Source: Gemmatirosa kalamazoonensis (GTDB lineage Bacteria; Gemmatimonadota; Gemmatimonadetes; Gemmatimonadales; Gemmatimonadaceae). Taken from it: a DNA stretch of 64,000 nucleotides. The stretch is taken from NCBI RefSeq assembly GCF_000522985.1, contig NZ_CP007128.1:1596220-1660219 (forward strand), given 5' to 3'. Within the stretch, counting starts at the first letter, position 1. Every line of letters begins with the position of its first letter. The notes beneath the pieces are model-generated. The model made no database searches. It was given only the letters and a program-made list of their open reading frames with translations, and had not been told where the DNA came from. Shown in pieces: positions 1-64,000 of the stretch. Position numbers and translations under genes: made by a program.

Positions 1-3000
1 GCCGCGCGAGCGGGTCGACGGCGACGTCGGGGCCCAGTGGGAGCGCGTACACGTTCGACGGGTCGGAGACGGAGAGCACCACCGGGTCGCTCGCCGGTGC
101 GGTCGGTGTGTTCGGCTCGCGCAGCAGCTCCACCGCGTCGGGCAGGGCGAACTGCGCGCCGGCGAGCCCGGCGACGAAGTAGCCGCGCCGCACCTCGCCG
201 CGGAACTCGAGCCGCTTCAGCTCGTGGTACACGTCCCGCCACGACACCGCCGGCCGCTCGCGCCGCCACCAGTCGCGGCTCACGACGCCGTAGCGCGCGA
301 GCCACTGCCGCGCCACGAGCTCGGCACCCGAGGGACCGTCCTCCGTCTCGATGCCTAACGTGCCGGCGGTGTGCACGAGCGACCAGCGGCCGCCCCACCG
401 CGCCGCCGCGTCGGGGCGGTCGGGGCGCTTCCACTTCGCGAGCGACCGCGGGCTCACGCGGCGCTGCACGACGGGGCGCGACCGCGTGAAGTCGGCGGGG
501 AGCCACCGCGTGGGGTCCGGCTCGTCCGTGCGCCGCACGGGGAACACCGGCCGCCACCCCAGCACGTCGCGCAGCGCGTCGATCGTGTCGTTCGTCACGA
601 GCCCCGCCGCCACGAGCTCGCGCAGCGCATCGCGCACGCGCTGCGGGCCGAGCCCCGACGCGGCCGCGAGGTCGAGCGTGAACGACGCACCCTCCGCCTT
701 CAGCGCGTCGCGCACGCGCCGGGCCGCGTCGCTGAGCCGCGCGTCGTCGATCGGCGGCGCGAGCCAGAGGCGCCCCGTGCCGCGCTCGAAGAAGCGGAGT
801 CGTCCCACCGACTGCCCGGGCGTCGTATCCGATGCCGGCGGCTCGGCGGCCCACGCCAGCCGACCGCTCGCGGCGAGCATGCCTAACGCGGTCGGATCGT
901 ACGGCGTCACGCGCGCCGGCAGGTAGTCGCGCTCCCACGCCACGGCGGGGCGGCCGAGCCCGTAGAGCTGCGCGAGCGCGCGCGACGCGGCGTCGGCGCC
1001 GGTGAGCCGCGCCTCGGGCGCGACGTGCTGCCACCGCTGGAGGAACCACGCGAAGTCGACGACGGAGACCGCCTCGATCTGCTTGCGCGCCAGCGCGAGC
1101 TCGCGGCGCCGCGCCTGCTCCAGCAGCCGACGCGAGCACCAGCGCGCGGCCGCGCGATCGCTACCGAAGGAGCCGCGCACGAGGATGCCCGCGCGCTCCA
1201 TGTCCTCGAGGCGGCGCAGCACCCACGGCGCAGCGAAGTCGTACCGCGCGCGCACGCCGTCGACGCTCACCGGGCCGGCGAGCGCGACGAAGCGCGACAG
1301 GATCTCGCGCCGCGCGGCCTTCGGCTCGAGCACCGCCGCGCGCAACGGTTCGGGGACACGATCGGCGCCGCCCAAGGTCCCCGCCCCGAACGCGGCGGCA
1401 TATCGCGCATACGAGTCGACGAGGACGAAGCGCCGAGTCGACAGGAACGAGTCATCCTGTCCATCCTGTTCATCCTGTCGAAGATCTTGGACAGGATGAA
1501 CAGGAGGGACGGGATGCCTGTCCGTCTTGTCCGTCTTGTTCCCCGTCTCTCGTGTCGCTCCTGTCGGGATGTTCACGGGGATCAGGCGGCCGCTTCCTGT
1601 CAGCGCTTCCAGCGGGTCGCCGCGCGTCCACTCGGTCGGCGGCGCGACGCGCGCGCGCAGCTCGTCCTCCGTCAGATCGCCGGCGCGGTCGACGAGCACC
1701 GCCAGCTCGTCGGCGTCGCGCGCCTGGCGGCCCGGCGCCGTGCCGCGCCGCCGAGCGAGCACCTCGTCGAGCACCGCGAGCGTCGCCTCGTCGGCGCCCT
1801 TGCCGCCCATCAGCTCGTCGAGCAGCGCGCGGTCGAGCGACAGCAATGCCGCGCGAGCCTCGGCGCGCGGCGTGTCGTCGCCGTACATCCAGTCGATCAC
1901 GAACCCGAACTGCAGCGACGCGGCGAACGGCGACGGGCCCTCCGTCTTCACGACGCGGATCGAGACGTCGCCCGCAGCCAGCCGGCCCAGCACGTCGCGC
2001 AGCCCCTCCATGTCGAACGCGTCCTGCAGCACGTCGCGGTACGTCTCCACCACGACGGGGAACGACGGGTGCTCGCGCACCGACTGCAGCAGGTCCGCCG
2101 CCTTCAGCCGCTGCAGCCAGAGCGGCATGCGGCGGCGCGGGTTGCCGCGCGGCAGCAGCAGCGCGCGCGCGGCGTTCATGCGGAAGCGCGCGCCGAACAG
2201 CGACGACTGCCCGACCTCCTCGAGCACGAGCCGCCCCGCCTCCTCGATGCCTAACGATCGGATGATGTCGACCGGCGGCTCCGCGCCGAGGTCGGGGAGC
2301 CGCAGCATCAGCCCGTCGTCGGTCGTCTGCACCTGCACCTCGACGCCGAGCCGCTCGCGCGCGCGGCGGGCGAGCGCCATGCCCCACGGCGCGTTCACGC
2401 GGCCCCCGAACGGCGCGTGCAGCACGAGGCGCACGCTCCCGACCTCGTCGCGGAAGTGCTCGAGCACGAGCCGCCGCTCGTCAGGCACGATGCCGGTGAT
2501 CGCGCGCTGGCTCTGCACGTACTCGGCGAGCGACACGATCGTCGGCCGGTCGGCGCGATAGACGCGCTGCAGCGTCTCGATGGCGTCGAGCGTCGTCGCC
2601 TCGTCGAGCGCGCGGCGGAGCGAGCCGACGCGCACCGCGAGATGGAGCGAGCGCGCCATGAACTCGCCGTGCCAGAACGGCATCCGCGCCGGCGCGCCGG
2701 GCGCCGGTGTCACCACTACGCGGTCGTGCTCGATCGACTTGATGCGCCACGTCGAGCTGCCCAGCTGGAACGCGTCGCCGACGCGCGACTCGTGCACGAA
2801 CTCCTCGTCGAGCTCCCCGAGGCGCGTCTTGTCGGGGAGGTTCACCGTGTACAGCCCGCGGTCGGGGATCGTGCCGCCGGAGATCGTCGCCACCATCCGT
2901 GCGCCGCGCGCCGGCGACAGCACGTCGCTCACGCGGTCCCAGTGCACGCGCGCGTCGAGCTCCGCGGTCACGTCGCTCGGATACTTGCCGGCGAGCATGC

Positions 3001-4453
3001 CCAGCGTCTCGTCGAACGCGGCGCGCGTCAGCGCGTGGTACGGGTAGGCGCGCCGCACGAAGTCGTAGAGCCCCGTCGCCGTCCATTCCGGTTCGTCGGA
3101 CGCGACCATCGCGACGATGAGCTGCGCGAGCACGTCGAGCGGGTTCTGCACGACGCGCGTCGGCTCCACGTCGCCGTCCTGCATCGCGGCGATGATCGCC
3201 AGCTCCTCGAGCGCGTCGTCGCGGAACGTGGGGACGAACGTGCCGCGGCTCACCGCGCCTAACGTATGGCCGGCGCGCCCCACGCGCTGCAGCGCGTTCG
3301 AGACGCGCTTCGGGCTCTGGAGCTGGATCACGAGGTCCACCGAGCCGATGTCGATGCCGAGCTCCAGCGAGCTGGTGGCGACGAGCGCGCGCAGCTCCCC
3401 CGCCTTGAGCCGTCCCTCGAGCAGGAAGCGCCGCTCGCGCGACAGCGACCCGTGGTACGGCAGCGCGACCTCCTCCCCGGCGAGCTGGTTCACGCGCGCC
3501 GCCATGCGCTCGGCCTGCCCGCGGTTGTTCACGAACACGAGCGTCGTGCGCGCGCCCCGGATGCGGTCGAGCACGAGCTGCGCGGTCTTCGGCCAGATCG
3601 TCCCCTCGACGTGCGCGAGATCCTCGACCGGCGAGACGACCTCGGTCTCCATGCGCTTCACGAGACCGCAGTCGACGATGTGGACAGGACGGAAGCGGAC
3701 GTCGGGACTCGGGACTCGGGACTCGGGACTCGGGGCCCCTTCCGACCCGAGTCGCGAGTCCCGAGTCCCGAGTCCCGAGTCACGGACATCACATCCGCCG
3801 AGGAACCGTGCAATCTCCTCCAGCGGCTTCTGCGTGGCCGAGAGCCCGATGCGCTGCGGCGCGTCCGGCGCGAGCGCGCCTAACCGCTCCAGCGTGAGCG
3901 CGAGGTGCGCGCCGCGCTTCGTGCCGGCCACGGCGTGGATCTCGTCGAGGATCACCGCGCGCAGGTGCGTGAACATCGTCCGGCCGCGCGCGCTCGTGAG
4001 CAGGATGTGCAGCGACTCCGGCGTCGTGATGAGGACGTGCGGGTTCTTGCGCAGCATCCGCGCGCGCTCGCTCTGCGGTGTGTCGCCGGTGCGCACCGCG
4101 ACACGGATCTCGGGGAACGGCGCGGCGGCCTCCCAGAACCGGTCCTTCAGCTGCTGCAGCGGCGTCTCGAGGTTGCGCTGCACGTCGTTGTTCAGCGCCT
4201 TCAGCGGCGACACGTACAGCAGGTGCACCGCGTTCGGCAGCGGTCCCCGCTCGCCCTCGACGACGAGCTGGTTCAGCTCCCACAGGAACGCCGTCAGCGT
4301 CTTGCCCGTGCCGGTCGGCGCGAGGATGAGCGTGTCGTGCCCCTCGGCGATCGCGGGCCAGCCGGCGCGCTGCGGGGCGCTCGGCTCGCCCAGCGTCTCG
4401 GCGAACCACCGGGCGACGAGGGGATGGAAGAGGGCGAGCGGGTCGTCGGCCAT
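1..4453 (-). CDS. lhr: Lhr-type large ATP-dependent helicase (C-terminus off the left edge)
   Basis: Superfamily 2 helicase of the Lhr group, acting on DNA or RNA-DNA hybrids in repair. Reading leftward from ATG 4453, which I translated by hand, there is Walker A APTGTGKT (about residues 45-52), a DEIH box with TKRGAHL following, and motif III SAT. Near the left edge is the winged-helix/C-terminal style [17 protein letters not shown] followed by DPSNVYALP, typical of long Lhr proteins. At least 1484 residues are in the window with no stop, against about 1500 for E. coli Lhr, so only a short C-terminus is missing. Two repeat tracts sit inside the frame (residues about 221-251 and 962-1003) and add non-family sequence. 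Divergent from rpiA with a 55-base gap. Family assignment is firm; whether the inserts affect activity is unknown. Confidence 0.9.
1447..1570. repeat. Tandem-armed inverted repeat (CATCCTGTC family), inside lhr
   Basis: Repeats of a roughly 9-base unit (CATCCTGTC and variants) at 1452-1478 are followed by a short loop and by the complementary GACAGGATG-type arm, then further TCCGTCTTG copies. The whole tract keeps the lhr reading frame open and encodes a low-complexity, D/Q/P-rich stretch. The same family recurs at about 52195-52345, between genes. Confidence 0.75.
3703..3784. repeat. GGGACTC heptamer inverted repeat, inside lhr
   Basis: Four GGGACTC units, a short loop and four complementary GAGTCCC units. 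Codon by codon the tract contains no stop in the lhr frame. It adds about 30 residues of the SPESRVPSP / RDSGLGT type just after helicase motif III. Related tracts lie at 16412-16589, 24489-24591 and 55519-55589. Confidence 0.85.
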
Positions 4454-4475
4454 GCCGCGAAATCTACGCGCCGAC

Positions 4476-4481
4476 TATCAT
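4476..4481 (+). promoter_or_regulatory. Possible -10 box for rpiA
   Basis: TATCAT, one mismatch from TATAAT, lies 27 bases before the rpiA ATG, in the 55-base gap between divergent lhr and rpiA. No good -35 element is visible. Confidence 0.35.
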
Positions 4482-4508
4482 CCGGACGCAGCGACCGACC
4501 CGACCCGA

Positions 4509-5180
4509 ATGACCACCTCTCAGGATCTCGCCAAGCAGGACGCCGCGCGCCGCGCCGTCGACCTCGTGCGCTCCGGCATGGTGCTGGGCCTCGGCACCGG
4601 CTCCACCGCGAAGCTCGCCGTCGACGAGATCGGCCGCCGCCTCGCGGCCGGCGACCTGCACGACATCGTCGGCGTGCCGACGTCGGAGGCGACCGAGCGA
4701 CAGGCCGCCGCGTTAGGCATCCCGCTCTCCACGCTCGATCGCCACCCGCGCGTCGAGCTCACGATCGACGGCGCCGACGAGGTGGACCCGCACGGACGCC
4801 TCATCAAGGGCGGCGGCGGCGCGCTGCTCCGCGAGAAGATCGTCGCCACCGCGTCGCGCCGCCTCGCCATCGTCGTCGACGCGTCCAAGCTCGTCGAGCG
4901 GCTCGGCGCGACGTTCCCGGTGCCGATCGAGGTCACGCCGTTCGGCTGGACGACGCACCTCGACCCGATCCGCGCGCTCGGCGGCGAGCCGGTGCTCCGC
5001 GCGCGCGACGGCACGCCGTATCGCACCGACGGCGGGAACCTCATCCTCGACGTCACGTTCGCCGGCGGTCTCGCCGACCCCGAAGGCGTCGCGGCGGCGA
5101 TCCGCGCGCGCCCCGGCGTCGTCGAGACGGGGCTGTTCCTCGGGTTCTCGCCCGAGGTGATCGTCGGCCACGCGCGGTGA
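4509..5180 (+). CDS. rpiA: Ribose-5-phosphate isomerase A
   Basis: Interconverts ribose 5-phosphate and ribulose 5-phosphate in the cytoplasmic pentose phosphate pathway. The 223-residue product has the usual RpiA length. It shows the substrate-binding GLGTGSTA loop (about residues 28-35), the TIDGADEVD motif with catalytic Asp residues, and [12 protein letters not shown] with the catalytic Glu/Lys. ATG 4509 starts right where RpiA homology begins; the open frame extends far upstream only because it runs antisense to lhr. No strong ribosome binding site is visible. It ends 17 bases before the stop of a convergent small gene. Confidence 0.97.
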
Positions 5181-5196
5181 TCGCGGGCGTCGACGC

Positions 5197-5475
5197 TCAG
5201 TCGGGAACCCAGATCCGGTCCGCCGCCACCACCTCGCAGTCCCGCGGCAGCGCGAGCGCGTCGGGGCTCTCCGTGAAGAAGAAGAGTCCCTTGTAGCTCG
5301 TGAGATACCGGTGGCGCTTCCGGAGCAGCCCACCGTACGCCGACACGACGAGGCGCGTCTCGCTCCGCGCGAGCAGTCGGAGAAAGTCGGCCGGCTCGAT
5401 GCGGACGATGGCGCCCGATGCCTTCGTCGCGCGCATGACGGCGGCGGCAGCGGCTGCTCCGGCGCTGGCTCCCAT
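5197..5475 (-). CDS. Small conserved-looking protein of unknown function
   Basis: Predicted 92-residue cytoplasmic protein that I do not recognise. It starts with an Ala-rich segment, followed by a folded-looking part with IVRIEPADFLRLL, TRLVVSAYGG and a Tyr/Phe-rich KHRYLTSYKGLFFF-like region (roughly residues 55-70), ending in DRIWVPD. The start at 5475 is favoured over an upstream in-frame ATG at 5505 because CTGGAGGG lies five to six bases before it. It stands alone between rpiA (convergent) and a divergent propeller gene. Confidence 0.6.
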   Translation of the reverse strand: MGASAGAAAAAAVMRATKASGAIVRIEPADFLRLLARSETRLVVSAYGGLLRKRHRYLTSYKGLFFFTESPDALALPRDCEVVAADRIWVPD

Positions 5476-5598
5476 GGTGCCCTCCAGTCGGGACGGGTGC
5501 GGCAAGATGTCGGATCGTCCGCGGCGCCGCCAGCACGCGCGGGCCGTGGCGTTCCACGCGTCTCGCCGGCAGCTTGGTAGCGTCCCCAGGCGGAGGTC

Positions 5599-6705
5599 AT
5601 GGTGAACGACGGCATCGGCAGGCGTGAGTTCGTCACGTTAGGCAGCCTCGCGCTCGCCGCGCACCTGCTGCGCGCCGACGAGCGCAGCCTGCTCTACGTC
5701 GCGGTGCCCGGCATACGCAACTACACCGAGTGGGGCGGCGTCGGCCTCCTCGTCTACGACATCGCCGACGGCTTCCGGCTGCTGCGCCGCATCCCCGCGC
5801 CGATCCTCGGCAAGGGCGGCAGCGTGGAGAACGTGAAGGGGATCTGCGCGAGCGCGGCGGCGGGGCGCGTGTACGTGAGCACCATCACGCGCCTGCTCGC
5901 GTACGACCTCCGCACCGACCGGCTGCTCTGGAACCGCGAGTACGAGCGCGGCTGCGACCGCATGGCGATCACGCCCGACGGATCCGCGATCTGGCTCCCG
6001 TCGCTCGAGGGTCCGTTCTGGAGCGTGCTCGACGCGGTGACCGGCGACGTGCTCGCGCGCATCGACACGAACTCCGGCGCGCACAACACGATCTGCGGCG
6101 CGGCCGGCGCGCGCGCGTACCTCGCGGGGCTCGGCTCCACGTCGCTGCGCGTCGCCGACACGCGCACGCGCGCCGTCGTGTCGCAGGTCGGTCCGTTCGG
6201 CGGCGTGATCCGGCCGTTCACCGTCGACGGCGCGGAGCGGCGCTGCTACGTCAACGTGAACGACCTGCTCGGCTTCGAGATCGGCGACCTCGAGACGGGC
6301 AAGGTGCTGCACCGCGTGGAGGTGCCGGGGTTCGCGAAGGGGCCGGTGAAGCGCCACGGCTGCCCGAGCCATGGCGTGGGCCTCACGCCCGACGAGCGCG
6401 AGATCTGGCTGTGCGACGGCGCGAACAGCCGCGTGCACGTGTTCGACGCCACCGTTTCGCCGCCGCGGCTCGTGCAGAGCATCGTGGTCCGTGACCAGCC
6501 GGGGTGGATCACGTTCACGCTCGACGGCCGGCTCGCGCTCGCGTCCACCGGCGAGATCGTCGACACGCGCACGAAGCGCATCGTCCACGCGCTCTCCGAC
6601 GAGCAGGGCCTCCCCGTCGCGAGCGAGAAGGTCGTCGAGGTCGTGTTCCGCGGCCGCGATCCGGTGCGCACCGGCGACCAGTTCGGGGTGGGACGCCGGG
6701 GGTGA
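5599..6705 (+). CDS. Tat-exported beta-propeller protein (YVTN/lactonase-like)
   Basis: A 368-residue protein with an N-terminal RREFVTLGSLALAA segment of twin-arginine type, so probably exported folded. The rest has repeating beta-blade signatures such as AITPDGSAIWLPS, GRVYVSTITRLLAYD, GLTPDEREIWLCDG and ITFTLDGRLALAS, as in seven-bladed YVTN/SMP-30/lactonase-like propellers. Substrate is not deducible. ATG 5599 is only two bases after GGAGG; a GTG at 5602 would give better spacing, so the start may be one codon later. It stands upstream of an ECF sigma operon with a 76-base gap. Confidence 0.75.
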   Translation: MVNDGIGRREFVTLGSLALAAHLLRADERSLLYVAVPGIRNYTEWGGVGLLVYDIADGFRLLRRIPAPILGKGGSVENVKGICASAAAGRVYVSTITRLLAYDLRTDRLLWNREYERGCDRMAITPDGSAIWLPSLEGPFWSVLDAVTGDVLARIDTNSGAHNTICGAAGARAYLAGLGSTSLRVADTRTRAVVSQVGPFGGVIRPFTVDGAERRCYVNVNDLLGFEIGDLETGKVLHRVEVPGFAKGPVKRHGCPSHGVGLTPDEREIWLCDGANSRVHVFDATVSPPRLVQSIVVRDQPGWITFTLDGRLALASTGEIVDTRTKRIVHALSDEQGLPVASEKVVEVVFRGRDPVRTGDQFGVGRRG

Positions 6706-6781
6706 GTCGCCCCGCGGCCGGCTGTCATATGGAATCGTCGCTCGCGCCACTCATTCTCGACCCGTCCGCCGAGCGACGCGC

Positions 6782-7279
6782 ATGGACACCGCGGACATCC
6801 GATGTGCGCTCGAGCGGTACCACGCCGCGTGCTTCGCCTGGGCGCTCGCGTGCTGCGGGAGAGACCGCGCGGAGGCCGAGGACGTGCTGCAGGCGACTTA
6901 CCTCAAGATCCTCGACGGCCGGGCGCGGTTCGACGGCCGCTCGCACCCGAAGACGTGGCTGTTCGGCGTCGTCCGCCGCACGGCCGCCGAGGAGCGGCGC
7001 CGCCGGCTCCTGTGGCTCCGCGTTAGGCACCCGGCGCTCGTCGAGTCGGCCGCGCCCGATCCGTCGGACGCCGATGCCGACGCGCGGGCGCGCGCGGAGC
7101 TCCTCGCCGCGCTCGGCGCGCTCGCGCCTCGGCAGCGGGAGGTGCTGCACCTCGTGTTCTACGAGGAGCTGACGATCGAGGAAGCGGCGGCGGTGATGCG
7201 CGTGTCGGTCGGCACGGCGCGCACGCACTACGAGCGCGGCAAGGCGCGGCTCCGCGCGCGCCTGGGGTCCGCCCGATGA
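6782..7279 (+). CDS. ECF-type RNA polymerase sigma factor
   Basis: A 165-residue sigma-70 family protein of extracytoplasmic function type. Region 2 is AEDVLQATYLKIL / PKTWLFGVVRRTA; region 4 is LAPRQREVLHLVFYEELTIEEAAAVM followed by the helix-turn-helix SVGTARTHYERGKARLR. Start ATG 6782 fits region 2 homology; the frame is open further upstream only in the overlap with the propeller gene. Its stop overlaps the next gene (ATGA), so it is translationally coupled to a small membrane protein that probably controls it. A Spy-like periplasmic gene follows, suggesting an envelope-stress unit. Confidence 0.9.
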   Translation: MDTADIRCALERYHAACFAWALACCGRDRAEAEDVLQATYLKILDGRARFDGRSHPKTWLFGVVRRTAAEERRRRLLWLRVRHPALVESAAPDPSDADADARARAELLAALGALAPRQREVLHLVFYEELTIEEAAAVMRVSVGTARTHYERGKARLRARLGSAR

Positions 7280-7641
7280 CGCGCCCCGACGACGACGACC
7301 TGCGCGCGCGGTTCGCCACGCTGCGGCGCGCGGAGCTCGGCGCCGCTCCGCCGCTCGATGCGCTGCTCGTGCGCCCACGGGTGCGGCGCCGCCTCGCGAC
7401 GCGGGCCGCGCTCGCCGCCGCCGCCGTGCTGCTCGTCGCGCTGCTCGGCATCCGGCTGGCCGCGCGGCGAACGGAGGACGTTAGGCGGCCACCGCCGTCG
7501 ATCGTCGCGTGGCGCTCGCCCACCGCGTCGCTGCTGCGCACGCCGGGCGAGGAGCTGCTCCGCACCGTGCCGACGCTGCGCTCCTCGCTGCTGCGCGCGG
7601 CGCCGCTCGACTCGCTCGTGACCCATGGACCCGGAGCCTGA
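7276..7641 (+). CDS. Small single-pass membrane protein, probable regulator of the upstream sigma factor
   Basis: A 121-residue protein with a charged N-terminus (DDDDLRARFATLRR), one transmembrane helix (about residues 42-62, AALAAAAVLLVALLGIRLA) and a short external C-terminus. Overlap of four bases with the sigma gene and the membrane topology fit an anti-sigma or sigma-accessory protein. No zinc-finger HxxxCxxC motif is present, so it is not of the classical zf-HC2 type. Function is inferred from position. Confidence 0.65.
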   Translation: MTRPDDDDLRARFATLRRAELGAAPPLDALLVRPRVRRRLATRAALAAAAVLLVALLGIRLAARRTEDVRRPPPSIVAWRSPTASLLRTPGEELLRTVPTLRSSLLRAAPLDSLVTHGPGA

Positions 7642-7643
7642 CC

Positions 7644-8084
7644 ATGCGACTCGTCCTCCTGATCGGCGCGCTCGCGCTGAGCGCCACGACCACGCTCGCC
7701 GCCCAGCCGACGGCGGGCCCACCCGGCCGGCCGCAGCCGCCCGACCCGCTCGGAGAGAGCTTCTTCCCGCCGGAGCTCATCATGTCGCACCAGGCGGAGC
7801 TCGCGCTGCAGGAGACCCAGCGCGCGACGATCATGACGGAGCTGCAGCAGGCGCAGGCGAAGTTCGTCGAGCTGCAGTGGCGCATGAGCGCGGAGGCCGA
7901 GCGCCTCGCGAAGCTGCTGCAGCCGACGACGGTGAACGAGGCGCAGGCGCTGGAGCAGATCGACCGCACGCTCGCCGTGGAGCGCGAGATCAAGCGCGCG
8001 CAGGTCGCGCTCCTCATCCGCATCAAGAACGTGCTCACGACGCAGCAGCAGGCGAAGCTCGCGGCGCTCCGGCGTGGAGGCTAG
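7644..8084 (+). CDS. Spy/CpxP-like periplasmic protein
   Basis: A 146-residue protein with a cleavable signal (MRLVLLIGALALSATTTLAA). The mature part is almost entirely helical and charged, with a Q/E/K-rich pattern (LQETQRATIMTELQQAQ, EREIKRAQVALLIRIKNVLTTQQQAKL) that matches the antiparallel-helix layout of Spy/CpxP/ZraP chaperones and metal-responsive proteins. The LTxxQ-like motif is represented by LTTQQQAKL. Three bases from the upstream gene, so it is the third gene of the sigma operon and the likely effector or sensor in the periplasm. Confidence 0.7.
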   Translation: MRLVLLIGALALSATTTLAAQPTAGPPGRPQPPDPLGESFFPPELIMSHQAELALQETQRATIMTELQQAQAKFVELQWRMSAEAERLAKLLQPTTVNEAQALEQIDRTLAVEREIKRAQVALLIRIKNVLTTQQQAKLAALRRGG

Positions 8085-8094
8085 GACGGCTCGT

Positions 8095-8100
8095 TATGAT
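8095..8100 (+). promoter_or_regulatory. -10 box directly before the M20 hydrolase gene
   Basis: TATGAT, one mismatch from TATAAT, ends only five bases before the ATG at 8106. If used, transcription would begin at or next to the start codon, giving a leaderless mRNA. No ribosome binding site is seen in the short gap, which agrees. Confidence 0.4.
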
Positions 8101-8105
8101 GCGTC

Positions 8106-9404
8106 ATGCATAGACGCGACTTCACCCGCTCGCTCCTCGCCGTCGCCCTGGTCCCGCGCGTCGCCCCTCGCGCCTCACGCGCCGCACCGAGGGTGAACGG
8201 CACGCGCCTGAACGCGCACCTCGCCGAGCTCTCCGCGTTCGGCCGCAACCCGCAGGGCGGTGTGAGCCGTGTGGCGTACAGCGAGGCGGATCGGCAGGGG
8301 CGCGAGTACGTGACGCGGCTCATGCGCGACGCGGGGCTCGACGTGCGCGTCGACGCCGCGGCGAACATCTTCGGCCGGCGCGCGGGACGCGACCCGTCGC
8401 TCCGGCCGATCCTCATCGGATCGCACGTCGACTCCGTGCCCGAGGGCGGCAACTACGACGGCGACGTCGGGTCGCTCGGCGCGATCGAGGTCGCGCAGAC
8501 GCTCGCCGAGTCGCGCACCACGCTGCGCCATCCGCTCGACGTCGTGATCTGGTCGAACGAGGAGGGTGGCCTGTACGGCTCGCGCGCCGCGCTCGGCGAG
8601 CTGCAGCCGCGCGAGCTCGCGCTCACGAGCAACAGCGGCAAGACGGTCGGCGACGGGATCCGCTTCCTCGGCGGCAACCCCGACGACCTCGCGAGCGCGC
8701 GCATCGCGAAGGGCGCGTATGCGGCATACGTCGAGCTGCACATCGAGCAGGGCGGAACGCTCGACCGCGAGCACGTCGACATCGGCGTCGTCGAGGGGAT
8801 CGTCGGCATCGATCAGTGGGAGGTGACGGTCGAGGGGTTCGCGAACCACGCGGGCACCACGCCGATGGACCAGCGGCGCGACGCGCTGCTCGCCGCGGCG
8901 CGGTTCGTGGAGGCGGTGAACCGCGTGGTGCGCAGCGTCCCCGGGCGGCAGGTCGGGACGGTGGGGCGCATGCAGGCCTTTCCCGGCGCGCCCAACGTCA
9001 TCCCCGGCAAGGTGGTCCTCTCGCTCGAGCTGCGCGACCTCGACGCCGCGAAGATCCGCGCGCTCTACACGCGCATCCACGACGAGGCCGACGCGATCGC
9101 GCGCGACGCCGACGTGACCTTCACGTTCCGTCCGACGGTGGAGAACGTCCCCGCACCCACCGACCCGCGCGTCCGCGCGATCATCGCCGACGCCGCGAAG
9201 GCGTTAGGCCTCTCCACGAGATCGCTCCCGAGCGGCGCCGGGCACGACGCGCAGGACCTCGCCCGCATCGCGCCCACGGGGATGATCTTCATCCCGAGCG
9301 TGGGCGGCATCAGCCACGCGCCGAAGGAGTTCTCGCGCCCGAAGGACGTCGAGAACGGCGCGAACGTGCTGCTGGAGACGGTGCTGCGGATCGACGCTCT
9401 TTGA
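8106..9404 (+). CDS. Exported M20-family amidohydrolase (allantoate / N-carbamoyl amino acid hydrolase type)
   Basis: Binuclear metal-dependent hydrolase of the AllC/HyuC branch of M20, cleaving ureido or carbamoyl bonds. In its 432 residues I see GSHVDSV (H107), the bridging Asp in NYDGDVG (D118), the catalytic/ligand pair EEGG (E152, E153), HIEQGGTLD and the late ligand in GAGHDAQD. The N-terminus has RRDFTRSLLAVALV, a Tat-like signal, unusual for an enzyme whose relatives are mostly cytoplasmic. Exact substrate cannot be read from sequence. A convergent amine oxidase gene lies beyond a repeat-rich gap. Confidence 0.85.
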   Translation: MHRRDFTRSLLAVALVPRVAPRASRAAPRVNGTRLNAHLAELSAFGRNPQGGVSRVAYSEADRQGREYVTRLMRDAGLDVRVDAAANIFGRRAGRDPSLRPILIGSHVDSVPEGGNYDGDVGSLGAIEVAQTLAESRTTLRHPLDVVIWSNEEGGLYGSRAALGELQPRELALTSNSGKTVGDGIRFLGGNPDDLASARIAKGAYAAYVELHIEQGGTLDREHVDIGVVEGIVGIDQWEVTVEGFANHAGTTPMDQRRDALLAAARFVEAVNRVVRSVPGRQVGTVGRMQAFPGAPNVIPGKVVLSLELRDLDAAKIRALYTRIHDEADAIARDADVTFTFRPTVENVPAPTDPRVRAIIADAAKALGLSTRSLPSGAGHDAQDLARIAPTGMIFIPSVGGISHAPKEFSRPKDVENGANVLLETVLRIDAL

Positions 9405-9407
9405 GTT

Positions 9408-9620
9408 GAACCGCAGCGGACGCAGACGGCCGCAGCGAACATCGATGGGGCGAGGTGGCAGGCGAGTACCCCGGGCATCCAAGTGCGATTGAAAGGATCT
9501 CGAGATCCTCTTCATCGCCGGTGGATCCCGAGTCGTACTCGCCCAGCGCCTCGAACCCGTGCTTCGATCGAAGAGGACAGCCCTCTGCGGCGCGCTGCGT
9601 CCTCCTGCGGTTCATTCACT
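9408..9620. repeat. Long-loop inverted repeat (AACCGCAG..GGACGCAG family) in a 229-base intergenic gap
   Basis: Left arm GAACCGCAGCGGACGCAG at about 9408-9425; right arm in the opposite sense at about 9583-9613 (CTGCGTCCTCCTGCGGTTC). The loop is about 150 bases and holds no convincing gene. The gap separates convergent genes. The same family is at 22123-22290. Confidence 0.7.
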
Positions 9621-9633
9621 CAGCGGGCCATGC

Positions 9634-11091
9634 CTAACGCGCCGCCGTCGCGCCGATCTCGGCGACGACGCGCTCCGCGGATTCCAGCGCTCCCTCCATC
9701 CACCCCGGCTGCGACGACGCGTGCTCGCCGGCGAAGTGCACGCGCCCCTCGGCGCTCGCGATGAATGGCACCAGCGTCGACATCTGGCCCGGCCGGAACC
9801 ACGCGTACGCGCCGCGCGACCACTCGTCCTCGTCCCAGCACTTCGACGTGCCGCCCTCGTACTGCTCGGCGACGCGCGGGAACAGCGTCGCCATGCCGGC
9901 GAGCGCCGCGGCCTGCCGCTCGCGCTCGCCGAGCGTCATGGTGCGCCGCGCGTTCGCGCCCGTCTGGTACGACTCCAGGATGCCGCGCGTGCCGCGCTGG
10001 TTGATCGTGCGCTCGTAGACGCCCATCACCGGCAGGTCGGTCGACGCGTTCCCCGACAGGCCGTCGTCCTGCCAGAAGCGCGTCCACGTCTGCACGTACG
10101 TGCGCGCCACCGACGTGTACTCCAGGCGGCTCACGGCGCCGCGCTTCGCGGCGGAGAACGCGGGGCTCACCTGCATGCGCCGCAGCACCGAGAAGGGGAT
10201 CGCGCACACCAGCCGGTCGGCGGCGAACGTGCGCGGCGTCGCGTTGGGCCCACCGGCCGGCGTCGCGATCGCACGCACCTCGCGCTCGTCCTGCTCGATG
10301 CGCACCACCGGCGTGCCGTAGTGCACGCGGTCGGCGAGCTTCGCGGCGAGCGCCCGCGGGAGCGTGTCGGTGCCGCCGCGGATCGTGAACGACTGCTTGC
10401 GCAGCGTGCGGTGCGCGGCCTCGCGCAGCAGGTCGAGCGCGGACACGGCGTCGGGGCCGTCGCCGAGCCCACTCGGCAGCCCGACGCCGATGATCGTCAG
10501 CGCGGCCGGCGACGCGCCCTGCGTGCGCAGCAGCTCGTTGAACGTGACGCCGTCGTAGCGGCCGATGACGTCGCGCACGGTGCCGCGCGTCTCCGCATCG
10601 AGCACCGCCTGTACGTGCGGCGCGACGTAGCGGTCCCACAGCAGCCGGCTGTCGAGCGGGCGCTCCGCCTCCGTGAGCCCCGCGGGCCACGTCACGCGCT
10701 CGCCCGGCACGACCTCGATGCGCGCGCCGAGGACGTGCAGCAGCGCGTGGCCGCGCGGCGGCGCGATCGGGTCGAGCTCGAGGCCGAGCAGCCTCGCGTA
10801 GCGCAGCGCGCGCGCGTGCGAGTCGAACAGCTGCATCGCCCCCGCCTCGGCGTACAGCCCGTCGGCGAACGGCTCGCGCAGCGTGAGCACGCGGCCGCCC
10901 GGTCGCGTGCGCGCTTCCAGCACCGTGACGTCGTGGCCGGCCGCGAGCAGCTCGTACGCCGCCGCGAGCCCCGCCATGCCCGCGCCGACGACGACGATCT
11001 TCTGCGGCGCGGCGCGCCACCGTAGGCCGAGCGCGGCCGCGCCGAACGCGGCGCGCTGGAGGAACGCGCGGCGGGAGATGTCGTCGGTCAT
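9634..11091 (-). CDS. Tat-exported flavin monoamine oxidase
   Basis: FAD-dependent oxidase of the amine oxidase / L-amino acid oxidase superfamily. It starts with a Tat signal (DISRRAFLQRAAFGAAAL), followed by the dinucleotide-binding motif VVVGAGMAGLAAAYEL (glycines at about 36-41) and the diagnostic RPGGRV. The C-terminal FAD motif is VHFAGEHASSQPGWMEGALESAERV. The start at 11091 (MTDD) is chosen over an upstream ATG because it lies just before the Tat motif; the product is 485 residues. The TAG stop lies inside a GTTAGGC heptamer. Leftmost of a run of leftward genes; the substrate amine is unknown. Confidence 0.88.
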   Translation of the reverse strand: MTDDISRRAFLQRAAFGAAALGLRWRAAPQKIVVVGAGMAGLAAAYELLAAGHDVTVLEARTRPGGRVLTLREPFADGLYAEAGAMQLFDSHARALRYARLLGLELDPIAPPRGHALLHVLGARIEVVPGERVTWPAGLTEAERPLDSRLLWDRYVAPHVQAVLDAETRGTVRDVIGRYDGVTFNELLRTQGASPAALTIIGVGLPSGLGDGPDAVSALDLLREAAHRTLRKQSFTIRGGTDTLPRALAAKLADRVHYGTPVVRIEQDEREVRAIATPAGGPNATPRTFAADRLVCAIPFSVLRRMQVSPAFSAAKRGAVSRLEYTSVARTYVQTWTRFWQDDGLSGNASTDLPVMGVYERTINQRGTRGILESYQTGANARRTMTLGERERQAAALAGMATLFPRVAEQYEGGTSKCWDEDEWSRGAYAWFRPGQMSTLVPFIASAEGRVHFAGEHASSQPGWMEGALESAERVVAEIGATAAR

Positions 11092-11151
11092 GTGGCCGCT
11101 CTTCGAAGGGCGCTCGTCCACGGACGACGTGGGCCGGAACCTACCCCAGCG

Positions 11152-12372
11152 TCAGCTGCCTAACAGCTCCTGATAGAACCGCACCGTCTGCTCCGCGATC
11201 GCCCGCCAGCTGAACTCCGCGAGCACGCGCTCGCGCGCCGCGCGTCCCATCCGCTCGCGACGCGCGGGATCGTCGATCAGCTCGTTCACCGCGTCGGCGA
11301 GCGCCTGCGAGAATGCCGCAGGGTCCTTCGGCTCCGCGGAGCCGTCGCCCTCCGCGTCGAGCGGCACGAGCAGCCCCGTCTCCCCCGGCACGACGATCTC
11401 CGGGATGCCGCCGACGGCCGACGCGACGACCGGCGTCTCGCACGCCATCGCCTCGAGGTTGATGATGCCGAACGGCTCGTACACCGACGGGCACACGAAC
11501 ACCGCGGCGTGCGCGTAGAGCGCGATGACGTCCTGCTTCGGCAGCATCTCCGGGATCCACACCACCGGCGTCGTCGTCGCGTGGCGGGTCTCGTCGACGA
11601 GCGCCGTCATCTCGGCGCCGATCTGCGGCGTGTCGGGCGCGCCGGCGCACAGCACGACCTGCACGCCGGGATGCAGCTTCGGGATCGCGCGCACGAGATG
11701 CAGGATCCCCTTCTGCCGCGTGATGCGCCCGACGAACAGCACGATCGGCACGTCGGGGTCGACGCCGAGTCGGCGGAGCGTTGCCGGGTCGGTGCGCGGC
11801 GCGTACTCGTCGGGGTCGATGCCGTTGTGGATGACGCGCACCTTGTCCGGCGCGACGCCGTAGAGCTCCTGCACGTCGCGCTTCATCGACTGGCTCACCG
11901 CGACGACTCCGTCGGCGTTGCCGTACGCCGTCTGCTCGATCCACACCGTGGCGTTGTAGCCGGTGCCGAGCTGCTCCACCTTCCACGGCCGGTGCGGCTC
12001 GAGCGAGTGGGTGGTGAGCACGAGCTTCGCGCCGGTGAGCGGCCGCGCGAGGCAGCCGGCGAGCTGCGCGTACCACGTGTGGCAGTGCACGATGTCGGGC
12101 GCCTTCACCGCGCCGACCATGGCGAGGTCGCGCAGCAGCGCGTCGAGCAGCCGCGCGTGCCGCGGGTCCTGCACCGGGAGGCTCGCCGTCGGTGCGACGC
12201 CGGTGACGTGCAGGTTGCCGCGCTCCTCGCGCTGCGTGCCGAACGACAGCACCTGCACGTCGTGCGCGCCGCCGTCGACGCGCGCCAGCTCGCGCGCCAT
12301 GTACTCCACGTGCACGCCGGCGCCGCCGTACACGTTGGGCGGGTACTCGTTGGTGAAGAGGGCGATCCGCAT
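11152..12372 (-). CDS. glgA: Glycogen synthase / alpha-maltose-1-phosphate synthase-type glycosyltransferase
   Basis: GT-B fold glycosyltransferase using ADP-glucose to extend glycogen or to make maltose-1-phosphate. The 406-residue product is nearer the short actinobacterial GlgA/GlgM form than E. coli GlgA. Evidence: N-terminal TNEYPPNVYGGAGVHVEY with the glycine-rich acceptor loop, HCHTWYAQLAG, VIHNGIDPDEY, LFVGRITRQKG, and the nucleotide-sugar motif EPFGIINLEAMACETPVVAS. It lies directly downstream of glgC in the same orientation, separated by a hairpin repeat, so the two make a glycogen storage unit. Confidence 0.92.
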   Translation of the reverse strand: MRIALFTNEYPPNVYGGAGVHVEYMARELARVDGGAHDVQVLSFGTQREERGNLHVTGVAPTASLPVQDPRHARLLDALLRDLAMVGAVKAPDIVHCHTWYAQLAGCLARPLTGAKLVLTTHSLEPHRPWKVEQLGTGYNATVWIEQTAYGNADGVVAVSQSMKRDVQELYGVAPDKVRVIHNGIDPDEYAPRTDPATLRRLGVDPDVPIVLFVGRITRQKGILHLVRAIPKLHPGVQVVLCAGAPDTPQIGAEMTALVDETRHATTTPVVWIPEMLPKQDVIALYAHAAVFVCPSVYEPFGIINLEAMACETPVVASAVGGIPEIVVPGETGLLVPLDAEGDGSAEPKDPAAFSQALADAVNELIDDPARRERMGRAARERVLAEFSWRAIAEQTVRFYQELLGS

Positions 12373-12375
12373 GCG

Positions 12376-12466
12376 TGAGGGAGGGCTGCGTGGCTGCGTG
12401 GCTGCGTGGTTGCGTGGCTGCGTAACGGCCCGAGCGCATACGCAGCCACGCAGCCACGCAGCGGTC
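12376..12466. repeat. CAGCCACG octamer inverted repeat between glgA and glgC
   Basis: Tandem GGCTGCGT units, a short loop, then complementary ACGCAGCC units. It lies between two genes in the same direction. Family members also at 15091-15166 and 37182-37275. Confidence 0.85.
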
Positions 12467-12467
12467 G

Positions 12468-13739
12468 TTAGATGATGGTCCCGTCCGCGATCGTCGCGTT
12501 CTTCAGGATGACGACGATGCCGTCGCGGATGTAGAAGCCGGGGCCCTCGCCTTCCTGGACGCCGCGCGTGTTCGTGATGACGCAGTTGCGGCCGATCGAG
12601 ACGTTCTTGTCGACGATCGCGTTCTCGATGCGCGAGCCCTCGCCCACGCCGGGGTACGACGGCGCGTCCTGCACGCGTCCCGTCGCCTCCGGTCCCGCCC
12701 ACCCGTAGTAGTCCGCGCCCATGAAGATCACGCGGTGCAGCTTCGTTTGGTGCGCGAGGTAGGAGCGGATGCCGACGACCGAGTTGGAGACGTCGGCGTC
12801 GATGATCACCGATCCCTCGCCGATGATGCTGTCGGAGACGCGCGACCGGGTGAGCTTCGCCGGCGGCAGCATGCGCGCGTTCGTGTACAGCGGCATGCGC
12901 GCGTCGTACAGGTTGAACTCGGGGTGCGGCTGGCCGAGCATGATGTGCGTCTCGAAGAACGAGCGCACCGTCCCGATGTCGTTCCAGTAGCCGGTGAACG
13001 GGTACGCCACGACGCGCCGCTCGGTGATCGCGCCGGGGATGATCTCCTTGCCGAAGTCGTGCTGGTCGGGGTGCGCGTCGAGCGCGTTGCGCAGCACGTC
13101 CGAGCCGAACACGTAGATGCCCATCGACGCGAGGTAGCGGCGGCCCGCGCGCTCCATGTCCGGCGGCACCGGGCTGTCCTTCCCGCCGATCTGCGACAGC
13201 GGCGGCTTCTCGTAGAACTCCGTGATGCGCCCCTCGCCGTCGGTCTTCAGGATGCCGAAGCCCGGCACTTCCTCGGCCGTCACCGGCGTCGCGGCGATCG
13301 TGATGTCGGCCCCCGTCTGCTTGTGGTGGTCGAGCATCACCTGATAGTCCATCGTGTACAGCTGATCGCCGGACAGGATGATGACGTGGTCGTGCGGGTA
13401 GCCGACGATGTGCAGCAGCGACTGGCGCACGGCGTCGGCCGTGCCCTGGAACCACTTCTCCGACGACGGCGTCTGCTCGGCGGCGAGGATCGTCACGAAC
13501 CCGCCACGGAACCGGTCGAACACGTACGACCGTGCGATGTGGTTGTTGAGGCTCGCCGAATTGAACTGCGTGAGGACGAAGATCCGGTCGAGCCCCGAGT
13601 TGATGCAGTTGGAGATCGGCACGTCGATCAGCCGGTACTTGCCGGCGAGGGGGACGGCCGGTTTCGCGCGGTGGCGCGTGAGCGGAAACAGCCGCGTGCC
13701 GGCACCGCCGCCGAGGATGAGCGCGATCACCCGGTTCAT
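12468..13739 (-). CDS. glgC: Glucose-1-phosphate adenylyltransferase
   Basis: Makes ADP-glucose from glucose-1-phosphate and ATP, the committed step of bacterial glycogen synthesis. The 423-residue protein has the pyrophosphorylase signature LGGGAGTRLFPLT with downstream RAKPAVPLAGKYRLID, the ADP-glucose signature LSGDQLYTMDY, the glucose-site segment EFYEKP, TGYWNDIGT and a C-terminal left-handed beta-helix (SIIGEGSVIIDADVSNSVVG and following hexapeptide-like repeats). Length and start match the family. It precedes glgA on the same strand. Confidence 0.97.
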   Translation of the reverse strand: MNRVIALILGGGAGTRLFPLTRHRAKPAVPLAGKYRLIDVPISNCINSGLDRIFVLTQFNSASLNNHIARSYVFDRFRGGFVTILAAEQTPSSEKWFQGTADAVRQSLLHIVGYPHDHVIILSGDQLYTMDYQVMLDHHKQTGADITIAATPVTAEEVPGFGILKTDGEGRITEFYEKPPLSQIGGKDSPVPPDMERAGRRYLASMGIYVFGSDVLRNALDAHPDQHDFGKEIIPGAITERRVVAYPFTGYWNDIGTVRSFFETHIMLGQPHPEFNLYDARMPLYTNARMLPPAKLTRSRVSDSIIGEGSVIIDADVSNSVVGIRSYLAHQTKLHRVIFMGADYYGWAGPEATGRVQDAPSYPGVGEGSRIENAIVDKNVSIGRNCVITNTRGVQEGEGPGFYIRDGIVVILKNATIADGTII

Positions 13740-13832
13740 CGATCGATCTGGGTAGAGAGTTCGAGCCGCAGGAGAGGGTTGGCCCCAGCCGCATATTCCG
13801 CTCCATCGCCCCGAGCGCTAGAGGCCCGGGCC

Positions 13833-15089
13833 CTACTCGTACCGCAGCGCCTCGATCGGATCCAGCCGGGCCGCCCGTCGCGCCGGCAGGAGCCCGAACA
13901 CCAGCCCGATCCCCACCGACACGCCGACCGCCAGCAGCGTGAGGTTCACCGGGGGTGATGCCTGGATCTTCATGGCCGAATTGGCGACGCGTCCCACGAG
14001 CAGCCCCACCACGATCCCGATCGCGCCGCCGATCCCGGTGAGCGTCGACGCCTCGGTGAGGAACTGCAGCATGATGTCGCCGCGCGTCGCGCCGCACGCC
14101 TTGCGGATGCCGATCTCGCGCGTGCGGTCGGTGACGCTGATCATCATCACCGCCATCACGCCGATGCCGCCCACCATGAGCCCCACGCTCGACAGCACGA
14201 TCATCACGAGGAAGAACACGCCGGTGATCTTGTTGAACGTGTCGAGGATCTGCTCCTGGGTGATGAAGTCGAACGTGCTCCTGTCCGCCGGGTGCAGCCG
14301 CCGCAGCTCGCGCAGCGCCACCGTCACCGCGCCCTGCGCGTCGGCCACGGTCACGCCGGGCCGGGGCTTCACGGGGATGAACAGCGCGTTCGTCTTGTCG
14401 ATCGCGAACTGGCGGTCGAGCATGCGGTACGACACGATCGCGTGCACCTTCTGGCCCGGCGGCTCGAAGATGTTCTTCGCCGCCTGGTAGACGCCGATGA
14501 CGCGCGCCGAGCGGCCGCCGACGCGCACCCACTTGTCGATCGGCTGCACGGCGCCGAACAGCTTCGCCGCCGCGTCGGCGTCGAGCACGACGACCCCCTC
14601 GCCGCTCCGCAGCTCGGCCGCCGTGAACCAGCGCCCGCTCGTCAGCTCGCCGCCGTAGATCTCGGGGTAGCCGTCGTCGGCGCCCATGACGACGCCGACG
14701 TTCGTGCGCACGCCGGCGTACTCGACGCGGTTCAGGATCTGCCCCCAGATGGCCGCGTAGCGGATCTCGGGGAGCGCGGCGATGCGCTGGGCCTCCTCCT
14801 CGCGCAGGTCGGGGCGGATGCGCACCCACGCCGGCAGGTTGTCGGGGTTGAGCGGCGTCTGCGAGAACACCTTCATGACGTAGAACGTCGTCGGCCCCGC
14901 GATCTCGATCGTGTGCACGATCTGCTGCTGCACGCCGCGCACGATCGCCGCCATCGCCATCACCGTCGACACGCCGATGACGACGCCGAGCACCGTGAGC
15001 GCGCTCCGCCCCTTCGCCTGCCGCATCGACTCGACCGCGGCGGCGACGTTCTCGCCTAACGACTGCAAACGGGTGAGGGATGAGGGCAT
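13833..15089 (-). CDS. MacB/FtsX-type ABC transporter permease (first of two)
   Basis: A 418-residue integral membrane protein with the MacB-like plan: one N-terminal transmembrane helix (SALTVLGVVIGVSTVMAMAAI), a large periplasmic domain (about residues 60-280) and three C-terminal helices of the FtsX domain. It ends with the conserved ARRAARLDPIEALRYE. Such permeases export lipoproteins, peptides or drugs or transmit signals. The cytoplasmic motif TREIGIRKACGATR is present. No ATP-binding partner is in this window. It pairs with the similar gene immediately upstream, probably as a heterodimer. Confidence 0.9.
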   Translation of the reverse strand: MPSSLTRLQSLGENVAAAVESMRQAKGRSALTVLGVVIGVSTVMAMAAIVRGVQQQIVHTIEIAGPTTFYVMKVFSQTPLNPDNLPAWVRIRPDLREEEAQRIAALPEIRYAAIWGQILNRVEYAGVRTNVGVVMGADDGYPEIYGGELTSGRWFTAAELRSGEGVVVLDADAAAKLFGAVQPIDKWVRVGGRSARVIGVYQAAKNIFEPPGQKVHAIVSYRMLDRQFAIDKTNALFIPVKPRPGVTVADAQGAVTVALRELRRLHPADRSTFDFITQEQILDTFNKITGVFFLVMIVLSSVGLMVGGIGVMAVMMISVTDRTREIGIRKACGATRGDIMLQFLTEASTLTGIGGAIGIVVGLLVGRVANSAMKIQASPPVNLTLLAVGVSVGIGLVFGLLPARRAARLDPIEALRYE

Positions 15090-15090
15090 G

Positions 15091-15166
15091 GTGTAGTGGC
15101 TGCGTAGCTGCGTGGCTGCGTAGCTGCGTGGGCGTCAGGTAGTTACGCAGCCACGCAGCCACGCAG
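15091..15166. repeat. CAGCCACG octamer inverted repeat between the two permease genes
   Basis: TGGCTGCG/TAGCTGCG units on the left and ACGCAGCC units on the right around a short loop. It fills nearly the whole gap between two genes transcribed in the same direction. Confidence 0.85.
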
Positions 15167-15169
15167 CAT

Positions 15170-16411
15170 TCATTCGGCCCGCATGGCTCGGATCGGATCC
15201 AGCCGCGCCGCCCGCATCGCCGGGTAGACGCCGAACAGCACGCCGACGACCGCGCCGAGGGCGAGCGCGAGCACCACGGACCACGTCGTCACGCGCGCCG
15301 GCAGCGGCGAGGCGAGCGCGACGAGCAGCGCGAGCCCCCATCCGCTGCCGGCGCCGATCGCGCCGCCGAGCGTGGCGAGCGTCGTCGACTCGGCGAGGAA
15401 CTGCCGCGCGATGTCGCGCCGCGTCGCGCCTAACGACTTGCGGATCCCGATCTCGTGCGTGCGCTCGCGCACCGTCATCAGCATGATGTTCATGATCACG
15501 ATGCCGCCGACGACGATGCCGATCGCGACCATCGCCGGGATCACCGAGAACAGAACCCGCGTGAGCTGCTTCCAGAAGTCGACGAGCGCGTCTGCCGTCT
15601 CCACGGAGAAGTCGTCGTCCACGGTCGGCCGCAGGTGGTGGGCGAGGCGCATCGCCTCGCGCGCCCGCGCCATGCCGTCGGCCACCTCGTCGGCGGTGCG
15701 CATCTTCACCGCCACGCTCGTCGTCTGGCGGCGGCCGTAGAGCGTCTCGAACGTCGTGATCGGCATCATCACGAAGCCGTCGAACGACTGGCCCAGGACC
15801 CGCCCTTTCGGCGCGATGACGCCGACGACGGTGAACTGCGCGCCGCGGATGCGTACCTGCCGGCCGACCGGGTCGATGCCCTCGAACAGCTTGTCGGCGA
15901 CGTCGGCCCCGATCACGATCAGCGGCCGGCGCCCGCGCACGTCCGGCTCCGCCAGCGCCTCGCCGCGCGCGAAGCGGTAGTCCTGCACCACCTGGTACTC
16001 GGGCGTGACGCCGAAGATCAGCACGTCGCCGAGCGTGCGGTCGCCCCACACGACGTCGCTCTGCGGCGTCGGCCAGCCGGACGTGACGCCGACCGCCTCG
16101 GCCGTCGGCAGCGCCGCGCGCACGATCTCGGCGTCGCCGCGCGAGATCTTCGGCCGCCGCTGGATGCGCCGCCACGCCTCGTCCTCGATCAGCGCGAAGT
16201 TGATCGGCGTGCGCCGCACCTGGAACGCGTTGGAGCCCACCATCGCGTCGGCGATGTTCTCCTTCACGTACGCATTCATCCCCTGGATCACGGCGAGCAC
16301 CGCGACGAGGAACCCCACGCTCACGATGATGCCGAGGAGCGTGAAGAACGAGCGGAGCTTGTTGGCGCGGATCTGTACGAGCGCCGTGAGGAGGACGTCG
16401 ACGAGGCGCAT
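15170..16411 (-). CDS. MacB/FtsX-type ABC transporter permease (second of two)
   Basis: A 413-residue paralogue of the following permease with the same four-helix plan: LRSFFTLLGIIVSVGFLVAVLAV at the N-terminus, a periplasmic domain, and an FtsX domain containing RTHEIGIRKSLGATRRDIARQF and the terminal ARLDPIRAMRAE. Start ATG 16411 is where permease homology begins; the frame is open to 17215 only through repeats and antisense to the sigma gene. The ATG is immediately preceded, in transcription order, by a GGGACTC repeat, so its promoter must lie in or beyond the repeat. Confidence 0.9.
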   Translation of the reverse strand: MRLVDVLLTALVQIRANKLRSFFTLLGIIVSVGFLVAVLAVIQGMNAYVKENIADAMVGSNAFQVRRTPINFALIEDEAWRRIQRRPKISRGDAEIVRAALPTAEAVGVTSGWPTPQSDVVWGDRTLGDVLIFGVTPEYQVVQDYRFARGEALAEPDVRGRRPLIVIGADVADKLFEGIDPVGRQVRIRGAQFTVVGVIAPKGRVLGQSFDGFVMMPITTFETLYGRRQTTSVAVKMRTADEVADGMARAREAMRLAHHLRPTVDDDFSVETADALVDFWKQLTRVLFSVIPAMVAIGIVVGGIVIMNIMLMTVRERTHEIGIRKSLGATRRDIARQFLAESTTLATLGGAIGAGSGWGLALLVALASPLPARVTTWSVVLALALGAVVGVLFGVYPAMRAARLDPIRAMRAE

Positions 16412-16589
16412 GTCGGGACTCGGGACTCGGGACTCGGGACTCGGAGCCAGGCCCCGGACGGCGGGAGCGTCCTTCCCCAACTTCGCACCCGGGCCGACGA
16501 TGGAGCAAATCGCCCCGAGTCCCGAGTCCCGAGTCCCGAGTCCCGAGTCCCGAATCCCGAGTCCCGAGTCCCGAGTCCCGAGTCCCGAC
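16412..16589. repeat. GGGACTC heptamer inverted repeat in a divergent intergenic region
   Basis: About four GGGACTC units at 16412-16442, a loop of about 75 bases, and eight or more complementary GAGTCCC units at about 16517-16589. The flanking genes diverge (permease leftward, sigma factor rightward), so this copy cannot be a transcription terminator for either. Confidence 0.9.
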
Positions 16590-16630
16590 GACCGAACGCT
16601 TTCCCCCGACCCGGCATCTAACCAGCCGAA

Positions 16631-17221
16631 GTGACCCAACCCGCCCTCGTCCTCCTCGCCAACGACCCCCCCCCGGTGCCCGAACCCGACCTCATCGCTC
16701 GGGTTCGCGCCGGAGACCGACTCGCCGCGCGCGCGCTGTACGACGCGCACGTCGGGCGCGTGCTCCGGCTCGCCCACCGGATCACCGGCGATGCGCACCT
16801 CGCTCGCGAGGTCACGCAGGACGCGTTCGTGAAGGCGCTCTCCCGGCTCGACCAGTTCCGCGGCGACTCGGCGTTCTCCACCTGGCTGCACCGCATCACC
16901 GTCACCGTGGCGCTGAACGCGATGAAGAAGGTGAAGCGGCAGCGCGGCCGGGAGGCGCCGATCGAGGACGCGGAGGTGCTGTCCGGCGAGGGAGAGGGCG
17001 GGGTGGATCCGGTGGTCCGGGAGCGGCTGCACCGGGCGATCGACGCGCTCCCCGAGATCTACCGCACGACGCTCATCATGCACGAGCTGGAAGGCTACTC
17101 GCACATCGAGATCGCGGAGGCGCTCGGCGTCGCCGTCGGCACCTGCAAGAGCCGGCTGTTCATCGCCCGGGCCCAACTGCGCGCCGCGCTGCGCGATCTG
17201 GAAGGAGAGATACACGGATGA
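16631..17221 (+). CDS. ECF-type RNA polymerase sigma factor (RpoE-like)
   Basis: A 196-residue sigma factor. Region 2 contains HRITGDAHLAREVTQDAFVKAL with FRGDSAFSTWLHRITVTVALN. Region 4 is LPEIYRTTLIMHELEGYSHIEIAEAL followed by GVAVGTCKSRLFIARAQLRAAL. The start codon is GTG 16631. Overlap with the next gene (ATGA) indicates coupling to a putative membrane regulator. Two exported HEAT-repeat genes follow as part of the same run, so they are candidate targets or sensors. Confidence 0.93.
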   Translation: MTQPALVLLANDPPPVPEPDLIARVRAGDRLAARALYDAHVGRVLRLAHRITGDAHLAREVTQDAFVKALSRLDQFRGDSAFSTWLHRITVTVALNAMKKVKRQRGREAPIEDAEVLSGEGEGGVDPVVRERLHRAIDALPEIYRTTLIMHELEGYSHIEIAEALGVAVGTCKSRLFIARAQLRAALRDLEGEIHG

Positions 17222-17898
17222 CCGACGACCAGCTGGACGCGCTGCTGAAGGACGCGGCGCAGACGTACCACCGCCCGCCCGACCTCCCGGAGACCGAGTC
17301 GCTGTGGGCGGCGATCGACGGGGCGCTCCCCACCGGCCCGGTCGGGATGGAGCGTCCGCGCCTCACCGTGGTGCGCGCCGAGCCGCGGCGCCGCTCGTGG
17401 CTCGCGAACCCGTGGCTGCGCACCGCCGCGGTGCTGCTGTTCGGCGTCGCGATCGGTCGCCTCTCGGCGCGCGCTGGAGGCTTCGGCGGGCCGGCCGCCG
17501 TGCCGAGCGTGGCGAGCGTGTCGACCGGCGAGCGCGACGCCGCGGCCGCGGCGGACCGCACCGACGCCGACCGCGTGGCGACGACCGAGTACCTCGGCCG
17601 CACCGAGGCGCTGCTCGCCGCGCTCCCCGCCGAGCTGCACGCGCGCCGCGCCGACCCCGCGTACCACTCGCAGGCCGACGCGCTGCTCCTGCAGACGCGG
17701 CTCCTGCTCGACTCGCCCGCCGCCTCCGACCCCGCGCTCCGCTCGCTGTTCGACGATCTCGAGGTCGTGCTCGCGCAGGTCGTGCGCCTGCGCGCCGACC
17801 GCGACCCGACGCGCGTCGAGCTGCTGCAGCAGTCGCTCGAGCAGCGCGACGTCCTCCCCCGCCTGCGCGACGCCGTCGCCGACAACGCCGCCGACTGA
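17218..17898 (+). CDS. Single-pass membrane protein, putative anti-sigma factor
   Basis: A 226-residue protein with a cytoplasmic N-terminus (LDALLKDAAQTYHRPPDLPETESLWAAID-like, about residues 6-37), one membrane helix (WLRTAAVLLFGVAIGRLS, about 66-83) and a periplasmic, helical C-terminus rich in leucine (about 115-215). The short N-terminal motif before a membrane helix is common in non-zinc anti-sigma proteins of ECF operons. It has no HxxxCxxC zinc motif. Start overlaps the sigma stop by four bases. Confidence 0.7.
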   Translation: MTDDQLDALLKDAAQTYHRPPDLPETESLWAAIDGALPTGPVGMERPRLTVVRAEPRRRSWLANPWLRTAAVLLFGVAIGRLSARAGGFGGPAAVPSVASVSTGERDAAAAADRTDADRVATTEYLGRTEALLAALPAELHARRADPAYHSQADALLLQTRLLLDSPAASDPALRSLFDDLEVVLAQVVRLRADRDPTRVELLQQSLEQRDVLPRLRDAVADNAAD

Positions 17899-17909
17899 GA
17901 CCCCTTCCC

Positions 17910-19373
17910 ATGAACCTCCGCACCCTCGCCGGCGGCCTCGCGCTGCCGTTAGGCGCCCTCGCCGCGCAGTCCCCCGACATGGTCGACAAGATCGCGCCGC
18001 GCACAATCGAGTCGACGTGGTCGAACCCGAAGTTCACGGTCGCCGCGCCCCCCCCGTCGGCCGACAAGTTCGTGTGGAGCACGGACGTCGACCCGATGAT
18101 GAAGGGCATGCGCTGGTACCAGGGCGACGCCGCCGATTCGGCGTACCGGGCCGCGTACGCGCTGTTCTCGCGCCAGGAGTACCGCACCGCCGCCGACCGG
18201 TTCGCCGAGGTGCGCACGAAGTACCCGACCACGCGCTACTTCTGTGACGCCGCGTACTACGAGGCGTTCGCGCGCTACCGCCTGGGCACCCCGAACGACC
18301 TGCGCACCGCGTACCGCGTGCTCGACGGCATGGGCAGCCGCTGCGCCGACGCGTCGCGCTCCGAGGACGTCCCCGAGCTCGCGGCGCGCGTCGACGGCGT
18401 GCTCGCGCGGCTCGGCGACGGCGACGCCACCGAGCGCGTGCGGCGCGCGGCGAGCCAGGGACGCCGCGTCTGCGACCGCGAGGAGCGCAACGTGAAGATC
18501 CAGGCGCTGTCCGCGCTCGCGCAGATGGATCCCGAGGGCGCGAAAGCGATCCTCGCGAAGGTGCTCGACAACCGCGACGAGTGCTACGCGCCGGTGCGGC
18601 GCGAGGCGCTCGGCCTCGTCGCCCGCACGTCCGACGCGAGCGCGGTGGCGCTGCTCGCCCGCGCCGCGCGCAGCGACCCGGACTTCGACACGCAGGCCGC
18701 CGCGGTCGACGCGCTCACGCGCATCGCGAACGACGCCGCGTACTCGGCGATCGAGGATCTGCTCCGTACGTCGACCGACGAGCGGCTGCAGACGGCCGCC
18801 GCCCGCGCCATGACGCGCAGCGACAGCCCGCGCGCGCAGGCCTCGGTGCGCGCGCTCGCCGAGCGCAAGGACGTCAGCGAGCGGCTCCGCATCTCCGTCA
18901 TCAACTCGCTCGCCCAGCAGGGGATGAACGGCGGCGGCACGCCGCTGCCCACCGAGTACTGGCGCTCGCTCTACGGCAAGGTGGAGAGCGACGAGCTGCG
19001 GCGCGCGGTGGTGAACGCGGTGAACCGCAACAGCGACGACGGGATGCAGTTCCTGCTCGGCATCGCGCGCGGCGCGAACGAGCCGCCGTCGGTGCGCGAG
19101 CTCGCGCTCGCCCGCGTGCGGCAGCTCGCGCCGGTGGCCGACCTGTACAAGCTGTTCGAGGCCGCCGACTCGCGCGGCATCCGGCAGTCGATCGTCGCCG
19201 GGCTCGGGTCGCGCAAGGAGCCCGAGGCGACGGACCGGCTGATCGACATCGCGAAGCGCGGCACCGATCCCGAGGTGCGCGCCTCCGCGATCCGCTACCT
19301 GGGCCAGCCGGCCCGCCGCGACGACCCGAAAGTTCGCAAGGCGCTTGCCGACATCCTCGGAGGTGAGTCGTGA
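17910..19373 (+). CDS. Exported TPR/HEAT-repeat protein
   Basis: A 487-residue protein with a short signal (LAGGLALPLGALAAQ). Residues about 70-150 resemble TPR-like helices (AYALFSRQEYRTAADRFAEVRTKYP). From about residue 190 come tandem HEAT/PBS-lyase-type repeats, for example VRREALGLVARTSDASAVALL, AAAVDALTRIANDAAYSAI and SAIRYLGQPARRDDPKVRKAL. Such solenoids bind proteins; no catalytic motif is seen. Third gene of the sigma operon, 11 bases after the putative anti-sigma gene and overlapping the next HEAT gene (GTGA). Confidence 0.8.
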   Translation: MNLRTLAGGLALPLGALAAQSPDMVDKIAPRTIESTWSNPKFTVAAPPPSADKFVWSTDVDPMMKGMRWYQGDAADSAYRAAYALFSRQEYRTAADRFAEVRTKYPTTRYFCDAAYYEAFARYRLGTPNDLRTAYRVLDGMGSRCADASRSEDVPELAARVDGVLARLGDGDATERVRRAASQGRRVCDREERNVKIQALSALAQMDPEGAKAILAKVLDNRDECYAPVRREALGLVARTSDASAVALLARAARSDPDFDTQAAAVDALTRIANDAAYSAIEDLLRTSTDERLQTAAARAMTRSDSPRAQASVRALAERKDVSERLRISVINSLAQQGMNGGGTPLPTEYWRSLYGKVESDELRRAVVNAVNRNSDDGMQFLLGIARGANEPPSVRELALARVRQLAPVADLYKLFEAADSRGIRQSIVAGLGSRKEPEATDRLIDIAKRGTDPEVRASAIRYLGQPARRDDPKVRKALADILGGES

Positions 19374-20671
19374 AGCGCGTCGCTCTCGCCGTCCTGTTGG
19401 GCGCCGTGCCGTTAGGCGCCGTGCCGTTAGGCACCGTGCCGTTAGGCGCCCAGCCGCTGGCCGCCCGCGTCGACGCGGCCGCGCCCGGTGCCGTGCAGTT
19501 CAACTTCGCCGCGCGCCCCGGCGTCTGCGGCAACGGCCGGTCGTACATCCAGACCTCGCCGGGGAGCTTCAACGGCACGTTCACCACGTCGATCGACGAG
19601 ACGCTGCGCATCGAGCCGTGCACGCCGGGCCCCGTGCGCGTGCTGCTCGACCGCGCCGACCGCCAGGTGATCGCGGTGCAGACGTACGTCGGCCCGGTTC
19701 CCGAGACGGTCGGCGTCACGGACCTCGGCGCCGTGCCGGCACAGCAGGCGGCGGACTACCTGCTCGGCCTCGCCGCGAAGGCCGACGGGCGCGTCGGGCG
19801 CGACGCGATCTTCCCCGCCACGCTCGCCGACAGCGCGACGACCATCGAGCCGCTCATCGCGATCGCGCGCAACACGGCGCTGCCGCGCGACACGCGCACC
19901 CGCGCGCTGTCGTCGGCGGGACGCGGCGGCGAACGGCTGGCGACGATCCCGCCGCGCGTCGTGGACGCGATCGTCGCCGTGGCGCGCGACGAGTCGGACA
20001 ACATCGAGGTGCGGCGCTCGGCGGTGCGCGCGTTAGGCGGCCTGCCGCACGGCGCCGGCGTCCCCGCGCTCGTCACGCTCGCCGGGCAGAACGCGAGCGC
20101 GTGGCTCGCGAAGGAAGGGATGTCGGCGCTCGCCGGCTCCGGCGACCCGCGCGCCCGCGAGTACCTGCGCGCCGCCGTGCGGCGCGACGATCTCACCGAC
20201 GAGGCGCTCGCCGTCGCCGTGCGCGCTCTCGGGCAGCAGTACGCCACGCCGGCGGACGCGGCGCTCCTGCGCTCCGTGTATCCCAAGCTGCGCTCCGAGC
20301 GCACGCGCGACGCCGCGTTCGCCGCGATCGCCGAGGTGGGCGGTGCCGACAACGTGCGCTGGCTGCTCGACCTCGCGCGCAACGAGAGCGAGCTGTCCGC
20401 GCAGCGGCGCAAGGCGCTCGAGGCCGCGGTGCGCGCCGGCGCGCCGGTGGGCGACCTCGTGAAGCTTTACGACGCGGTGAGCGACAACGGCCTGAAGGAA
20501 TCGCTCGTCTCGGCGTTCGCGCGCAGCGGCGAGCGGCCCGCGATGGACAAGCTCATCGCGATCGTCACCGGCGAGACGAACGTCAACGTGCGCCGCCGCG
20601 CGATCTCGGCGCTCGCGAACTCCGACGATCCGCGCGCGAAGGAAGCGCTGAAGGACATCGTCGTGCGCTGA
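19370..20671 (+). CDS. Exported HEAT-repeat protein (second)
   Basis: A 433-residue protein starting with GTG, overlapping the previous stop. Its signal peptide contains a triplicated five-residue unit (PLGAV, PLGTV, PLGAQ), encoded by 15-base direct repeats each carrying GTTAGGC. The mature part has an N-terminal beta-like domain with Cys residues (RPGVCGNGRSYIQ, IEPCTPG) and then HEAT repeats from about residue 120 (EVRRSAVRALGG, VRRRAISALANSDDPRAKEAL). It is probably a partner of the upstream HEAT protein in the periplasm. The operon appears to end here, followed by a stem-loop. Confidence 0.8.
   Translation: MKRVALAVLLGAVPLGAVPLGTVPLGAQPLAARVDAAAPGAVQFNFAARPGVCGNGRSYIQTSPGSFNGTFTTSIDETLRIEPCTPGPVRVLLDRADRQVIAVQTYVGPVPETVGVTDLGAVPAQQAADYLLGLAAKADGRVGRDAIFPATLADSATTIEPLIAIARNTALPRDTRTRALSSAGRGGERLATIPPRVVDAIVAVARDESDNIEVRRSAVRALGGLPHGAGVPALVTLAGQNASAWLAKEGMSALAGSGDPRAREYLRAAVRRDDLTDEALAVAVRALGQQYATPADAALLRSVYPKLRSERTRDAAFAAIAEVGGADNVRWLLDLARNESELSAQRRKALEAAVRAGAPVGDLVKLYDAVSDNGLKESLVSAFARSGERPAMDKLIAIVTGETNVNVRRRAISALANSDDPRAKEALKDIVVR
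19411..19447 (+). repeat. Three GTTAGGC heptamers at exact 15-base spacing
   Basis: GTTAGGC starts at 19411, 19426 and 19441, each within a 15-base unit GTGCCGTTAGGCGCC (the middle copy has ACC in place of GCC). The unit is in frame and encodes the repeated hydrophobic part of a signal peptide. Confidence 0.95.
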
Positions 20672-20694
20672 CGCGCGTCGCACGGCTCTTGCCC

Positions 20695-20720
20695 CGGAGA
20701 CGGCATCAACCCCGTCTCCG
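20695..20720. terminator. Perfect 9-base-pair stem-loop after the HEAT operon
   Basis: CGGAGACGG (20695-20703), eight-base loop, CCGTCTCCG (20712-20720). It lies 24 bases after the HEAT gene stop and 13 bases before the next start. There is no T-run, so it may be a weak terminator, or an mRNA end-protecting or leader structure for the next gene. Confidence 0.5.
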
Positions 20721-20732
20721 AGGCAGTGGTCG

Positions 20733-21518
20733 ATGCAGGCGAGATTCGGCGGCGTGAGCCGCATGCTGGTGCTGACGGCCGTGACGTGGATCACCGGCTG
20801 CGAGGTGCGGACCGTGCCCGCCGCGGACTCCACCGCGGCCGCGCGCCACACCGACACCGTCGCCGGCACCGTGACCACGATCCCCGGGACGCAGCGCGTC
20901 GTCGGCGCCCCCGACTCCGGCGCCTCGGATTCCGCCGCATCCGCCGCCGCGCCCGCCCCCCCCGTCACGCCGGGCGAAGCGACGGACTCCGCACCGCCGG
21001 TCATCCCGAGTGAAGCGAGGGACGCTCCCGCCGTATCGGACTCGGTCATGCACCTGGAGGTCGACGTCGCCGCGCGCCGGCTGCACGTCTTCCAGGGTGA
21101 GCGCGAGACCGCGACGTACCCGGTCGCCGTCGGGTCGACGCAGTGGCCCACGGAGCGCGGCACGTGGACGATCAAGCAGGTGATCATCAACCCCGCCTGG
21201 GTCCCGCCCGACCAGTCGTGGGCCGACGAGAGCGAGCCGAAGGCTCCTGGCGCGCCGGACAATCCGTTAGGCCGCGCGCAGCTCGTCTACGACCCGCCGC
21301 GCACCATCCACGGTACCGACAAGCCGAAGTCGATCGGCACGGCGACGTCGCACGGGTCGATCCGCATGACGAACGCGTCGATCGTGCGTCTCGCGAAGGC
21401 CGTCCTCGCCGCGTCCGGCTCGACCAGGGACGCCGCGTGGGTCGACCGCGCGCTGGCGAACCCGCACACGCGCCAGGCCGTCGACCTGCCGCACCCGGTG
21501 CCGATCGTCGTGCGGTGA
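20733..21518 (+). CDS. L,D-transpeptidase-fold (YkuD) lipoprotein with Ser in place of the catalytic Cys
   Basis: A 261-residue lipoprotein: hydrophobic signal and lipobox TWITGC, a low-complexity A/P/S linker to about residue 105, then a YkuD domain (LEVDVAARRLHVFQGERE, YPVAVG, IHGTDKPKSIGTATSHG). In the family the HGT...SHGCxR motif supplies His and nucleophilic Cys for 3-3 or Lpp cross-linking of peptidoglycan. Here it reads SHGSIRM, with Ser209 (codon TCG, 21357-21359). All other motif residues look intact. It may be inactive, act as a hydrolase, or be a Ser variant. Membrane-anchored in the cell wall compartment. Convergent with the following gene. Confidence 0.8.
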   Translation: MQARFGGVSRMLVLTAVTWITGCEVRTVPAADSTAAARHTDTVAGTVTTIPGTQRVVGAPDSGASDSAASAAAPAPPVTPGEATDSAPPVIPSEARDAPAVSDSVMHLEVDVAARRLHVFQGERETATYPVAVGSTQWPTERGTWTIKQVIINPAWVPPDQSWADESEPKAPGAPDNPLGRAQLVYDPPRTIHGTDKPKSIGTATSHGSIRMTNASIVRLAKAVLAASGSTRDAAWVDRALANPHTRQAVDLPHPVPIVVR

Positions 21519-21524
21519 GCCTCG

Positions 21525-21992
21525 TCAGGAGGTCGGCGGTCCGAGCAGCCACGGGAGCGACGCGACGACGAGCGCCGTGAGCAGCAGCACGCCGACGACG
21601 ACGATCACCCACCACCCGCGCGCCTCCGCGTCCAGCTCCGCCGACCGCGCGTCGCCTGGCACGTAGCGCACGCGCACCGTCTGGCCGATGCTGTACGGGT
21701 TCGGGCGGTTGTACGTCGACGACGCGACGCGCACGGGCTGGCCGTCGTGCGTGATGAACTCGACGACGGGGGCGAACAGCGGGCCGCCCAGGTTCGTGCT
21801 CGTCGACGTCTTCGTCTTGAAGCCGACGATGCGCCCGTCCACCACCACGCCGCGGCGCACGAACGCGAGCCGGCGCGCGAACAGCCACCGCTCGACGCTC
21901 AGCAGGTACAGCCCCATGAGGCCGAACGCCGCCGAGAAGCCGAGCCGCGCGGCGAGCAGCGCCAGCCCGGTGAGTCGGATCGCGCCCGACAC
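21525..21992 (-). CDS. DUF3592-type membrane protein
   Basis: A 155-residue protein with two transmembrane helices (about residues 8-30 and 128-150) flanking an extracytoplasmic beta domain. That domain carries GRIVGFKTKTS, PVVEFITHDGQPVRV and YSIGQTVRVRYVPGD, the pattern of DUF3592. Molecular function of the family is not established. The start is GTG 21992. Only six bases separate its stop from that of the convergent L,D-transpeptidase-like gene. Confidence 0.75.
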   Translation of the reverse strand: MSGAIRLTGLALLAARLGFSAAFGLMGLYLLSVERWLFARRLAFVRRGVVVDGRIVGFKTKTSTSTNLGGPLFAPVVEFITHDGQPVRVASSTYNRPNPYSIGQTVRVRYVPGDARSAELDAEARGWWVIVVVGVLLLTALVVASLPWLLGPPTS

Positions 21993-22122
21993 GTCAGGGC
22001 GACTGGGGCCGTGCGCGCATCGTCGTCACCACGCCCCGCTCCTCGCTGAGTGAACGGCTACGGTAACCTCGCGGATGGGGACCCGCCACCACGGGTGCGC
22101 GGAGCGCTGCTCCTGTGTGAAC

Positions 22123-22290
22123 GAACCGCGGAGGACGCAGAGGACGCAGAGCCTTTCATCTGAACCACAGAGGACACGGAGGACACGGAGGAGATCCCTT
22201 CAGTTGGGGTCCTCTGTGTCCTCTGTGCCCTCTGTGGTTCGAACCAGATAGAGGCAGTCCTCTGCGGCCCTCCGCGTCCTCTGCGGTTCA
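22123..22290. repeat. Nested double hairpin (ACGCAGAGG and ACACGGAGG units) in a 429-base gap
   Basis: The gap 21993-22421 between divergent genes holds this element and otherwise no gene. Outer arms are GAACCGCGGAGGACGCAGAGG (22123 on) and the complementary copy ending about 22290. Inside is a second inverted repeat of a related unit: GAACCACAGAGGACACGG and its complement, around 22164-22245. About 130 bases between 22291 and 22421 look unremarkable and presumably hold the promoter of the next gene. Confidence 0.8.
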
Positions 22291-22421
22291 ACGACACGGC
22301 AAAGCGGTTCTCCGTGCACCCCGCGCCTCGCGACGGGGCTCGCCTTGCGACTCCCCAGGGCGAGTCGTAGGGTCAGCGCACACGCTCGCGCGACCGCACT
22401 CGGCACCGGAGAGTTCCAGCG

Positions 22422-24041
22422 ATGGCGTACGTTCGCCGCTTCACGCTCGCGCTGCTCGGTGCGGCGCTCCCCGGCTGCGCGACGAGCCGGGCCCACCCGA
22501 CGAGCGCTCCGTCGAACGTCGCGACGGCGAAGCCGCGCGTCGTCGTGACCACCGATCCGGAGCTCGACGACTCGAACTCGCTGCTCCGGTACCTGCTCTA
22601 CAGCACCGACTTCCGGACCGAGGGACTCGTCTACGCCAGCAGCCAGTTCCACTGGAAGGGCGACGGCACGGGAAAGAAATGGTTCGTCCCCAATCGTGAG
22701 TACACGCGGTTCGGGTTGAACCTGTGTCCCTGCGAGTCGTGGCGGTGGGCGCCCGGCGAGCGATTCATCGACGACGCCGTCGACGTCTACGAGCGTGTGT
22801 ATCCGAACCTGCGCGTCCACCGCGCGGACTATCCCACGCCGGCCACGCTGCGCTCGAAGGTCCGATGGGGGAACGTGGAGTTCGACGGCGACATCTCGAA
22901 GGACACGCCGGGCTCCGATCTCATCCGCGACCTCCTGCTCGACGACGATCCCGAGCCGGTCTACCTGCTGGCGTGGGGCGGTGCGAGCACCATCGCGCGC
23001 GCGCTGAAGTCGATCCAGGAGCGCACCGAGGGCACCGCCGCGTGGGACGCGGTCCGCGCGAAGGTCTCGCGCAAGGCGATCCTCTCGCTGTCCGGCGACC
23101 AGGACGACACGTACGCCACCTACATCCACCCCAACTGGCCCGACATCCGGTCGCTCGCCGCCGGCCAGGGCGGCGTCAACGTCGCGTACGGCGCGTTCGT
23201 GTTCGCGTCCGCGGAGAACGCGCCGTACTTCAGCGTCGAGTGGACGCGCGCGAACGTCTCGAGCCGCGGGCCGTTAGGCGCGCACTACCGCGTGTGGGGC
23301 GACGGCAAGCAGATGGTGCCGGGCGACCGCTTCGACTACTTCGGCATCTCCGGCCAGACCGCCGCCGAGCTGCGCGCGAAAGGCTACGTCGTGTGGCTGC
23401 CGCCGCGGCCGAAGGGCGAGTTCCTCGGCGAGGGCGACACGTTCACGTTCTTCAACCTCGTCGCCAACGGGCTCGACGCGTACCACGACGACACGCCCGG
23501 CGGGTGGGCGGGGCACGTCACCGTGAACCCGGCGTCGCGGAGCGCGGCGCCGCGCGCGCCGGGCGGCGCCGCGACGTCGATCGACAGCTTCATGCGCAGC
23601 CTCGAAGGAATCGGGCCGGAGGGTCCGGCGACGCGTCCACCGTCGCCGCAGCCGAACTTCACGCCCGCCGCGCAGAACGACTTCGCCGCGCGCGTGCAGT
23701 GGTCGGTGACGCCGCGGTACGCGGACGCGAACCACGAGCCGACGGTGACGCTGCAAGGAAGCGCGCACGTCTCCGCGCGCCCCGGCGAGACGGTGCGCCT
23801 CGCGGCCACGGTGTCGGACCCCGATCGCAACGCGGTCGCCGTGCGGTGGTGGCGATGGAAGGACGTCGACACCTACCCCGGCGACGCGAGCCCCGCGGAG
23901 CCCACCGCGCCCGTCACGCATCTCCGGGTGCCCGACGACGCGCTGCCGGGCCAGACGATCCAGCTCGTGCTCCAGGCGACCGACGACGGGACGCCCCCGC
24001 TGACGAGCTATCGGCGGGTCGTCGTGACGGTGACGCGCTGA
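22422..24041 (+). CDS. DUF1593 / Sde182-like lipoprotein with a nucleoside-hydrolase-like domain
   Basis: A 539-residue protein with a lipoprotein signal (ALLGAALPGC). The N-terminal domain (about residues 38-330) has VVVTTDPELDDSNSLLRYLLY, the Asp cluster of the inosine-uridine nucleoside hydrolase-like fold, with later conserved QDDTYATYIHPNWPDIR and NAPYFSVEW typical of DUF1593. The C-terminal part (about 425-538) is an immunoglobulin-like domain containing RLAATVSDPDRNAVAVRWWRW. Related proteins are linked to polysaccharide use, but the substrate is unknown. It stands alone, convergent with the next genes. Confidence 0.82.
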   Translation: MAYVRRFTLALLGAALPGCATSRAHPTSAPSNVATAKPRVVVTTDPELDDSNSLLRYLLYSTDFRTEGLVYASSQFHWKGDGTGKKWFVPNREYTRFGLNLCPCESWRWAPGERFIDDAVDVYERVYPNLRVHRADYPTPATLRSKVRWGNVEFDGDISKDTPGSDLIRDLLLDDDPEPVYLLAWGGASTIARALKSIQERTEGTAAWDAVRAKVSRKAILSLSGDQDDTYATYIHPNWPDIRSLAAGQGGVNVAYGAFVFASAENAPYFSVEWTRANVSSRGPLGAHYRVWGDGKQMVPGDRFDYFGISGQTAAELRAKGYVVWLPPRPKGEFLGEGDTFTFFNLVANGLDAYHDDTPGGWAGHVTVNPASRSAAPRAPGGAATSIDSFMRSLEGIGPEGPATRPPSPQPNFTPAAQNDFAARVQWSVTPRYADANHEPTVTLQGSAHVSARPGETVRLAATVSDPDRNAVAVRWWRWKDVDTYPGDASPAEPTAPVTHLRVPDDALPGQTIQLVLQATDDGTPPLTSYRRVVVTVTR

Positions 24042-24066
24042 GCCGCGAACAAGCCGGCCGCCGCGC

Positions 24067-24324
24067 TCACCACCGTCGCGCGAGTCCCGCGACGCCCAAC
24101 GCGAGTGCCAGCGCGAGGTAGCCGAGCACGAGCCCCGGCCGCTTCAGCTTGCACCGCGTTTCCGTGAGCCCCGCGCGGATCGCGCGCCGGTACGCCCACA
24201 GTCCGAGGGCGCTCATCGCGATCACCACGGCCGGTGGGCCTAACGCCCACGCGAGCAGCGCCACGGTCGTCATGACGCAGAAGCGCACCGGATCCGGCAC
24301 CCCCGCCGGCCGCGGCGCGCTCAC
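24067..24324 (-). CDS. Small membrane protein coupled to the radical SAM gene
   Basis: An 85-residue protein with two or three membrane helices (about residues 14-40 and 65-80) joined by a basic loop (YRRAIRAGLTETRCKLKRPG). The start is GTG 24324. Its first bases overlap the TGA at 24321-24323 that closes the alternative frame of the radical SAM gene (GTGA overlap). That overlap is the best evidence for which frame is the true end of the upstream gene. Function unknown. Confidence 0.65.
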   Translation of the reverse strand: MSAPRPAGVPDPVRFCVMTTVALLAWALGPPAVVIAMSALGLWAYRRAIRAGLTETRCKLKRPGLVLGYLALALALGVAGLARRW

Positions 24325-26020
24325 GACTCCTCACCGAGGAGAGCTCCTCGAGCGTCGGTACCCAAACCACTCGGAGTCGTACGATGTGATGAGCCGTACG
24401 CCGCCACGGCCCGTGCCCGCTCCGAGAGCTTCTGCGCGCCGAGCGCCGGCCATGCCTGCACCGCGCAGAACGGCGCGCATTGATGCACGGGACTCGGGAC
24501 AGTCGGGACAGTCGGGACTCGGGACGCGGGACTCGGGGGGGACGAGTCCCGAGTCCCGAGTCCCGAGTCCCGACTGTCCCGACTGTCCCGACGTGCACGC
24601 AGCACTGCAGCAGCCGCTCCTCGAGCATCGTGTGCACGTCCATGAACGGCTTCACGGTGATCCGCTTCACCCGCTCGCTCACGAGTCGGCGGAACGCCGC
24701 GCGGCGGCCGAGCAGCGACTCGCCGGCGAGGCGCAGGAGCGTGCTGAGCCCCAGATCGCAGCTCTCGCAGACGTCGCGGAAGAGCTGCGCGACCGTGGGA
24801 TGCGTGAGGGAGCTCTGCTCGCTCAGCAGGTTGAGCAGCGAGTGCTGCAGCAGCGCGCGCAGATCCGCGGACAGCTCCGGGTCGTTGATGCGGTTCGCGA
24901 CGAGTCCGAGGTGCTGCTTCAGGCGGTCGTGGCCGATCATGCCGACGAGCGACTTCCACGCGCCGCCGTCGGTGCGGATCATGTAGCCCACGCTGCAGCA
25001 GTGCGGGTGCGAGCACGGCAGCGCGGTGAGGTCGCGCCACGTCACCATGCCGCCGGTCTGCGGACCCAGTCGGCGCAGCACGCCGCCGTGCGTCAGCCGC
25101 CGCGTCGGGTCGATCGGCGTCGAGCGGCCGGAGCCGAACTGCGGCTGGATCGAGACGCCGCCGACGAACGGCGTGTCGAGCGCCAGCGCGATGACGCTGC
25201 CGATCTCGTCGTCGTTCACGCCCGACGCGGCGGTCATCGTCAGCGTCGTGAACACGCCCGCATCGCTCAACCGGCGCACCGCGTCTGCCTTGATGCGGCG
25301 CAGATCCGCGCCGCGATGCGCGAGGTGCGTCTCGCGCCGGAACCCGTCGTGCTGCAGGTAGACCTCGACGCGCGTGTTGTGCCGCTCGAGCAGCCGCAGC
25401 GTCGCGTCGCTCGTGGCGATCTTCACGCCGTTCGTGTTGAGGAGGATCCGCACCACGTCGCGCTCGACGAGCGCGTCGAGCAGGCGAGCGAGCTCGGGGT
25501 GCAGCGTCGGTTCGCCGCCCGAGAGCATGAGGACGTCGATGCGCCCGTTCTCGCGCGCGAGCCGCTGGTCGACGTTGTCGAGCACCTCCGCCACGGGCAC
25601 GAAGCCGTGCGTGTGCGGCGACGAGCCGGCGAAGCAGGTGGGGCAGGTGAGGTTGCACGTCGCCGCGACGTCCTCCAGCAGGATGCACGTGTGCTGCGTC
25701 TGCATCTCGCCGAGCCCGCGCAGGTACGCCGACGGCACCGGGTCGAAGTTCCCCGCCACGTCCGGCGTGTGCGTCTTCGTCGGCGCCGTCCACTGCTCGA
25801 GGTACGCGAGGATCTCGGGGTCCTCGTCGTAGAGCGTGGTGATCCGGCCGTGGCGCGCGCACCCGCGCTCGAGCCACACGCGTCCGTCGCGCTCCGCGAG
25901 GTAGCCGCCGAGCCGCGGCACCTCGGCGAGCGGCCGCCCGGGCTCCTCGGCGTGACACTGCGGGCAGAACGCGGCGACGTAGCGGAGGATGCGATCGCCC
26001 CTCAATCCCATGCCGGGCAT
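24321..26020 (-). pseudogene. Radical SAM protein (Tes/membrane-spanning-lipid-synthase-like) with a frameshift in a repeat tract
   Basis: Start ATG 26020 has GGAG at good spacing. Residues 19-22 (CPQC) and the RGCARHG segment form a small Cys-rich N-terminal domain; the SAM cluster motif CNLTCPTC uses C122, C126 and C129. LSGGEPTLHPEL and LNTNGVKI follow, and the C-terminal region has KPFMDVHTM...CCVHVGT. The plan resembles the archaeal tetraether synthase Tes group. After CCVHVGT the frame enters a GGGACTC/GGGACAGTC tract and then reads non-family sequence to 24008. In the neighbouring frame after the tract comes HQCAPFCAVQAWPALG, a plausible genuine Cys-rich end stopping at 24321. One extra heptamer (+7) or one extra G in the G-run would rejoin the frames. 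It is either a phase-variable gene, a young pseudogene, or a consensus error. Confidence 0.7.
24489..24591. repeat. GGGACTC/GGGACAGTC inverted repeat inside the radical SAM gene
   Basis: Left side mixes 9-base GGGACAGTC and 7-base GGGACTC units, then a run of seven G at 24535-24541, then the complementary GAGTCCC and GACTGTCCC units. Because the heptamer is not a multiple of three, copy-number change alters the reading frame of the host gene. Confidence 0.88.
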
Positions 26021-26035
26021 GGATGGTCTCCTTGA

Positions 26036-26203
26036 TTACGGCGCGGGCGATACGCGCGGACGATACGGCGCGACGCGGCGCGAGCACCGTTTCACACCGC
26101 TCGACGGCGCAGCACGGCGCCGTTCAGCGGTGTGAGACGTCGTTCGCGCATCATCGCGCCGTATCGTCCGCGCCGTATCGCCCGCGTCGGTCACGGCGCC
26201 GTT
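26036..26203. repeat. ATACGGCGC-type inverted repeat between radical SAM and a membrane protein gene
   Basis: TTACGGCGCGGGCGATACG-type units on the left and CGTATCGTCCGCGCCGTATCG-like complementary units on the right, around GTTTCACACCGC / GCGGTGTGAGAC inner arms. It fills the 183-base gap between genes in the same direction. The arm ends match the repeat at 33380-33435. Confidence 0.78.
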
Positions 26204-26560
26204 TCAGTGAAAGTTCGTGCCCGAGATGGCGACGATGCAGCCGCCGAAGATCACCGCCGCCACCGTGAAGCCGATCGCGAGCCGCGCCATGACCGCGCGC
26301 TGCCGTGCGTCGCCGCCGCGCACGAGCGCGACGACGGCGACGACCGCCGCGATCAGCAGCGCGGCGCCGAAGGGCACGTTCGACGCGAACGCCGAGCCGA
26401 GGACCGCGAACGCGACCCAGAACAGCAGGAACCCGCCGCAGCCTAACGCGACGCTCCGCCCGCCGCTGATCGGCGGTGCCGGGGACGCGGCGGGCGGCAC
26501 CGGCGGCACCGGCGGCACCGGCGGCACCGGCGGTGGGAGCGGATCTTCGGGCGTCGTCAT
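26204..26560 (-). CDS. Small membrane protein with a Pro-rich N-terminus
   Basis: A 118-residue protein: the first 30 residues contain PPVPPVPPVPPVPP, encoded by GCACCGGCG-type 9-base tandem repeats. Three hydrophobic helices follow (about 37-58, 62-80 and 92-112). I do not recognise a family. Its ATG overlaps the stop of the upstream Lgt-like gene (ATGA), so the two are co-translated. Confidence 0.65.
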   Translation of the reverse strand: MTTPEDPLPPPVPPVPPVPPVPPAASPAPPISGGRSVALGCGGFLLFWVAFAVLGSAFASNVPFGAALLIAAVVAVVALVRGGDARQRAVMARLAIGFTVAAVIFGGCIVAISGTNFH

Positions 26561-27333
26561 GCGGTCACCGGGAGCGCGCGCCGGCGCGCGAAGTAGGCGG
26601 CGAGCAGTGCCCCGCTCGGGATCAGGAAGAGCTGCGAGCGCGTGAGTCCGAGCCACACCACCTCGTTGCCGCGCACGAACTCCACGCCGAAGCGGAACAC
26701 GGCATAGGCGAGCAGATACTGCTTGAACAGATCCCCCTCCACGTGCGGCCGCGGACGGAGCCACCACCACAGCGCCGCGAACGCCGCGAGGTGGAACAGG
26801 ATCTCGTACGCGAACGACGGGTGCAGCGCGCTGCCGACGCACCACGCCGGGCACCCCGCGATCGCCGCCGCCTCGCCGGGCGTTAGGCGCATGCCCCACG
26901 GCAGCGTCGTCGGCGTCCCTGGCGGCTCGGTCAGCAGGCACCCCACGCGTCCGACCGCCATCCCGAGCGCCACCGCGGGCGCGAACAGATCGCCCGTGCG
27001 CCGCCGGTAGCCGACGACGCCCTTCGTGAGCACCGCGCCGACGTACGCGCCGGCGAGCCCGCCGAGAACGCTGCGCCCACCGCGCACGAGGATCCCCACC
27101 GCCGACGCGTCGCCCGTCGCCGCGACGTAGCGCCACACCGTGGCGAGCTTCGCGCCCACGGCCCCTCCGGCGAGCGTGCCGACGACGATCCACAGCACGC
27201 GCTCGTCCCCCCACGCGCCGAGGCGCCGCGCCTCGTGGCGGAACACGAGCGCGGCGACGACCACGCCGAGGAGGACGAGCGTGTCGTGCGTGGGCACGGT
27301 GACGGCGCCGAACTGGATCAGGATGGGCCGCAT
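26557..27333 (-). CDS. Prolipoprotein diacylglyceryl transferase-like membrane protein
   Basis: A 258-residue multi-pass protein of the Lgt superfamily. Lgt transfers diacylglycerol from phosphatidylglycerol to the lipobox Cys. It shows GGRSVLGGLAGAYVG, the signature-like FAPAVALGMAVGRVGCLLTEP, HPSFAYEILFHLAAF (compare HPTQLYE) and FRFGVEFVRGNE near the C-terminus. The canonical GRxGNFxNxE is altered to GRVGCLLTE, so this may be a diverged paralogue rather than the housekeeping enzyme. About seven membrane segments are visible. It is coupled to the small downstream membrane gene. Confidence 0.75.
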   Translation of the reverse strand: MRPILIQFGAVTVPTHDTLVLLGVVVAALVFRHEARRLGAWGDERVLWIVVGTLAGGAVGAKLATVWRYVAATGDASAVGILVRGGRSVLGGLAGAYVGAVLTKGVVGYRRRTGDLFAPAVALGMAVGRVGCLLTEPPGTPTTLPWGMRLTPGEAAAIAGCPAWCVGSALHPSFAYEILFHLAAFAALWWWLRPRPHVEGDLFKQYLLAYAVFRFGVEFVRGNEVVWLGLTRSQLFLIPSGALLAAYFARRRALPVTA

Positions 27334-27434
27334 GCGCGTCGAGTCGAGGTGCGCGGTTCTTGCCGCAGCGACGCGCTAGGGTAACGTCCGTCCGCGGGCG
27401 TCGCGAGGCCGACGTCCGCCGCCCGGAGGCGTGC

Positions 27435-27950
27435 ATGCCGGTACGCATCGAGCACGACGGGGATCTCGCCCACGCGGAACGGCGACGCGTCGTGCCGCTC
27501 GTCGTCTCCGCGTTCATCGCGGCGGGGCTCTCGTGCAGCGGCAACTGCCCGCCGGTCACCGAGGTGCCACGGGTGCTCGCCCCGCGCTACCGGCTGGTAC
27601 AGAGCGCGACCGGTCAGCTGCCGCCGGTGGTGCTCTCCGACGACGGGCAGCGGCGCGTGCGCCTGCTCGGAGACACGCTCGTCTTCACGCCGAGCGGATC
27701 GGCGGCGCTGCCGAGAGGCACGTACGTTGAGATCCTCGTGCTCGGCGTGCGCGACGGGACCGCCGACGAGGTCGCGACGCGCACCGTGTCGGGAGCGCGC
27801 GCCTACACGCTCGTGTCCTCCGACAGCCTCTATGCGCTGTCCGAGTTCCCCGGCATTCCCCCGGGCGCGCCGCGCACCGTGAACTTCGTTCTCAGGGCGG
27901 CGGGCAGCATGGCCGTCATCGCCGGCGTCGGGATATACACAGCGCCCTGA
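27435..27950 (+). CDS. Secreted or lipid-anchored protein of unknown function
   Basis: A 171-residue protein with a hydrophobic N-terminal stretch (VVPLVVSAFIAAGLSCSGNC) that could be a signal with a weak lipobox at LSC. The remainder is beta-rich (YRLVQSATGQLPPVVLSD, VRLLGDTLVFTPSG, YVEILVLGVRDG). I do not recognise a domain. ATG 27435 is the first plausible start; it is divergent from the Lgt-like gene and convergent with the Smr gene, 13 bases away. Confidence 0.55.
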   Translation: MPVRIEHDGDLAHAERRRVVPLVVSAFIAAGLSCSGNCPPVTEVPRVLAPRYRLVQSATGQLPPVVLSDDGQRRVRLLGDTLVFTPSGSAALPRGTYVEILVLGVRDGTADEVATRTVSGARAYTLVSSDSLYALSEFPGIPPGAPRTVNFVLRAAGSMAVIAGVGIYTAP

Positions 27951-27962
27951 ACGCGCGGGCGG

Positions 27963-28589
27963 TCAGGCCTCGAGCGCGTGGATCGCCCGCTCGATCTCCT
28001 CGCGCAGCGCCGCCTCGCGGTCCGCGTCGTCCGGCAGCCGCTCCGCCAGCGCCGTGAACTGCCGCAGCATCTCGTCCTCCACGATGCGGCGCGTCGGCGA
28101 ATGCACGCCGAGGTGCTGGAGCCCGATGCGGGCGAGGTCGCGGAGCAGCTTGCGCGTGTCGGCGTGCAGCCCGGCGAGCGTGCTCGGACTCGGCGCCGCG
28201 GGGGCGTCGTTAGGCAGGGCGCGTCGCGGTGCGTGCGCCGCGGCGGCCGGCGCGAGCTCCACGACGAACGAGCCCGCCGTGTGCTCGCGGTACGTGGCGA
28301 CGACGTGCCGCCGCCGGAGCGACGCGAGCAGCTCGGAGACGCCCGCGCGCACCACCGAGACGCGGTCCGCGCTCGCGTTGCCGCGCCCGGTGATGACGAG
28401 CACCTCGGCGCCCGTCTGCAGCGTCGCCTGCCGCTCGCGCAGCCACGCCTCCGTGCGCGCGACCGCCTCGCCGCGCGTCGGCAGATGCGCGCGCAGGTTC
28501 AGCGTGCGGCCGTCGCCGAACGCGAGCTCGTCGAACGCCCGCTCGACGCCGACGCGCCGCGCGCCGCCCTCCTTCCGCGCGCGGCTCAC
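27963..28589 (-). CDS. Smr-domain protein
   Basis: A 208-residue cytoplasmic protein. Residues about 28-115 match the small MutS-related (Smr) domain: LNLRAHLPTRGEAVARTEAWLRE, the nucleic-acid-binding loop VLVITGRGNAS, and VELLASLRRRHVVATYREHTAGSFVVEL-like ending. The usual DLHG is changed to LRAH. Smr domains are found in DNA or RNA nicking endonucleases. The C-terminal half is helical and unassigned (LHADTRKLLRDLARIGLQHLG). The GTG start at 28589 is four bases after the upstream stop, so it is co-transcribed with the phosphodiesterase. Confidence 0.72.
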   Translation of the reverse strand: MSRARKEGGARRVGVERAFDELAFGDGRTLNLRAHLPTRGEAVARTEAWLRERQATLQTGAEVLVITGRGNASADRVSVVRAGVSELLASLRRRHVVATYREHTAGSFVVELAPAAAAHAPRRALPNDAPAAPSPSTLAGLHADTRKLLRDLARIGLQHLGVHSPTRRIVEDEMLRQFTALAERLPDDADREAALREEIERAIHALEA

Positions 28590-28593
28590 CGGG

Positions 28594-30168
28594 TCACTTC
28601 AGCGCCGCCCTCAGCACCACGCCGTCGATCGGCTCGGTGGGCGGCACACCGAGCACCGCGGCGAGCGTCGGTGCGATGTCCACCGTGCGCACGAACGCAC
28701 CGTATTTCCCCGGCTTGAACGGCGGGCCGTAGAAGATCAGCGACACGCGCGTGTCGTAGTCGTGCGGCGAGCCGTGCGTCGCGTACTGCGTCTGCGCGTA
28801 GTACACGTACGGCTCCAGCGTCACGTACGCGACCGCATCGAGGTCGTCGGGCGTCATGTGCAGCCAGCGGCGCGCGTACTTGTCGCGCGACGCGAGCGAC
28901 GCGAGCTCCTCGCGGCGGTAGACCCGCATGACGCCCTTCACCTTCGACAGGTCGGCGACGAGCGCGCGCACCACCGAGTCGGCGTTCACGCCGGCGCGCG
29001 TCACTGCCGGCTTGTCGAGCAGCACGACGCCGCTCTCGAAGTCGAACGCGTCGCGCGGCACGTGGCGGTCGTCGAGCGCCTGCTTCACGCGCTGCAGCAC
29101 CGGCGCCACGTCGGCGCGCCCCTGCGACGGGTTCGCCGCGAAGTGCAGCTCCGGGTACGGCGCCATGCCGTGGTCCGCCGTCAGCGCGATGATCACGCGC
29201 GACGAGTCGCGGAGCTTGTACAGCGAGTCGAGGAACGCGCCGAGCGCGCGGTCGAGGCGCAGGATGTGGTCGTGCATCTCGCGCGAGTCCATCCCGTAGC
29301 GATGCCCCACCGCGTCCGTGGTGGAGAGCGACACCGCGAGCACGTCGGGCGCCGGGCCGGTGCCTAACTTCAGCTGCTGCAGCCCCTCGAGTGCGAGGTC
29401 GAGCGTGAGCTGGTCCATCCACGGATAGTTCGTCAGCTCACCCGCCTCGGCGGCCGAATCCGTCGGGAACACGTGCGGGAACGTGTACGCCTTGCCGCCG
29501 TTCTCGAGCGCCACGCTGTCCGGTTCCCCGTACTGGCTCGCCGGCAGCAGCAGGTCCCACGTCTGTCCGGCGAACCGCTTCAGCGGGCCGCCGCCGCGTG
29601 CGTTGAACTGCCGCACCCACGTCGGCAGCGTGTCCGCGTAGTACGTGCTCGTCGTGAACGTGCCGTTGCCGCCGTACCAGAGCACCGTCTGGTGCGCGCG
29701 CCCCATCGGCAGGATCGCGCCGCGGTCCTTGCGCGACACGCTGAGCGCGCGCGTGCGCGGGTCGGCGGTGCGCATCCAGTCGGTGAGCACGGTGCCGCGG
29801 AATCGGAACGGCGACACCGGATCCGCCTTCGGCGCGCCGATGACCGGCGCCTGCGGGTCCTGCACGCCGGCGTTGTTGCGCACGATGCCGGTGTGCGACG
29901 GGAAGCGGCCGCTCATCACGCTCGCGTGTCCCGGCGCGGTCTCGGTCGTGCCGTGGTCCTGGTTCGCGTCGGTGAACACCGCGCCGCCGTCCCACAGCCG
30001 CTTCAGGCCGCCCGTGAGCTGCGACCCGAAGCGCGTGAAGTAGACCGGCGTCCCCTGGTCGATCGTGAAGAAGACGACGAGCGTGGGCCGTTGCGTGGGC
30101 CGTTGGGCGCCGAGCGGTGCGGCGCCGAGCGCGACGCCGAGCGCCGCCGCGAGGAGTCGATGTCTCAT
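28594..30168 (-). CDS. Exported alkaline-phosphatase-superfamily phosphodiesterase
   Basis: A 524-residue enzyme of the type I phosphodiesterase/nucleotide pyrophosphatase branch. After a signal (LLAAALGVALGAAPLGAQ) come the metal-binding VVFFTIDQGTP region, the nucleophile segment DHGTTETAPGHASVMSG, the Asp/His ligands in LSTTDAVGHRYGMDS, and TADHGMAPYPE with a late HGSPHDYD. These fit a two-zinc phosphatase/phosphodiesterase in the periplasm. ATG 30168 lies directly before the signal peptide. A hairpin repeat precedes it and the Smr gene follows in the same transcript. Confidence 0.88.
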   Translation of the reverse strand: MRHRLLAAALGVALGAAPLGAQRPTQRPTLVVFFTIDQGTPVYFTRFGSQLTGGLKRLWDGGAVFTDANQDHGTTETAPGHASVMSGRFPSHTGIVRNNAGVQDPQAPVIGAPKADPVSPFRFRGTVLTDWMRTADPRTRALSVSRKDRGAILPMGRAHQTVLWYGGNGTFTTSTYYADTLPTWVRQFNARGGGPLKRFAGQTWDLLLPASQYGEPDSVALENGGKAYTFPHVFPTDSAAEAGELTNYPWMDQLTLDLALEGLQQLKLGTGPAPDVLAVSLSTTDAVGHRYGMDSREMHDHILRLDRALGAFLDSLYKLRDSSRVIIALTADHGMAPYPELHFAANPSQGRADVAPVLQRVKQALDDRHVPRDAFDFESGVVLLDKPAVTRAGVNADSVVRALVADLSKVKGVMRVYRREELASLASRDKYARRWLHMTPDDLDAVAYVTLEPYVYYAQTQYATHGSPHDYDTRVSLIFYGPPFKPGKYGAFVRTVDIAPTLAAVLGVPPTEPIDGVVLRAALK

Positions 30169-30183
30169 GCCGAATTGTACAAC

Positions 30184-30276
30184 GAGGGCAGGAGGGCAGG
30201 AGGGCAAGAGCGCACGAGGGCAGGAGCGGTTCTGAGGCTCCTGCCCTCGTGCGCTCCTGCCCTCCTGCCCTCGCGC
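30184..30276. repeat. GAGGGCAG octamer inverted repeat
   Basis: Tandem AGGAGGGC units left and GCCCTCCT units right, separated by a loop of about 12 bases. It occupies the gap between two leftward genes. This is the only copy of its family in the window. Confidence 0.85.
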
Positions 30277-30278
30277 GC

Positions 30279-30686
30279 TCAGCGCGCGGCGGGCACCACC
30301 CAGACGCCGTTCTCCGTCGGCGAGAGCGTCGCCTTCAGCGCGTCGCCGGGCATCACGGCCACCGGGCCGCTGCCGGTCGAGAAGCGGCGCGCGAACGGCA
30401 CCGCGACGATGTTGATGAGACCCGAGCTGGAGACCACGTTGCGCGGCACGACGAGTCGCGCCGTCGAGCCCGCGTTCACCTGGCCGAGCCGCACCGCCAC
30501 ACCGTTCTGCGGCACCGCGTATACCGTGGCCATGTCCCAGGCCTGGTTGTCGAACTGGATCGTGACCGGCGCGTCGCGGTTCGCGACTGCCGCCGAGTCC
30601 GTCGTGGCCCGCTCCGCGGGCGTCGCCGGATGATGCGTGGCCATGCCGAGGGCCAGCGCGAGTGGAATCATGAGAAACGGGAGCAT
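30279..30686 (-). CDS. Small exported protein of unknown function
   Basis: A 135-residue protein with a signal peptide (MLPFLMIPLALALGMA). The mature part appears to be a single beta-sandwich: VTIQFDNQAWDMATVYAVP, VAVRLGQVNAGSTARLVVP, GLINIVAVPFARRF, PVAVMPGDALKATLS. I see no catalytic motif. The start at 30686 is supported by AGGAG eight bases before. It is divergent from the next small membrane gene. Confidence 0.65.
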   Translation of the reverse strand: MLPFLMIPLALALGMATHHPATPAERATTDSAAVANRDAPVTIQFDNQAWDMATVYAVPQNGVAVRLGQVNAGSTARLVVPRNVVSSSGLINIVAVPFARRFSTGSGPVAVMPGDALKATLSPTENGVWVVPAAR

Positions 30687-30792
30687 CGCTGCCTCTCCTT
30701 TCGGTTGCTTCGTGGTGATACACCAGGGGAGACGCCGCGATCGGCCGATCGTTAGCACCGGTAAGTAATCCGCCACCCGCACCGCCCGAGCC

Positions 30793-30975
30793 ATGGCCCT
30801 CGACCTCGCCGCCCGCCGCCGCGCCCGCACGTGGATCGCGCTCCTCGCGGCCGTCATGTTCCTCGTCGCCGCGCTCGTGCCGAAGCTCCAGGGGCAGGGC
30901 ATCAACCGCACGATGCTGTACCTCGCGATCCTCTTCCTCGCCATCTCGCGCGTCTGGCGGCGCCGCGATCGGTGA
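30793..30975 (+). CDS. Small two-helix membrane protein
   Basis: A 60-residue protein: basic N-terminus (AARRRARTW), helix IALLAAVMFLVAALVP, short loop, helix TMLYLAILFLAISRVW and a basic tail RRRDR. It looks like a genuine small inner-membrane protein by hydrophobic pattern. Function unknown. It ends 53 bases before a kinase gene in the same direction. Confidence 0.55.
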   Translation: MALDLAARRRARTWIALLAAVMFLVAALVPKLQGQGINRTMLYLAILFLAISRVWRRRDR

Positions 30976-31028
30976 GGCGACGACGGCGGGCTCGGATTCA
31001 CGGTGCGGTTCCTGCGCGACGTGCGGGC

Positions 31029-31865
31029 GTGACTCCGGAGCGTCTCCAATCCGCGCTCGGCGACGCGTACCGCGTGCAGCGCGCGCTCGCCGGCAGCGCG
31101 CGCGATGCGGCGGCGCACGCGTTTCTCGCCCGCGACGCCGCGTTAGGCACTCCCGTCGTCGTGCGCACGCTTCCCGCGCACATCGTCGCGGACCTCAGCG
31201 CGGAGCGCTTCGCGCGGGAGGTCGTCGCCGCGCGCCGGCTGCGCCACCCGAACGTCGCGCCGGTGCTCGATGCCGGTGTGGTGCCCGATGCGGGCGCGTC
31301 GCACCACGGTGTGCCGTACTGGATCGTGCCGTTCGTCGACGGCGCGTCGGCGCGCGAGCGGCTGCGCGCCGCGCCGGGCGGCGTGCCGCTCGACGAGGCC
31401 GTGCCGATCCTCCGCGACGTCGCCCGCGCGCTCGACCACGCGCACGACACGGGCATCGTGCACCGCGACCTGAAGCCGGAGCACGTGCTGCTCTCCGCGG
31501 GCGGCGCGGTGGTGATCGACTTCGGCGTCGCGAAGGCCGTCGACCACGCGACGCGCGACGGCGCGCCTCCCGACGCGCTCGTCGCGGCGTGCGACACGGC
31601 CCTCACGCGCGTCGCCCACGCCGTCGGCACGCCCGGCTACATGGCCCCCGAGCAGGCCGCCGCCGACCCGTCGCTCGACCATCGGGTGGACCTGTACGCG
31701 TGGGGCGTGCTCGCCCACGAGCTGCTGACCGGCGCGCGACCCGCCGGCGCCGCTTCCATCGCCGACGCCCCGCCCGCGCTCTCCGCCCTCGTCGCGCGGT
31801 GCCTCGAGCGTCTCCCCGCCCGCCGCCCGCCGTCCGCCCGCGCCCTGCTCGACGCGCTCGCGTAG
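31029..31865 (+). CDS. Small Ser/Thr kinase-like protein lacking the conserved ATP-binding Lys
   Basis: A 278-residue protein, essentially a bare Hanks-type kinase domain. Catalytic loop HRDLKPEHVLL, DFGVAKAV and the APE-type GTPGYMAPEQAAAD are intact, as is VDLYAWGVLAHELLTG. The N-lobe is unusual: no glycine-rich loop is recognisable, and the beta-3 Lys position reads VVVRTL rather than VAVKxL. It may use another residue or act as a pseudokinase/scaffold. GTG 31029 is the likely start. A histidine phosphatase gene follows 9 bases later, suggesting co-transcription. Confidence 0.8.
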   Translation: MTPERLQSALGDAYRVQRALAGSARDAAAHAFLARDAALGTPVVVRTLPAHIVADLSAERFAREVVAARRLRHPNVAPVLDAGVVPDAGASHHGVPYWIVPFVDGASARERLRAAPGGVPLDEAVPILRDVARALDHAHDTGIVHRDLKPEHVLLSAGGAVVIDFGVAKAVDHATRDGAPPDALVAACDTALTRVAHAVGTPGYMAPEQAAADPSLDHRVDLYAWGVLAHELLTGARPAGAASIADAPPALSALVARCLERLPARRPPSARALLDALA

Positions 31866-31874
31866 GTTGCAGGC

Positions 31875-32615
31875 ATGCCGAAGTCTCACCCCGCCACGCT
31901 CTGGTTCGTCCGCCACGGCGAGAGCATCGCCAATCAGGTCCGCACCGAGGCGTTCGGGCGCGACGTGCACGAGGTCGACCTCACCCACCGCGACGTCGAC
32001 GTCCCGCTGAGCGCGCGCGGCGAGCGGCAGGCGAGCGCGCTCGGACGGTGGTTCGCCGAGCTCCCGGCGTCGGAGCGTCCGACCGTCGTCGTCGCGTCCC
32101 CGTACGTGCGCGCCGCCGCCACGGCCGAGCGCATCGCGGCGGCCGGCGGCGCCCCGTCGGACATCACGTTCGACGAGCGGGTGCGCGAGAAGGAGCTCGG
32201 CCTGTTCTACCGGCTCACCCGCGCCGGCATCGAGGCGCGCTACCCCGACCAGTGGGCGCTCCGCGTCCAGCTCGGCCGCTTCTGGTTCCGTCCCCCGGGC
32301 GGGGAGAGCTGGGCCGACGTCGCGCTCCGGCTCCGCGGTGCGCTCCACGACATCTGCCGCGACCACGCCGGCGAGCGTGTGCTCGTCGTCTGCCACCAGG
32401 TCGTCGTCCTGTGCGCCCGCTACGTGATCGAGCGCATGACCGAGCGCGACATCGTGCACGTCGCGCGCACGCACGACGTCGCGAACTGCTCGGTGACGTC
32501 GTACCGCGGCACGCCCGACGGGCTGCGGCTCGACCGGTTCAACTTCACCGTGCCGCTCGAGGTCGAGGGCGCCCCGGTGACCGCGGAGCCGAACGTGTCC
32601 GCACGCGTCGGGTAG
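31875..32615 (+). CDS. Histidine phosphatase family protein (phosphoglycerate mutase-like)
   Basis: A 246-residue protein with the RHGE motif (FVRHGESIANQ, His as phospho-acceptor), the partner ASPYVRAAATAERI, REKELGLFYRLTRAGIEARYP, and the second catalytic His in VLVVCHQVVV. The family includes phosphoglycerate mutases and broad phosphatases; the second His in CHQ rather than THG points to a phosphatase rather than a glycolytic mutase. Position behind a kinase-like gene is suggestive but not proof of pairing. Confidence 0.85.
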   Translation: MPKSHPATLWFVRHGESIANQVRTEAFGRDVHEVDLTHRDVDVPLSARGERQASALGRWFAELPASERPTVVVASPYVRAAATAERIAAAGGAPSDITFDERVREKELGLFYRLTRAGIEARYPDQWALRVQLGRFWFRPPGGESWADVALRLRGALHDICRDHAGERVLVVCHQVVVLCARYVIERMTERDIVHVARTHDVANCSVTSYRGTPDGLRLDRFNFTVPLEVEGAPVTAEPNVSARVG

Positions 32616-32625
32616 CCGTGCATGA

Positions 32626-32762
32626 CTCCACGTACGTTGTTCGGTGGGACTGAAGGAGGATTGAAGGAGGACTGAAGAAGGACAAGCACAACGCCGTTGT
32701 TGTTGTCCTCCTTCAGTCCTTCTTCAGTCCTTCTTCAGTCATAGTGAAACTCGTACGTGGAG
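32626..32762. repeat. GAAGGACT-type hairpin with CTCCACGTACG terminal inverted repeats
   Basis: Perfect 11-base outer ends CTCCACGTACG (32626-32636) and CGTACGTGGAG (32752-32762) enclose tandem TGAAGGAGGAC units, a core with ACAACG...CGTTGTTGTTGTCC, and complementary TTCAGTCCTTC units. A second member lies at 61186-61293 with the same core and right end. This is the most element-like repeat in the window. Confidence 0.85.
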
Positions 32763-32778
32763 CCCTGAAGAGCACACC

Positions 32779-33369
32779 ATGACCACGCCTCGCCTCCGAT
32801 CGCGTCTCTCGCCTGCCGGCGCCGCCCTCCTGGCGGCGATCGTCGGCGTCGGCGCGTGGCTCGGGGCCCGCACGCCCGGCGCCGCCGCCGACCGCGCCGC
32901 CGACGCCGCGGCGGCCCGCGCGGCGACGCTCGCCGGCGGCGCGGAGGCGGGCCTCGTCGCGTTCCGCGCCCGCACGCTCGACGGCACGGTGCTCCCGCTC
33001 GCGAAGGTGGCCGAGCCGACGGTCGTCATGGTGAGCTCGGAGACGTGCCAGTACTGCAAGGCCGCGCTCCGCGAGATGGGCCGCGTCGCCGCCGGCCGGC
33101 CGCTGCACGGCCTGCGGCTCGTCACGCTGGAGGGCGCCGCGGCCGGCGTGCCCATGGTCCAGGCCGCGAACGTCGACGGCGCCACGCTCGCCGGCCCGGT
33201 GTCGCCGTCGGCCGAGTCGATGCTCGCCCTCCAGATCCGCGGCACGCCGACGTTCGTCGCGCTGGATGCCAGGGGACGGGTCACGGGGACGCTCGTCGGC
33301 TACCCGGGAGCCGAGGCGTTTCGAGGGTGGGTCGGGGTGATGCTCGGCGAGCGGGGGAGGCCGGAATGA
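32779..33369 (+). CDS. Membrane-anchored thioredoxin-fold protein
   Basis: A 196-residue protein with one N-terminal membrane helix or signal (about residues 12-32) and a thioredoxin-like domain with redox motif CQYC in VVMVSSETCQYCKAALREM (about 84-102). The cis-Pro element is TPTFVALDARGRVTGTLVGYPG. It most likely faces the periplasm and takes part in thiol redox or reductive transfer; the partner is unknown. Flanked on both sides by repeat elements, so probably a single-gene unit. Confidence 0.8.
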   Translation: MTTPRLRSRLSPAGAALLAAIVGVGAWLGARTPGAAADRAADAAAARAATLAGGAEAGLVAFRARTLDGTVLPLAKVAEPTVVMVSSETCQYCKAALREMGRVAAGRPLHGLRLVTLEGAAAGVPMVQAANVDGATLAGPVSPSAESMLALQIRGTPTFVALDARGRVTGTLVGYPGAEAFRGWVGVMLGERGRPE

Positions 33370-33379
33370 GAAGCGCCGA

Positions 33380-33435
33380 TTACGGCGCGGGCGGTGAAGC
33401 GCTTCACCGCCGGCGCCCTATCGCCCGCGCCGTAA
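33380..33435. repeat. TTACGGCGCGGGCG inverted repeat with inner palindrome
   Basis: TTACGGCGCGGGCG (33380-33393) and CGCCCGCGCCGTAA (33422-33435) are exact complements, with the palindrome GTGAAGCGCTTCAC between them. Arm sequences match the repeat at 26036-26203. It lies between genes in the same direction, before an ECF sigma gene. Confidence 0.85.
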
Positions 33436-33487
33436 GCAGCGCCGTGCACGACAGGAATAACCGCCCCGGTAGTCCCGTCCGAGAGTC

Positions 33488-34129
33488 ATGATCCCCGCCT
33501 CCGACCAGGACCTCGAGCAGGTCCAAGCCCAGTTCCAGGCGCTCGTCATGCCGCACCTGGACCGGCTCCTCGGCTTCGCGTCGCGCCGCACGCGCTCCGT
33601 CGCCGAGGCCGAGGACGCGGTGCAGGAGGCCTGCGTGCGCGCGTGGCTCGGATTCGCGGGGCTCCGCGACCCGGCGAAGGTGCGGCCGTGGCTCTACTGC
33701 ATCCTGCGCGCGGTGCTCGCCGACAACTGCGAGCGCGACGGCCGGCGGCAGCGGCTCGTGTCCATCACGCGGCTCGAGGACGAGCACGAGGCCCTCGTCG
33801 GCGGCGACGACGACGCGGTGCTGGTGGAGGTGGAGGGGCGGCTCACGGGCGAGGTGATCCGGGCGGCGCTCGCCGACATCCCGGAAGATTTCGCCACCGC
33901 CGTCGAGATGCACGACATCGACGGCTTCAAGTACCAGGAGATCGCCGACATCCTCGGGATCCCGATCGGCACCGTGATGAGCCGCATCTCGCGCGGCCGC
34001 CGGCTGCTCGCCGGCGCCGTGGCCTCGAATCAGCGGGCATGGCTCAGGGACGACGGGAAGGGTGAGCGGCAGGCCGAAGCCCGGCGCGCGGCCCGCGCCG
34101 GCGGATTCGATGGTGGGGTGACTTCATGA
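33488..34129 (+). CDS. ECF-type RNA polymerase sigma factor
   Basis: A 213-residue sigma factor. Region 2: AEDAVQEACVRAWLGFAGLRDPAKVRPWLYCILRAVLAD-like sequence (about residues 38-77). Region 4: LADIPEDFATAVEMHDIDGFKYQEIADIL with the helix-turn-helix GIPIGTVMSRISRGRRLL. ATG 33488 is at the expected distance before region 2. It overlaps the zinc-finger anti-sigma gene by four bases and heads a five-gene rightward run of envelope proteins. Confidence 0.94.
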   Translation: MIPASDQDLEQVQAQFQALVMPHLDRLLGFASRRTRSVAEAEDAVQEACVRAWLGFAGLRDPAKVRPWLYCILRAVLADNCERDGRRQRLVSITRLEDEHEALVGGDDDAVLVEVEGRLTGEVIRAALADIPEDFATAVEMHDIDGFKYQEIADILGIPIGTVMSRISRGRRLLAGAVASNQRAWLRDDGKGERQAEARRAARAGGFDGGVTS

Positions 34130-35013
34130 GCGAGCAGCAGGGTCAGCGGGCCTGGCGGTGGAACGACCCGGCGCAGGAGGCGGAGCGCCGGGCGCAGCAC
34201 GAGCTGCTCATCGACCTCCTCGGGGCCTACGTCGACGAGGAGCTGCCGCCGGAGACCGCCTCGCAGCTCGACGCCCACCTCGTGGGCTGCGCGCGCTGCC
34301 GGCGCGAGGTCCAGCTCCAGCTCGCGGTGCGCGACTCGCTCGGCACCACGCCGGTCGCCCCGGCGCGCCCGGCGCTCCGCGATCGCATCCTCGCCGCGAC
34401 CACGGCGCTCCCGCAGCCGACCGTGGCGCCGCCGGCGCCGATCGACTTCCACGTCGAGGACGCCGCCGTCCCCCGCCGCTCGACGGGCCGCCGGCTCGCG
34501 CTGTGGCTCGTCGCCGCGATCGTGCTGCTCGGGGCCGTCCTCGCGTGGCGCGCGCTCGGCGGCCCCGGGGGGAGCCGCGTGACGCTGCTCGCCACGCCGA
34601 CGACGAGCGTCCCGCTCCTCGCCTCGGCGGCGGCCGACTTCCGCCGCGTGGCGTCGGCCGACCTCCCGGGGCCGGCCCGCGACCTGGAAGCGGTGCGCGC
34701 GGCGGTCGGCGTGCCGATCGAGCCGATCACGCGACCGGGCGTCCGGCTGATCGGGGCGTGGACCACGACGCTCGCCGGAGAGCCGGCGGCGGTGCTCGCG
34801 TATCGTTGGGACGATCGGCTGGTCGTGCAGTACATTGTGCCGGAGCAGCTGTTCTTCCGGCATCCCGCGGTGCGCGCGGCCGTCGCCTCACATCGGCGGC
34901 TCGGCGCAGTCGACGGCACCGTCGGCCTCGTCGCCTGGCCGCTCGCGGCCGCGGGGTCGGTGCTCGTGGGAGAGGGTTCGCCGGAGCGGCTGTCGGGAGC
35001 GCTGGCGCGGTGA
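34126..35013 (+). CDS. Zinc-finger (zf-HC2) transmembrane anti-sigma factor
   Basis: A 295-residue protein. The N-terminal anti-sigma domain has the zinc motif with HLVGCARC (about residues 47-54, HxxxCxxC) following LIDLLGAYVDEELPPE. One membrane helix (LALWLVAAIVLLGAVLAW, about 126-143) leads to a periplasmic domain (about 150-295) that may sense the stimulus. It should bind and inhibit the coupled upstream sigma factor. No protease-site prediction is possible by eye. Confidence 0.9.
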   Translation: MSEQQGQRAWRWNDPAQEAERRAQHELLIDLLGAYVDEELPPETASQLDAHLVGCARCRREVQLQLAVRDSLGTTPVAPARPALRDRILAATTALPQPTVAPPAPIDFHVEDAAVPRRSTGRRLALWLVAAIVLLGAVLAWRALGGPGGSRVTLLATPTTSVPLLASAAADFRRVASADLPGPARDLEAVRAAVGVPIEPITRPGVRLIGAWTTTLAGEPAAVLAYRWDDRLVVQYIVPEQLFFRHPAVRAAVASHRRLGAVDGTVGLVAWPLAAAGSVLVGEGSPERLSGALAR

Positions 35014-35057
35014 GTGCGCGCTGAGCGGCTCCGCCCGCTCGCCCCTCATCCCCCGCC

Positions 35058-36437
35058 GTGCCCTCCCCCCGCTCTTCGCTCGCGGCGCTGCGCCGCCTTG
35101 GCGCGCACGTGCTCCTGGCCGTCCCCGCGGCGCTCGGAGCGCAGACGCGGCCCGACTCGGCGCCGCCGCGCGCCGACAGCACGCGGGTCTCGGTGGACTC
35201 CCTCGCCGCGCGGCTGGAGCGGGCCGAGGCGGCGATCGCGCTCCTGCGCCAGCAGCTCGCCACCGAGTCGGAGAGCGCGGTGCGCACCCGCAGCCGGGTC
35301 GCGCTCGACCTCTCGGCGCGCGTGCTGACGAACATCGCCCTCACCCGAGGACCGACGAACGACCCCGGCGTGCCGCAGATCGCGATCGCGAACGCCGACT
35401 ACGGCCAGGTGCTCGGCATCTCGCTCCGCCAGACGCGGGTCGGCGCCGCCGTCACCGTGCGTGACGTGCTCGGCGGAACGTTCGACGGCGACGCGGACCT
35501 CGACTTCTTCGGCGGCGGCCGCGACGCGAACGGCAACCGTCCGCTCTTTCCCGAGCCGCGCTTCCGCACGGTGCGCGGCACGCTCCGGTGGGCGCGCACG
35601 TCGGTCATGGTGGGCGCCGAGACGCCGCTCATCTCCGACCTCGATCCGCTCAGCCTCGCGGCGATCGGCATCACCGAGTTCTCCGCGGCGGGTGACCTCT
35701 GGAACTGGCTGCCGCAGGTGCGCGTCACGCGCGCGCTGGGCGGCAAGACGCTGCGATGGGCGGTGACGGGGGCGGTGCTGGAGCCGTTCACGAGCGCGCT
35801 CTACGACCCCGTCCGGCCAGGGGGCGGCGACGCCGGCGAGCGCTCGGGGAAGCCGTACCTCGAGTCGCGACTGCGCGTCCGGTGGGGCCCCGAGGATCCC
35901 GACGCGCCGATGAGCGACGTGCGCGACGCGGTGACGGGCGAGGGTCCGAGCGAGATCGGCATCGGCGTGCACCGCGGGTGGGTGGAGGTCGACGACGACC
36001 ACCAGTTCACGAGCGGCGCCGTGTCGCTCGACGCGCGCATCGTGCTCGCGCCGCACGTGGAGCTGCGCGGTGAGGCGTACCGCGGCCGGCTGCTGCTGGG
36101 CCTCGGCGGCGGCGCGATCGGGCAGAACTTCGGGCGTCCGCCGGCCGGGGCGCCCGCCGGCACGGTGGGCACGCCGCTGCACGACGTCGCCGGCTGGGCG
36201 CAGCTCAACGTGCGTCCCACCGAGCAGTGGCTCGCGGGCGTGGGGTGTGGCATCGACCGCGTGCGCGACGAGGACCGGCCGGACCGCCGGCAGAACACCG
36301 TGTGTGCGGCGCATCTGCGCTGGACCCCGGTGCAGCCGGTGCTGCTCGGCCTGGAGTACCGCAGGCATCAGACGCTTTACTCGACGGGGTTGTACCATGC
36401 GCATCACATCAACCTGGCGCTCGGCTTCGAGATCTGA
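35058..36437 (+). CDS. Outer-membrane beta-barrel (porin-like) protein
   Basis: A 459-residue exported protein with GTG start 35058 and a signal (LGAHVLLAVPAALGAQ). A short coiled-coil segment follows (VDSLAARLERAEAAIALLRQQLATE, seen in part at residues 45-70), as in trimeric porins of the DcaP/OprP-like type. The remainder shows alternating amphipathic strands (RVALDLSARVLTNIALT, VRGTLRWARTSVMVGAETP, VELRGEAYRGRLLLGLGGG) and a terminal strand NLALGFEI with C-terminal hydrophobic residue. Likely transports a small solute across the outer membrane; substrate unknown. Confidence 0.75.
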   Translation: MPSPRSSLAALRRLGAHVLLAVPAALGAQTRPDSAPPRADSTRVSVDSLAARLERAEAAIALLRQQLATESESAVRTRSRVALDLSARVLTNIALTRGPTNDPGVPQIAIANADYGQVLGISLRQTRVGAAVTVRDVLGGTFDGDADLDFFGGGRDANGNRPLFPEPRFRTVRGTLRWARTSVMVGAETPLISDLDPLSLAAIGITEFSAAGDLWNWLPQVRVTRALGGKTLRWAVTGAVLEPFTSALYDPVRPGGGDAGERSGKPYLESRLRVRWGPEDPDAPMSDVRDAVTGEGPSEIGIGVHRGWVEVDDDHQFTSGAVSLDARIVLAPHVELRGEAYRGRLLLGLGGGAIGQNFGRPPAGAPAGTVGTPLHDVAGWAQLNVRPTEQWLAGVGCGIDRVRDEDRPDRRQNTVCAAHLRWTPVQPVLLGLEYRRHQTLYSTGLYHAHHINLALGFEI

Positions 36438-36502
36438 GCGTGGAGCGTGGAGCATGGCGGGTGGAGCGCGGATGGCTCTACGCTCCACGCTCCACGCTCT
36501 GC
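36438..36502. repeat. GAGCGTG heptamer inverted repeat overlapping a gene start
   Basis: GCGTGGAGCGTGGAG on the left, and CTCTACGCTCCACGCTCC (beginning at 36475) on the right. The right arm is translated as the first dozen codons of the next gene. Related units occur at 49771-49842 and 59180-59253. Confidence 0.82.
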
Positions 36503-37176
36503 GGTCGGCCTTCGTGTTCGGCATCGTCGCGTCGGCCGCGCACGCCCAGGACGGCATCGTCGCGGGCACGCTGCATGTCGTCGACCGGCCGGGGGAGGCG
36601 ACGCACGACCTCGGCGACGCGGTCGTATGGCTCGAGGCGCCGCGACGCGTCGCGTTCCCGGCGTCGTCGAGCGCGGCGCTCGCGTCGGGCACGATCGTGA
36701 TGCGCGGCCGCGAGTTCATCCCGCACGTGCGCGTGGTGCGCGCCGGCGGCTCGGTGGCGTTCCCGAACGACGACCCGTACAGCCACAACGTCTTCTCGAA
36801 CACGACGTTCGGCGGCTTCGACCTCGGGCTGTACCGCAGCGGTACGTCGCGCTCGGCGCCGTTCGAGCGGCCCGGCGTGTACCCGATCTACTGCAACATC
36901 CACCACCGTATGGTGAGCTTCGTCGTCGCCGTGCCGACGCCGTGGGCGACCACGCCGGACGACGCCGGCCACTTCGCGCTGCGCGACGTGCCGCCCGGCA
37001 CGTACGTGCTGCACGCGTGGCACGAGCGCACCGGCGAGGTGCACCAGGGCATCGAGGTCCGCGCCGACGCGCCCGTCGCCGTGCAGCTCACGCTCGACGC
37101 GCGTGCCTACATCGCCGCGCCGCACCTCAACAAGTTCGGGCTTCCGTACACGGCCACGCGCGCCGACCGATACTGA
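36472..37176 (+). CDS. Exported cupredoxin-domain protein (plastocyanin/methylamine-utilisation-like)
   Basis: A 234-residue protein. After the signal (AFVFGIVASAAHAQ) there is a cupredoxin-like domain: VRAGGSVAFPNDDPYSHNVFS supplies a first His, and PGVYPIYCNIHHRMVSFVVAVP the Cys-His-Met copper ligand set (about residues 140-155). The last third (about 160-220) is a carboxypeptidase-regulatory-like beta domain (FALRDVPPGTYVLHAWHE). This suggests type 1 copper binding and electron transfer in the periplasm. The start at 36472 gives a coherent signal peptide; ATG 36454 is an alternative. Its first codons are made of repeat-arm DNA. Confidence 0.82.
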   Translation: MALRSTLHALRSAFVFGIVASAAHAQDGIVAGTLHVVDRPGEATHDLGDAVVWLEAPRRVAFPASSSAALASGTIVMRGREFIPHVRVVRAGGSVAFPNDDPYSHNVFSNTTFGGFDLGLYRSGTSRSAPFERPGVYPIYCNIHHRMVSFVVAVPTPWATTPDDAGHFALRDVPPGTYVLHAWHERTGEVHQGIEVRADAPVAVQLTLDARAYIAAPHLNKFGLPYTATRADRY

Positions 37177-37181
37177 GCGGA

Positions 37182-37275
37182 TGCTGCGTGGCTGCGTGGC
37201 TGCGTGGCTGCGTAACGGCACGTCCACGCAGCCACGCAGCCACGCAGCCACGCAGCCACGCAGCACGCAGCCACT
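37182..37275. repeat. CAGCCACG octamer inverted repeat before the sensor kinase gene
   Basis: GCTGCGTGGCTGCGTGGC units left, a short loop, and about seven CACGCAGC units right. It fills the gap between cupredoxin and kinase genes in the same direction; translation through it gives only HAATQPRS-type repeats. Confidence 0.88.
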
Positions 37276-37280
37276 TCGCC

Positions 37281-39371
37281 TTGCGCCTAACACCGCCTTT
37301 CAGGGGCCTCGCCGGCCGGGTCTTCGTCGGTACCGCGCTGATCGCGCTCGCCGTCCTCGTCGCATCGCTCGGCGCGACGACGGCGACGATGCGGCGCGCC
37401 GACGAGCGCGCGGCGCGGCGGCGGCTGGAGCAGGACGCGGAGTTCGTCGCGCACCTGCTCGCGGGGCGCGAGCGCAGCCTCGCCGGCGGCGCGCGCGTGT
37501 TCGCGCAGGGGCCGTACTTCCGCGGCCTCGTCGCGTCGCAGCGCCCGCTGCACGACGAGCTGCTCGACCAGGCGATGGAGGCCGAGGACCTGCTCGACGC
37601 GAGCTGGGTCTTCATCACCGACGCGCGCGGCCGCCTGCTCGCGAAGAGCGACGAGCCGGGCGCCGCCGGGACCGACATGGGCGGCGTCGCGCTCATCGCC
37701 GGCGCGCTGCGCGGGCAGGTGATGTCGGGGTTCGGCGTGTCGCGCGACTCGCTGCTGTTCCAGGTCATCGCGATGCCGATCGCGGTGCCTAACGGGACGC
37801 CGGTCGGCGTGCTCGTCGCGACGAACGTCATCGGCGAGGAGGTCGTGCGCGACGTGCGCGCGACGACGGGGAGCGACGTCCTGTTCTACGCGCTCGGCGT
37901 CGACGGCCGCCCGCACATCGCCGCATCGTCGGTCGCTCGCACGACGGCGCTCGACAGCGCGCTCGGCGCGCTCTCCGCCGGGCGGCGCCCGGGCGGCGGG
38001 CTGCTGCGCGTCGGCGCCGAGGACTTCCACGTGCAGGGCGCGCGCGCGACGACGGCCGGCGGCGAGGCGGTCGGCGGGTGGACGGTGCTGCGCGCGCACG
38101 GCGCCGAAGCGTCCGAGGTCGCCGGCATGCGCGCGACGGTCGCCGCGGTCGCCGTCGTCGGGCTCGCGCTCGCGCTGCTCGCGGCGTGGCTCGCGGCGCG
38201 CCAGGTCACGCGCCCCATCCGCGCCCTCGCCACGCTCGCGCACCGCGCCGTGGAGGGCGACTACGATCCGACGCGCGATGGCGTCGAGGCGGTCGTCGGC
38301 GCCGCGGACCTCGACGGCGAGGCGAGCGACGAGATCGCCGCCCTCGGCGCCGCGTTCCGCGCGATGATCGCCGAGCTGCGCGACCGCGAGGCGCTCACCG
38401 CGCTCGGTGCGCGCGTGCCTAACGAGCCCGCCGCCGCATCCGCCGCCGTCGCCGCCCCGACCGACGCGAGGGGCGCGTCCGCCGTCTCCGGTGTCCGCGT
38501 CCTCCGGCTTGCCTCGCCCGCGCGGCCCGCGCGCCTCGCCGAGCGGTACGAGCTGCAGGCGGTCGTCGGCGCGGGTGGCACCGGCATCGTCTACAAGGCG
38601 CTCGACGACGCGCTCGGCGAGATCGTCGCCGTGAAGATGCTGCGCCCCGAGCTGCTCGCCGCCGACCCGCTCGCGCGTGAGCGGCTCACGCACGAGATCC
38701 GGCTCGCGCGCCGCATCTCGCACCGCCACGTCGTGCGCATCCACGACATCGCGGAGAACGACGGCGTGCCGTTCCTCACGATGGAGTTCGTCGATGGCCC
38801 GTCGCTCGACGCGCTGCTGCACGCGCGTGGCGCGCTCGAGCCGCGCGCGGTGCTCGCCGTCGCGAAGCAGCTCGTGCGCGCGCTCGACGTCGCGCACACG
38901 CAGGGCGTCGTGCACGGCGACCTGAAGCCCGCCAACCTGCTCGTCGCGCCGGGCGGCGTCGTGAAGGTCACCGACTTCGGCGTCGCGCGGCTCGTGCGCG
39001 GGCCCGTGGGCCCCGACGCGGCGCGCATCGCCGGCGCGGTCGTCGGCACGCCGGAGTACATGGCGCCCGAGCTGCTGTTGGGCAGCGCACCGGACGTGCG
39101 CGCCGACATCTACGCGGCGGGCGTCGTGCTGCACGAGTGCCTCACGGGCGAGACGCCGTTCAACGCGGACACGCCGGTGGCGTTCTTCGCGCACAAGCTC
39201 GACGAGACGCCCGCGCGCGGCACGCCGATCCCGCAGGGGCCCACGCTCGCCGCGCCGCGCGGCATCGCCGCCGCCCTCGGCGCGCTCGTCGCGCAGATGA
39301 CCGCCGCCGACCCGGCCGGGCGCCCCGCGTCGGCGCGCGCCGTGTACGCCATGCTGCTGCGGATCGGTTAG
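37281..39371 (+). CDS. Transmembrane sensor Ser/Thr protein kinase with HAMP domain
   Basis: About 696 residues. Order: membrane helix (about 14-32), an extracytoplasmic sensor of Cache-like size (about 35-280), second helix (about 284-305), HAMP linker (RQVTRPIRALATLAHRAVEGD), then a Hanks kinase from about 421. The kinase has glycine loop GAGGTGIVYKA, VAVKML Lys, catalytic loop HGDLKPANLL (Arg of HRD is Gly), DFGVARLV and GTPEYMAPELL. No ATG lies before the first helix, so TTG 37281 is my best start and is uncertain. The stop TAG is inside GTTAGGC. Fusing a chemoreceptor-like input with an STK output is uncommon. It is last in the sigma/anti-sigma/porin/cupredoxin run. Confidence 0.85.
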   Translation: MRLTPPFRGLAGRVFVGTALIALAVLVASLGATTATMRRADERAARRRLEQDAEFVAHLLAGRERSLAGGARVFAQGPYFRGLVASQRPLHDELLDQAMEAEDLLDASWVFITDARGRLLAKSDEPGAAGTDMGGVALIAGALRGQVMSGFGVSRDSLLFQVIAMPIAVPNGTPVGVLVATNVIGEEVVRDVRATTGSDVLFYALGVDGRPHIAASSVARTTALDSALGALSAGRRPGGGLLRVGAEDFHVQGARATTAGGEAVGGWTVLRAHGAEASEVAGMRATVAAVAVVGLALALLAAWLAARQVTRPIRALATLAHRAVEGDYDPTRDGVEAVVGAADLDGEASDEIAALGAAFRAMIAELRDREALTALGARVPNEPAAASAAVAAPTDARGASAVSGVRVLRLASPARPARLAERYELQAVVGAGGTGIVYKALDDALGEIVAVKMLRPELLAADPLARERLTHEIRLARRISHRHVVRIHDIAENDGVPFLTMEFVDGPSLDALLHARGALEPRAVLAVAKQLVRALDVAHTQGVVHGDLKPANLLVAPGGVVKVTDFGVARLVRGPVGPDAARIAGAVVGTPEYMAPELLLGSAPDVRADIYAAGVVLHECLTGETPFNADTPVAFFAHKLDETPARGTPIPQGPTLAAPRGIAAALGALVAQMTAADPAGRPASARAVYAMLLRIG

Positions 39372-39429
39372 GCGCCTTGCGCCGTTCGGGGCACGGTCCT
39401 AGCGTGGCCGAGCCTTTCCCCCCGCTGCC

Positions 39430-40293
39430 ATGTCTGTCGACGTCGCCGTTCCCGCCGTCTCGTACGCGCCCCCCGCTCCCCTCCCCGCTGCCGTGCCGGC
39501 GCCTGCGGCGCCGTGCTGCCTGAACTGCGGGACCGCGCTCGCCGGCCGCTACTGCGCCGACTACGGCCAGCGCGCCGTCACCGAGCGGCTCACCGTGGCG
39601 AGCCTCGCCGCGGACTTCGCGGGGCAGTTCCTCGCCCTCGACCGTGGGCTCTGGTTCACCGGGCTCGCCGTGCTGCGCAGCCCGGGCGGCGTCGCGCGCG
39701 AGTGGCTGGACGGGCGCCGACGGCGGTACGTCGGCCCGATCGGCTTCCTGTCGTTCGCCGCGGCGCTGCTGCTGCTCGCGCTGCAGGCGATCAACTTCGC
39801 CGACATCGACCGCATCCGCACGTCCGCGCGCGCGGCGACGGCCGGACCGCACCCGCTGTTCACGCCGCGTCAGGCCGAGGCGTACGCGCAGCTCATGCAC
39901 GACATGGCGCAGCAGGAGCTGCTCCTGTCGGTGCTCATCGCGATCCCGTTCGCGCTCGTCGCGCGGCGCCTCTTTCGACGCGCCGGCGTGAACCTCGCCG
40001 AGATGGGCGTCGTGTCGCTGTTCGCGTTCGCCGACGCGTGCCTGCTCTACCTGCCGATCGTGCCGCTCGTCTGGTTCCTCGGCCCCGCCTCGCCGGTGGC
40101 CGCCACGCTGCGCAGCTTCGGCACGTTCACGGTCTACGCGCTCGCCACGGTGCACGCGGGGCTCGGCTTCTTCGGCCGCCGCACGGGCAACGCGGTGCGC
40201 ATGCTCGTCGCGCTCGGCATCGCGTTCGGGATCTTCTTCGCCGTCTACGGGGTCGCGGCGATCGCCTACATCGAGCTCACGGTGCCGCGTTAG
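39430..40293 (+). CDS. DUF3667-type membrane protein with zinc-ribbon start
   Basis: A 287-residue protein. After a Pro/Ala-rich lead comes a zinc-ribbon-like LNCGTALAGRYCADYGQ; in the family the last pair is usually CxxCGQ, so here one Cys is replaced by Tyr. Four or five membrane helices follow (for example FLSFAAALLLLALQAI, LLSVLIAIPFALVA, LGIAFGIFFAVYGVAAIAYI). Function of DUF3667 is unknown. Its TAG stop lies in GTTAGGC. Confidence 0.75.
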   Translation: MSVDVAVPAVSYAPPAPLPAAVPAPAAPCCLNCGTALAGRYCADYGQRAVTERLTVASLAADFAGQFLALDRGLWFTGLAVLRSPGGVAREWLDGRRRRYVGPIGFLSFAAALLLLALQAINFADIDRIRTSARAATAGPHPLFTPRQAEAYAQLMHDMAQQELLLSVLIAIPFALVARRLFRRAGVNLAEMGVVSLFAFADACLLYLPIVPLVWFLGPASPVAATLRSFGTFTVYALATVHAGLGFFGRRTGNAVRMLVALGIAFGIFFAVYGVAAIAYIELTVPR

Positions 40294-40330
40294 GCGGGCC
40301 CTCGGCTTCCTGCGTGCAGAACGATCGAAG

Positions 40331-40936
40331 TCAGGCACGTGCCGAGCACGAATCCTCCGGCGCCTCGTTGCCCCACTGCGTCCATCCCGCGCGGTGGTGG
40401 CGCGCGAACAGCTCGAGGTACGGGCCCCCGCTGCACCGCTCCACGATCTCGTACTGCTCGTCGGGCTTGCGCGAGTGCTCGCGCTTCTGCGAGACGATGA
40501 TGTTCGTCTGCCGTCGTCCCGCGTCGCGCGTGCGCAGCGTGCCCCGCACCCCGAACAGCAGCAGCTCGGTGACGTTGCGGAAGTAGAACCCCACGCCGCG
40601 TCCGTCGGGGCCGCCGTCCTTCCGCGTCTTGTACCACACGAGGTTCGTCTTGTACGCGAACCCCCACGCGCGCATCACCGCGAGTCCCTCGACGATGAGC
40701 GCGTTGGGCACCCACAGGTACAGGTGCGCGCGCGGCTGCGCGACGCGGGCGACGGGGAGCGCGAGGATCTCGTCGAGATCCATGGTGCCGTAGCGCGACA
40801 GCCGACGGTGCTCGGGCGCCATCTTGCCCGTGCGGTTCGCGAAGCGCCACGGCGGATCGGCGAGCACGGTGGTGAAGCGGTGCTCGCCGAGCGCGAGCAG
40901 CTCGGCGGCGGGATCCGGCGCGGGGGGCACGGGCAT
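40331..40936 (-). CDS. MT-A70-family adenine N6-methyltransferase
   Basis: A 201-residue enzyme with the catalytic motif DPPW (residues 27-30, in TVLADPPWRFANRTGKMAPEH), followed by YLWVPNALIVEGLAVMRAWGFAYKTNLVWYKT and a C-terminal SAM-binding segment RCSGGPYLELFARHHRAGW. MT-A70 proteins methylate adenine N6 in DNA or RNA; bacterial ones of this size are usually DNA modifiers. No restriction gene is next to it, so it is an orphan, and its target site is unknown. Confidence 0.85.
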   Translation of the reverse strand: MPVPPAPDPAAELLALGEHRFTTVLADPPWRFANRTGKMAPEHRRLSRYGTMDLDEILALPVARVAQPRAHLYLWVPNALIVEGLAVMRAWGFAYKTNLVWYKTRKDGGPDGRGVGFYFRNVTELLLFGVRGTLRTRDAGRRQTNIIVSQKREHSRKPDEQYEIVERCSGGPYLELFARHHRAGWTQWGNEAPEDSCSARA

Positions 40937-40974
40937 GCGGCATTCTCTCGTGCCGGCGCACGGCGCGCAACGGG

Positions 40975-41036
40975 CATGCGCGACGGCCGCGCGCGACGGG
41001 CGCGCGCGACGGGCGCGCGCGACGGGCGGCCCGCTC
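40975..41036. repeat. Tandem 13-base repeat GCGCGCGACGGGC
   Basis: Three near-exact tandem 13-base units containing GCGCGACGGGC, preceded by diverged copies, between the methyltransferase start and the subtilase stop. No clear complementary arm is visible, unlike the other repeats. The rest of the 151-base gap shows nothing else definite. Confidence 0.7.
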
Positions 41037-41087
41037 GGTCCGGAGACCTCGCGCGCACGCCCGCCGGCGGTCGCCCCCTGCGGCGAC

Positions 41088-42296
41088 TCAGAGCCCTTCC
41101 TTGAACAGCAGCTTGTTAGGCGTCCCCGCGATGTTGTTCTGGATCGCGTTCAGCACCGCGCGCGTGAGGATCCACGTGCGCGCCGCCGTCGCCGTCCCCT
41201 GCGGGTTCAGGCTGAAGAACAGCGCCGCCACGCCCGCGACGTGCGGCGAGGCCATCGACGTGCCGCTCAACACCTTCGTGCCGTTGACCGGATAGTCCGA
41301 CGTGATGCCGGCGCCCGGCGCGTAGATGTGCACGCACGGCCCCCAGTTGGAGAACGCGGCCCGCGCGTCGTCGCGGTCCGACGCCGCCACCGTCGTGGCG
41401 CCCGGCGCGCTCGCCGGCGACACGTTGCACGCGTTCATGCGATCGTTGCCGGCCGCGACCGCGGTGAACACGCCCGACTTCACGAGGTTCGTCGTCGCGC
41501 GGTTCACCGCCGCGGAGAAGCGACCGCCGAGCGACATGTTCGCCACCGCGGGCGACTGGTGGTTCGCCGTCACCCAGTTGATGCCGGCGACGATGCCCGC
41601 GTACGTGCCGCGTCCGGTGCAGCTCAGGACGCGCACCGCGCGCAGGCGCACCTGCTTCGCCACGCCGTAGGTCGTGCCGCCGACGGTCCCGGCGACGTGC
41701 GTGCCGTGGCCGTTGCAGTCCTGGCCGTTGCCGCCGAACGCGTCGAACACCGCGGTCGCGCGTCCGCCGAAGTCGGGATGCGCGGTCTGGATCCCGCTGT
41801 CGATGATGTACGCGTACACGCCCGCGCCCTGGCCGTTGCCGTGGTAGTGGTACAGCGCGTCGAGCGGCAGGAACCGGTCGTCGATGCGGTCGAGCCCCCA
41901 CGTCGCGCCGTTCTGCACGTCGGACGCGATCACCTCCTGGTCCTGCTCCACGAAGTCGACGATCGGGTCGTGCGCGATCGCGTCCGCCGCGGCGGCGGTC
42001 ATGTGCGCGGAGAAGCCGCGCAGCGCGTGCTCGTACACGAAGCCGAGCGTCGCGCCCTGCGCGGCGGTGAGCCGCGTGGCGATCGCGCGCACGTCGGACG
42101 GTGCGACGTCGTCCTTCAGCACCACGAGGTACTCGTCGGGAATCGGCTGGCTCGTCGGGTCCGGCGCCAGCGCGGTCGACGCGTTGGGCGCGGGTGTCGG
42201 GCGCGCGCCGGGCGCGCTCGGCGGGTCGGCGCAGGCGAGGATGGCGGCGAGCGCGGTGAGCGCGGTGAGCGCGTGAGGGGCGCTGAGGCGAGGCAT
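41088..42296 (-). CDS. Secreted subtilisin-family (S8, proteinase K-like) serine protease with I9 propeptide
   Basis: A 402-residue lipoprotein-like exported protease. Signal with possible lipobox (ALTALAAILAC), an inhibitor I9 propeptide (about residues 53-125, YLVVLKDDVAPSDVRAIA), then the catalytic triad in VYAYIIDSGIQTAHPDF (Asp), CNGHGTHVAGTVGG (His) and LSGTSMASPHVAGVAALF (Ser). ATG 42296 is preferred over an upstream GTG because GGAG lies seven bases before. The C-terminus has no PEP-CTERM or T9SS tail. Confidence 0.93.
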   Translation of the reverse strand: MPRLSAPHALTALTALAAILACADPPSAPGARPTPAPNASTALAPDPTSQPIPDEYLVVLKDDVAPSDVRAIATRLTAAQGATLGFVYEHALRGFSAHMTAAAADAIAHDPIVDFVEQDQEVIASDVQNGATWGLDRIDDRFLPLDALYHYHGNGQGAGVYAYIIDSGIQTAHPDFGGRATAVFDAFGGNGQDCNGHGTHVAGTVGGTTYGVAKQVRLRAVRVLSCTGRGTYAGIVAGINWVTANHQSPAVANMSLGGRFSAAVNRATTNLVKSGVFTAVAAGNDRMNACNVSPASAPGATTVAASDRDDARAAFSNWGPCVHIYAPGAGITSDYPVNGTKVLSGTSMASPHVAGVAALFFSLNPQGTATAARTWILTRAVLNAIQNNIAGTPNKLLFKEGL

Positions 42297-42403
42297 GGGC
42301 ACGCTCCGGCAGCGGGGGTGAGCGGCCGAGCGCGCGAGCGTCGAGCGGAGGGCCGCTGCGAACGAAAGGCGGCGGCGAGCGGAATCGTCATCCGCCCGCC
42401 GCC

Positions 42404-42442
42404 GCCTAACGATCGACCCGCCTAACGCGCGTGATGCCTAAC
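42404..42442. repeat. Three GCCTAAC heptamers at exact 16-base spacing
   Basis: GCCTAAC starts at 42404, 42420 and 42436 in the gap between two leftward genes; the last copy contains the TAG stop codon of the PEP-CTERM gene. Intervening bases are unrelated apart from CG-richness. Confidence 0.95.
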
Positions 42443-43211
42443 GGCGTCGCCGCACCGCCACGCCGGCCAGCGCCAGGAGTCCCGACGCGACCAGCAGCAC
42501 GCTCCGCGGCTCCGGCACCGCCGCGAGATCGAGCGTGATCGCGGCCGACGGCACCGTGCTGCCGCACGTCGGGAACGACGGGTCGCCCGACTCGCACGTG
42601 AAGCTCAGCTCCGCGAACGTCGCCCCCGGCACCAGCGTCGTGGAGTACGTCACCGTGCTGCGCGACGCGTCGATCACCACCGGATGCACGAGGTCGAAGA
42701 CGAACACGAAGAAGTTCGTCTCGCGCCCCGGCCGCACCGGCAGCCCGCTCACGTTGCGGTAGTCCATCGTCACCGCGAGCCCGTCGTCGGTCACGGTGAG
42801 CGCCCACCCCGGGTTCGGCGTCCCCGGCACGTCGGGCAGCGACGTGAAGATCGGCAGCGGCTGCACGCCCGCGCCCGGCGTCGCCGGCGGCTCGCTGCCT
42901 CCGACCGCGAACGGACCGAGCAGCCCGCTCAGCGCCGCGTTGAACACGAACCCGGGTCCGCTGAAGTCGTAGTCCAGCGTCATCCCGATGTGCGTCACGT
43001 CGCCCTTCGGGTCGGCGCGGATCACCGTGCGGTAGCAGCTGTACAGCGTGCCGCCGAGCGGGTCGCACACGTCGTAGAGGAACTTCCCCGAGTTCGTCGG
43101 GACCCCGAAGCCGCCGCCGACGATCGCGTGCGCCGTGCGTGGGATCGAGGCGCCGCCGGCGGCGGCGGCGAGCAGCAGCGTCGTGCCGAGCGTGAGGCGC
43201 GGACGAGTCAT
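42438..43211 (-). CDS. PEP-CTERM-sorted exported protein
   Basis: A 257-residue protein with a signal peptide (LLLAAAAGGASIPRTAHA), a beta-rich mature domain with four Cys (YDVCDPLGGTLYSCY, ELSFTCESGDPSFPTCGS) and a C-terminal PEP-CTERM signal: VPEP, a hydrophobic helix (LLVASGLLALAGVAV) and a basic tail RRRR. The PEP-CTERM/exosortase system processes such proteins at the envelope, often with exopolysaccharide production. No exosortase gene is in this window. The mature domain is unassigned. Divergent from a sigma factor gene. Confidence 0.85.
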   Translation of the reverse strand: MTRPRLTLGTTLLLAAAAGGASIPRTAHAIVGGGFGVPTNSGKFLYDVCDPLGGTLYSCYRTVIRADPKGDVTHIGMTLDYDFSGPGFVFNAALSGLLGPFAVGGSEPPATPGAGVQPLPIFTSLPDVPGTPNPGWALTVTDDGLAVTMDYRNVSGLPVRPGRETNFFVFVFDLVHPVVIDASRSTVTYSTTLVPGATFAELSFTCESGDPSFPTCGSTVPSAAITLDLAAVPEPRSVLLVASGLLALAGVAVRRRR

Positions 43212-43373
43212 GGCCGCCTCCCATGGATGGGGCCGGGGCGCCCAATGTTCCGCTCCCCGTCGTGCAGGTCAATGCCCGCGCGCTTGCACTCCGTGACGGC
43301 CGCGCCATCATTGGCCACGCGCGATGACGAATCGGCGCCTCACCGTCTTTCCGGGACTGTGAGCCTCCCATCC

Positions 43374-44129
43374 ATGGAGCACCTGCCGCCCGACGGCGCG
43401 ATCGAGGAGAGCGCGCGACCGACCTGGCCGCGCCTCGCCGGTCCCGAGCGCCCTGCGCCCGCCGCCGACCCGGTCGCCGACGCGGTCGCCGACGCGGTCG
43501 CCGACGCGGACGCCGCGCGCCACGTGCGCGGGCGGCCGCTCGGCGAGCTGCTCCTGCTGATGCAGTCGACGCGCGCGGCGATGCGCGAGGCGGCGTGGGC
43601 GGAGTGCTACCGGCGCTATCACGAGGTCGTGTGGACGCGCGTGTTCTACGTCATCCGCTCCATCTCGTGGCTCCCCGAGCCGCGCGAGGTGGCGGCCGAC
43701 GTGGCGAGCGACGTGTTCGTCGGCCTGCCCGACGCGGCGCGGCACTACCGCGAGCAGGGGCGCGCCGAGTGGTGGCTGAAGCAGGTCGCGGTGCGCACGG
43801 CGCTGCGACGCAAGGCCGCGCTCACCGGGCGATGGGCGTCCGACGCCGCCGGCCGCCGCTCCGTGTCGCTCGACGACGCGGCCGACGAGGTCGTGCAGGA
43901 GCTGGACGCCGTGGAGCCCGAGGAGCTGATGGAGCTCGAGCGCCGCCTGGAGCTCCTGCGCGCCAGCCCCGAGCCGACGAAGCGCCGGTGGGCGGAGTTC
44001 ATCGCGCTGTACGTGGACGGCTGCAGCTTCCAGGAGATCGGCGCGCGGCTCGGCCTCTCCGACGGCACCGTCCGCAACTGGCTGTGCCAGATCCGGAAGT
44101 TCCTCGCCCAGCCGCTGACCGCGGAGTGA
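43374..44129 (+). CDS. Sigma-70 family (ECF-like) sigma factor of the CHAT locus
   Basis: A 251-residue protein: a 50-residue low-complexity lead (VADAVADAVADADA), region 2-like RRYHEVVWTRVFYVIRS...REVAADVASDVFVGLPDAARHY with WWLKQVAVRTALRRKAAL, a linker, and region 4 with FIALYVDGCSFQEIGARLGLSDGTVRNWLCQIRKFL (shown here in pieces, residues about 210-245). It is larger and more diverged than the other sigma factors of the window. The stop overlaps the following membrane protein gene (TGATG). ATG 43374 is the first sensible start. Confidence 0.8.
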   Translation: MEHLPPDGAIEESARPTWPRLAGPERPAPAADPVADAVADAVADADAARHVRGRPLGELLLLMQSTRAAMREAAWAECYRRYHEVVWTRVFYVIRSISWLPEPREVAADVASDVFVGLPDAARHYREQGRAEWWLKQVAVRTALRRKAALTGRWASDAAGRRSVSLDDAADEVVQELDAVEPEELMELERRLELLRASPEPTKRRWAEFIALYVDGCSFQEIGARLGLSDGTVRNWLCQIRKFLAQPLTAE

Positions 44130-44995
44130 TGCAGATGCCCGACCGGCTCCCCCCGTCCACCGGCGATTCGCACCCGATGCCCGACGACGAGACGCCGACC
44201 CGCGTCGATGCCGCGCTGTCGCTCGCGAGCCGGCCGCCCGCGGATCTGCTGGCGCGCATCCAGGCGCGTCGACGGGCCGGCGACCAGGTGGAACTGCCCG
44301 TCGTCGACGACGAGACCGAGACGCCGGCCGATGCGCACCTGCGCGCGGCGCTCAGCCTCATGAGCCGCCCGCCGGACGACGTGCTCGGGCGCGCCGCCGC
44401 GCGCCGTGCCGCGGGCGAGCGCGTGCTGCTGCCCACGGTGCCCGCGCCGCGCCGCCGCTGGCGCTGGATCGCCGGCCCGCTCGGCGTCGCCGCGGTCGCG
44501 CTGCTCACGGTACGCGTCGCCCGCGACCCCGCCATCGACCGGTCCGCCGCGCAGCAGCGTCGGGCCGACGTGGCGTCCCCGAGCCTCCCGCCGTCAGGCA
44601 TCCCGAAGTCGAACGTCCCGCCGTCGATCGTCCCGCCGTCCGTCGTCCCGCCGTCGATCGTCCCGCCGTCCGTCGTCCCGCGTCCGGCCCGCTCCCGCGC
44701 CGTCACGCTGCCCGTCGACTCGGCCGCCGCCGACTCGTCCACCGTCGCCGTCGCGCTCGACTCGACGGAGACGCAGCTCGTCGACTCCATCGCGCGCGCG
44801 CTGCGGGGCGACGATGCGCTGCGCGTCGAGATCCGATACACGGATCCATCGTTCCGTCGCACGTCGTCGTCGTGGAGGCTGCTGCAGCTCGCGAAGGACC
44901 GCCTGCTCGCGGCCGGTGTGGCCGAGGAGCGCATCCGTGCCGTGCGCGTGCCGGCGACGCGCGGCCCGATCGAGGTGGTGACCCGCACGCGTTAG
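44129..44995 (+). CDS. Membrane protein with duplicated N-terminal motif, putative sigma regulator
   Basis: A 288-residue protein not known to me. The cytoplasmic N-terminus has two copies of a motif of about 36 residues: AALSLASRPPADLLARIQAR..GDQVELPVV and AALSLMSRPPDDVLGRAAAR..GERVLLPTV. One membrane helix follows (WIAGPLGVAAVALLTVRVA, about 112-130), then an extracytoplasmic stretch with PPSIV/PPSVV repeats. The C-terminal domain is faintly like OmpA-C (VEIRYTD..., LAKDRLLAAGVAEERIRAV). Coupling to the sigma gene suggests that the twin motif binds the sigma factor. The TAG stop is inside GTTAGGC. Confidence 0.65.
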   Translation: MQMPDRLPPSTGDSHPMPDDETPTRVDAALSLASRPPADLLARIQARRRAGDQVELPVVDDETETPADAHLRAALSLMSRPPDDVLGRAAARRAAGERVLLPTVPAPRRRWRWIAGPLGVAAVALLTVRVARDPAIDRSAAQQRRADVASPSLPPSGIPKSNVPPSIVPPSVVPPSIVPPSVVPRPARSRAVTLPVDSAAADSSTVAVALDSTETQLVDSIARALRGDDALRVEIRYTDPSFRRTSSSWRLLQLAKDRLLAAGVAEERIRAVRVPATRGPIEVVTRTR

Positions 44996-45018
44996 GCAGC
45001 CGGCGGAGGACACCCCCA

Positions 45019-47538
45019 ATGTCAGCCCTCGCGACGTTCGTCCTGCTCGGCGGCGCGCTCTCCCTCCGCGCGCCTAACGTTGCGCCTGACGTCGCGCAGC
45101 CCGCGCCCGAGGGCGCGGAGACGCTCGCCGCGCGCGCCGACAGCGCCGCGCGGCGCCAGACCGAAGCCGGGCTGCGCGACGCGATCGCGCTCTGGGACCG
45201 CGCGGCGGCGCTGTATCTCGTCGCCGGTCGGCGCGCCGACGAAGGACAGATGCTCCACAACGTGGGGCGCACCCTCGGCAACCTGGGGCGCCCCGACTCC
45301 GCGCTGCTCTACTTCCAGCGGGCGCTCGACGCGCGCCGCGCGGCGGGCGACCGGCGCGGCGAGGGCGCGACGTTGGGCGCGCTCGGCACCGCGTACCAGC
45401 GCCTCCGCCGCGCCGACTCGGCGCTGAGCTACTACCGGCAGGCGCTCGTCGTCCAGCGCGAGACGCGCGACCGTCCGGCGGAGGCCACGACGCTCGCCAA
45501 CGTCGGCCGGCTGTACGAAGGGCTCGCGCTCCCCGACTCCGCGCTCCGCTACTACCGGCAGGCGCTCCCGATCCAGCGCGAGGCCGGCAACAAGCAGGGC
45601 GAGGGACGCACGCTCATCAACCTCGGCACGGTCTACCGCGTGCTCGGAAGACTCGACTCCGCGGTGAGCTACTACCGCCGCGCGCTTCCCATCGCGCGCG
45701 AGGCGCGCGATCGGCCCGCCGAAGGCTCGGCGCTCGCGAACGTCGGCGCGTTCTGGGCCGACGCGGGACGCCCCGACTCGGCGCTCGCGTACTACCGCGC
45801 GGCGCTTCCCATCACGCAGCAGGTGGGCGATCGCTCGGCGGAGGGCGCCACGCTCGCGAACGTGGGGCGCTCGTTCCAGGACCTCGCGCGCCCGGACTCC
45901 GCGCTGAGCTACTACCGGCTCGCGCTCGCGCTGCAGCACGACGTCGGCGACGCGACGGGCGAGGGAACGACGCTGAACAACGTCGGCGCGATCTACGCGG
46001 ACCTCGACCAGGGCGACTCGGCGCTGGGCTATTACGGGCGGGCGCTCGCCGTTAGGCGCGCGGCCGGCGACCGGCGCGGCGAGGGGCGCACGCTCACGAA
46101 CGTCGGTCGGCTGTACGTCGAGCGCCGCGCCGCCGAGCAGCGCGACCCCGCGCGCGGCGTCGCGTACCTCGACTCCGCCGCCGCGGTGTACGCCGGGATC
46201 CGCCGCCACGCCGGCGCCGACGCGAACGCCATCAGCTTCGCCGAGGACAACCGCGAGCTGTTCACGGTGTGGACCATGGCGTGGCTCGCGCGCGGTGCCG
46301 AGCTGGGAGCCGCGGCGAGCGCGCGCGGCGCGCTGGCCGTCGCCGAGCGCGGGCGGGCGCAGGCGCTGCTCGACCTGCGGCGCGGCGCACGGCGCGACGA
46401 CGCCATGCCTAACGCCGGCGCCGACCTCGTCGCGGAGACGGACTCGCTCGTCGCGCCCCTGCGCCGCGCGGGCACGGCGGCGCTGAGCTACCTCGTCACC
46501 CGCGACACGCTCGTCCGGTGGCTCGTGCTTCCTGACGGCGCGGTGGAGGTGAGCCGCGTGGCGGTCGCGCGCGACTCGCTGGAGGCGCTCGTCGCGCGGT
46601 GGCGCGACGACGTGGAGCACGCACGGCGGCGCGACCCGGCCACCGCGGCGCGGCTCGCCGGGCTGCTGCTGCCCGAATCGTTGGGCGCGCGGCTCGCGGC
46701 GGGGCGCGATCTCGTGATCGTGCCCAACGGCGCGCTCGCCGTGCTGCCGTTCGGTGCGCTCCCGGCGGGCGACGCACCGTTGGGTGCCCGCTGGGCGGTG
46801 CACTACGCGCCCTCGCTCGCGACGCTGGTGCCGACGCCCCGCGCCGAGCGCGACGCGGATCGGCCCGTGGTGCGCGCGGTCTCCCGCGAGCGGACGCGGG
46901 CGCCGATCGCCGACGCGCTCGTGGTCGGCAACCCCACCATGCCGCCGATCCCGGGTGGGCGGCTGGAGCCGCTCCCCGCGGCCGCGCGCGAGGCGCGGTG
47001 GCTCGGCACGTACCTCGGCGTCCAGCCGCTCACCGGGTCTGCCGCGACCGAGTCCGCGGTGCTCGCCCGGCTGCCGGGCGCGGCGCTCGTCCACTTCGCG
47101 ACGCACGGGTACGCGTTCACGGCGGACGGGCGCGTCCGCGACTCGTTCGTCGCGCTGGCCCCCGACTCGGCGAACGACGGGCTGCTCACCGTCGGCGAGG
47201 TGCTCGACGATCCGGCGCTCACGCTCTCGGCCGACCTGGTCGTGCTGTCGGCCTGCGAGACCGGGCTCGGCAACCTGACGCAGGCCGAGGGGACCGTGGG
47301 GCTCGCGCGGGCGTTCCTCGCGAAGGGCGCGCGCAGCGTCCTCGTGAGCCTGTGGAGCGTGTCCGACGAGGCGACCGAGCTCCTCATGCGACGCTTCTAC
47401 GGCCACTGGCTCGGCGACGCGGACGGGCCGAGCAAGGCGGAGGCGCTGCGTCGGGCGCAGGGGGACGTGCGGCGGACGCCGGGGTTCGCGCACCCCCGCT
47501 ACTGGGCGGCGTTCCAGCTCGTCGGCGGCGGGAACTGA
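45019..47538 (+). CDS. TPR-CHAT protein (caspase-like protease fold)
   Basis: An 839-residue protein with an N-terminal hydrophobic segment (ALATFVLLGGALSL). Eight TPRs of 40 residues follow (about 75-390, unit like LANVGRLYEGLALPDSALRYY), then a helical linker and a C-terminal CHAT domain (about 540-838). The CHAT His is in VHFATHGYAF (H696) and the Cys in VLSACETGLG (C746), so the caspase-like dyad is intact, followed by GLARAFLAKGARSVLVSLW. CHAT proteins are peptidases that often act after a TPR senses a partner. The gene starts 23 bases after the putative sigma regulator, so a shared transcript is likely. Confidence 0.9.
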   Translation: MSALATFVLLGGALSLRAPNVAPDVAQPAPEGAETLAARADSAARRQTEAGLRDAIALWDRAAALYLVAGRRADEGQMLHNVGRTLGNLGRPDSALLYFQRALDARRAAGDRRGEGATLGALGTAYQRLRRADSALSYYRQALVVQRETRDRPAEATTLANVGRLYEGLALPDSALRYYRQALPIQREAGNKQGEGRTLINLGTVYRVLGRLDSAVSYYRRALPIAREARDRPAEGSALANVGAFWADAGRPDSALAYYRAALPITQQVGDRSAEGATLANVGRSFQDLARPDSALSYYRLALALQHDVGDATGEGTTLNNVGAIYADLDQGDSALGYYGRALAVRRAAGDRRGEGRTLTNVGRLYVERRAAEQRDPARGVAYLDSAAAVYAGIRRHAGADANAISFAEDNRELFTVWTMAWLARGAELGAAASARGALAVAERGRAQALLDLRRGARRDDAMPNAGADLVAETDSLVAPLRRAGTAALSYLVTRDTLVRWLVLPDGAVEVSRVAVARDSLEALVARWRDDVEHARRRDPATAARLAGLLLPESLGARLAAGRDLVIVPNGALAVLPFGALPAGDAPLGARWAVHYAPSLATLVPTPRAERDADRPVVRAVSRERTRAPIADALVVGNPTMPPIPGGRLEPLPAAAREARWLGTYLGVQPLTGSAATESAVLARLPGAALVHFATHGYAFTADGRVRDSFVALAPDSANDGLLTVGEVLDDPALTLSADLVVLSACETGLGNLTQAEGTVGLARAFLAKGARSVLVSLWSVSDEATELLMRRFYGHWLGDADGPSKAEALRRAQGDVRRTPGFAHPRYWAAFQLVGGGN

Positions 47539-47746
47539 GTCGTCTGTGTCGTACCACAGACCAGTGTCTTTACGGAGGGACAGAGCCGCCGCCCGATCGC
47601 CGGCGGCATTTCATAACTCGTTCAACGGCAATGACTTTCGTGGACGTTCACGGGATGCGACAGTGGCGGCAAACATGCGTTGTGACCTCCTGGCGCCGCG
47701 GGCTCGGACCACGCGGCGTGTCACCGGAGCAGCCCAGGAGGCGATG

Positions 47747-48034
47747 ATGGCGAGACGCTTTGTCGACGCACGTGGCACGGAATGGGAGGTCTGGGAGGTC
47801 GGGGTGCGGCGGACGCTGGCGGATGCCCCACCGAAGACGCGGTCGACCGAGGCACCGTGGCTGTGCTTCGAGTCGGCGACCCAGCGCCGGCGGCTGGCGC
47901 CGTATCCCGCGCGGTGGCACGCGATGAGCCCGCAGGAGCTCGACGAGCTGTGCGCCGTGGCGCGGCCGGAGCCCGTCATGCGCTCGCGCACGCCGGCGCC
48001 CGCGCGGGCCGACGCCCGGCAGCCGCGGGGCTGA
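47747..48034 (+). CDS. Small hypothetical protein
   Basis: A 95-residue protein starting ARRFVDARGTEWEVWEV, with APWLCFESATQRRRLAPYPARWHAMSPQELDELC in the middle and a basic tail. The W-rich beginning and SPQELDEL helix look like a genuine fold, but I cannot assign a function. The second of two adjacent ATG codons (47747) is chosen because AGGAGG lies five bases before. The preceding gap (47539-47746) is less GC-rich than its surroundings and probably contains the promoter. Confidence 0.6.
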   Translation: MARRFVDARGTEWEVWEVGVRRTLADAPPKTRSTEAPWLCFESATQRRRLAPYPARWHAMSPQELDELCAVARPEPVMRSRTPAPARADARQPRG

Positions 48035-48054
48035 ACCCAAGTTCCGTTCGCGGT

Positions 48055-48060
48055 TATACT
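48055..48060 (+). promoter_or_regulatory. Probable -10 box for prfC
   Basis: TATACT (one mismatch from TATAAT) lies 71 bases before the prfC ATG. At 17-base spacing upstream is CTGAAC, a weak -35 match. A transcript from here would begin just before the hairpin at 48071-48108. Confidence 0.45.
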
Positions 48061-48070
48061 TAAGCCCGAC

Positions 48071-48108
48071 GGCGGGCGGGTCTGGCGCGGGTCGCCGACC
48101 CGCCCGCC
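48071..48108. promoter_or_regulatory. Perfect 12-base-pair hairpin in the prfC leader
   Basis: GGCGGGCGGGTC (48071-48082) and GACCCGCCCGCC (48097-48108) are exact complements around a 14-base loop. The 3' end is 23 bases before the start codon. It could be an attenuator, a terminator of a short leader RNA, or a structure limiting translation; there is no T-run. Confidence 0.6.
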
Positions 48109-48131
48109 GCGCGTCTGCCCCCAGCATCCGC

Positions 48132-49769
<1,638 letters not shown>

Positions 49770-49770
49770 G

Positions 49771-49842
49771 AGCGTAGAGCGCAGAGCGCAGAGTGACATC
49801 CACTCTCTGCGCTCTGCGCTCTACGCTCTGCGCTCTACGCTG
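49771..49842. repeat. GAGCGCA heptamer inverted repeat after prfC
   Basis: AGCGTAGAGCGCAGAGCG-type units left, five-base loop, and about six complementary CGCTCTGC/CGCTCTAC units right. It sits between convergent stops, where a terminator role is possible. Confidence 0.87.
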
Positions 49843-49848
49843 ACCTGA

Positions 49849-50019
49849 TCAGCGCTTCCGCCGCAGCCACGCGCCGACGCCGACGATCGCTACCCCGCCG
49901 GCGACGAGGCCGAGCGTCATCGGTTCGGGCGTGGTGGTGACCGGCGGCAGCCGGCCGGCGGCGTGGGCGGCACCTGCGGACAGCAACATCAAGGCGACGA
50001 GCTGCAGCGAGCGCTTCAT
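49849..50019 (-). CDS. Minimal PEP-CTERM protein
   Basis: A 56-residue protein made of a signal peptide (MKRSLQLVALMLLSAGAAHA), about a dozen mature residues (AGRLPPVTTT) and a complete PEP-CTERM tail: PEP, hydrophobic helix (LGLVAGGVAIVGVGAWL) and RRKR. GGGAG at good spacing favours the ATG at 50019 over one at 50025. The near absence of a mature domain is striking; it could be a sorted peptide, a decoy substrate or a remnant. Too short to be noticed in most annotations. Confidence 0.75.
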   Translation of the reverse strand: MKRSLQLVALMLLSAGAAHAAGRLPPVTTTPEPMTLGLVAGGVAIVGVGAWLRRKR

Positions 50020-50129
50020 GGCCATCTCCCTGGAGCGGGTTGGGCTCGGCCGCGGAAGTGCGGCTGGCGCCAAGATGCGATTCGCCGAGCCCGACCGCAA
50101 TTCGCCCGTCCACGCCCGCCGGCGTCCGG

Positions 50130-52070
50130 TCACCGGTCGCCGATCGTCGGGTTCCGGTCGAAGAACCCGACCGGGACCAGTCGGAAGCCGGCCGCCTGCA
50201 CGGGCATGATCGGCCAGTCCTCCGGGCGCGGGTTGTGGGTGACGCCCAGGGTGTACCAGAGCACCACGTCGGTGCCGTCGATCGGGCGGTCGGCCGCGGT
50301 CCACCGCGCGAGCCCGTCCCCGCCTGGCGACTGGTAGGGGTAGTCGCCCGCCGCGTACCGTTCGTCGTCGCGGAACGGCGTCGCCCACACCGCCGCGTCG
50401 AGGAAGCCGGCGCGCCGCCGCACCCACGACCCCGGCCGCGCGAACGGCTCCGCGCTCGCCTCCGGCTCCAGCAGGTAGCCGGTCGGCCGGCCGAGCGCGT
50501 TGCGCGCCGCGGGGTTCAGCACGATCCACCGGCGGGCCGACGCGAGGTCGAGCGGCCGGCGCGCCGCGCGCTCGGTGGCGAGCGTGCGCTCGTGCGCCGC
50601 GAAGCCGCCGCCGTACGGGTTCGCGGGCCCCGCGTCGAGCGCGCGCGTCTCGATCTCGTCCACCCGGTTCGGTGACGCCCCGTCGACGTCGAGGTCGAGC
50701 CGGTAGCTGAAGAAGTGCTGGTGGTGCACCGCCGCGACCCCGCCCGTCACCGGGTGCGCGAGCGAGTCGTGCGCGCCGGCCGTTGCGTTAGGCACGCCGC
50801 GCGCCGCCATCGCGCCGGTGAGCAGCACGCGGTGCGCGATGGTGCCGTCCTCGCGCAGCGTCCACTCGAAGCCGTAGTCGTAGTTGCCGAGGTTGCACAG
50901 CGCGAAGACCACGAGCTCGCGCGCGCGTCGGCCCGTGCCGGCGTGCGTCCACGCGAGCCCGCCGTCGCGCTCGTAGACCGCGATGGCGCGCGGGCGGCGG
51001 TGCGGCACGCCGTGCACGTCGGCCAGTACGGCGTCGACGAACGTCGCCCCCGCCGGCGCGTCGACGCCGGGGCGCAGCGCCGCGACGCCGACGCCCATGC
51101 CGATCTCCCCGGCGTCGAAGCTGTTGCGGAAGTACCAGCCGGGGCCCGGATCGCCGTACGGCACGACCATCTCGGAGAGCGACGCGCGGTGCAGCACGCT
51201 GCGCACGCGCGCGCCGTCGTCGAAGCCGACCGCGTACAGCACGAGCCCCTCGCGCGGACGCATCGCGACGCGCAGTCGCCACCGGCGCCACCGCACGAGC
51301 GACCCGTCCACTCGAACCGCCGCCGCGGAGGCGCCGCCGCCGGTGACCGATGGCGCGTCGGTCGTGGGCGGCGGAAGCGGGCGCCACGCGGCGTCCTCGT
51401 TCGCCGCATCGGGCGGTGGGTAGGCGGCGGCCGCGTCCTCCACGCGCACCAGGCGCCGCGTGAGATCCACGACGACGCCGACACCGTCGATCGGACGTGC
51501 CATGTCGTTAGGCCGGCGCGCGCGCACGTACGTGTCGACGCGCACCACGCGCGCGGTGGCCGGCGCGTCGCTGCCGAAGTAGCCGGCGCTCCACGGCGCG
51601 ACCTCGACGGTCGACAGATCGCGCACCCCGCGGCGTGCGACCGCGGCGCGCCACGCGGCGGAGGCTCGCACGAGCGAGTCGGCGAGCGCGGCGTCGGACG
51701 GATCGAGCGGCGGCTGCGCGCCCGGCACGAGGCGCCACGACGCGAGGCGGCGCGCCGCGAGATCCACGACCGCCTCCGCGGTCTCGTTGCGTCGCGCGTC
51801 GTAGACGACGGCGAACGCCTCGCGCCGCGTCGGGCGCCCCGCGACGACGTCGGCTTTCGGCGGCTCGTGCACGTCGAGCAGCGACACGCGCCGCGGGCCG
51901 CCGAGCCGGCCCGCGGCGAGGAGCACCTCGCGCGCGACGTCCATCTCGCGCGCGTCGAGCGGGTCGAGCGGGTGCGTGACGGCGACGGGCTCGTGGCCAC
52001 GACAGCCGAGCACCAGCACGCTCCACGCGGCCGCGCACGCGAGCCGCACGCCTCGCGCCCGCGCGCTCAC
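50130..52070 (-). CDS. Copper amine oxidase (primary-amine oxidase), lipoprotein form
   Basis: A 646-residue enzyme that oxidises primary amines with a topaquinone cofactor made from its own Tyr. The cofactor motif NYDY is present (topaquinone Tyr at about residue 397), with the conserved HHQHFFSYRLDLDVDG (copper His pair), VVLWYTLGVTHNPRPEDWPIMP (third His and typical end) and the catalytic-base region ahead. The start is taken as GTG 52070, with GGAG five bases before, giving a lipoprotein signal ending in LVLGC. The N-terminal third is diverged. A second amine oxidase of the flavin type is at 9634-11091. Confidence 0.9.
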   Translation of the reverse strand: MSARARGVRLACAAAWSVLVLGCRGHEPVAVTHPLDPLDAREMDVAREVLLAAGRLGGPRRVSLLDVHEPPKADVVAGRPTRREAFAVVYDARRNETAEAVVDLAARRLASWRLVPGAQPPLDPSDAALADSLVRASAAWRAAVARRGVRDLSTVEVAPWSAGYFGSDAPATARVVRVDTYVRARRPNDMARPIDGVGVVVDLTRRLVRVEDAAAAYPPPDAANEDAAWRPLPPPTTDAPSVTGGGASAAAVRVDGSLVRWRRWRLRVAMRPREGLVLYAVGFDDGARVRSVLHRASLSEMVVPYGDPGPGWYFRNSFDAGEIGMGVGVAALRPGVDAPAGATFVDAVLADVHGVPHRRPRAIAVYERDGGLAWTHAGTGRRARELVVFALCNLGNYDYGFEWTLREDGTIAHRVLLTGAMAARGVPNATAGAHDSLAHPVTGGVAAVHHQHFFSYRLDLDVDGASPNRVDEIETRALDAGPANPYGGGFAAHERTLATERAARRPLDLASARRWIVLNPAARNALGRPTGYLLEPEASAEPFARPGSWVRRRAGFLDAAVWATPFRDDERYAAGDYPYQSPGGDGLARWTAADRPIDGTDVVLWYTLGVTHNPRPEDWPIMPVQAAGFRLVPVGFFDRNPTIGDR

Positions 52071-52194
52071 CGACGCTCCACGCGCGCCGGGCCGATGGAC
52101 CCGAGGTGCGCCTGCCGCGGCCCGCCGGGGTGCGCGGAATCGCCCACCGGTGCCTAACGCCGCGTTCACGGGCGCGGAGTCGGTGATCTTCATC

Positions 52195-52345
52195 GACAGG
52201 ACCATGTGCGCTTCGTCTTCGACGGGACGAACAGGACGGAGAGGATGCGAACCGACGACACGTGGACTGCCCATCGTCGTCGGTTCCCATCCTGTCCGTC
52301 CCGTCATCCTGTCAAAGAATGAGCGAGGACCGCATCCTGTCCATC
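52195..52345. repeat. CATCCTGTC-family inverted repeat upstream of the amine oxidase
   Basis: GACGGGACGAACAGGACGG on the left and CATCCTGTCCGTCCCGTC on the right, with inner arms CGAACCGACGA / TCGTCGGTT. More CATCCTGTCC copies follow to about 52345. It lies between two leftward genes (gap 52071-52355). The same family is inside lhr at 1447-1570. Confidence 0.8.
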
Positions 52346-52355
52346 GCGTCCACGC

Positions 52356-53114
52356 TCACCGCAGCGCGACCCATCCCGGCAGCGGATCCTGCCCCACGAA
52401 CGTCTCGCCGTCGCACGCGAGCGGTGCCGCGTCGCGTTGGGCACGCGTGAGCACCAGCGAGTCGCGCGGCGCCCCGCGCGCCACGAGCGGCGCGCGCAGC
52501 GAATCGGGGAGCGCGTCGACGTAGCTCACGAGCGCGCGCTTCTGGCCCGGGAGCGTCACCCACACGGCCACGTCGGACGTCGTCTGCGTGCCGACGTGCG
52601 TGCCGATCGGCTCTCCCGCGGTGAGCGAGTCGCCGACCGCGATCGGTCGCGCCGTCGCGACGTGGAACAGCACGACCCCGAACGCCGGCCACGCGCTCGG
52701 CCGGATCTGGATCTGGGTGCCCGCCCACTCCTCGATGATGCGAGTGACGCGTCCGGTCACCGGCGAGACGATCCGCACGCTCGCCCAGTCGGTGCCCGCC
52801 GGTCGGAAATAGTGCTTCATGCTGCGACACCGCTCCACGTCGTCCGAGTAGTCGTGGCCGATGCCGGAGCGGAAGCGCGAGATCGCCGCGATGCGCGCCA
52901 GGTCGATGTAGTGCGCCTGGATCACGGGCGGCACGCCGAGCATGCTCACGTCCCACGACGTGTCGATGCGCGTCGGTGCGGGCGGCGTCGGCGTGGTCGG
53001 TGCCGCCGGTGCCGTCGGCGTCGAGGGCGCGGTGGACGGCGCGGCGCCCCCGCACGAGAGCAGCAGCGCGGCGGCGACGGCGTGCGCGAGTGGGTGGGGC
53101 CGCGGGCGGGTCAT
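52356..53114 (-). CDS. M23-like lipoprotein
   Basis: A 252-residue lipoprotein (signal AHAVAAALLLSC, then a T/P/A-rich linker to about residue 50). The domain resembles LytM/M23 peptidoglycan peptidases: SGIGHDYSDDVERCRSMKHYF, the barrel strand VRIVSPVTGRVTRI, FHVATARPIAVGDSLTAGEPIG. The classical HxxxD and HxH zinc ligands are not obvious beyond the HDYSD and FHV positions, so activity is doubtful. ATG 53114 precedes a clear signal. Divergent from the AarF kinase gene. Confidence 0.65.
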   Translation of the reverse strand: MTRPRPHPLAHAVAAALLLSCGGAAPSTAPSTPTAPAAPTTPTPPAPTRIDTSWDVSMLGVPPVIQAHYIDLARIAAISRFRSGIGHDYSDDVERCRSMKHYFRPAGTDWASVRIVSPVTGRVTRIIEEWAGTQIQIRPSAWPAFGVVLFHVATARPIAVGDSLTAGEPIGTHVGTQTTSDVAVWVTLPGQKRALVSYVDALPDSLRAPLVARGAPRDSLVLTRAQRDAAPLACDGETFVGQDPLPGWVALR

Positions 53115-53249
53115 GCCGCGGAGTTTCGGCAGAACCGCCGGCGGGCTGGAGCAACGGGCGGCCATGCCGGGAGCGTACGCTCGGCGATCGGGGCGCGACA
53201 AGGATCCTCCGACGACACTTTGGCCCGTCCCCGGCGTAGCATTGGGATC

Positions 53250-54923
53250 GTGACGACGCACAACGGGTCGAATCCACGCGGCACCGCGCCGCCGGGCACT
53301 TCCCTGGTGCCGGTCCGCACGCCGGAACGCGACGGGATGCCCGTGCTCCCGCTCGCGGCGCCGGCGACGGTCGTCCATCCGGTCATGGTCTGGTGGCGCA
53401 CGGTCGTCGTCGCCGCGCGCGCGCTGCCGCTCGTGCTCTCGTTCGTGCGGGACCACCGCAGCCGCATCGTGCGCGGCGATCGGGTGCCGCGCAGCCCCGC
53501 GTTCCACGCGCGGCGCGCGGCGCGCCTCGTGGAGACGTTAGGCCGGCTCGGACCGACGTTCGTGAAGCTCGCGCAGCTGCTCGGCGCGCGCGCGGACCTC
53601 GTGCCGGAGCCGTACCTCGCGGCGCTCGGCACGCTCTCCGACCAGGCCCCGCTCGTGCCGCTCGCCGCCGTGCGGCGCACGATCGCGCGCGAGTACGGCA
53701 CCCCCGCGGACGAGATCTTCGAGTGGTTCGATCCGGCGCCGCTCGCCGCCGCGTCGCTCGGCCAGGTGCACCGTGCGCGCTGGCGCGGCCACGAGGTCGC
53801 GGTGAAGGTGCTGCGCCCCGGCGTCGAGCGCCTCGTCGCCGCCGACGTGCGGGCGGCGGAGCGGCTGCTCGCGCTCGCCGAGCGGTGGTTCCCGAACCCG
53901 CATCTGCGCGGCGTGCGCAACGCGGTGCGCGAGTTCGGCGTGCGCGTGTGGGAGGAGCTCGACTTCCGCCACGAGGCCGCGAACGCCGCCGCGATGCGCG
54001 CGAACTTCGCCGGCCGCGCGGGCGTCGCCGTGCCCCGCGTCGAGCCCTCGCTCGTGCGACGTCGCGTGCTCGTCATGGAGTACATGCCCGGCACGCGCAT
54101 CGATCGGCTGCAGCATCTCGTCGCGTCGGGACGGCTCGACGCCGAGGAGCTCGTTAGGCGCGTGATCGAGCTGTACATGCGCATGATGCTGATCGACGGC
54201 TTCTTCCACGCCGATCCGCACCCGGGGAACCTGTACTACCAGGAGCCGCCGGAGGGGGCGACGGGGTTCGGGACGATCGTCGTCCTCGACTTCGGCATGG
54301 TGGTGCCGGTGTCGCGCGAGCTGCGCCGCCGCCTCGCGCGCGCCGCGTTCGCCGGCATCCGGCGCGACGCCGACGGACTGGTCGACGGGTTCTACGCGCT
54401 CGGCGTCGCCGACCCGCGCGCCGACCGGGCGACGATGCGCGCGCTCGTCGACGCGCTGCTCGACGTCGCGTACACGAAGGGGACGACCGCGCGCGACCGG
54501 ATCGAGCTGCTCGCCGACCGCGTCATGTCGACGCTCTACGACTTCCCCGTCACGCTGCCGGGTGACCTCGTGTACTTCGCGCGCACGGCCGCGCTGATCG
54601 AGGGACTCGGCGCGCGCTACGACACGCGGTTCAACGGCGTCACGTTCGCATCGCCCGTCGCGCTCCGGCTGCGGCGCGAGATCAGCGCCGCGCTGCGCGA
54701 GCCGGGCGAATCGGAGCTGGCGTGGCTCGGCGGCGAGTTCGACGTCGTGGGCGCGGTGCTCACCTCGGCGCTCGGCGGCGCGATGGGGGGCGCCGTCGGG
54801 GACGTGATCGGCGAGATCGCGGGCGCGGTGTACGCGGCGGGGCGGGAGATCGTCGACCTCATCGCCGGGATCGTGGGGCCGCTCGTCGCGCCGCGGCGGA
54901 ACGGCGATGGGGCGGAGCGGTGA
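53250..54923 (+). CDS. AarF/ABC1/UbiB-family atypical kinase
   Basis: A 557-residue protein of the UbiB group, linked to isoprenoid-quinone synthesis or lipid handling at the membrane. Diagnostic motifs are LGPTFVKLAQLLGARADLVP (KxGQ-like), the Ala-rich loop AAASLGQVHRA, VAVKVLRPGV, HADPHPGNLYY and VLDFGMV. The N-terminus has a hydrophobic/basic segment (VVVAARALPLVLSFV), and the C-terminus has Gly/Ala-rich membrane-associated helices (VLTSALGGAMGGAVGDVIG). GTG 53250 is the likely start; ATG codons occur later at PVLPL and VWWRT. Confidence 0.92.
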   Translation: MTTHNGSNPRGTAPPGTSLVPVRTPERDGMPVLPLAAPATVVHPVMVWWRTVVVAARALPLVLSFVRDHRSRIVRGDRVPRSPAFHARRAARLVETLGRLGPTFVKLAQLLGARADLVPEPYLAALGTLSDQAPLVPLAAVRRTIAREYGTPADEIFEWFDPAPLAAASLGQVHRARWRGHEVAVKVLRPGVERLVAADVRAAERLLALAERWFPNPHLRGVRNAVREFGVRVWEELDFRHEAANAAAMRANFAGRAGVAVPRVEPSLVRRRVLVMEYMPGTRIDRLQHLVASGRLDAEELVRRVIELYMRMMLIDGFFHADPHPGNLYYQEPPEGATGFGTIVVLDFGMVVPVSRELRRRLARAAFAGIRRDADGLVDGFYALGVADPRADRATMRALVDALLDVAYTKGTTARDRIELLADRVMSTLYDFPVTLPGDLVYFARTAALIEGLGARYDTRFNGVTFASPVALRLRREISAALREPGESELAWLGGEFDVVGAVLTSALGGAMGGAVGDVIGEIAGAVYAAGREIVDLIAGIVGPLVAPRRNGDGAER

Positions 54924-55037
54924 CGCTTACGAATTCCTTGCGTGTGACGCAGAAACTGGTTCCGTCCACCGGCGTCCTGTAGACTGCGGCAGCGCGGCCG
55001 CGCCGCCGTTCGACCCACGCCACTTCCACCGAGTCTC

Positions 55038-55517
55038 ATGAAGCTGCTCAAGCGCACCCTCGCCGCCTTCGCGGTCGTCACTCTCACCGCCGGCGCCGCG
55101 GCGGCGCAGACCACCGCCCCCGACTTCAGCGGGCAGTGGGAGCTGAACACGGCGAAGAGCGACCTCGGCCCGATGGCCGGCATGCTCACCAAGATCACGC
55201 TCACGGTCGATCACAAGGCGCCGGCGCTGAAGTACACGCAGGCGGTCAGCACGTCGCAGGGCGATCAGACCATGTCGCAGTCGGTCACGCTCGACGGCAA
55301 GGAGGTCAGCGAGACGGCGCCCACGGGCCAGACCGTCCTGCGCACGGCGAAGATGGACGGCGGCGCGGTGCTCATCGTCGCGAAGCTGCAGGGCACCGAC
55401 CAGAGCCAGCAGAGCCGCTGGACGCTCGCGCCCGACGGCAAGTCGCTGACGATCGATCAGCAGATCGCGTCGCCGGCGGGCGCGCTGACGCTGAAGCTGG
55501 TCTTCGACAAGAAATGA
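55038..55517 (+). CDS. Exported lipocalin-like small protein
   Basis: A 159-residue protein with a clear signal (LAAFAVVTLTAGAAAAQ). The mature part begins FSGQWELNTAKSDLGPM, a start typical of secreted lipocalin-like beta-barrel proteins, followed by regular strands (KITLTVDHKAPALKYTQAV, GGAVLIVAKLQGTDQ, SRWTLAPDGKSLTIDQQI). No catalytic residues. It probably binds a small ligand in the periplasm. Convergent with the cyclophilin gene across a repeat. Confidence 0.7.
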   Translation: MKLLKRTLAAFAVVTLTAGAAAAQTTAPDFSGQWELNTAKSDLGPMAGMLTKITLTVDHKAPALKYTQAVSTSQGDQTMSQSVTLDGKEVSETAPTGQTVLRTAKMDGGAVLIVAKLQGTDQSQQSRWTLAPDGKSLTIDQQIASPAGALTLKLVFDKK

Positions 55518-55518
55518 T

Positions 55519-55589
55519 GCGGGACTGGGGACTCGGGACTCGGGACTCGTTCCCCCCCGAGTTCCGAGTCCCGAGTCCCCAGTCCCGAG
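55519..55589. repeat. GGGACTC heptamer inverted repeat between convergent genes
   Basis: GGGACTGGGGACTCGGGACTC units left, a C-rich loop, GAGTTCCGAGTCCCGAGTCC units right. It lies between convergent stops and could serve as a bidirectional terminator here. Confidence 0.87.
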
Positions 55590-55591
55590 TG

Positions 55592-56266
55592 TTATCGCCG
55601 CCTCCGTCCCTCGTGCACGACGCGGGCGCTGCGGATCCAGTCGAGCTTCGGGTAGTTGCGCTGCAGATAGCGGTCGCCCTCGGCGGCCATGCGGTCCTGG
55701 TCCGGGCCCTTCCCCTTGGGAGGGCCCTCGCCGTATCCGGCGTAGAGCGAGTCCACCACGCGCATGCCGCCGTCCATCACGCGGCCTAACGGCGCGAAGC
55801 CGAGCTTGTCGAGGCGCGTGTTGTTCGACGAGTAGTTGACGAAGAGCTGCGTCGTGCGCGTGTTCGGACCCGCGGTGGCGAACGTCACCATGCCGCGCGT
55901 GTTGCTCTGTCGCACCGGGTCGTCGGGGATCGTGCGCACGTCCCAGAGCTTCGCGACGCGTGGGTCGCCGCTCTCGCCGAACTGCGCGACGAAGCCGGGG
56001 AGCACGCGGAAGAAGCGCACGCCGTCGTAGTAGCGGTTGCGCACGAGGTAGTACACGCGGTCGGCGCCGTGCGGGGCCCACGCGCGGATGAACTGCACGT
56101 CGAACGGTCCGCGCGTCGTCGTGAAGCGCACCACGAACGTGTCGGGCGCCGCGAGCCGTTCGGCGCGCGCGTTCGGCTTCAGCAGGGGCGACGTGCCGGC
56201 GCACGCCGCGGCGAACGCGAGCGCGGCCGCCGCCGCGACGCGTGTGAGAAGGGCCGGGGGTCGCAT
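55592..56266 (-). CDS. Cyclophilin-type peptidyl-prolyl isomerase lipoprotein
   Basis: A 224-residue lipoprotein (signal ending AAACAG) with a cyclophilin domain: VRFTTTRGPFDVQFIRAWAP, NRYYDGVRFFRVLPGFVAQFGESGDP, NTRGMVTFATAGPNTRTTQLFVNY and FAPLGRVMDGGMRVVDSL. The catalytic Arg (FFRVLPGFVAQ) and Gln (TTQLFVN) positions are present. It should assist folding of exported proteins. Its start is preceded by a repeat element in the gap toward the LuxR gene. Confidence 0.92.
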   Translation of the reverse strand: MRPPALLTRVAAAAALAFAAACAGTSPLLKPNARAERLAAPDTFVVRFTTTRGPFDVQFIRAWAPHGADRVYYLVRNRYYDGVRFFRVLPGFVAQFGESGDPRVAKLWDVRTIPDDPVRQSNTRGMVTFATAGPNTRTTQLFVNYSSNNTRLDKLGFAPLGRVMDGGMRVVDSLYAGYGEGPPKGKGPDQDRMAAEGDRYLQRNYPKLDWIRSARVVHEGRRRR

Positions 56267-56277
56267 GCGGGGGAATC

Positions 56278-56402
56278 TAAGAGGCGGCGCTGGTGGGGCG
56301 GCGCTGATACGGCGTGACTGAGACCGCGGCGCTGATGCCCCGTGTTCTCGGAGCCGCCGTTCCAGCGCCGCCCCGTCAGCGCCGCCCCATCAGCGCCGCC
56401 TG
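56278..56402. repeat. GGCGGCGCTGAT-type inverted repeat
   Basis: GGCGGCGCTGGTGGGGCGGCGCTGATAC left and CAGCGCCGCCCCGTCAGCGCCGCC right, with a middle of about 35 bases. It lies between the cyclophilin start and the LuxR gene stop, both leftward. Confidence 0.82.
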
Positions 56403-56407
56403 ACCAG

Positions 56408-57103
56408 TCACAGCATCAGAATCCCCAGGCGTGCCGCGGTCACCACCGCTTCCGCGCGCGTGCCCGCGCCGAGCTTCTCGAAGATCGACGCGACGTGCGC
56501 CTTCACGGTGTGCTCGCTGATGCGGAGCCGCGGCGCGATCGCCTTGTTCGCGAGCCCCTGGGCGAGCAGTGCGAGCACCTCCCGCTCGCGCGGCGTGAGC
56601 GTCACGGCCGGCGCGGACGCGACGGCGCCCACCGGCTCGGGCGCCATGCCGGCGAGCAGCTCGTCGGCGACGTCCGCCGGGAGGGCGAGCAGCCCCGCCG
56701 CGACCGCCTCCACCGCGGCGATGATCTCGTCGGCGCCGGCCTCGCGCGGGAGCACGCCGCGCACGCCGGCGCGGATCGCCCGCACGACGGCGCGCGGGTC
56801 CGCGAGGTCGGCGAGGAGCACGACGGCCGGGCGCCCCGCCCCCGACCGTCCCTCCCGCCACCGCCCGCGCGCGCTGCCGTCGACGCCCTCGTCGGCGAGA
56901 CGCGGTGGCTCCCCGTCGGCCACGAGCACCACGACGTCGGGGGCCAGCGGCGCCACGAGCTCGGCCAGCGACGGCGCGTCGTCGTCGCCGTCGCGCCGCT
57001 CGGACACCGTGCCGACGACGACCAGCGACGGCGCCGCGCCGAGCAGCGACTCGAGGCCGGCGCGCAGCACCGGCGACGCGGCGACGACGGCGACCCTCGT
57101 CAC
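56408..57103 (-). CDS. LuxR-family (NarL-type) transcriptional regulator
   Basis: A 231-residue regulator. The C-terminal LuxR helix-turn-helix is clear: LTPREREVLALLAQGLANKAIAPRL followed by RISEHTVKAHVASIFEKLGAGTRAEAV. The N-terminal half resembles a receiver (VAVVAASPVLRAGLESLL, VVLLADLADPRAVVRAIRAG, GVLPREAGADEIIAAVEAVAAG) but the usual phospho-Asp after the third strand is not obvious (VVVLVADGEPP). An insert rich in G/R/E (about 75-90) interrupts it. It may be controlled without phosphorylation. GTG start 57103. Confidence 0.85.
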   Translation of the reverse strand: MTRVAVVAASPVLRAGLESLLGAAPSLVVVGTVSERRDGDDDAPSLAELVAPLAPDVVVLVADGEPPRLADEGVDGSARGRWREGRSGAGRPAVVLLADLADPRAVVRAIRAGVRGVLPREAGADEIIAAVEAVAAGLLALPADVADELLAGMAPEPVGAVASAPAVTLTPREREVLALLAQGLANKAIAPRLRISEHTVKAHVASIFEKLGAGTRAEAVVTAARLGILML

Positions 57104-57119
57104 CGGCGCCTAGGTACCA

Positions 57120-57136
57120 GGGGGGGCTCCCCCCCT
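57120..57136. terminator. Poly-G/poly-C hairpin downstream of the HtrA pair
   Basis: Seven G (57120-57126), CT, then eight C (57129-57136). Read leftward it lies after the second HtrA gene and before the LuxR gene, so it may end the protease transcript. No T-run. Long G-runs can also form quadruplexes. Confidence 0.4.
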
Positions 57137-57208
57137 TCGCCCATGGTTCCACCGCGCGACCGGCGGCGCCGAACCGATCCATCGCCGCCGGTACCACGCG
57201 AACGCGGG

Positions 57209-58138
57209 TCACGCCGCGCGGCGCTCCGCGCCGACCGCGGCGCCGAGCGTCACCTCCAGGCTGAGCCGCGCGCCGCCCCGCCCGACGTCGAGGCGCAGCG
57301 TCCCGCCGGGCCCCGCGTCGTGGAGCAGGGCGAGCAGGTCGTCGGGGCTCCGGAACGGCCGTCCCGCGTGGCCGAGCAGCACGTCACCCTGGACCAGCCC
57401 TGCGCGCGCCGCCGTGCCGCCCGCGGACGTCTCCATCACGAGGAGCCCGAGCCGCTCGTCCCGCTCGCCGCGCGCCCCCACGCGCACGGTGACCTCGCGC
57501 AGCGTCGCGCCGAGCCTCGGCCGCGGCTCCGCGGCGAGCAGGAGATGCCGCACCTCGGTGGCCGAGATCGCGACGCCGAGGCCGCCGGCGATCATCGCGT
57601 TCACCCCGAGCACGCGTCCGCGCACGTCGGCGAGCGGGCCGCCCGAGTTGCCCGGGGCGAGCCGGATGTCCGTGTGGATGAGCGCCGGCGTGGTCGCTCG
57701 CTCCCCCTGCCACGACGCCTTGCCGACAGTATGCACGACGCCGAGCGCCAGTGAGTGCGGGACACCGAGGGGGTGGCCGAGTGCGACCACCAGCTCGCCC
57801 GGTCGGAGCCGATCCGGGTCGCCGATCGTGGCCGTGTGGCGGGCGCCGAGCTCCCCGGGGTCGACGCGGAGGACCGCGAGATCGCGTCGGGGGTCGCGGG
57901 CGACGAGCGTGGCCGGGACCGCGGCGCGGTCGGGCAGCTCGACCGACAGGGTCGTCTCGGTCGCGACGTGGGCGTTCGTCACGACGAGCCCCGGCTCCCA
58001 GACGATGCCGGAGCCCTGCGCGTCGGGCGACCGGGAGCGCCGGGGATGGCCGCCGCGCACGACGACGGTGACGTCGCGCAGGGCTGCTCCGATGGTGGCG
58101 AGATCCTGCTGGATCTCTGCCGTCGAGAGGATCGACAT
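57209..58138 (-). CDS. HtrA-like S1C serine protease with PDZ domain
   Basis: A 309-residue trypsin-like protease. Catalytic His in VVTNAHVATETTLSV, Asp in RRDLAVLRV and Ser in LAPGNSGGPLADVRG; a PDZ domain follows (about 215-300, VQGDVLLGHAGRPFRSPDDLLALL). No signal peptide or membrane helix is visible at the N-terminus (SILSTAEIQQDLATIG), so it may be cytoplasmic or peripheral, unlike most HtrA proteins. The start is four bases after the stop of the paralogous upstream gene; the pair is co-transcribed. Confidence 0.88.
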   Translation of the reverse strand: MSILSTAEIQQDLATIGAALRDVTVVVRGGHPRRSRSPDAQGSGIVWEPGLVVTNAHVATETTLSVELPDRAAVPATLVARDPRRDLAVLRVDPGELGARHTATIGDPDRLRPGELVVALGHPLGVPHSLALGVVHTVGKASWQGERATTPALIHTDIRLAPGNSGGPLADVRGRVLGVNAMIAGGLGVAISATEVRHLLLAAEPRPRLGATLREVTVRVGARGERDERLGLLVMETSAGGTAARAGLVQGDVLLGHAGRPFRSPDDLLALLHDAGPGGTLRLDVGRGGARLSLEVTLGAAVGAERRAA

Positions 58139-58142
58139 GGGA

Positions 58143-59057
58143 TCAGCGGCTCGGGTGCTCGCCGACGGTGATGGAGAGCGTGGCGGGGGTGCCGGCGCGG
58201 AGGACCGTGGCCTCGATCGAGCGGCCGATCGTGTCCGGTCCGAGGGCGGCGAGGACGTCGCGCGGGTCGGCCGTCGGCTGGCCGTCGAGCACGACGAGCA
58301 CGTCGCCGAGGAGCATGCCGGCGCGGTCGGCGGGCGCGTTCGGCTCCACGGCGACGACCATGAGACCCCACTCCGGCGCGCGGTCGCCGGCGCCCCGGAG
58401 GTGCCCACGCATCGCCTCGGTGAGCTTCACCGGCTGGGTGCCGATGCCGAGGTACCCGGGTCGGATGCGGCCGCCGGCGAGGAGCTGGTCGGCGACGCGG
58501 TCCACGGTCGACGCCGGGATGGCGACCGCCGCCGCGCGCGCGAGGCCGGAGGTGCCGAGGCCGAGGACGCGTCCCGCGGCGTCGACGAGCGGGCCGCCGG
58601 AGAAGCCGTCGTAGATCGCGAGATCCAGCCGCACGAACTGGTCGACTCGGCCGCCGCGCCAGGTGCGCCACTCCGGGCCGACCGCGGAGACGATCCCCAG
58701 GCTCGCCGTGACCGACGGACCGGGGCGGCCGAGCGCGAGCACGAGCTGGCCGACGCGGAGCGGGGTGCGGGCGACGGTGGCCGCCTCGCCCGCGCCGTCG
58801 GGAAGCTTCAACACGCAGACGTCGGTCGTGGGATCTCGGCCGGCGACTGTGGCGCGGGCGTCGGTGCCGTCGGGGAGCGTCACGCGGACGTCGTCGTCCT
58901 TGTGCACCGTGTGGTCGGCGGCGACGACGAGGCCGGGCCGCCAGAGCACCCCGCTCGACGGGATGCGGCGGCGGGCGTGGATCGCGACGACGCTGCGGCC
59001 CGCGCGCTCGACGGCGCCGGCGAGGTCGTTGGAGAGTGCTTCGAGCGTCGAGGACAT
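58143..59057 (-). CDS. HtrA-like S1C serine protease with PDZ domain (paralogue)
   Basis: A 304-residue protein with the same layout as its downstream neighbour. His in VVAADHTVHKDDDV, Asp in DPTTDVCVLKL, Ser in IYDGFSGGPLVDAAG (GFSGGP instead of GNSGGP). The PDZ domain has LMVVAVEPNAPADRAGMLLGDVLVVLDG. Like the neighbour it lacks a signal sequence (SSTLEALSNDLAGAVERAG). Two leaderless S1C proteases in one operon may form a mixed oligomer or have different substrates. Divergent from the ABC exporter gene. Confidence 0.86.
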   Translation of the reverse strand: MSSTLEALSNDLAGAVERAGRSVVAIHARRRIPSSGVLWRPGLVVAADHTVHKDDDVRVTLPDGTDARATVAGRDPTTDVCVLKLPDGAGEAATVARTPLRVGQLVLALGRPGPSVTASLGIVSAVGPEWRTWRGGRVDQFVRLDLAIYDGFSGGPLVDAAGRVLGLGTSGLARAAAVAIPASTVDRVADQLLAGGRIRPGYLGIGTQPVKLTEAMRGHLRGAGDRAPEWGLMVVAVEPNAPADRAGMLLGDVLVVLDGQPTADPRDVLAALGPDTIGRSIEATVLRAGTPATLSITVGEHPSR

Positions 59058-59179
59058 GCGGTTGGTCCGGTGTGAGAGCCGGACGCACGTTCGCCGTGTG
59101 ACGCGCGGGTCACCATCGCCCGAACAGGCGATGCGTGGGTCGGGTGTTCGGGTGGTAATATCTTCCGACGGGATTCCCC

Positions 59180-59253
59180 GCGCTCCACGCTCCACGCTCC
59201 ACGCTCGCTCGACCGGACGGCGGAGGAAGCGGGGAGCGTGGAGCGTGGAGAGC
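59180..59253. repeat. GAGCGTG heptamer inverted repeat in a divergent gap
   Basis: CGCTCCACGCTCCACGCTCC on the left and GGGGAGCGTGGAGCGTGGAG on the right, around about 27 bases. The flanking genes diverge, so it is not a terminator. Same family as 36438-36502. Confidence 0.85.
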
Positions 59254-59266
59254 AGAGGAGGCTCGA

Positions 59267-61183
59267 GTGATCGGACGGGGGAACGGAAACCTGAGTGGCA
59301 AGGCCGAGCGGCCCGGGCGCGCGGTGTCGCGGGCGTCGTCGAGCGACGACCTGAAGACCGGCCTGCCTAACGCGAAGAAGAAGGTGGACACGAAGGCCGC
59401 GTGGCGCGAGGCGCGGAAGCTGATGATGCAGCACCGCCGGTCGCTGTCGATCGGCCTCGTGCTCATGCTCGTCAGCCGGCTCGCCGGGCTGCTGCTCCCC
59501 GCGTCGACGAAGTGGCTCATCGACGACGTGATCGGGAAGAACCGCCACGACCTGCTGTGGCCGATCGCGTTCGCGGTCGCCGGCGCGACGGTCGTGCAGG
59601 CGATCACTGGCTTCGCGCTGTCGCAGGTCATCAGCGTCGCCGCGCAGAAGGCGATCAGCGACATGCGCCGCCGCGTGCTGAACAAGGTCACGCGGCTTCC
59701 CGTGCGCTTCTTCGACGAGCACCAGACGGGCGTGCTCATCTCGCGCGTGATGAGCGACGCCGAGGGGATCCGGAACCTCGTCGGCACCGGCGTCGTGCAG
59801 CTCGTCGGCGGCGTGTTCACCGCCGTGGTCGCGTTGGGCGTGCTGTTCTACCTGAACTGGGTGATGACGTGCGCCATCCTCGTCCTCCTCGTGGCGTTCG
59901 GCGGGGGGATGACGACGGCGTTCAAGAAGCTGCGGCCGATCTTCCGCGAGCGCGGGAAGATCAACGCCGAGATCACCGGGCGGCTGAACGAGACGCTGAA
60001 CGGGATCCGCGTGGTGAAGGCGTACGGCACCGAGCGGCGCGAGCAAGTGGTGTTCGCGAAGGGCGTGCACCGCCTCTTCCGCAACATCGCGAGCTCGATC
60101 ACGGGCGTGTCGGCGACGACGTCGGGATCGACGGTGGTGGTGGGGCTGGTCGGCTTCGTGATCTTCGCCATCGGCGGCCCCGCGGTGGTCCGCGGCGACA
60201 TGACGTTGGGCCAGCTCATGTCGTACACGGCGTTCGTCGGCATCCTGTCCGCGCCGGTGGTGAGCATCGCGTCGATCGGCACGCAGATCTCCGAGGCGAT
60301 CGCGGGGCTCGACCGCATCCGCGAGATCCTCGAGCTGCCGACGGAGATCGACGAGGACGCGCGGCGCGACAGGCTGCCGGTGATCCGCGGCGACATCCGG
60401 TTCGACCACGTGAGCTTCGAGTACAACCCGGGGCAGCCGGTGCTGAAGGACGTCACGTTCGACGCGGCGAGCGGATCCACCACGGCGCTGGTCGGGTCGA
60501 GCGGGTCGGGCAAGAGCACGCTCGTGTCGCTCGTGATGGCGTTCAACCGGCCGACGGTGGGACGCGTGCTCGTCGACGGCCGCGACCTCGACGACGTGCG
60601 CCTCGTCGACTATCGCTCGCACCTCGGCGTGGTGCTGCAGGACAACTTCCTGTTCGACGGCACGGTGGCGGAGAACATCGCGTTCTCGCGGCCGAGCGCA
60701 CCGCGCGAGGAGATCGAGCACGTCGCGCGGCTCGCGAACTGCGACGAGTTCGTGCGCGGCTTCCCGAAGGGGTACGACACGGTGGTTGGCGAGCGCGGCG
60801 TGCGGCTCTCCGGCGGCCAGCGGCAGCGCATCGCGATCGCGCGCGCGCTGCTCGCCGATCCACGCATCCTGATCCTCGACGAGGCGACGTCGAGCCTCGA
60901 CTCGGAGAGCGAGTCGCTGATCCAGGAAGCGTTAGGCCGGCTGCGCGGCGGGCGCACGACGTTCGTCATCGCGCACCGCCTCTCCACGATCCGCAGCGCC
61001 GACCAGATCCTGGTCCTCGAGCATGGCGAGATCGTGGAGCGCGGCTCGCACGCCGAGCTGATGGCGCTCGGCGGCCGCTATCGCACGCTGCACGACCGGC
61101 AGTACCAGTGGGAGCAGAACCGGTTCATCAACCCCGGCGAGGAGCTCACCGCGGCCGAGGACGTCGAGACGGCGAAGGCCTGA
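59267..61183 (+). CDS. MsbA-type ABC exporter (fused permease and ATPase)
   Basis: A 638-residue half-transporter, acting as a dimer in lipid or drug export. After a polar lead of about 45 residues come six membrane helices (about 57-340), with coupling-helix motif DEHQTGVLISRVMSDAEGIRN. The ATPase domain has Walker A VGSSGSGKST, Q-loop VLQDNFLFDGTVAENIAF, signature VRLSGGQRQRIAIARAL, Walker B ILILDEATSSLD and H-loop FVIAHRLSTIR. GTG 59267 is supported by AGAGGAGG six bases before. Confidence 0.95.
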   Translation: MIGRGNGNLSGKAERPGRAVSRASSSDDLKTGLPNAKKKVDTKAAWREARKLMMQHRRSLSIGLVLMLVSRLAGLLLPASTKWLIDDVIGKNRHDLLWPIAFAVAGATVVQAITGFALSQVISVAAQKAISDMRRRVLNKVTRLPVRFFDEHQTGVLISRVMSDAEGIRNLVGTGVVQLVGGVFTAVVALGVLFYLNWVMTCAILVLLVAFGGGMTTAFKKLRPIFRERGKINAEITGRLNETLNGIRVVKAYGTERREQVVFAKGVHRLFRNIASSITGVSATTSGSTVVVGLVGFVIFAIGGPAVVRGDMTLGQLMSYTAFVGILSAPVVSIASIGTQISEAIAGLDRIREILELPTEIDEDARRDRLPVIRGDIRFDHVSFEYNPGQPVLKDVTFDAASGSTTALVGSSGSGKSTLVSLVMAFNRPTVGRVLVDGRDLDDVRLVDYRSHLGVVLQDNFLFDGTVAENIAFSRPSAPREEIEHVARLANCDEFVRGFPKGYDTVVGERGVRLSGGQRQRIAIARALLADPRILILDEATSSLDSESESLIQEALGRLRGGRTTFVIAHRLSTIRSADQILVLEHGEIVERGSHAELMALGGRYRTLHDRQYQWEQNRFINPGEELTAAEDVETAKA

Positions 61184-61185
61184 GT

Positions 61186-61293
61186 GAAGGACTGAAGGAG
61201 GACTGAAGAGGGACCAACGACAACGTCTTTGTTGTTGTCCTGCTTCAGTCCTCCGTCAGTCCATCTTGGTCCGACGAACACGCGTACGTGGAG
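61186..61293. repeat. GAAGGACT-type hairpin sharing core and right end with 32626-32762
   Basis: TGAAGGACTGAAGGAGGACTG units, a core with CAACG and TTGTTGTTGTCCTGC, complementary TTCAGTCCTCC units, and the right end CGTACGTGGAG (61283-61293). The left CTCCACGTACG end is missing here. It abuts the stop codon of the convergent VOC gene. Confidence 0.83.
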
Positions 61294-61295
61294 GC

Positions 61296-61682
61296 CTACC
61301 GGCTGCCGATGTGGAACGTCGTGCCGTCGGGATCCTTGAACAGCAGCGACGATCCCCACTCCGCCTTCTTCGGTGGGCCGAGCACCTCGACGCCGGCGTC
61401 GACGAGCTGCTGGTACGTCGCGTCGACGTCGTCGCTCCAGAAGCTCATCGGCGCGAACTGGCCGATCAGCGCCTCGGAGCCGTTCGTGGTGAACAGCACG
61501 AGCCGCGTGTCGGCGCCCGGGATGCGCAGCTCGATCCAGCGCTGCTTGTCGTCGAACTGCTGATCCGTGGCGACCGTGAGGCCGAGCTTCTCCGTCCAGA
61601 ACGCGAGCGCGCGGTCCTGATCGCGCGTGGGGATGCTGACGAACTTGATTCCGCGCACGGCGGCGGTGTCGGTGTGGGGCAT
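61296..61682 (-). CDS. VOC-family (glyoxalase/bleomycin resistance-like) protein
   Basis: A 128-residue protein with a paired beta-alpha-beta-beta-beta fold: IKFVSIPTRDQDRALAFWTEKLGLTV, RWIELRIPGADTRLVLFTT, FWSDDVDATYQQLVDAGVEVLGPP and SSLLFKDPDGTTFHIGSR. The likely metal-ligand positions are partly kept (Glu in the second module is replaced by His near the end). Members range from glyoxalases to dioxygenases and resistance proteins; the substrate cannot be told. It is divergent from the HTH gene. Confidence 0.85.
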   Translation of the reverse strand: MPHTDTAAVRGIKFVSIPTRDQDRALAFWTEKLGLTVATDQQFDDKQRWIELRIPGADTRLVLFTTNGSEALIGQFAPMSFWSDDVDATYQQLVDAGVEVLGPPKKAEWGSSLLFKDPDGTTFHIGSR

Positions 61683-61756
61683 GCGACTCTCGGGATGGGT
61701 GGGTGGCGGCGCGCAATCTTGGCGGTCTCGCGAACGCGGTCCAGTCGCGAAGCCCC

Positions 61757-61781
61757 TGCCATGGCATTGTGTGCCATGGCA
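61757..61781. promoter_or_regulatory. Two TGCCATGGCA palindromes, candidate operator
   Basis: Perfect 10-base palindromes at 61757-61766 and 61772-61781 (15 bases centre to centre), followed by a half-site TTGCCAT at 61786-61792. They lie 19 bases before the HTH gene start and on the promoter side of the VOC gene, an arrangement expected for autoregulation and for control of both divergent genes. Confidence 0.65.
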
Positions 61782-61800
61782 CCGGTTGCCATAGTCGGGG

Positions 61801-62115
61801 ATGCCACGCCCAGCGGATCCGATCGCCGTCGACCCGTACGTGGTCGACACGCTGCTCCCCGACCTCGTCGGCCACGACCGGCGACCGTCGGCGTTCCTCG
61901 TCTACCTCGTGCTGTGGCGCCGCACCGAGGGCGGGCGGGCCGCCGCGGCGCTCAGCCTGCGCGAGCTCGCCGAGGCGACGGGACTCTCGAAGCGGGCGGT
62001 ACAGACGGCGGTGAACTCGCTGCTGCGACGGAAGCTCGTCGGGCTCCAGCGCGAGACGCCGACGGCGATTCCCCGCTATGCGGTGCTGAAGCCGTGGGCG
62101 CGGCGGGGAGGGTGA
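61801..62115 (+). CDS. Winged helix-turn-helix transcriptional regulator
   Basis: A 104-residue DNA-binding protein. The helix-turn-helix is ALSLRELAEATGLSKRAVQTAVNSLLRRKLVGL (residues about 50-83, given here in one motif split at TGLSKR), followed by a short wing (RETPTAIPRYAVL). It resembles GntR/MarR-like or replication-initiator-type winged helices and has no effector domain. A double palindrome directly upstream is its likely operator. Confidence 0.75.
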   Translation: MPRPADPIAVDPYVVDTLLPDLVGHDRRPSAFLVYLVLWRRTEGGRAAAALSLRELAEATGLSKRAVQTAVNSLLRRKLVGLQRETPTAIPRYAVLKPWARRGG

Positions 62116-62140
62116 GGCCGAAAACCCGCTATTGCTAATT

Positions 62141-62159
62141 TTCTAGCACGATGCTAGAA
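62141..62159. promoter_or_regulatory. BlaI-type operator
   Basis: TTCTAGCA-CGA-TGCTAGAA, a perfect 8-base inverted repeat, 32 bases before the BlaI-like start. It lies in the only strongly AT-rich patch of the region, and TTGCTA just upstream could be the -35 element, so repressor binding would cover the promoter. Confidence 0.75.
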
Positions 62160-62191
62160 GTTTAGCACACCAGTCTCCGAGAGCCCGCGCG

Positions 62192-62584
62192 ATGCCCGAG
62201 CAGCCGATCGACCGCCATCTCAGCCGCCGCGAGCGGCAGATCATGGACGTGCTCTTCCAGATGGAGGAGGCGACTGCCGCCGAGGTCCAGGAGCGGCTGC
62301 CGGAGGCGCCGAGCTACTCGGCCGTCCGCGCGATGCTGCGCATCCTCGAGGACAAGGGGCACGTGCGGCATCACGAGGACGGGCCGCGCTACGTGTACCG
62401 CCCGGTCGTCGCGCGCGACACCGCGCAGAAGACGGCCATCTCGCACATGCTGCGGACGTTCTTCGACGGATCGGTCGAGGCGGCGATGACCGCGCTGCTC
62501 GACGCGACCGACCGCCGCCTGTCGCGCGACGAGGTCGACCGCCTCTCGTCGCTCATCGAGGAGCGTCGCCGGGAGGGCCGCTGA
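62192..62584 (+). CDS. blaI: BlaI/MecI-family transcriptional repressor
   Basis: A 130-residue winged-helix repressor: LSRRERQIMDVLFQMEEATAAEVQERL, SYSAVRAMLRILEDKGHVRHHEDGPRYVYRPV, and a C-terminal dimerisation helix pair (MLRTFFDGSVEAAMTALLD). In the paradigm the paired membrane peptidase BlaR/MecR triggers loss of BlaI from its operator. The BlaR-like gene starts two bases after this stop. No beta-lactamase gene is seen, so the regulon is unknown. Confidence 0.92.
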   Translation: MPEQPIDRHLSRRERQIMDVLFQMEEATAAEVQERLPEAPSYSAVRAMLRILEDKGHVRHHEDGPRYVYRPVVARDTAQKTAISHMLRTFFDGSVEAAMTALLDATDRRLSRDEVDRLSSLIEERRREGR

Positions 62585-62586
62585 CC

Positions 62587-64000
62587 ATGACGCCCCTTCT
62601 CGCCGATCTCCTGTCGCGCGGCGGCGATCTCGCCGCCCGCGCCCTCCCCCTGGTCGCCGGCAGCGCGATCAAGGGGACGATCATCCTCGCCGCGGCGGCC
62701 GGCGCGACGACGCTGATGCGCCGCGCCGCCGCCGCGACTCGGCACCTCGTGTGGAGCACCGCGGTCGTGGGCGTGCTCGTGCTGCCGCTGCTGGAGCTCG
62801 TGGCGCCGCGCTGGAGCCTCCCGATCGCGCCCGCGTCGTTCGCCCCGGCGTCGCTCGCCGGACCGGTCGCCGGACCGGTCGCCGGGCCGATCGCCGGGCC
62901 GATCGCCGGGCCGATCGCCGGGCCGATCGCCGGACCGGTGGAGGTCGCCCCCGCGCCCGCCGTCGCCGTCCCCGCCGAGGTCGTGGTCGCCCCGCCGGTC
63001 GCCGTGCCGATCTCCACGGTCACGCCGAGCGAATGGGGAGCGCCCGCTTCTTCCGGTCCGTCCGTGCTCGGCTGGCTGGCGATCGTGTGGGCCGCCGGCG
63101 CGGTCGTCGTCCTGCTGCGACTCACGCTCGGCACGTTCGGCCTCGCCCGGCTCGTGCGCCGCGCCGCGCCGGCGGACGATGCCGCGTGGGTGATGCTCCT
63201 CCAGCGGCTCGCCCGCCAGCTCGGCATCCGCCGCCCCGTCACGCTGCTCGTCGGACGCACGGGCACGGTGCCGGTGACGTGGGGCGTCGTCTACCCGCTC
63301 GTGCTCCTGCCGGCCGACGCCGACGCGTGGACCGAGGAGCGCCGCCGCGCGGTGCTGCTCCACGAGCTCGCGCACGTCGAGCGGTTCGACGCGCTCACCC
63401 ACGTGCTGTCGCAGCTCGCGCTCGCCGTGTTCTGGTTCCATCCGCTCGTCGTGCTCGCGGCGCGCCGGCTGCGCGCGGAGCGTGAGCGCGCGTGCGACGA
63501 TCTCGTGCTCGCGGTCGGCACGAGGCCCACGGCGTACGCGGGCGACCTGCTGGAGCTCGTGCAGACGCTGGGCGAGGCGAGCCCCGCCGCCGCGGCGCTC
63601 GCGATGGCGCGCCGATCGGAGTTCGAGGGACGACTGCTCGCGATCCTCGACCCGGCGCTGCCGCGCATCCGCACGACGCGCCGCGCCGCCGCGGTGGCGT
63701 GCGCGGTCGCCGCCGTCGCGCTCGTGCCGCTCGCCGGTGCGCGCGCCACCGCGGCCGCGACGCCCGCTCGCCAGGCCGCGCACGCGCCCCGCCCGGCGGG
63801 CGAGTCCGCGCTGCCGTCGTACATCGTCGAGCACGGGCCGACGCAGGCGCACGCGCCAGCGGCGCCGGTCCGCGGCACGCCGTCGACGCTCGCCGCGCTC
63901 GGCATGGCGCGCGCACAGCTCTCCGGCAAGGTCACCGCGCTCGCCGGCTGCCGGCCGCGCGCGGGACAGCACGTCGTGTCCGTCCACGACGACGGCGCGC
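62587..64000 (+). CDS. BlaR1/MecR1-type M56 membrane metallopeptidase (3' end off the window)
   Basis: At least 471 residues. It shows N-terminal membrane helices (GTIILAAAAGATTLM, LVWSTAVVGVLVLPLLELV), an extracytoplasmic loop, further helices, then the zinc-protease domain with HELAH in VLLHELAHVERFDALTHVLSQL and RAERERACDDLVLAVG. Residues about 95-120 are a tandem AGPV/AGPI repeat, encoded by 12-base units. A membrane helix near residue 375 leads to a C-terminal region cut by the window. It should sense an envelope signal and inactivate the coupled BlaI-type repressor. Confidence 0.9.
   Translation, partial: MTPLLADLLSRGGDLAARALPLVAGSAIKGTIILAAAAGATTLMRRAAAATRHLVWSTAVVGVLVLPLLELVAPRWSLPIAPASFAPASLAGPVAGPVAGPIAGPIAGPIAGPIAGPVEVAPAPAVAVPAEVVVAPPVAVPISTVTPSEWGAPASSGPSVLGWLAIVWAAGAVVVLLRLTLGTFGLARLVRRAAPADDAAWVMLLQRLARQLGIRRPVTLLVGRTGTVPVTWGVVYPLVLLPADADAWTEERRRAVLLHELAHVERFDALTHVLSQLALAVFWFHPLVVLAARRLRAERERACDDLVLAVGTRPTAYAGDLLELVQTLGEASPAAAALAMARRSEFEGRLLAILDPALPRIRTTRRAAAVACAVAAVALVPLAGARATAAATPARQAAHAPRPAGESALPSYIVEHGPTQAHAPAAPVRGTPSTLAALGMARAQLSGKVTALAGCRPRAGQHVVSVHDDGA

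Follow-up and report, generated by a model that had tools for sequence, protein, structure and literature searches.

The locus examined here lies in the genome of Gemmatirosa kalamazoonensis (Gemmatimonadaceae), which comprises 7.48 Mb in four contigs, among them a 5.31 Mb chromosome and replicons of approximately 1.1 and 1.0 Mb. Within the window, by which we mean the whole 64,000-nucleotide stretch of DNA that was analyzed, adjacent open reading frames are present for a sigma factor (P0001), a membrane protein (P0002) and a TPR-CHAT protein (P0003), all on the forward strand (Table 1). An earlier note, made from the letters of the DNA, had described three same-direction genes between positions 43374 and 47538 that either overlap or are separated by a 23-base gap, and the coordinates of the reading frames confirm this arrangement. 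Specifically, the last base of the sigma stop codon TGA (44127-44129) is also the first base of the membrane-protein ATG (44129), and 23 bases lie between the stop of the membrane-protein gene (44995) and the ATG of the CHAT gene (45019). This arrangement looks like that of an operon, and apparently a single one. The same note had remarked that no CRISPR component is present, which agrees with our finding no CRISPR-like repeat array in positions 30000-64000 of the window; likewise, the three proteins gave no cas-like family matches beyond a weak match to the Csa3 HTH.

Table 1. Features of the sigma, membrane protein and TPR-CHAT locus, in coordinates of the window.
Feature	Position	Strand	Basis
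ECF sigma factor, 251 aa (P0001)	43374..44129	+	TIGR02937, Sigma70_r4_2, orthologs in genus g7
Probable anti-sigma factor, 288 aa (P0002): single-pass membrane protein lacking a zinc motif	44129..44995	+	Overlap with sigma stop, homology to g7 protein
First helix-4-like motif copy (ALSLASRPPADLLARIQARRRAGDQVELP)	44201..44305	+	Internal repeat score
Second helix-4-like motif copy (ALSLMSRPPDDVLGRAAARRAAGERVLLP)	44318..44440	+	Internal repeat; similar segments in anti-sigmas L083, L084, L092, L093
Predicted transmembrane helix, N-terminus inside	44468..44524	+	Hydropathy peak, RRRWRW before helix
Pro-rich extracytoplasmic stalk, PPS(I/V)V repeats	44582..44686	+	Sequence, DNA repeat D5
Small C-terminal extracytoplasmic domain of P0002, not of FnIII-like type	44780..44992	+	Marginal likeness to that of g7 anti-sigma
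GGAGG ribosome-binding site of CHAT gene	45005..45009	+	Sequence
TPR-CHAT protein, 839 aa (P0003): hydrophobic N-terminus ~3-16, TPR ~75-390, CHAT 542-836	45019..47538	+	PF12770, TPR families, TPR helices in model
Catalytic His696 codon, HFATHG motif	47104..47106	+	Alignment of 70 CHATs
Catalytic Cys746 codon, VLSACETG motif	47254..47256	+	Cys in 70/70 aligned CHATs
Terminator-like hairpin with T-rich tail, directly 3' of CHAT stop	47542..47561	+	1 found vs 0.6 expected by chance; weak

In a profile search, P0001 scores 53 bits against the sigma70-ECF family TIGR02937, which is over the cut-off, and it also matches Sigma70_r4_2. It had been characterized previously as a diverged sigma factor, and although its identity as a sigma factor is borne out by these matches, the protein is an ordinary ECF representative whose orthologs in a neighboring genus (g7) share 57% identity with it across the aligned part. 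The start at 43374 is uncertain, and we favor GTG 43524 as an alternative because the orthologs begin approximately where residue 51-56 of the reading from 43374 aligns.

The third protein, P0003, matches PF12770 with 223 bits over residues 542-836 and carries TPR repeats besides. Its His-Cys dyad, including C746, had been called intact, and both H696 and C746 are indeed found in the alignment. The N-terminus of P0003 is hydrophobic but has no charged residue ahead of the hydrophobic stretch, and its clade mates carry clearer signal peptides, so that export of the protein is likely but not certain. A single-sequence AlphaFold prediction of P0003 is satisfactory for the TPR part, whereas the CHAT part falls mostly below a pLDDT of 50 and was set aside. 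When solved-structure sequences were searched with P0003, the matches listed were TPR and included no CHAT structure.

P0002 has no family matches in Pfam, NCBIfam or PADLOC. It contains one hydrophobic segment (approximately residues 114-132) followed by a Pro-rich stalk (approximately residues 152-186), as expected from its initial description as a single-pass membrane protein with such a stalk. The ‘twin motif’ attributed to it is also real, since ALSLxSRPP occurs twice and the two copies align with a score of 100, compared to 27.6 ± 5.6 and a maximum of 59 for shuffled sequences. Matches to P0002 within its own genome fall mostly in the Pro-rich stretch and were rejected as relatives because they appear to be of low complexity. 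Eight more P0002-like matches in the phylum adjoin an ECF gene, and those examined in full lie directly 3' of it.

The g7 counterpart of the P0002 gene (approximately 225 aa) overlaps its sigma gene, as in the window, and encodes an anti-sigma factor in which a zinc motif, HxxxCxxC (HVASCAEC in genome G006), is followed by ALSLGSKPSASLTEKIRVRR, a membrane helix and a small C-terminal domain. Either motif copy of P0002 aligns with this anti-sigma past the zinc motif with scores of 64-90 (shuffled means 26-31, maxima 53-60), and the two C-terminal domains show a marginal score of 47-48 against a shuffled mean of 30-31. The HxxxCxxC motif itself is present in the g7 ortholog and absent from P0002. 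Among class I anti-sigma factors, helix 4 binds sigma region 2 and the zinc motif is missing from approximately 44%, and approximately 79% of Gemmatimonadetes ECFs have a class I anti-sigma neighbor (PMC7406223). Given these properties of helix 4 and the alignment of both copies with the g7 anti-sigma, the most plausible reading of the twin motif is a duplication of the anti-sigma helix-4 segment. P0002 is probably the anti-sigma factor of P0001, and probably one that has lost its zinc motif.

The exact trio was found in this genome only, among 179 genomes of the family. A sigma search of these 179 genomes returned four, namely this one and the g7 genomes G006, G135 and G118 (in the last of which the contig ends), and among 298 genomes of the phylum close sigma homologs were restricted to the same three representatives of g7 plus one that is more distant. 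Two g7-type loci were the only ones recovered in a scan of 84,980 species, and a scan of IMG/VR yielded no relatives. The CHATs closest to P0003, which reside on contig C4 of the same genome, in G015, in G037 and on contig 5 of G006, have no sigma/anti-sigma pair beside them, and when 70 CHATs from the family are placed in a tree, P0003 is the sole sigma-linked member of a 13-row clade. The orthologous sigma pair of g7 adjoins genes for C14 caspases, which are also clan CD peptidases, and has no CHAT gene next door. In both G006 and G135, the full set of three C14 genes lies on the contig that carries the pair, within approximately 9 kb; the two closest to the pair are oriented convergently to it and encode lipoprotein- or signal-peptide-like N-termini. 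A search for the same three-gene order in other genomes had been suggested as a check, and on these results we rejected that order as a conserved unit.

The broader association between sigma factors and CHAT proteins was surveyed around the majority of the top-scoring CHAT genes in the family, 70 genes in total. An ECF gene lies within 1.4 kb of 34 of these 70 TPR-CHAT genes, compared to 3.4 expected from the ECF density 2-7 kb away, which is an approximately tenfold enrichment whose Poisson values are inflated by relatedness among the genomes. Even the first, non-iterated sigma model places an ECF gene at this distance for 24 of the 70. Several separate sigma-linked groups appear in the CHAT tree, and the linked sigmas form approximately five identity groups. 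The genes may follow one another in the order sigma, anti-sigma and CHAT, or the CHAT gene may face the sigma/anti-sigma pair; approximately 20 loci are co-directional, approximately 14-16 have the CHAT gene convergent to the pair, and in two the sigma gene is downstream of the CHAT gene on the same strand. When the gene after the sigma gene was read automatically in 32 linked loci besides the one in the window, all 32 products carried a hydrophobic segment (19-residue hydropathy mean of at least 1.1) and 23 carried HxxxCxxC, and the Pfam cut-off for zf-HC2 was passed by four of eight linked anti-sigmas tested. Many of the sigma-linked CHATs have a lipobox or a signal-peptide-like N-terminus.

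The same order of genes for a sigma factor, a single-pass membrane protein and a CHAT protein is found outside this phylum, on two plasmids of Aureibacter tunicatorum (Bacteroidota). Plasmid CHATs of proteobacterial, cyanobacterial and deinococcal origin were also inspected, and where the stretch was annotated no sigma gene was seen in it; two plasmid records carry no annotation at that place. Recurrence within the family, together with the shared gene order in the Bacteroidota strain, strongly supports the view that TPR-CHAT proteins are functionally linked to sigma/anti-sigma pairs. Furthermore, since roughly half of the surveyed family TPR-CHATs adjoin such a pair, a caspase-like protease that contributes to the control of transcription from outside the inner membrane becomes a realistic idea that can be tested. 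A stand-alone, protease-gated switch had been proposed for the locus, and the part of this proposal that survives is the tie between the pair and the CHAT protein, as seen in the 34 linked loci and in the Bacteroidota order, but not a conserved trio.

Most CHAT-linked anti-sigmas carry an ectodomain that we call FnIII-like, a label that derives from sequence pattern and not from structure. A model built from the extracytoplasmic part of anti-sigmas from the convergent layout (eight seeds) detects 15 of 15 FnIII-type anti-sigmas from the co-directional layout with E values of 4e-9 or better, although the sigmas of those loci belong to other groups. The model has no match in four anti-sigmas that lack CHAT neighbors, in P0002 or in the g7 protein, and against both ectodomain models P0002 yields E values of approximately 0.8-0.9. 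In 24 whole genomes, one of which supplied one of the eight seeds, 16 of 19 ectodomain matches lie within approximately 5.5 kb of a CHAT gene; the exceptions are a pair in the genome of the window that lacks a CHAT gene (L179) and two matches in G015. No ectodomain was found in five tested genomes that lack strong CHAT matches. One linked subgroup (L130, L139 and L163) has TPR-like ectodomains instead of FnIII-like ones. We found no description of this pairing between anti-sigma ectodomain and CHAT in the literature searched, from which the main ECF classification paper was outside the scope, and the novelty of the observation is limited accordingly. The window has an ECF sigma, a membrane anti-sigma candidate and a TPR-CHAT gene side by side without an FnIII-like ectodomain. 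Because P0002 falls outside this ectodomain family, the locus is not a narrow member of the FnIII-type module, but it may work like one.

The anti-sigmas are predicted to be oriented N-in/C-out, based on their charges and on the position of the anti-sigma segment. With an exported CHAT protein, the two partners would encounter each other beyond the inner membrane, and the mechanism suggested is either site-1 cleavage of the ectodomain or binding to it, with release of the sigma factor as the next step. Because many of the linked CHATs look exported, we consider an extracytoplasmic, CHAT-gated sigma switch to be the best reading. For the locus in the window, we tentatively favor, with confidence just short of an even chance, a model in which the three genes form an operon for such a switch. 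In this model, the TPR-CHAT protein would act at the outer face of the inner membrane, where its TPR part might sense or bind a signal and its CHAT domain would act on the stalk or domain of the anti-sigma, most simply as a site-1 protease, and the sigma factor would then be released. The sequences themselves show which genes are present, their operon-like arrangement, their homology to sigma/anti-sigma pairs, the intact dyad and the recurrent linkage of TPR-CHATs, many of them with export signals, to such pairs, whereas sequestration of the sigma factor, export of P0003, the direction of control and cleavage are all steps that we infer. In weighing this model, we counted in its favor the operon-like packing, the homology of P0002 to the zinc-finger anti-sigma of g7, the linkage of CHAT genes to ECF genes across several clades, the tracking of the ectodomain with CHAT, the export signals of many linked CHATs, the location of the g7 ortholog pair beside C14 clan CD peptidases, the Bacteroidota gene order and the type III-E precedent for protease-released sigma factors with a TPR-CHAT (PMC10028731). 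Counted against it were the lack of conservation of the trio, the absence of an FnIII ectodomain from P0002, the uncharged N-terminus of P0003, the loss of the catalytic His in one sigma-linked CHAT subclade and, for the convergent layout, the position of the CHAT gene outside the sigma operon.

The direction of control might instead be reversed, such that the CHAT protein is an output of the system. ECF sigma factors commonly autoregulate, and P0001 could drive its own operon, with the CHAT protein serving as an exported protease related to stress or death that is produced while the switch is on, and the anti-sigma being released by ordinary envelope proteases or a ligand. The first position of the sigma gene in the operon agrees with this scheme, as do the layouts of the locus in the window and of the approximately 20 co-directional loci. 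However, in the approximately 14-16 convergent loci the CHAT gene must be carried on another transcript, and a search for a promoter motif common to the sigma and CHAT upstream regions of four close convergent loci produced nothing convincing, although this is a weak test. Nor would a CHAT protein that is merely an output explain why the type of ectodomain tracks with CHAT. We judge this explanation to be somewhat unlikely.

A second alternative retains the CHAT protein as the controlling element but dispenses with cutting, in that a sensor or scaffold would bind and shift the ectodomain, and CHAT would be a pseudo-protease-like fold in some family members. Four CHATs that form a sigma-linked subclade (L108, L112, L113 and L123) have Tyr or Ser at the position of the catalytic His, and because this subclade has lost that residue, proteolysis cannot be the role everywhere. 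The ectodomain held in common also suggests binding. Yet the catalytic His is kept in 65 of 70 CHATs, including P0003, and the Cys in all 70. We regard this alternative as improbable. Finally, a rearrangement accident that left a CHAT gene without a role beside the sigma pair in this genome might be entertained given that the P0003 clade otherwise lacks sigma neighbors and that the sigma orthologs lack CHAT. The genome of 7.5 Mb has eight loci with CHAT genes as well as numerous ECF pairs, and the probability of one such neighborhood by chance is not negligible, at several per cent by rough estimate. Such an accident is nevertheless quite improbable in view of the tight co-directional packing, the hairpin after the CHAT gene, the approximately tenfold enrichment throughout the family and the placement of the orthologous sigma pair beside clan CD peptidases of another family.

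Of greatest interest is a finding from beyond the locus itself, namely a recurrent sigma, anti-sigma and TPR-CHAT module whose ectodomain tracks with CHAT. CHAT proteins abound in bacteria, and most have no known substrate. Their recurrent, genome-wide linkage to one type of partner, a membrane anti-sigma that carries a particular ectodomain, provides both a candidate substrate or partner and an output, sigma release, that can be tested. A possible, though doubtful, generalization is that exported TPR-CHATs specifically serve membrane anti-sigmas, as site-1 proteases or as sensors, and that they constitute a widespread, undescribed class of envelope signaling that was assembled repeatedly with different ECF groups and might have given rise, from outside CRISPR, to the Craspase sigma circuit. 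If this is true, then Craspase-like, protease-gated sigma logic exists outside CRISPR and on the opposite side of the membrane.

Several known systems share parts of this architecture. Myxococcus, among others, has sigma-70 genes within metacaspase (C14) operons (PMC3501461), and EACC2-caspase systems contain ECF and TPR genes (PMC8195603). These systems resemble the locus in the window in that a caspase-like peptidase adjoins a sigma factor, and C14 is also what the g7 relatives have at this place. The peptidase in them is C14 rather than CHAT, however, and the accessible portions of the two sources describe no membrane anti-sigma with an ectodomain that tracks with CHAT. ECF54 sigmas have CHAT, subtilase and carboxypeptidase neighbors, and proteolytic control has been proposed for them (PMC8999054). 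The likeness to the locus in the window is a CHAT-domain protein in the neighborhood of an ECF sigma, but the control proposed for ECF54 concerns sigmas without an anti-sigma, whereas the unit in the window has a probable one in P0002. RseA/DegS and RsiW-type systems correspond to the proposed mechanism, in that a single-pass anti-sigma has an extracytoplasmic region targeted by a site-1 protease, although that protease is DegS-like for RseA and the candidate in the window is caspase-like with TPR repeats.

The comparison with Csx29 of type III-E CRISPR systems, which had been drawn from the outset, holds as an analogy but not as membership. In Craspase, RNA-activated Csx29 cleaves Csx30 and thereby relieves inhibition of CASP-sigma (PMC10028731). 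P0003 is a TPR-CHAT protein with a His-Cys dyad, but it scores 24 bits against NF041237, for which the cut-off is 300, and was rejected as a Csx29. Neither Cas7-11 nor a crRNA or array was seen at the locus. As in the CASP/Craspase system (Csx29, Csx30 and CASP-sigma; PMC10028731), a TPR-CHAT protein, a candidate sigma inhibitor and an ECF-like sigma factor are encoded together. Unlike the components of Craspase, P0002 is membrane-anchored and partly extracytoplasmic, and the CHAT protein is probably exported, such that the two would meet outside the inner membrane. The best reading is therefore of a switch that would resemble Craspase in its logic and not in its topology.

The genome from which the window derives also has loci of the convergent-module type, in which a CHAT gene faces an anti-sigma gene that is itself preceded by a sigma gene. 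One such module (L145:4794-10566; G000:C2 ~1372768-1373944) encodes an anti-sigma factor of the FnIII-type, whose ectodomain tracks CHAT genes and is FnIII-like by sequence pattern. The CHAT match at this locus is divided between two overlapping frames, and thus the gene looks frameshifted, or else the sequence contains an error there. At a second locus (L179:10601-11900; G000:C2 ~4825000), a sigma gene of the convergent-module type is followed downstream by a match to the FnIII-type ectodomain, and the fetched 18 kb contains no CHAT gene.

The same genome also holds a cluster of three TPR-CHAT genes, belonging to the CHAT clade of the operon under study, on its 1.04 Mb replicon (L050; G000:C4 279000-298000), with no sigma gene near the cluster in this interval. 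On plasmid p3 of Azospirillum brasilense (L172:1-10646), two CHAT genes form a tandem pair, and a caspase family gene resides a few kb away. Another surveyed genome (L181:5022-5873; G003:C21 ~44063) has a lipoprotein-like ORF, transcribed divergently from a CHAT gene, that carries the FnIII-like domain by itself, in addition to the copy on the anti-sigma factor.

Features upstream of the operon, and within the N-terminal extension of its sigma factor, in the window
Feature	Coordinates	Strand	Location
Subtilisin-like protease ORF	41088-42302	(-)	Just upstream of operon, opposite strand
PEP-CTERM-like protein ORF	42438-43211	(-)	Just upstream of operon, opposite strand
12-base tandem repeat CGCCGACGCGGT	43463-43510		Within reading frame of sigma N-terminal extension, upstream of alternative start GTG 43524

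Within one sigma-linked subclade of CHAT genes (L108, L112, L113 and L123), the catalytic His motif is replaced by HLATYG or HLATSG while the Cys is kept, and these proteins are putative pseudo-proteases.

In the related genus g7, which carries an orthologous sigma/anti-sigma pair, two C14 caspase genes with exported-looking products are convergent with the adjoining orthologs at each of two loci (L080:4378-7985 and L081:6030-9459), and a third C14 caspase gene lies near the orthologs at each. All of the C14 genes detected in g7 genomes G006 and G135 are located at these loci.
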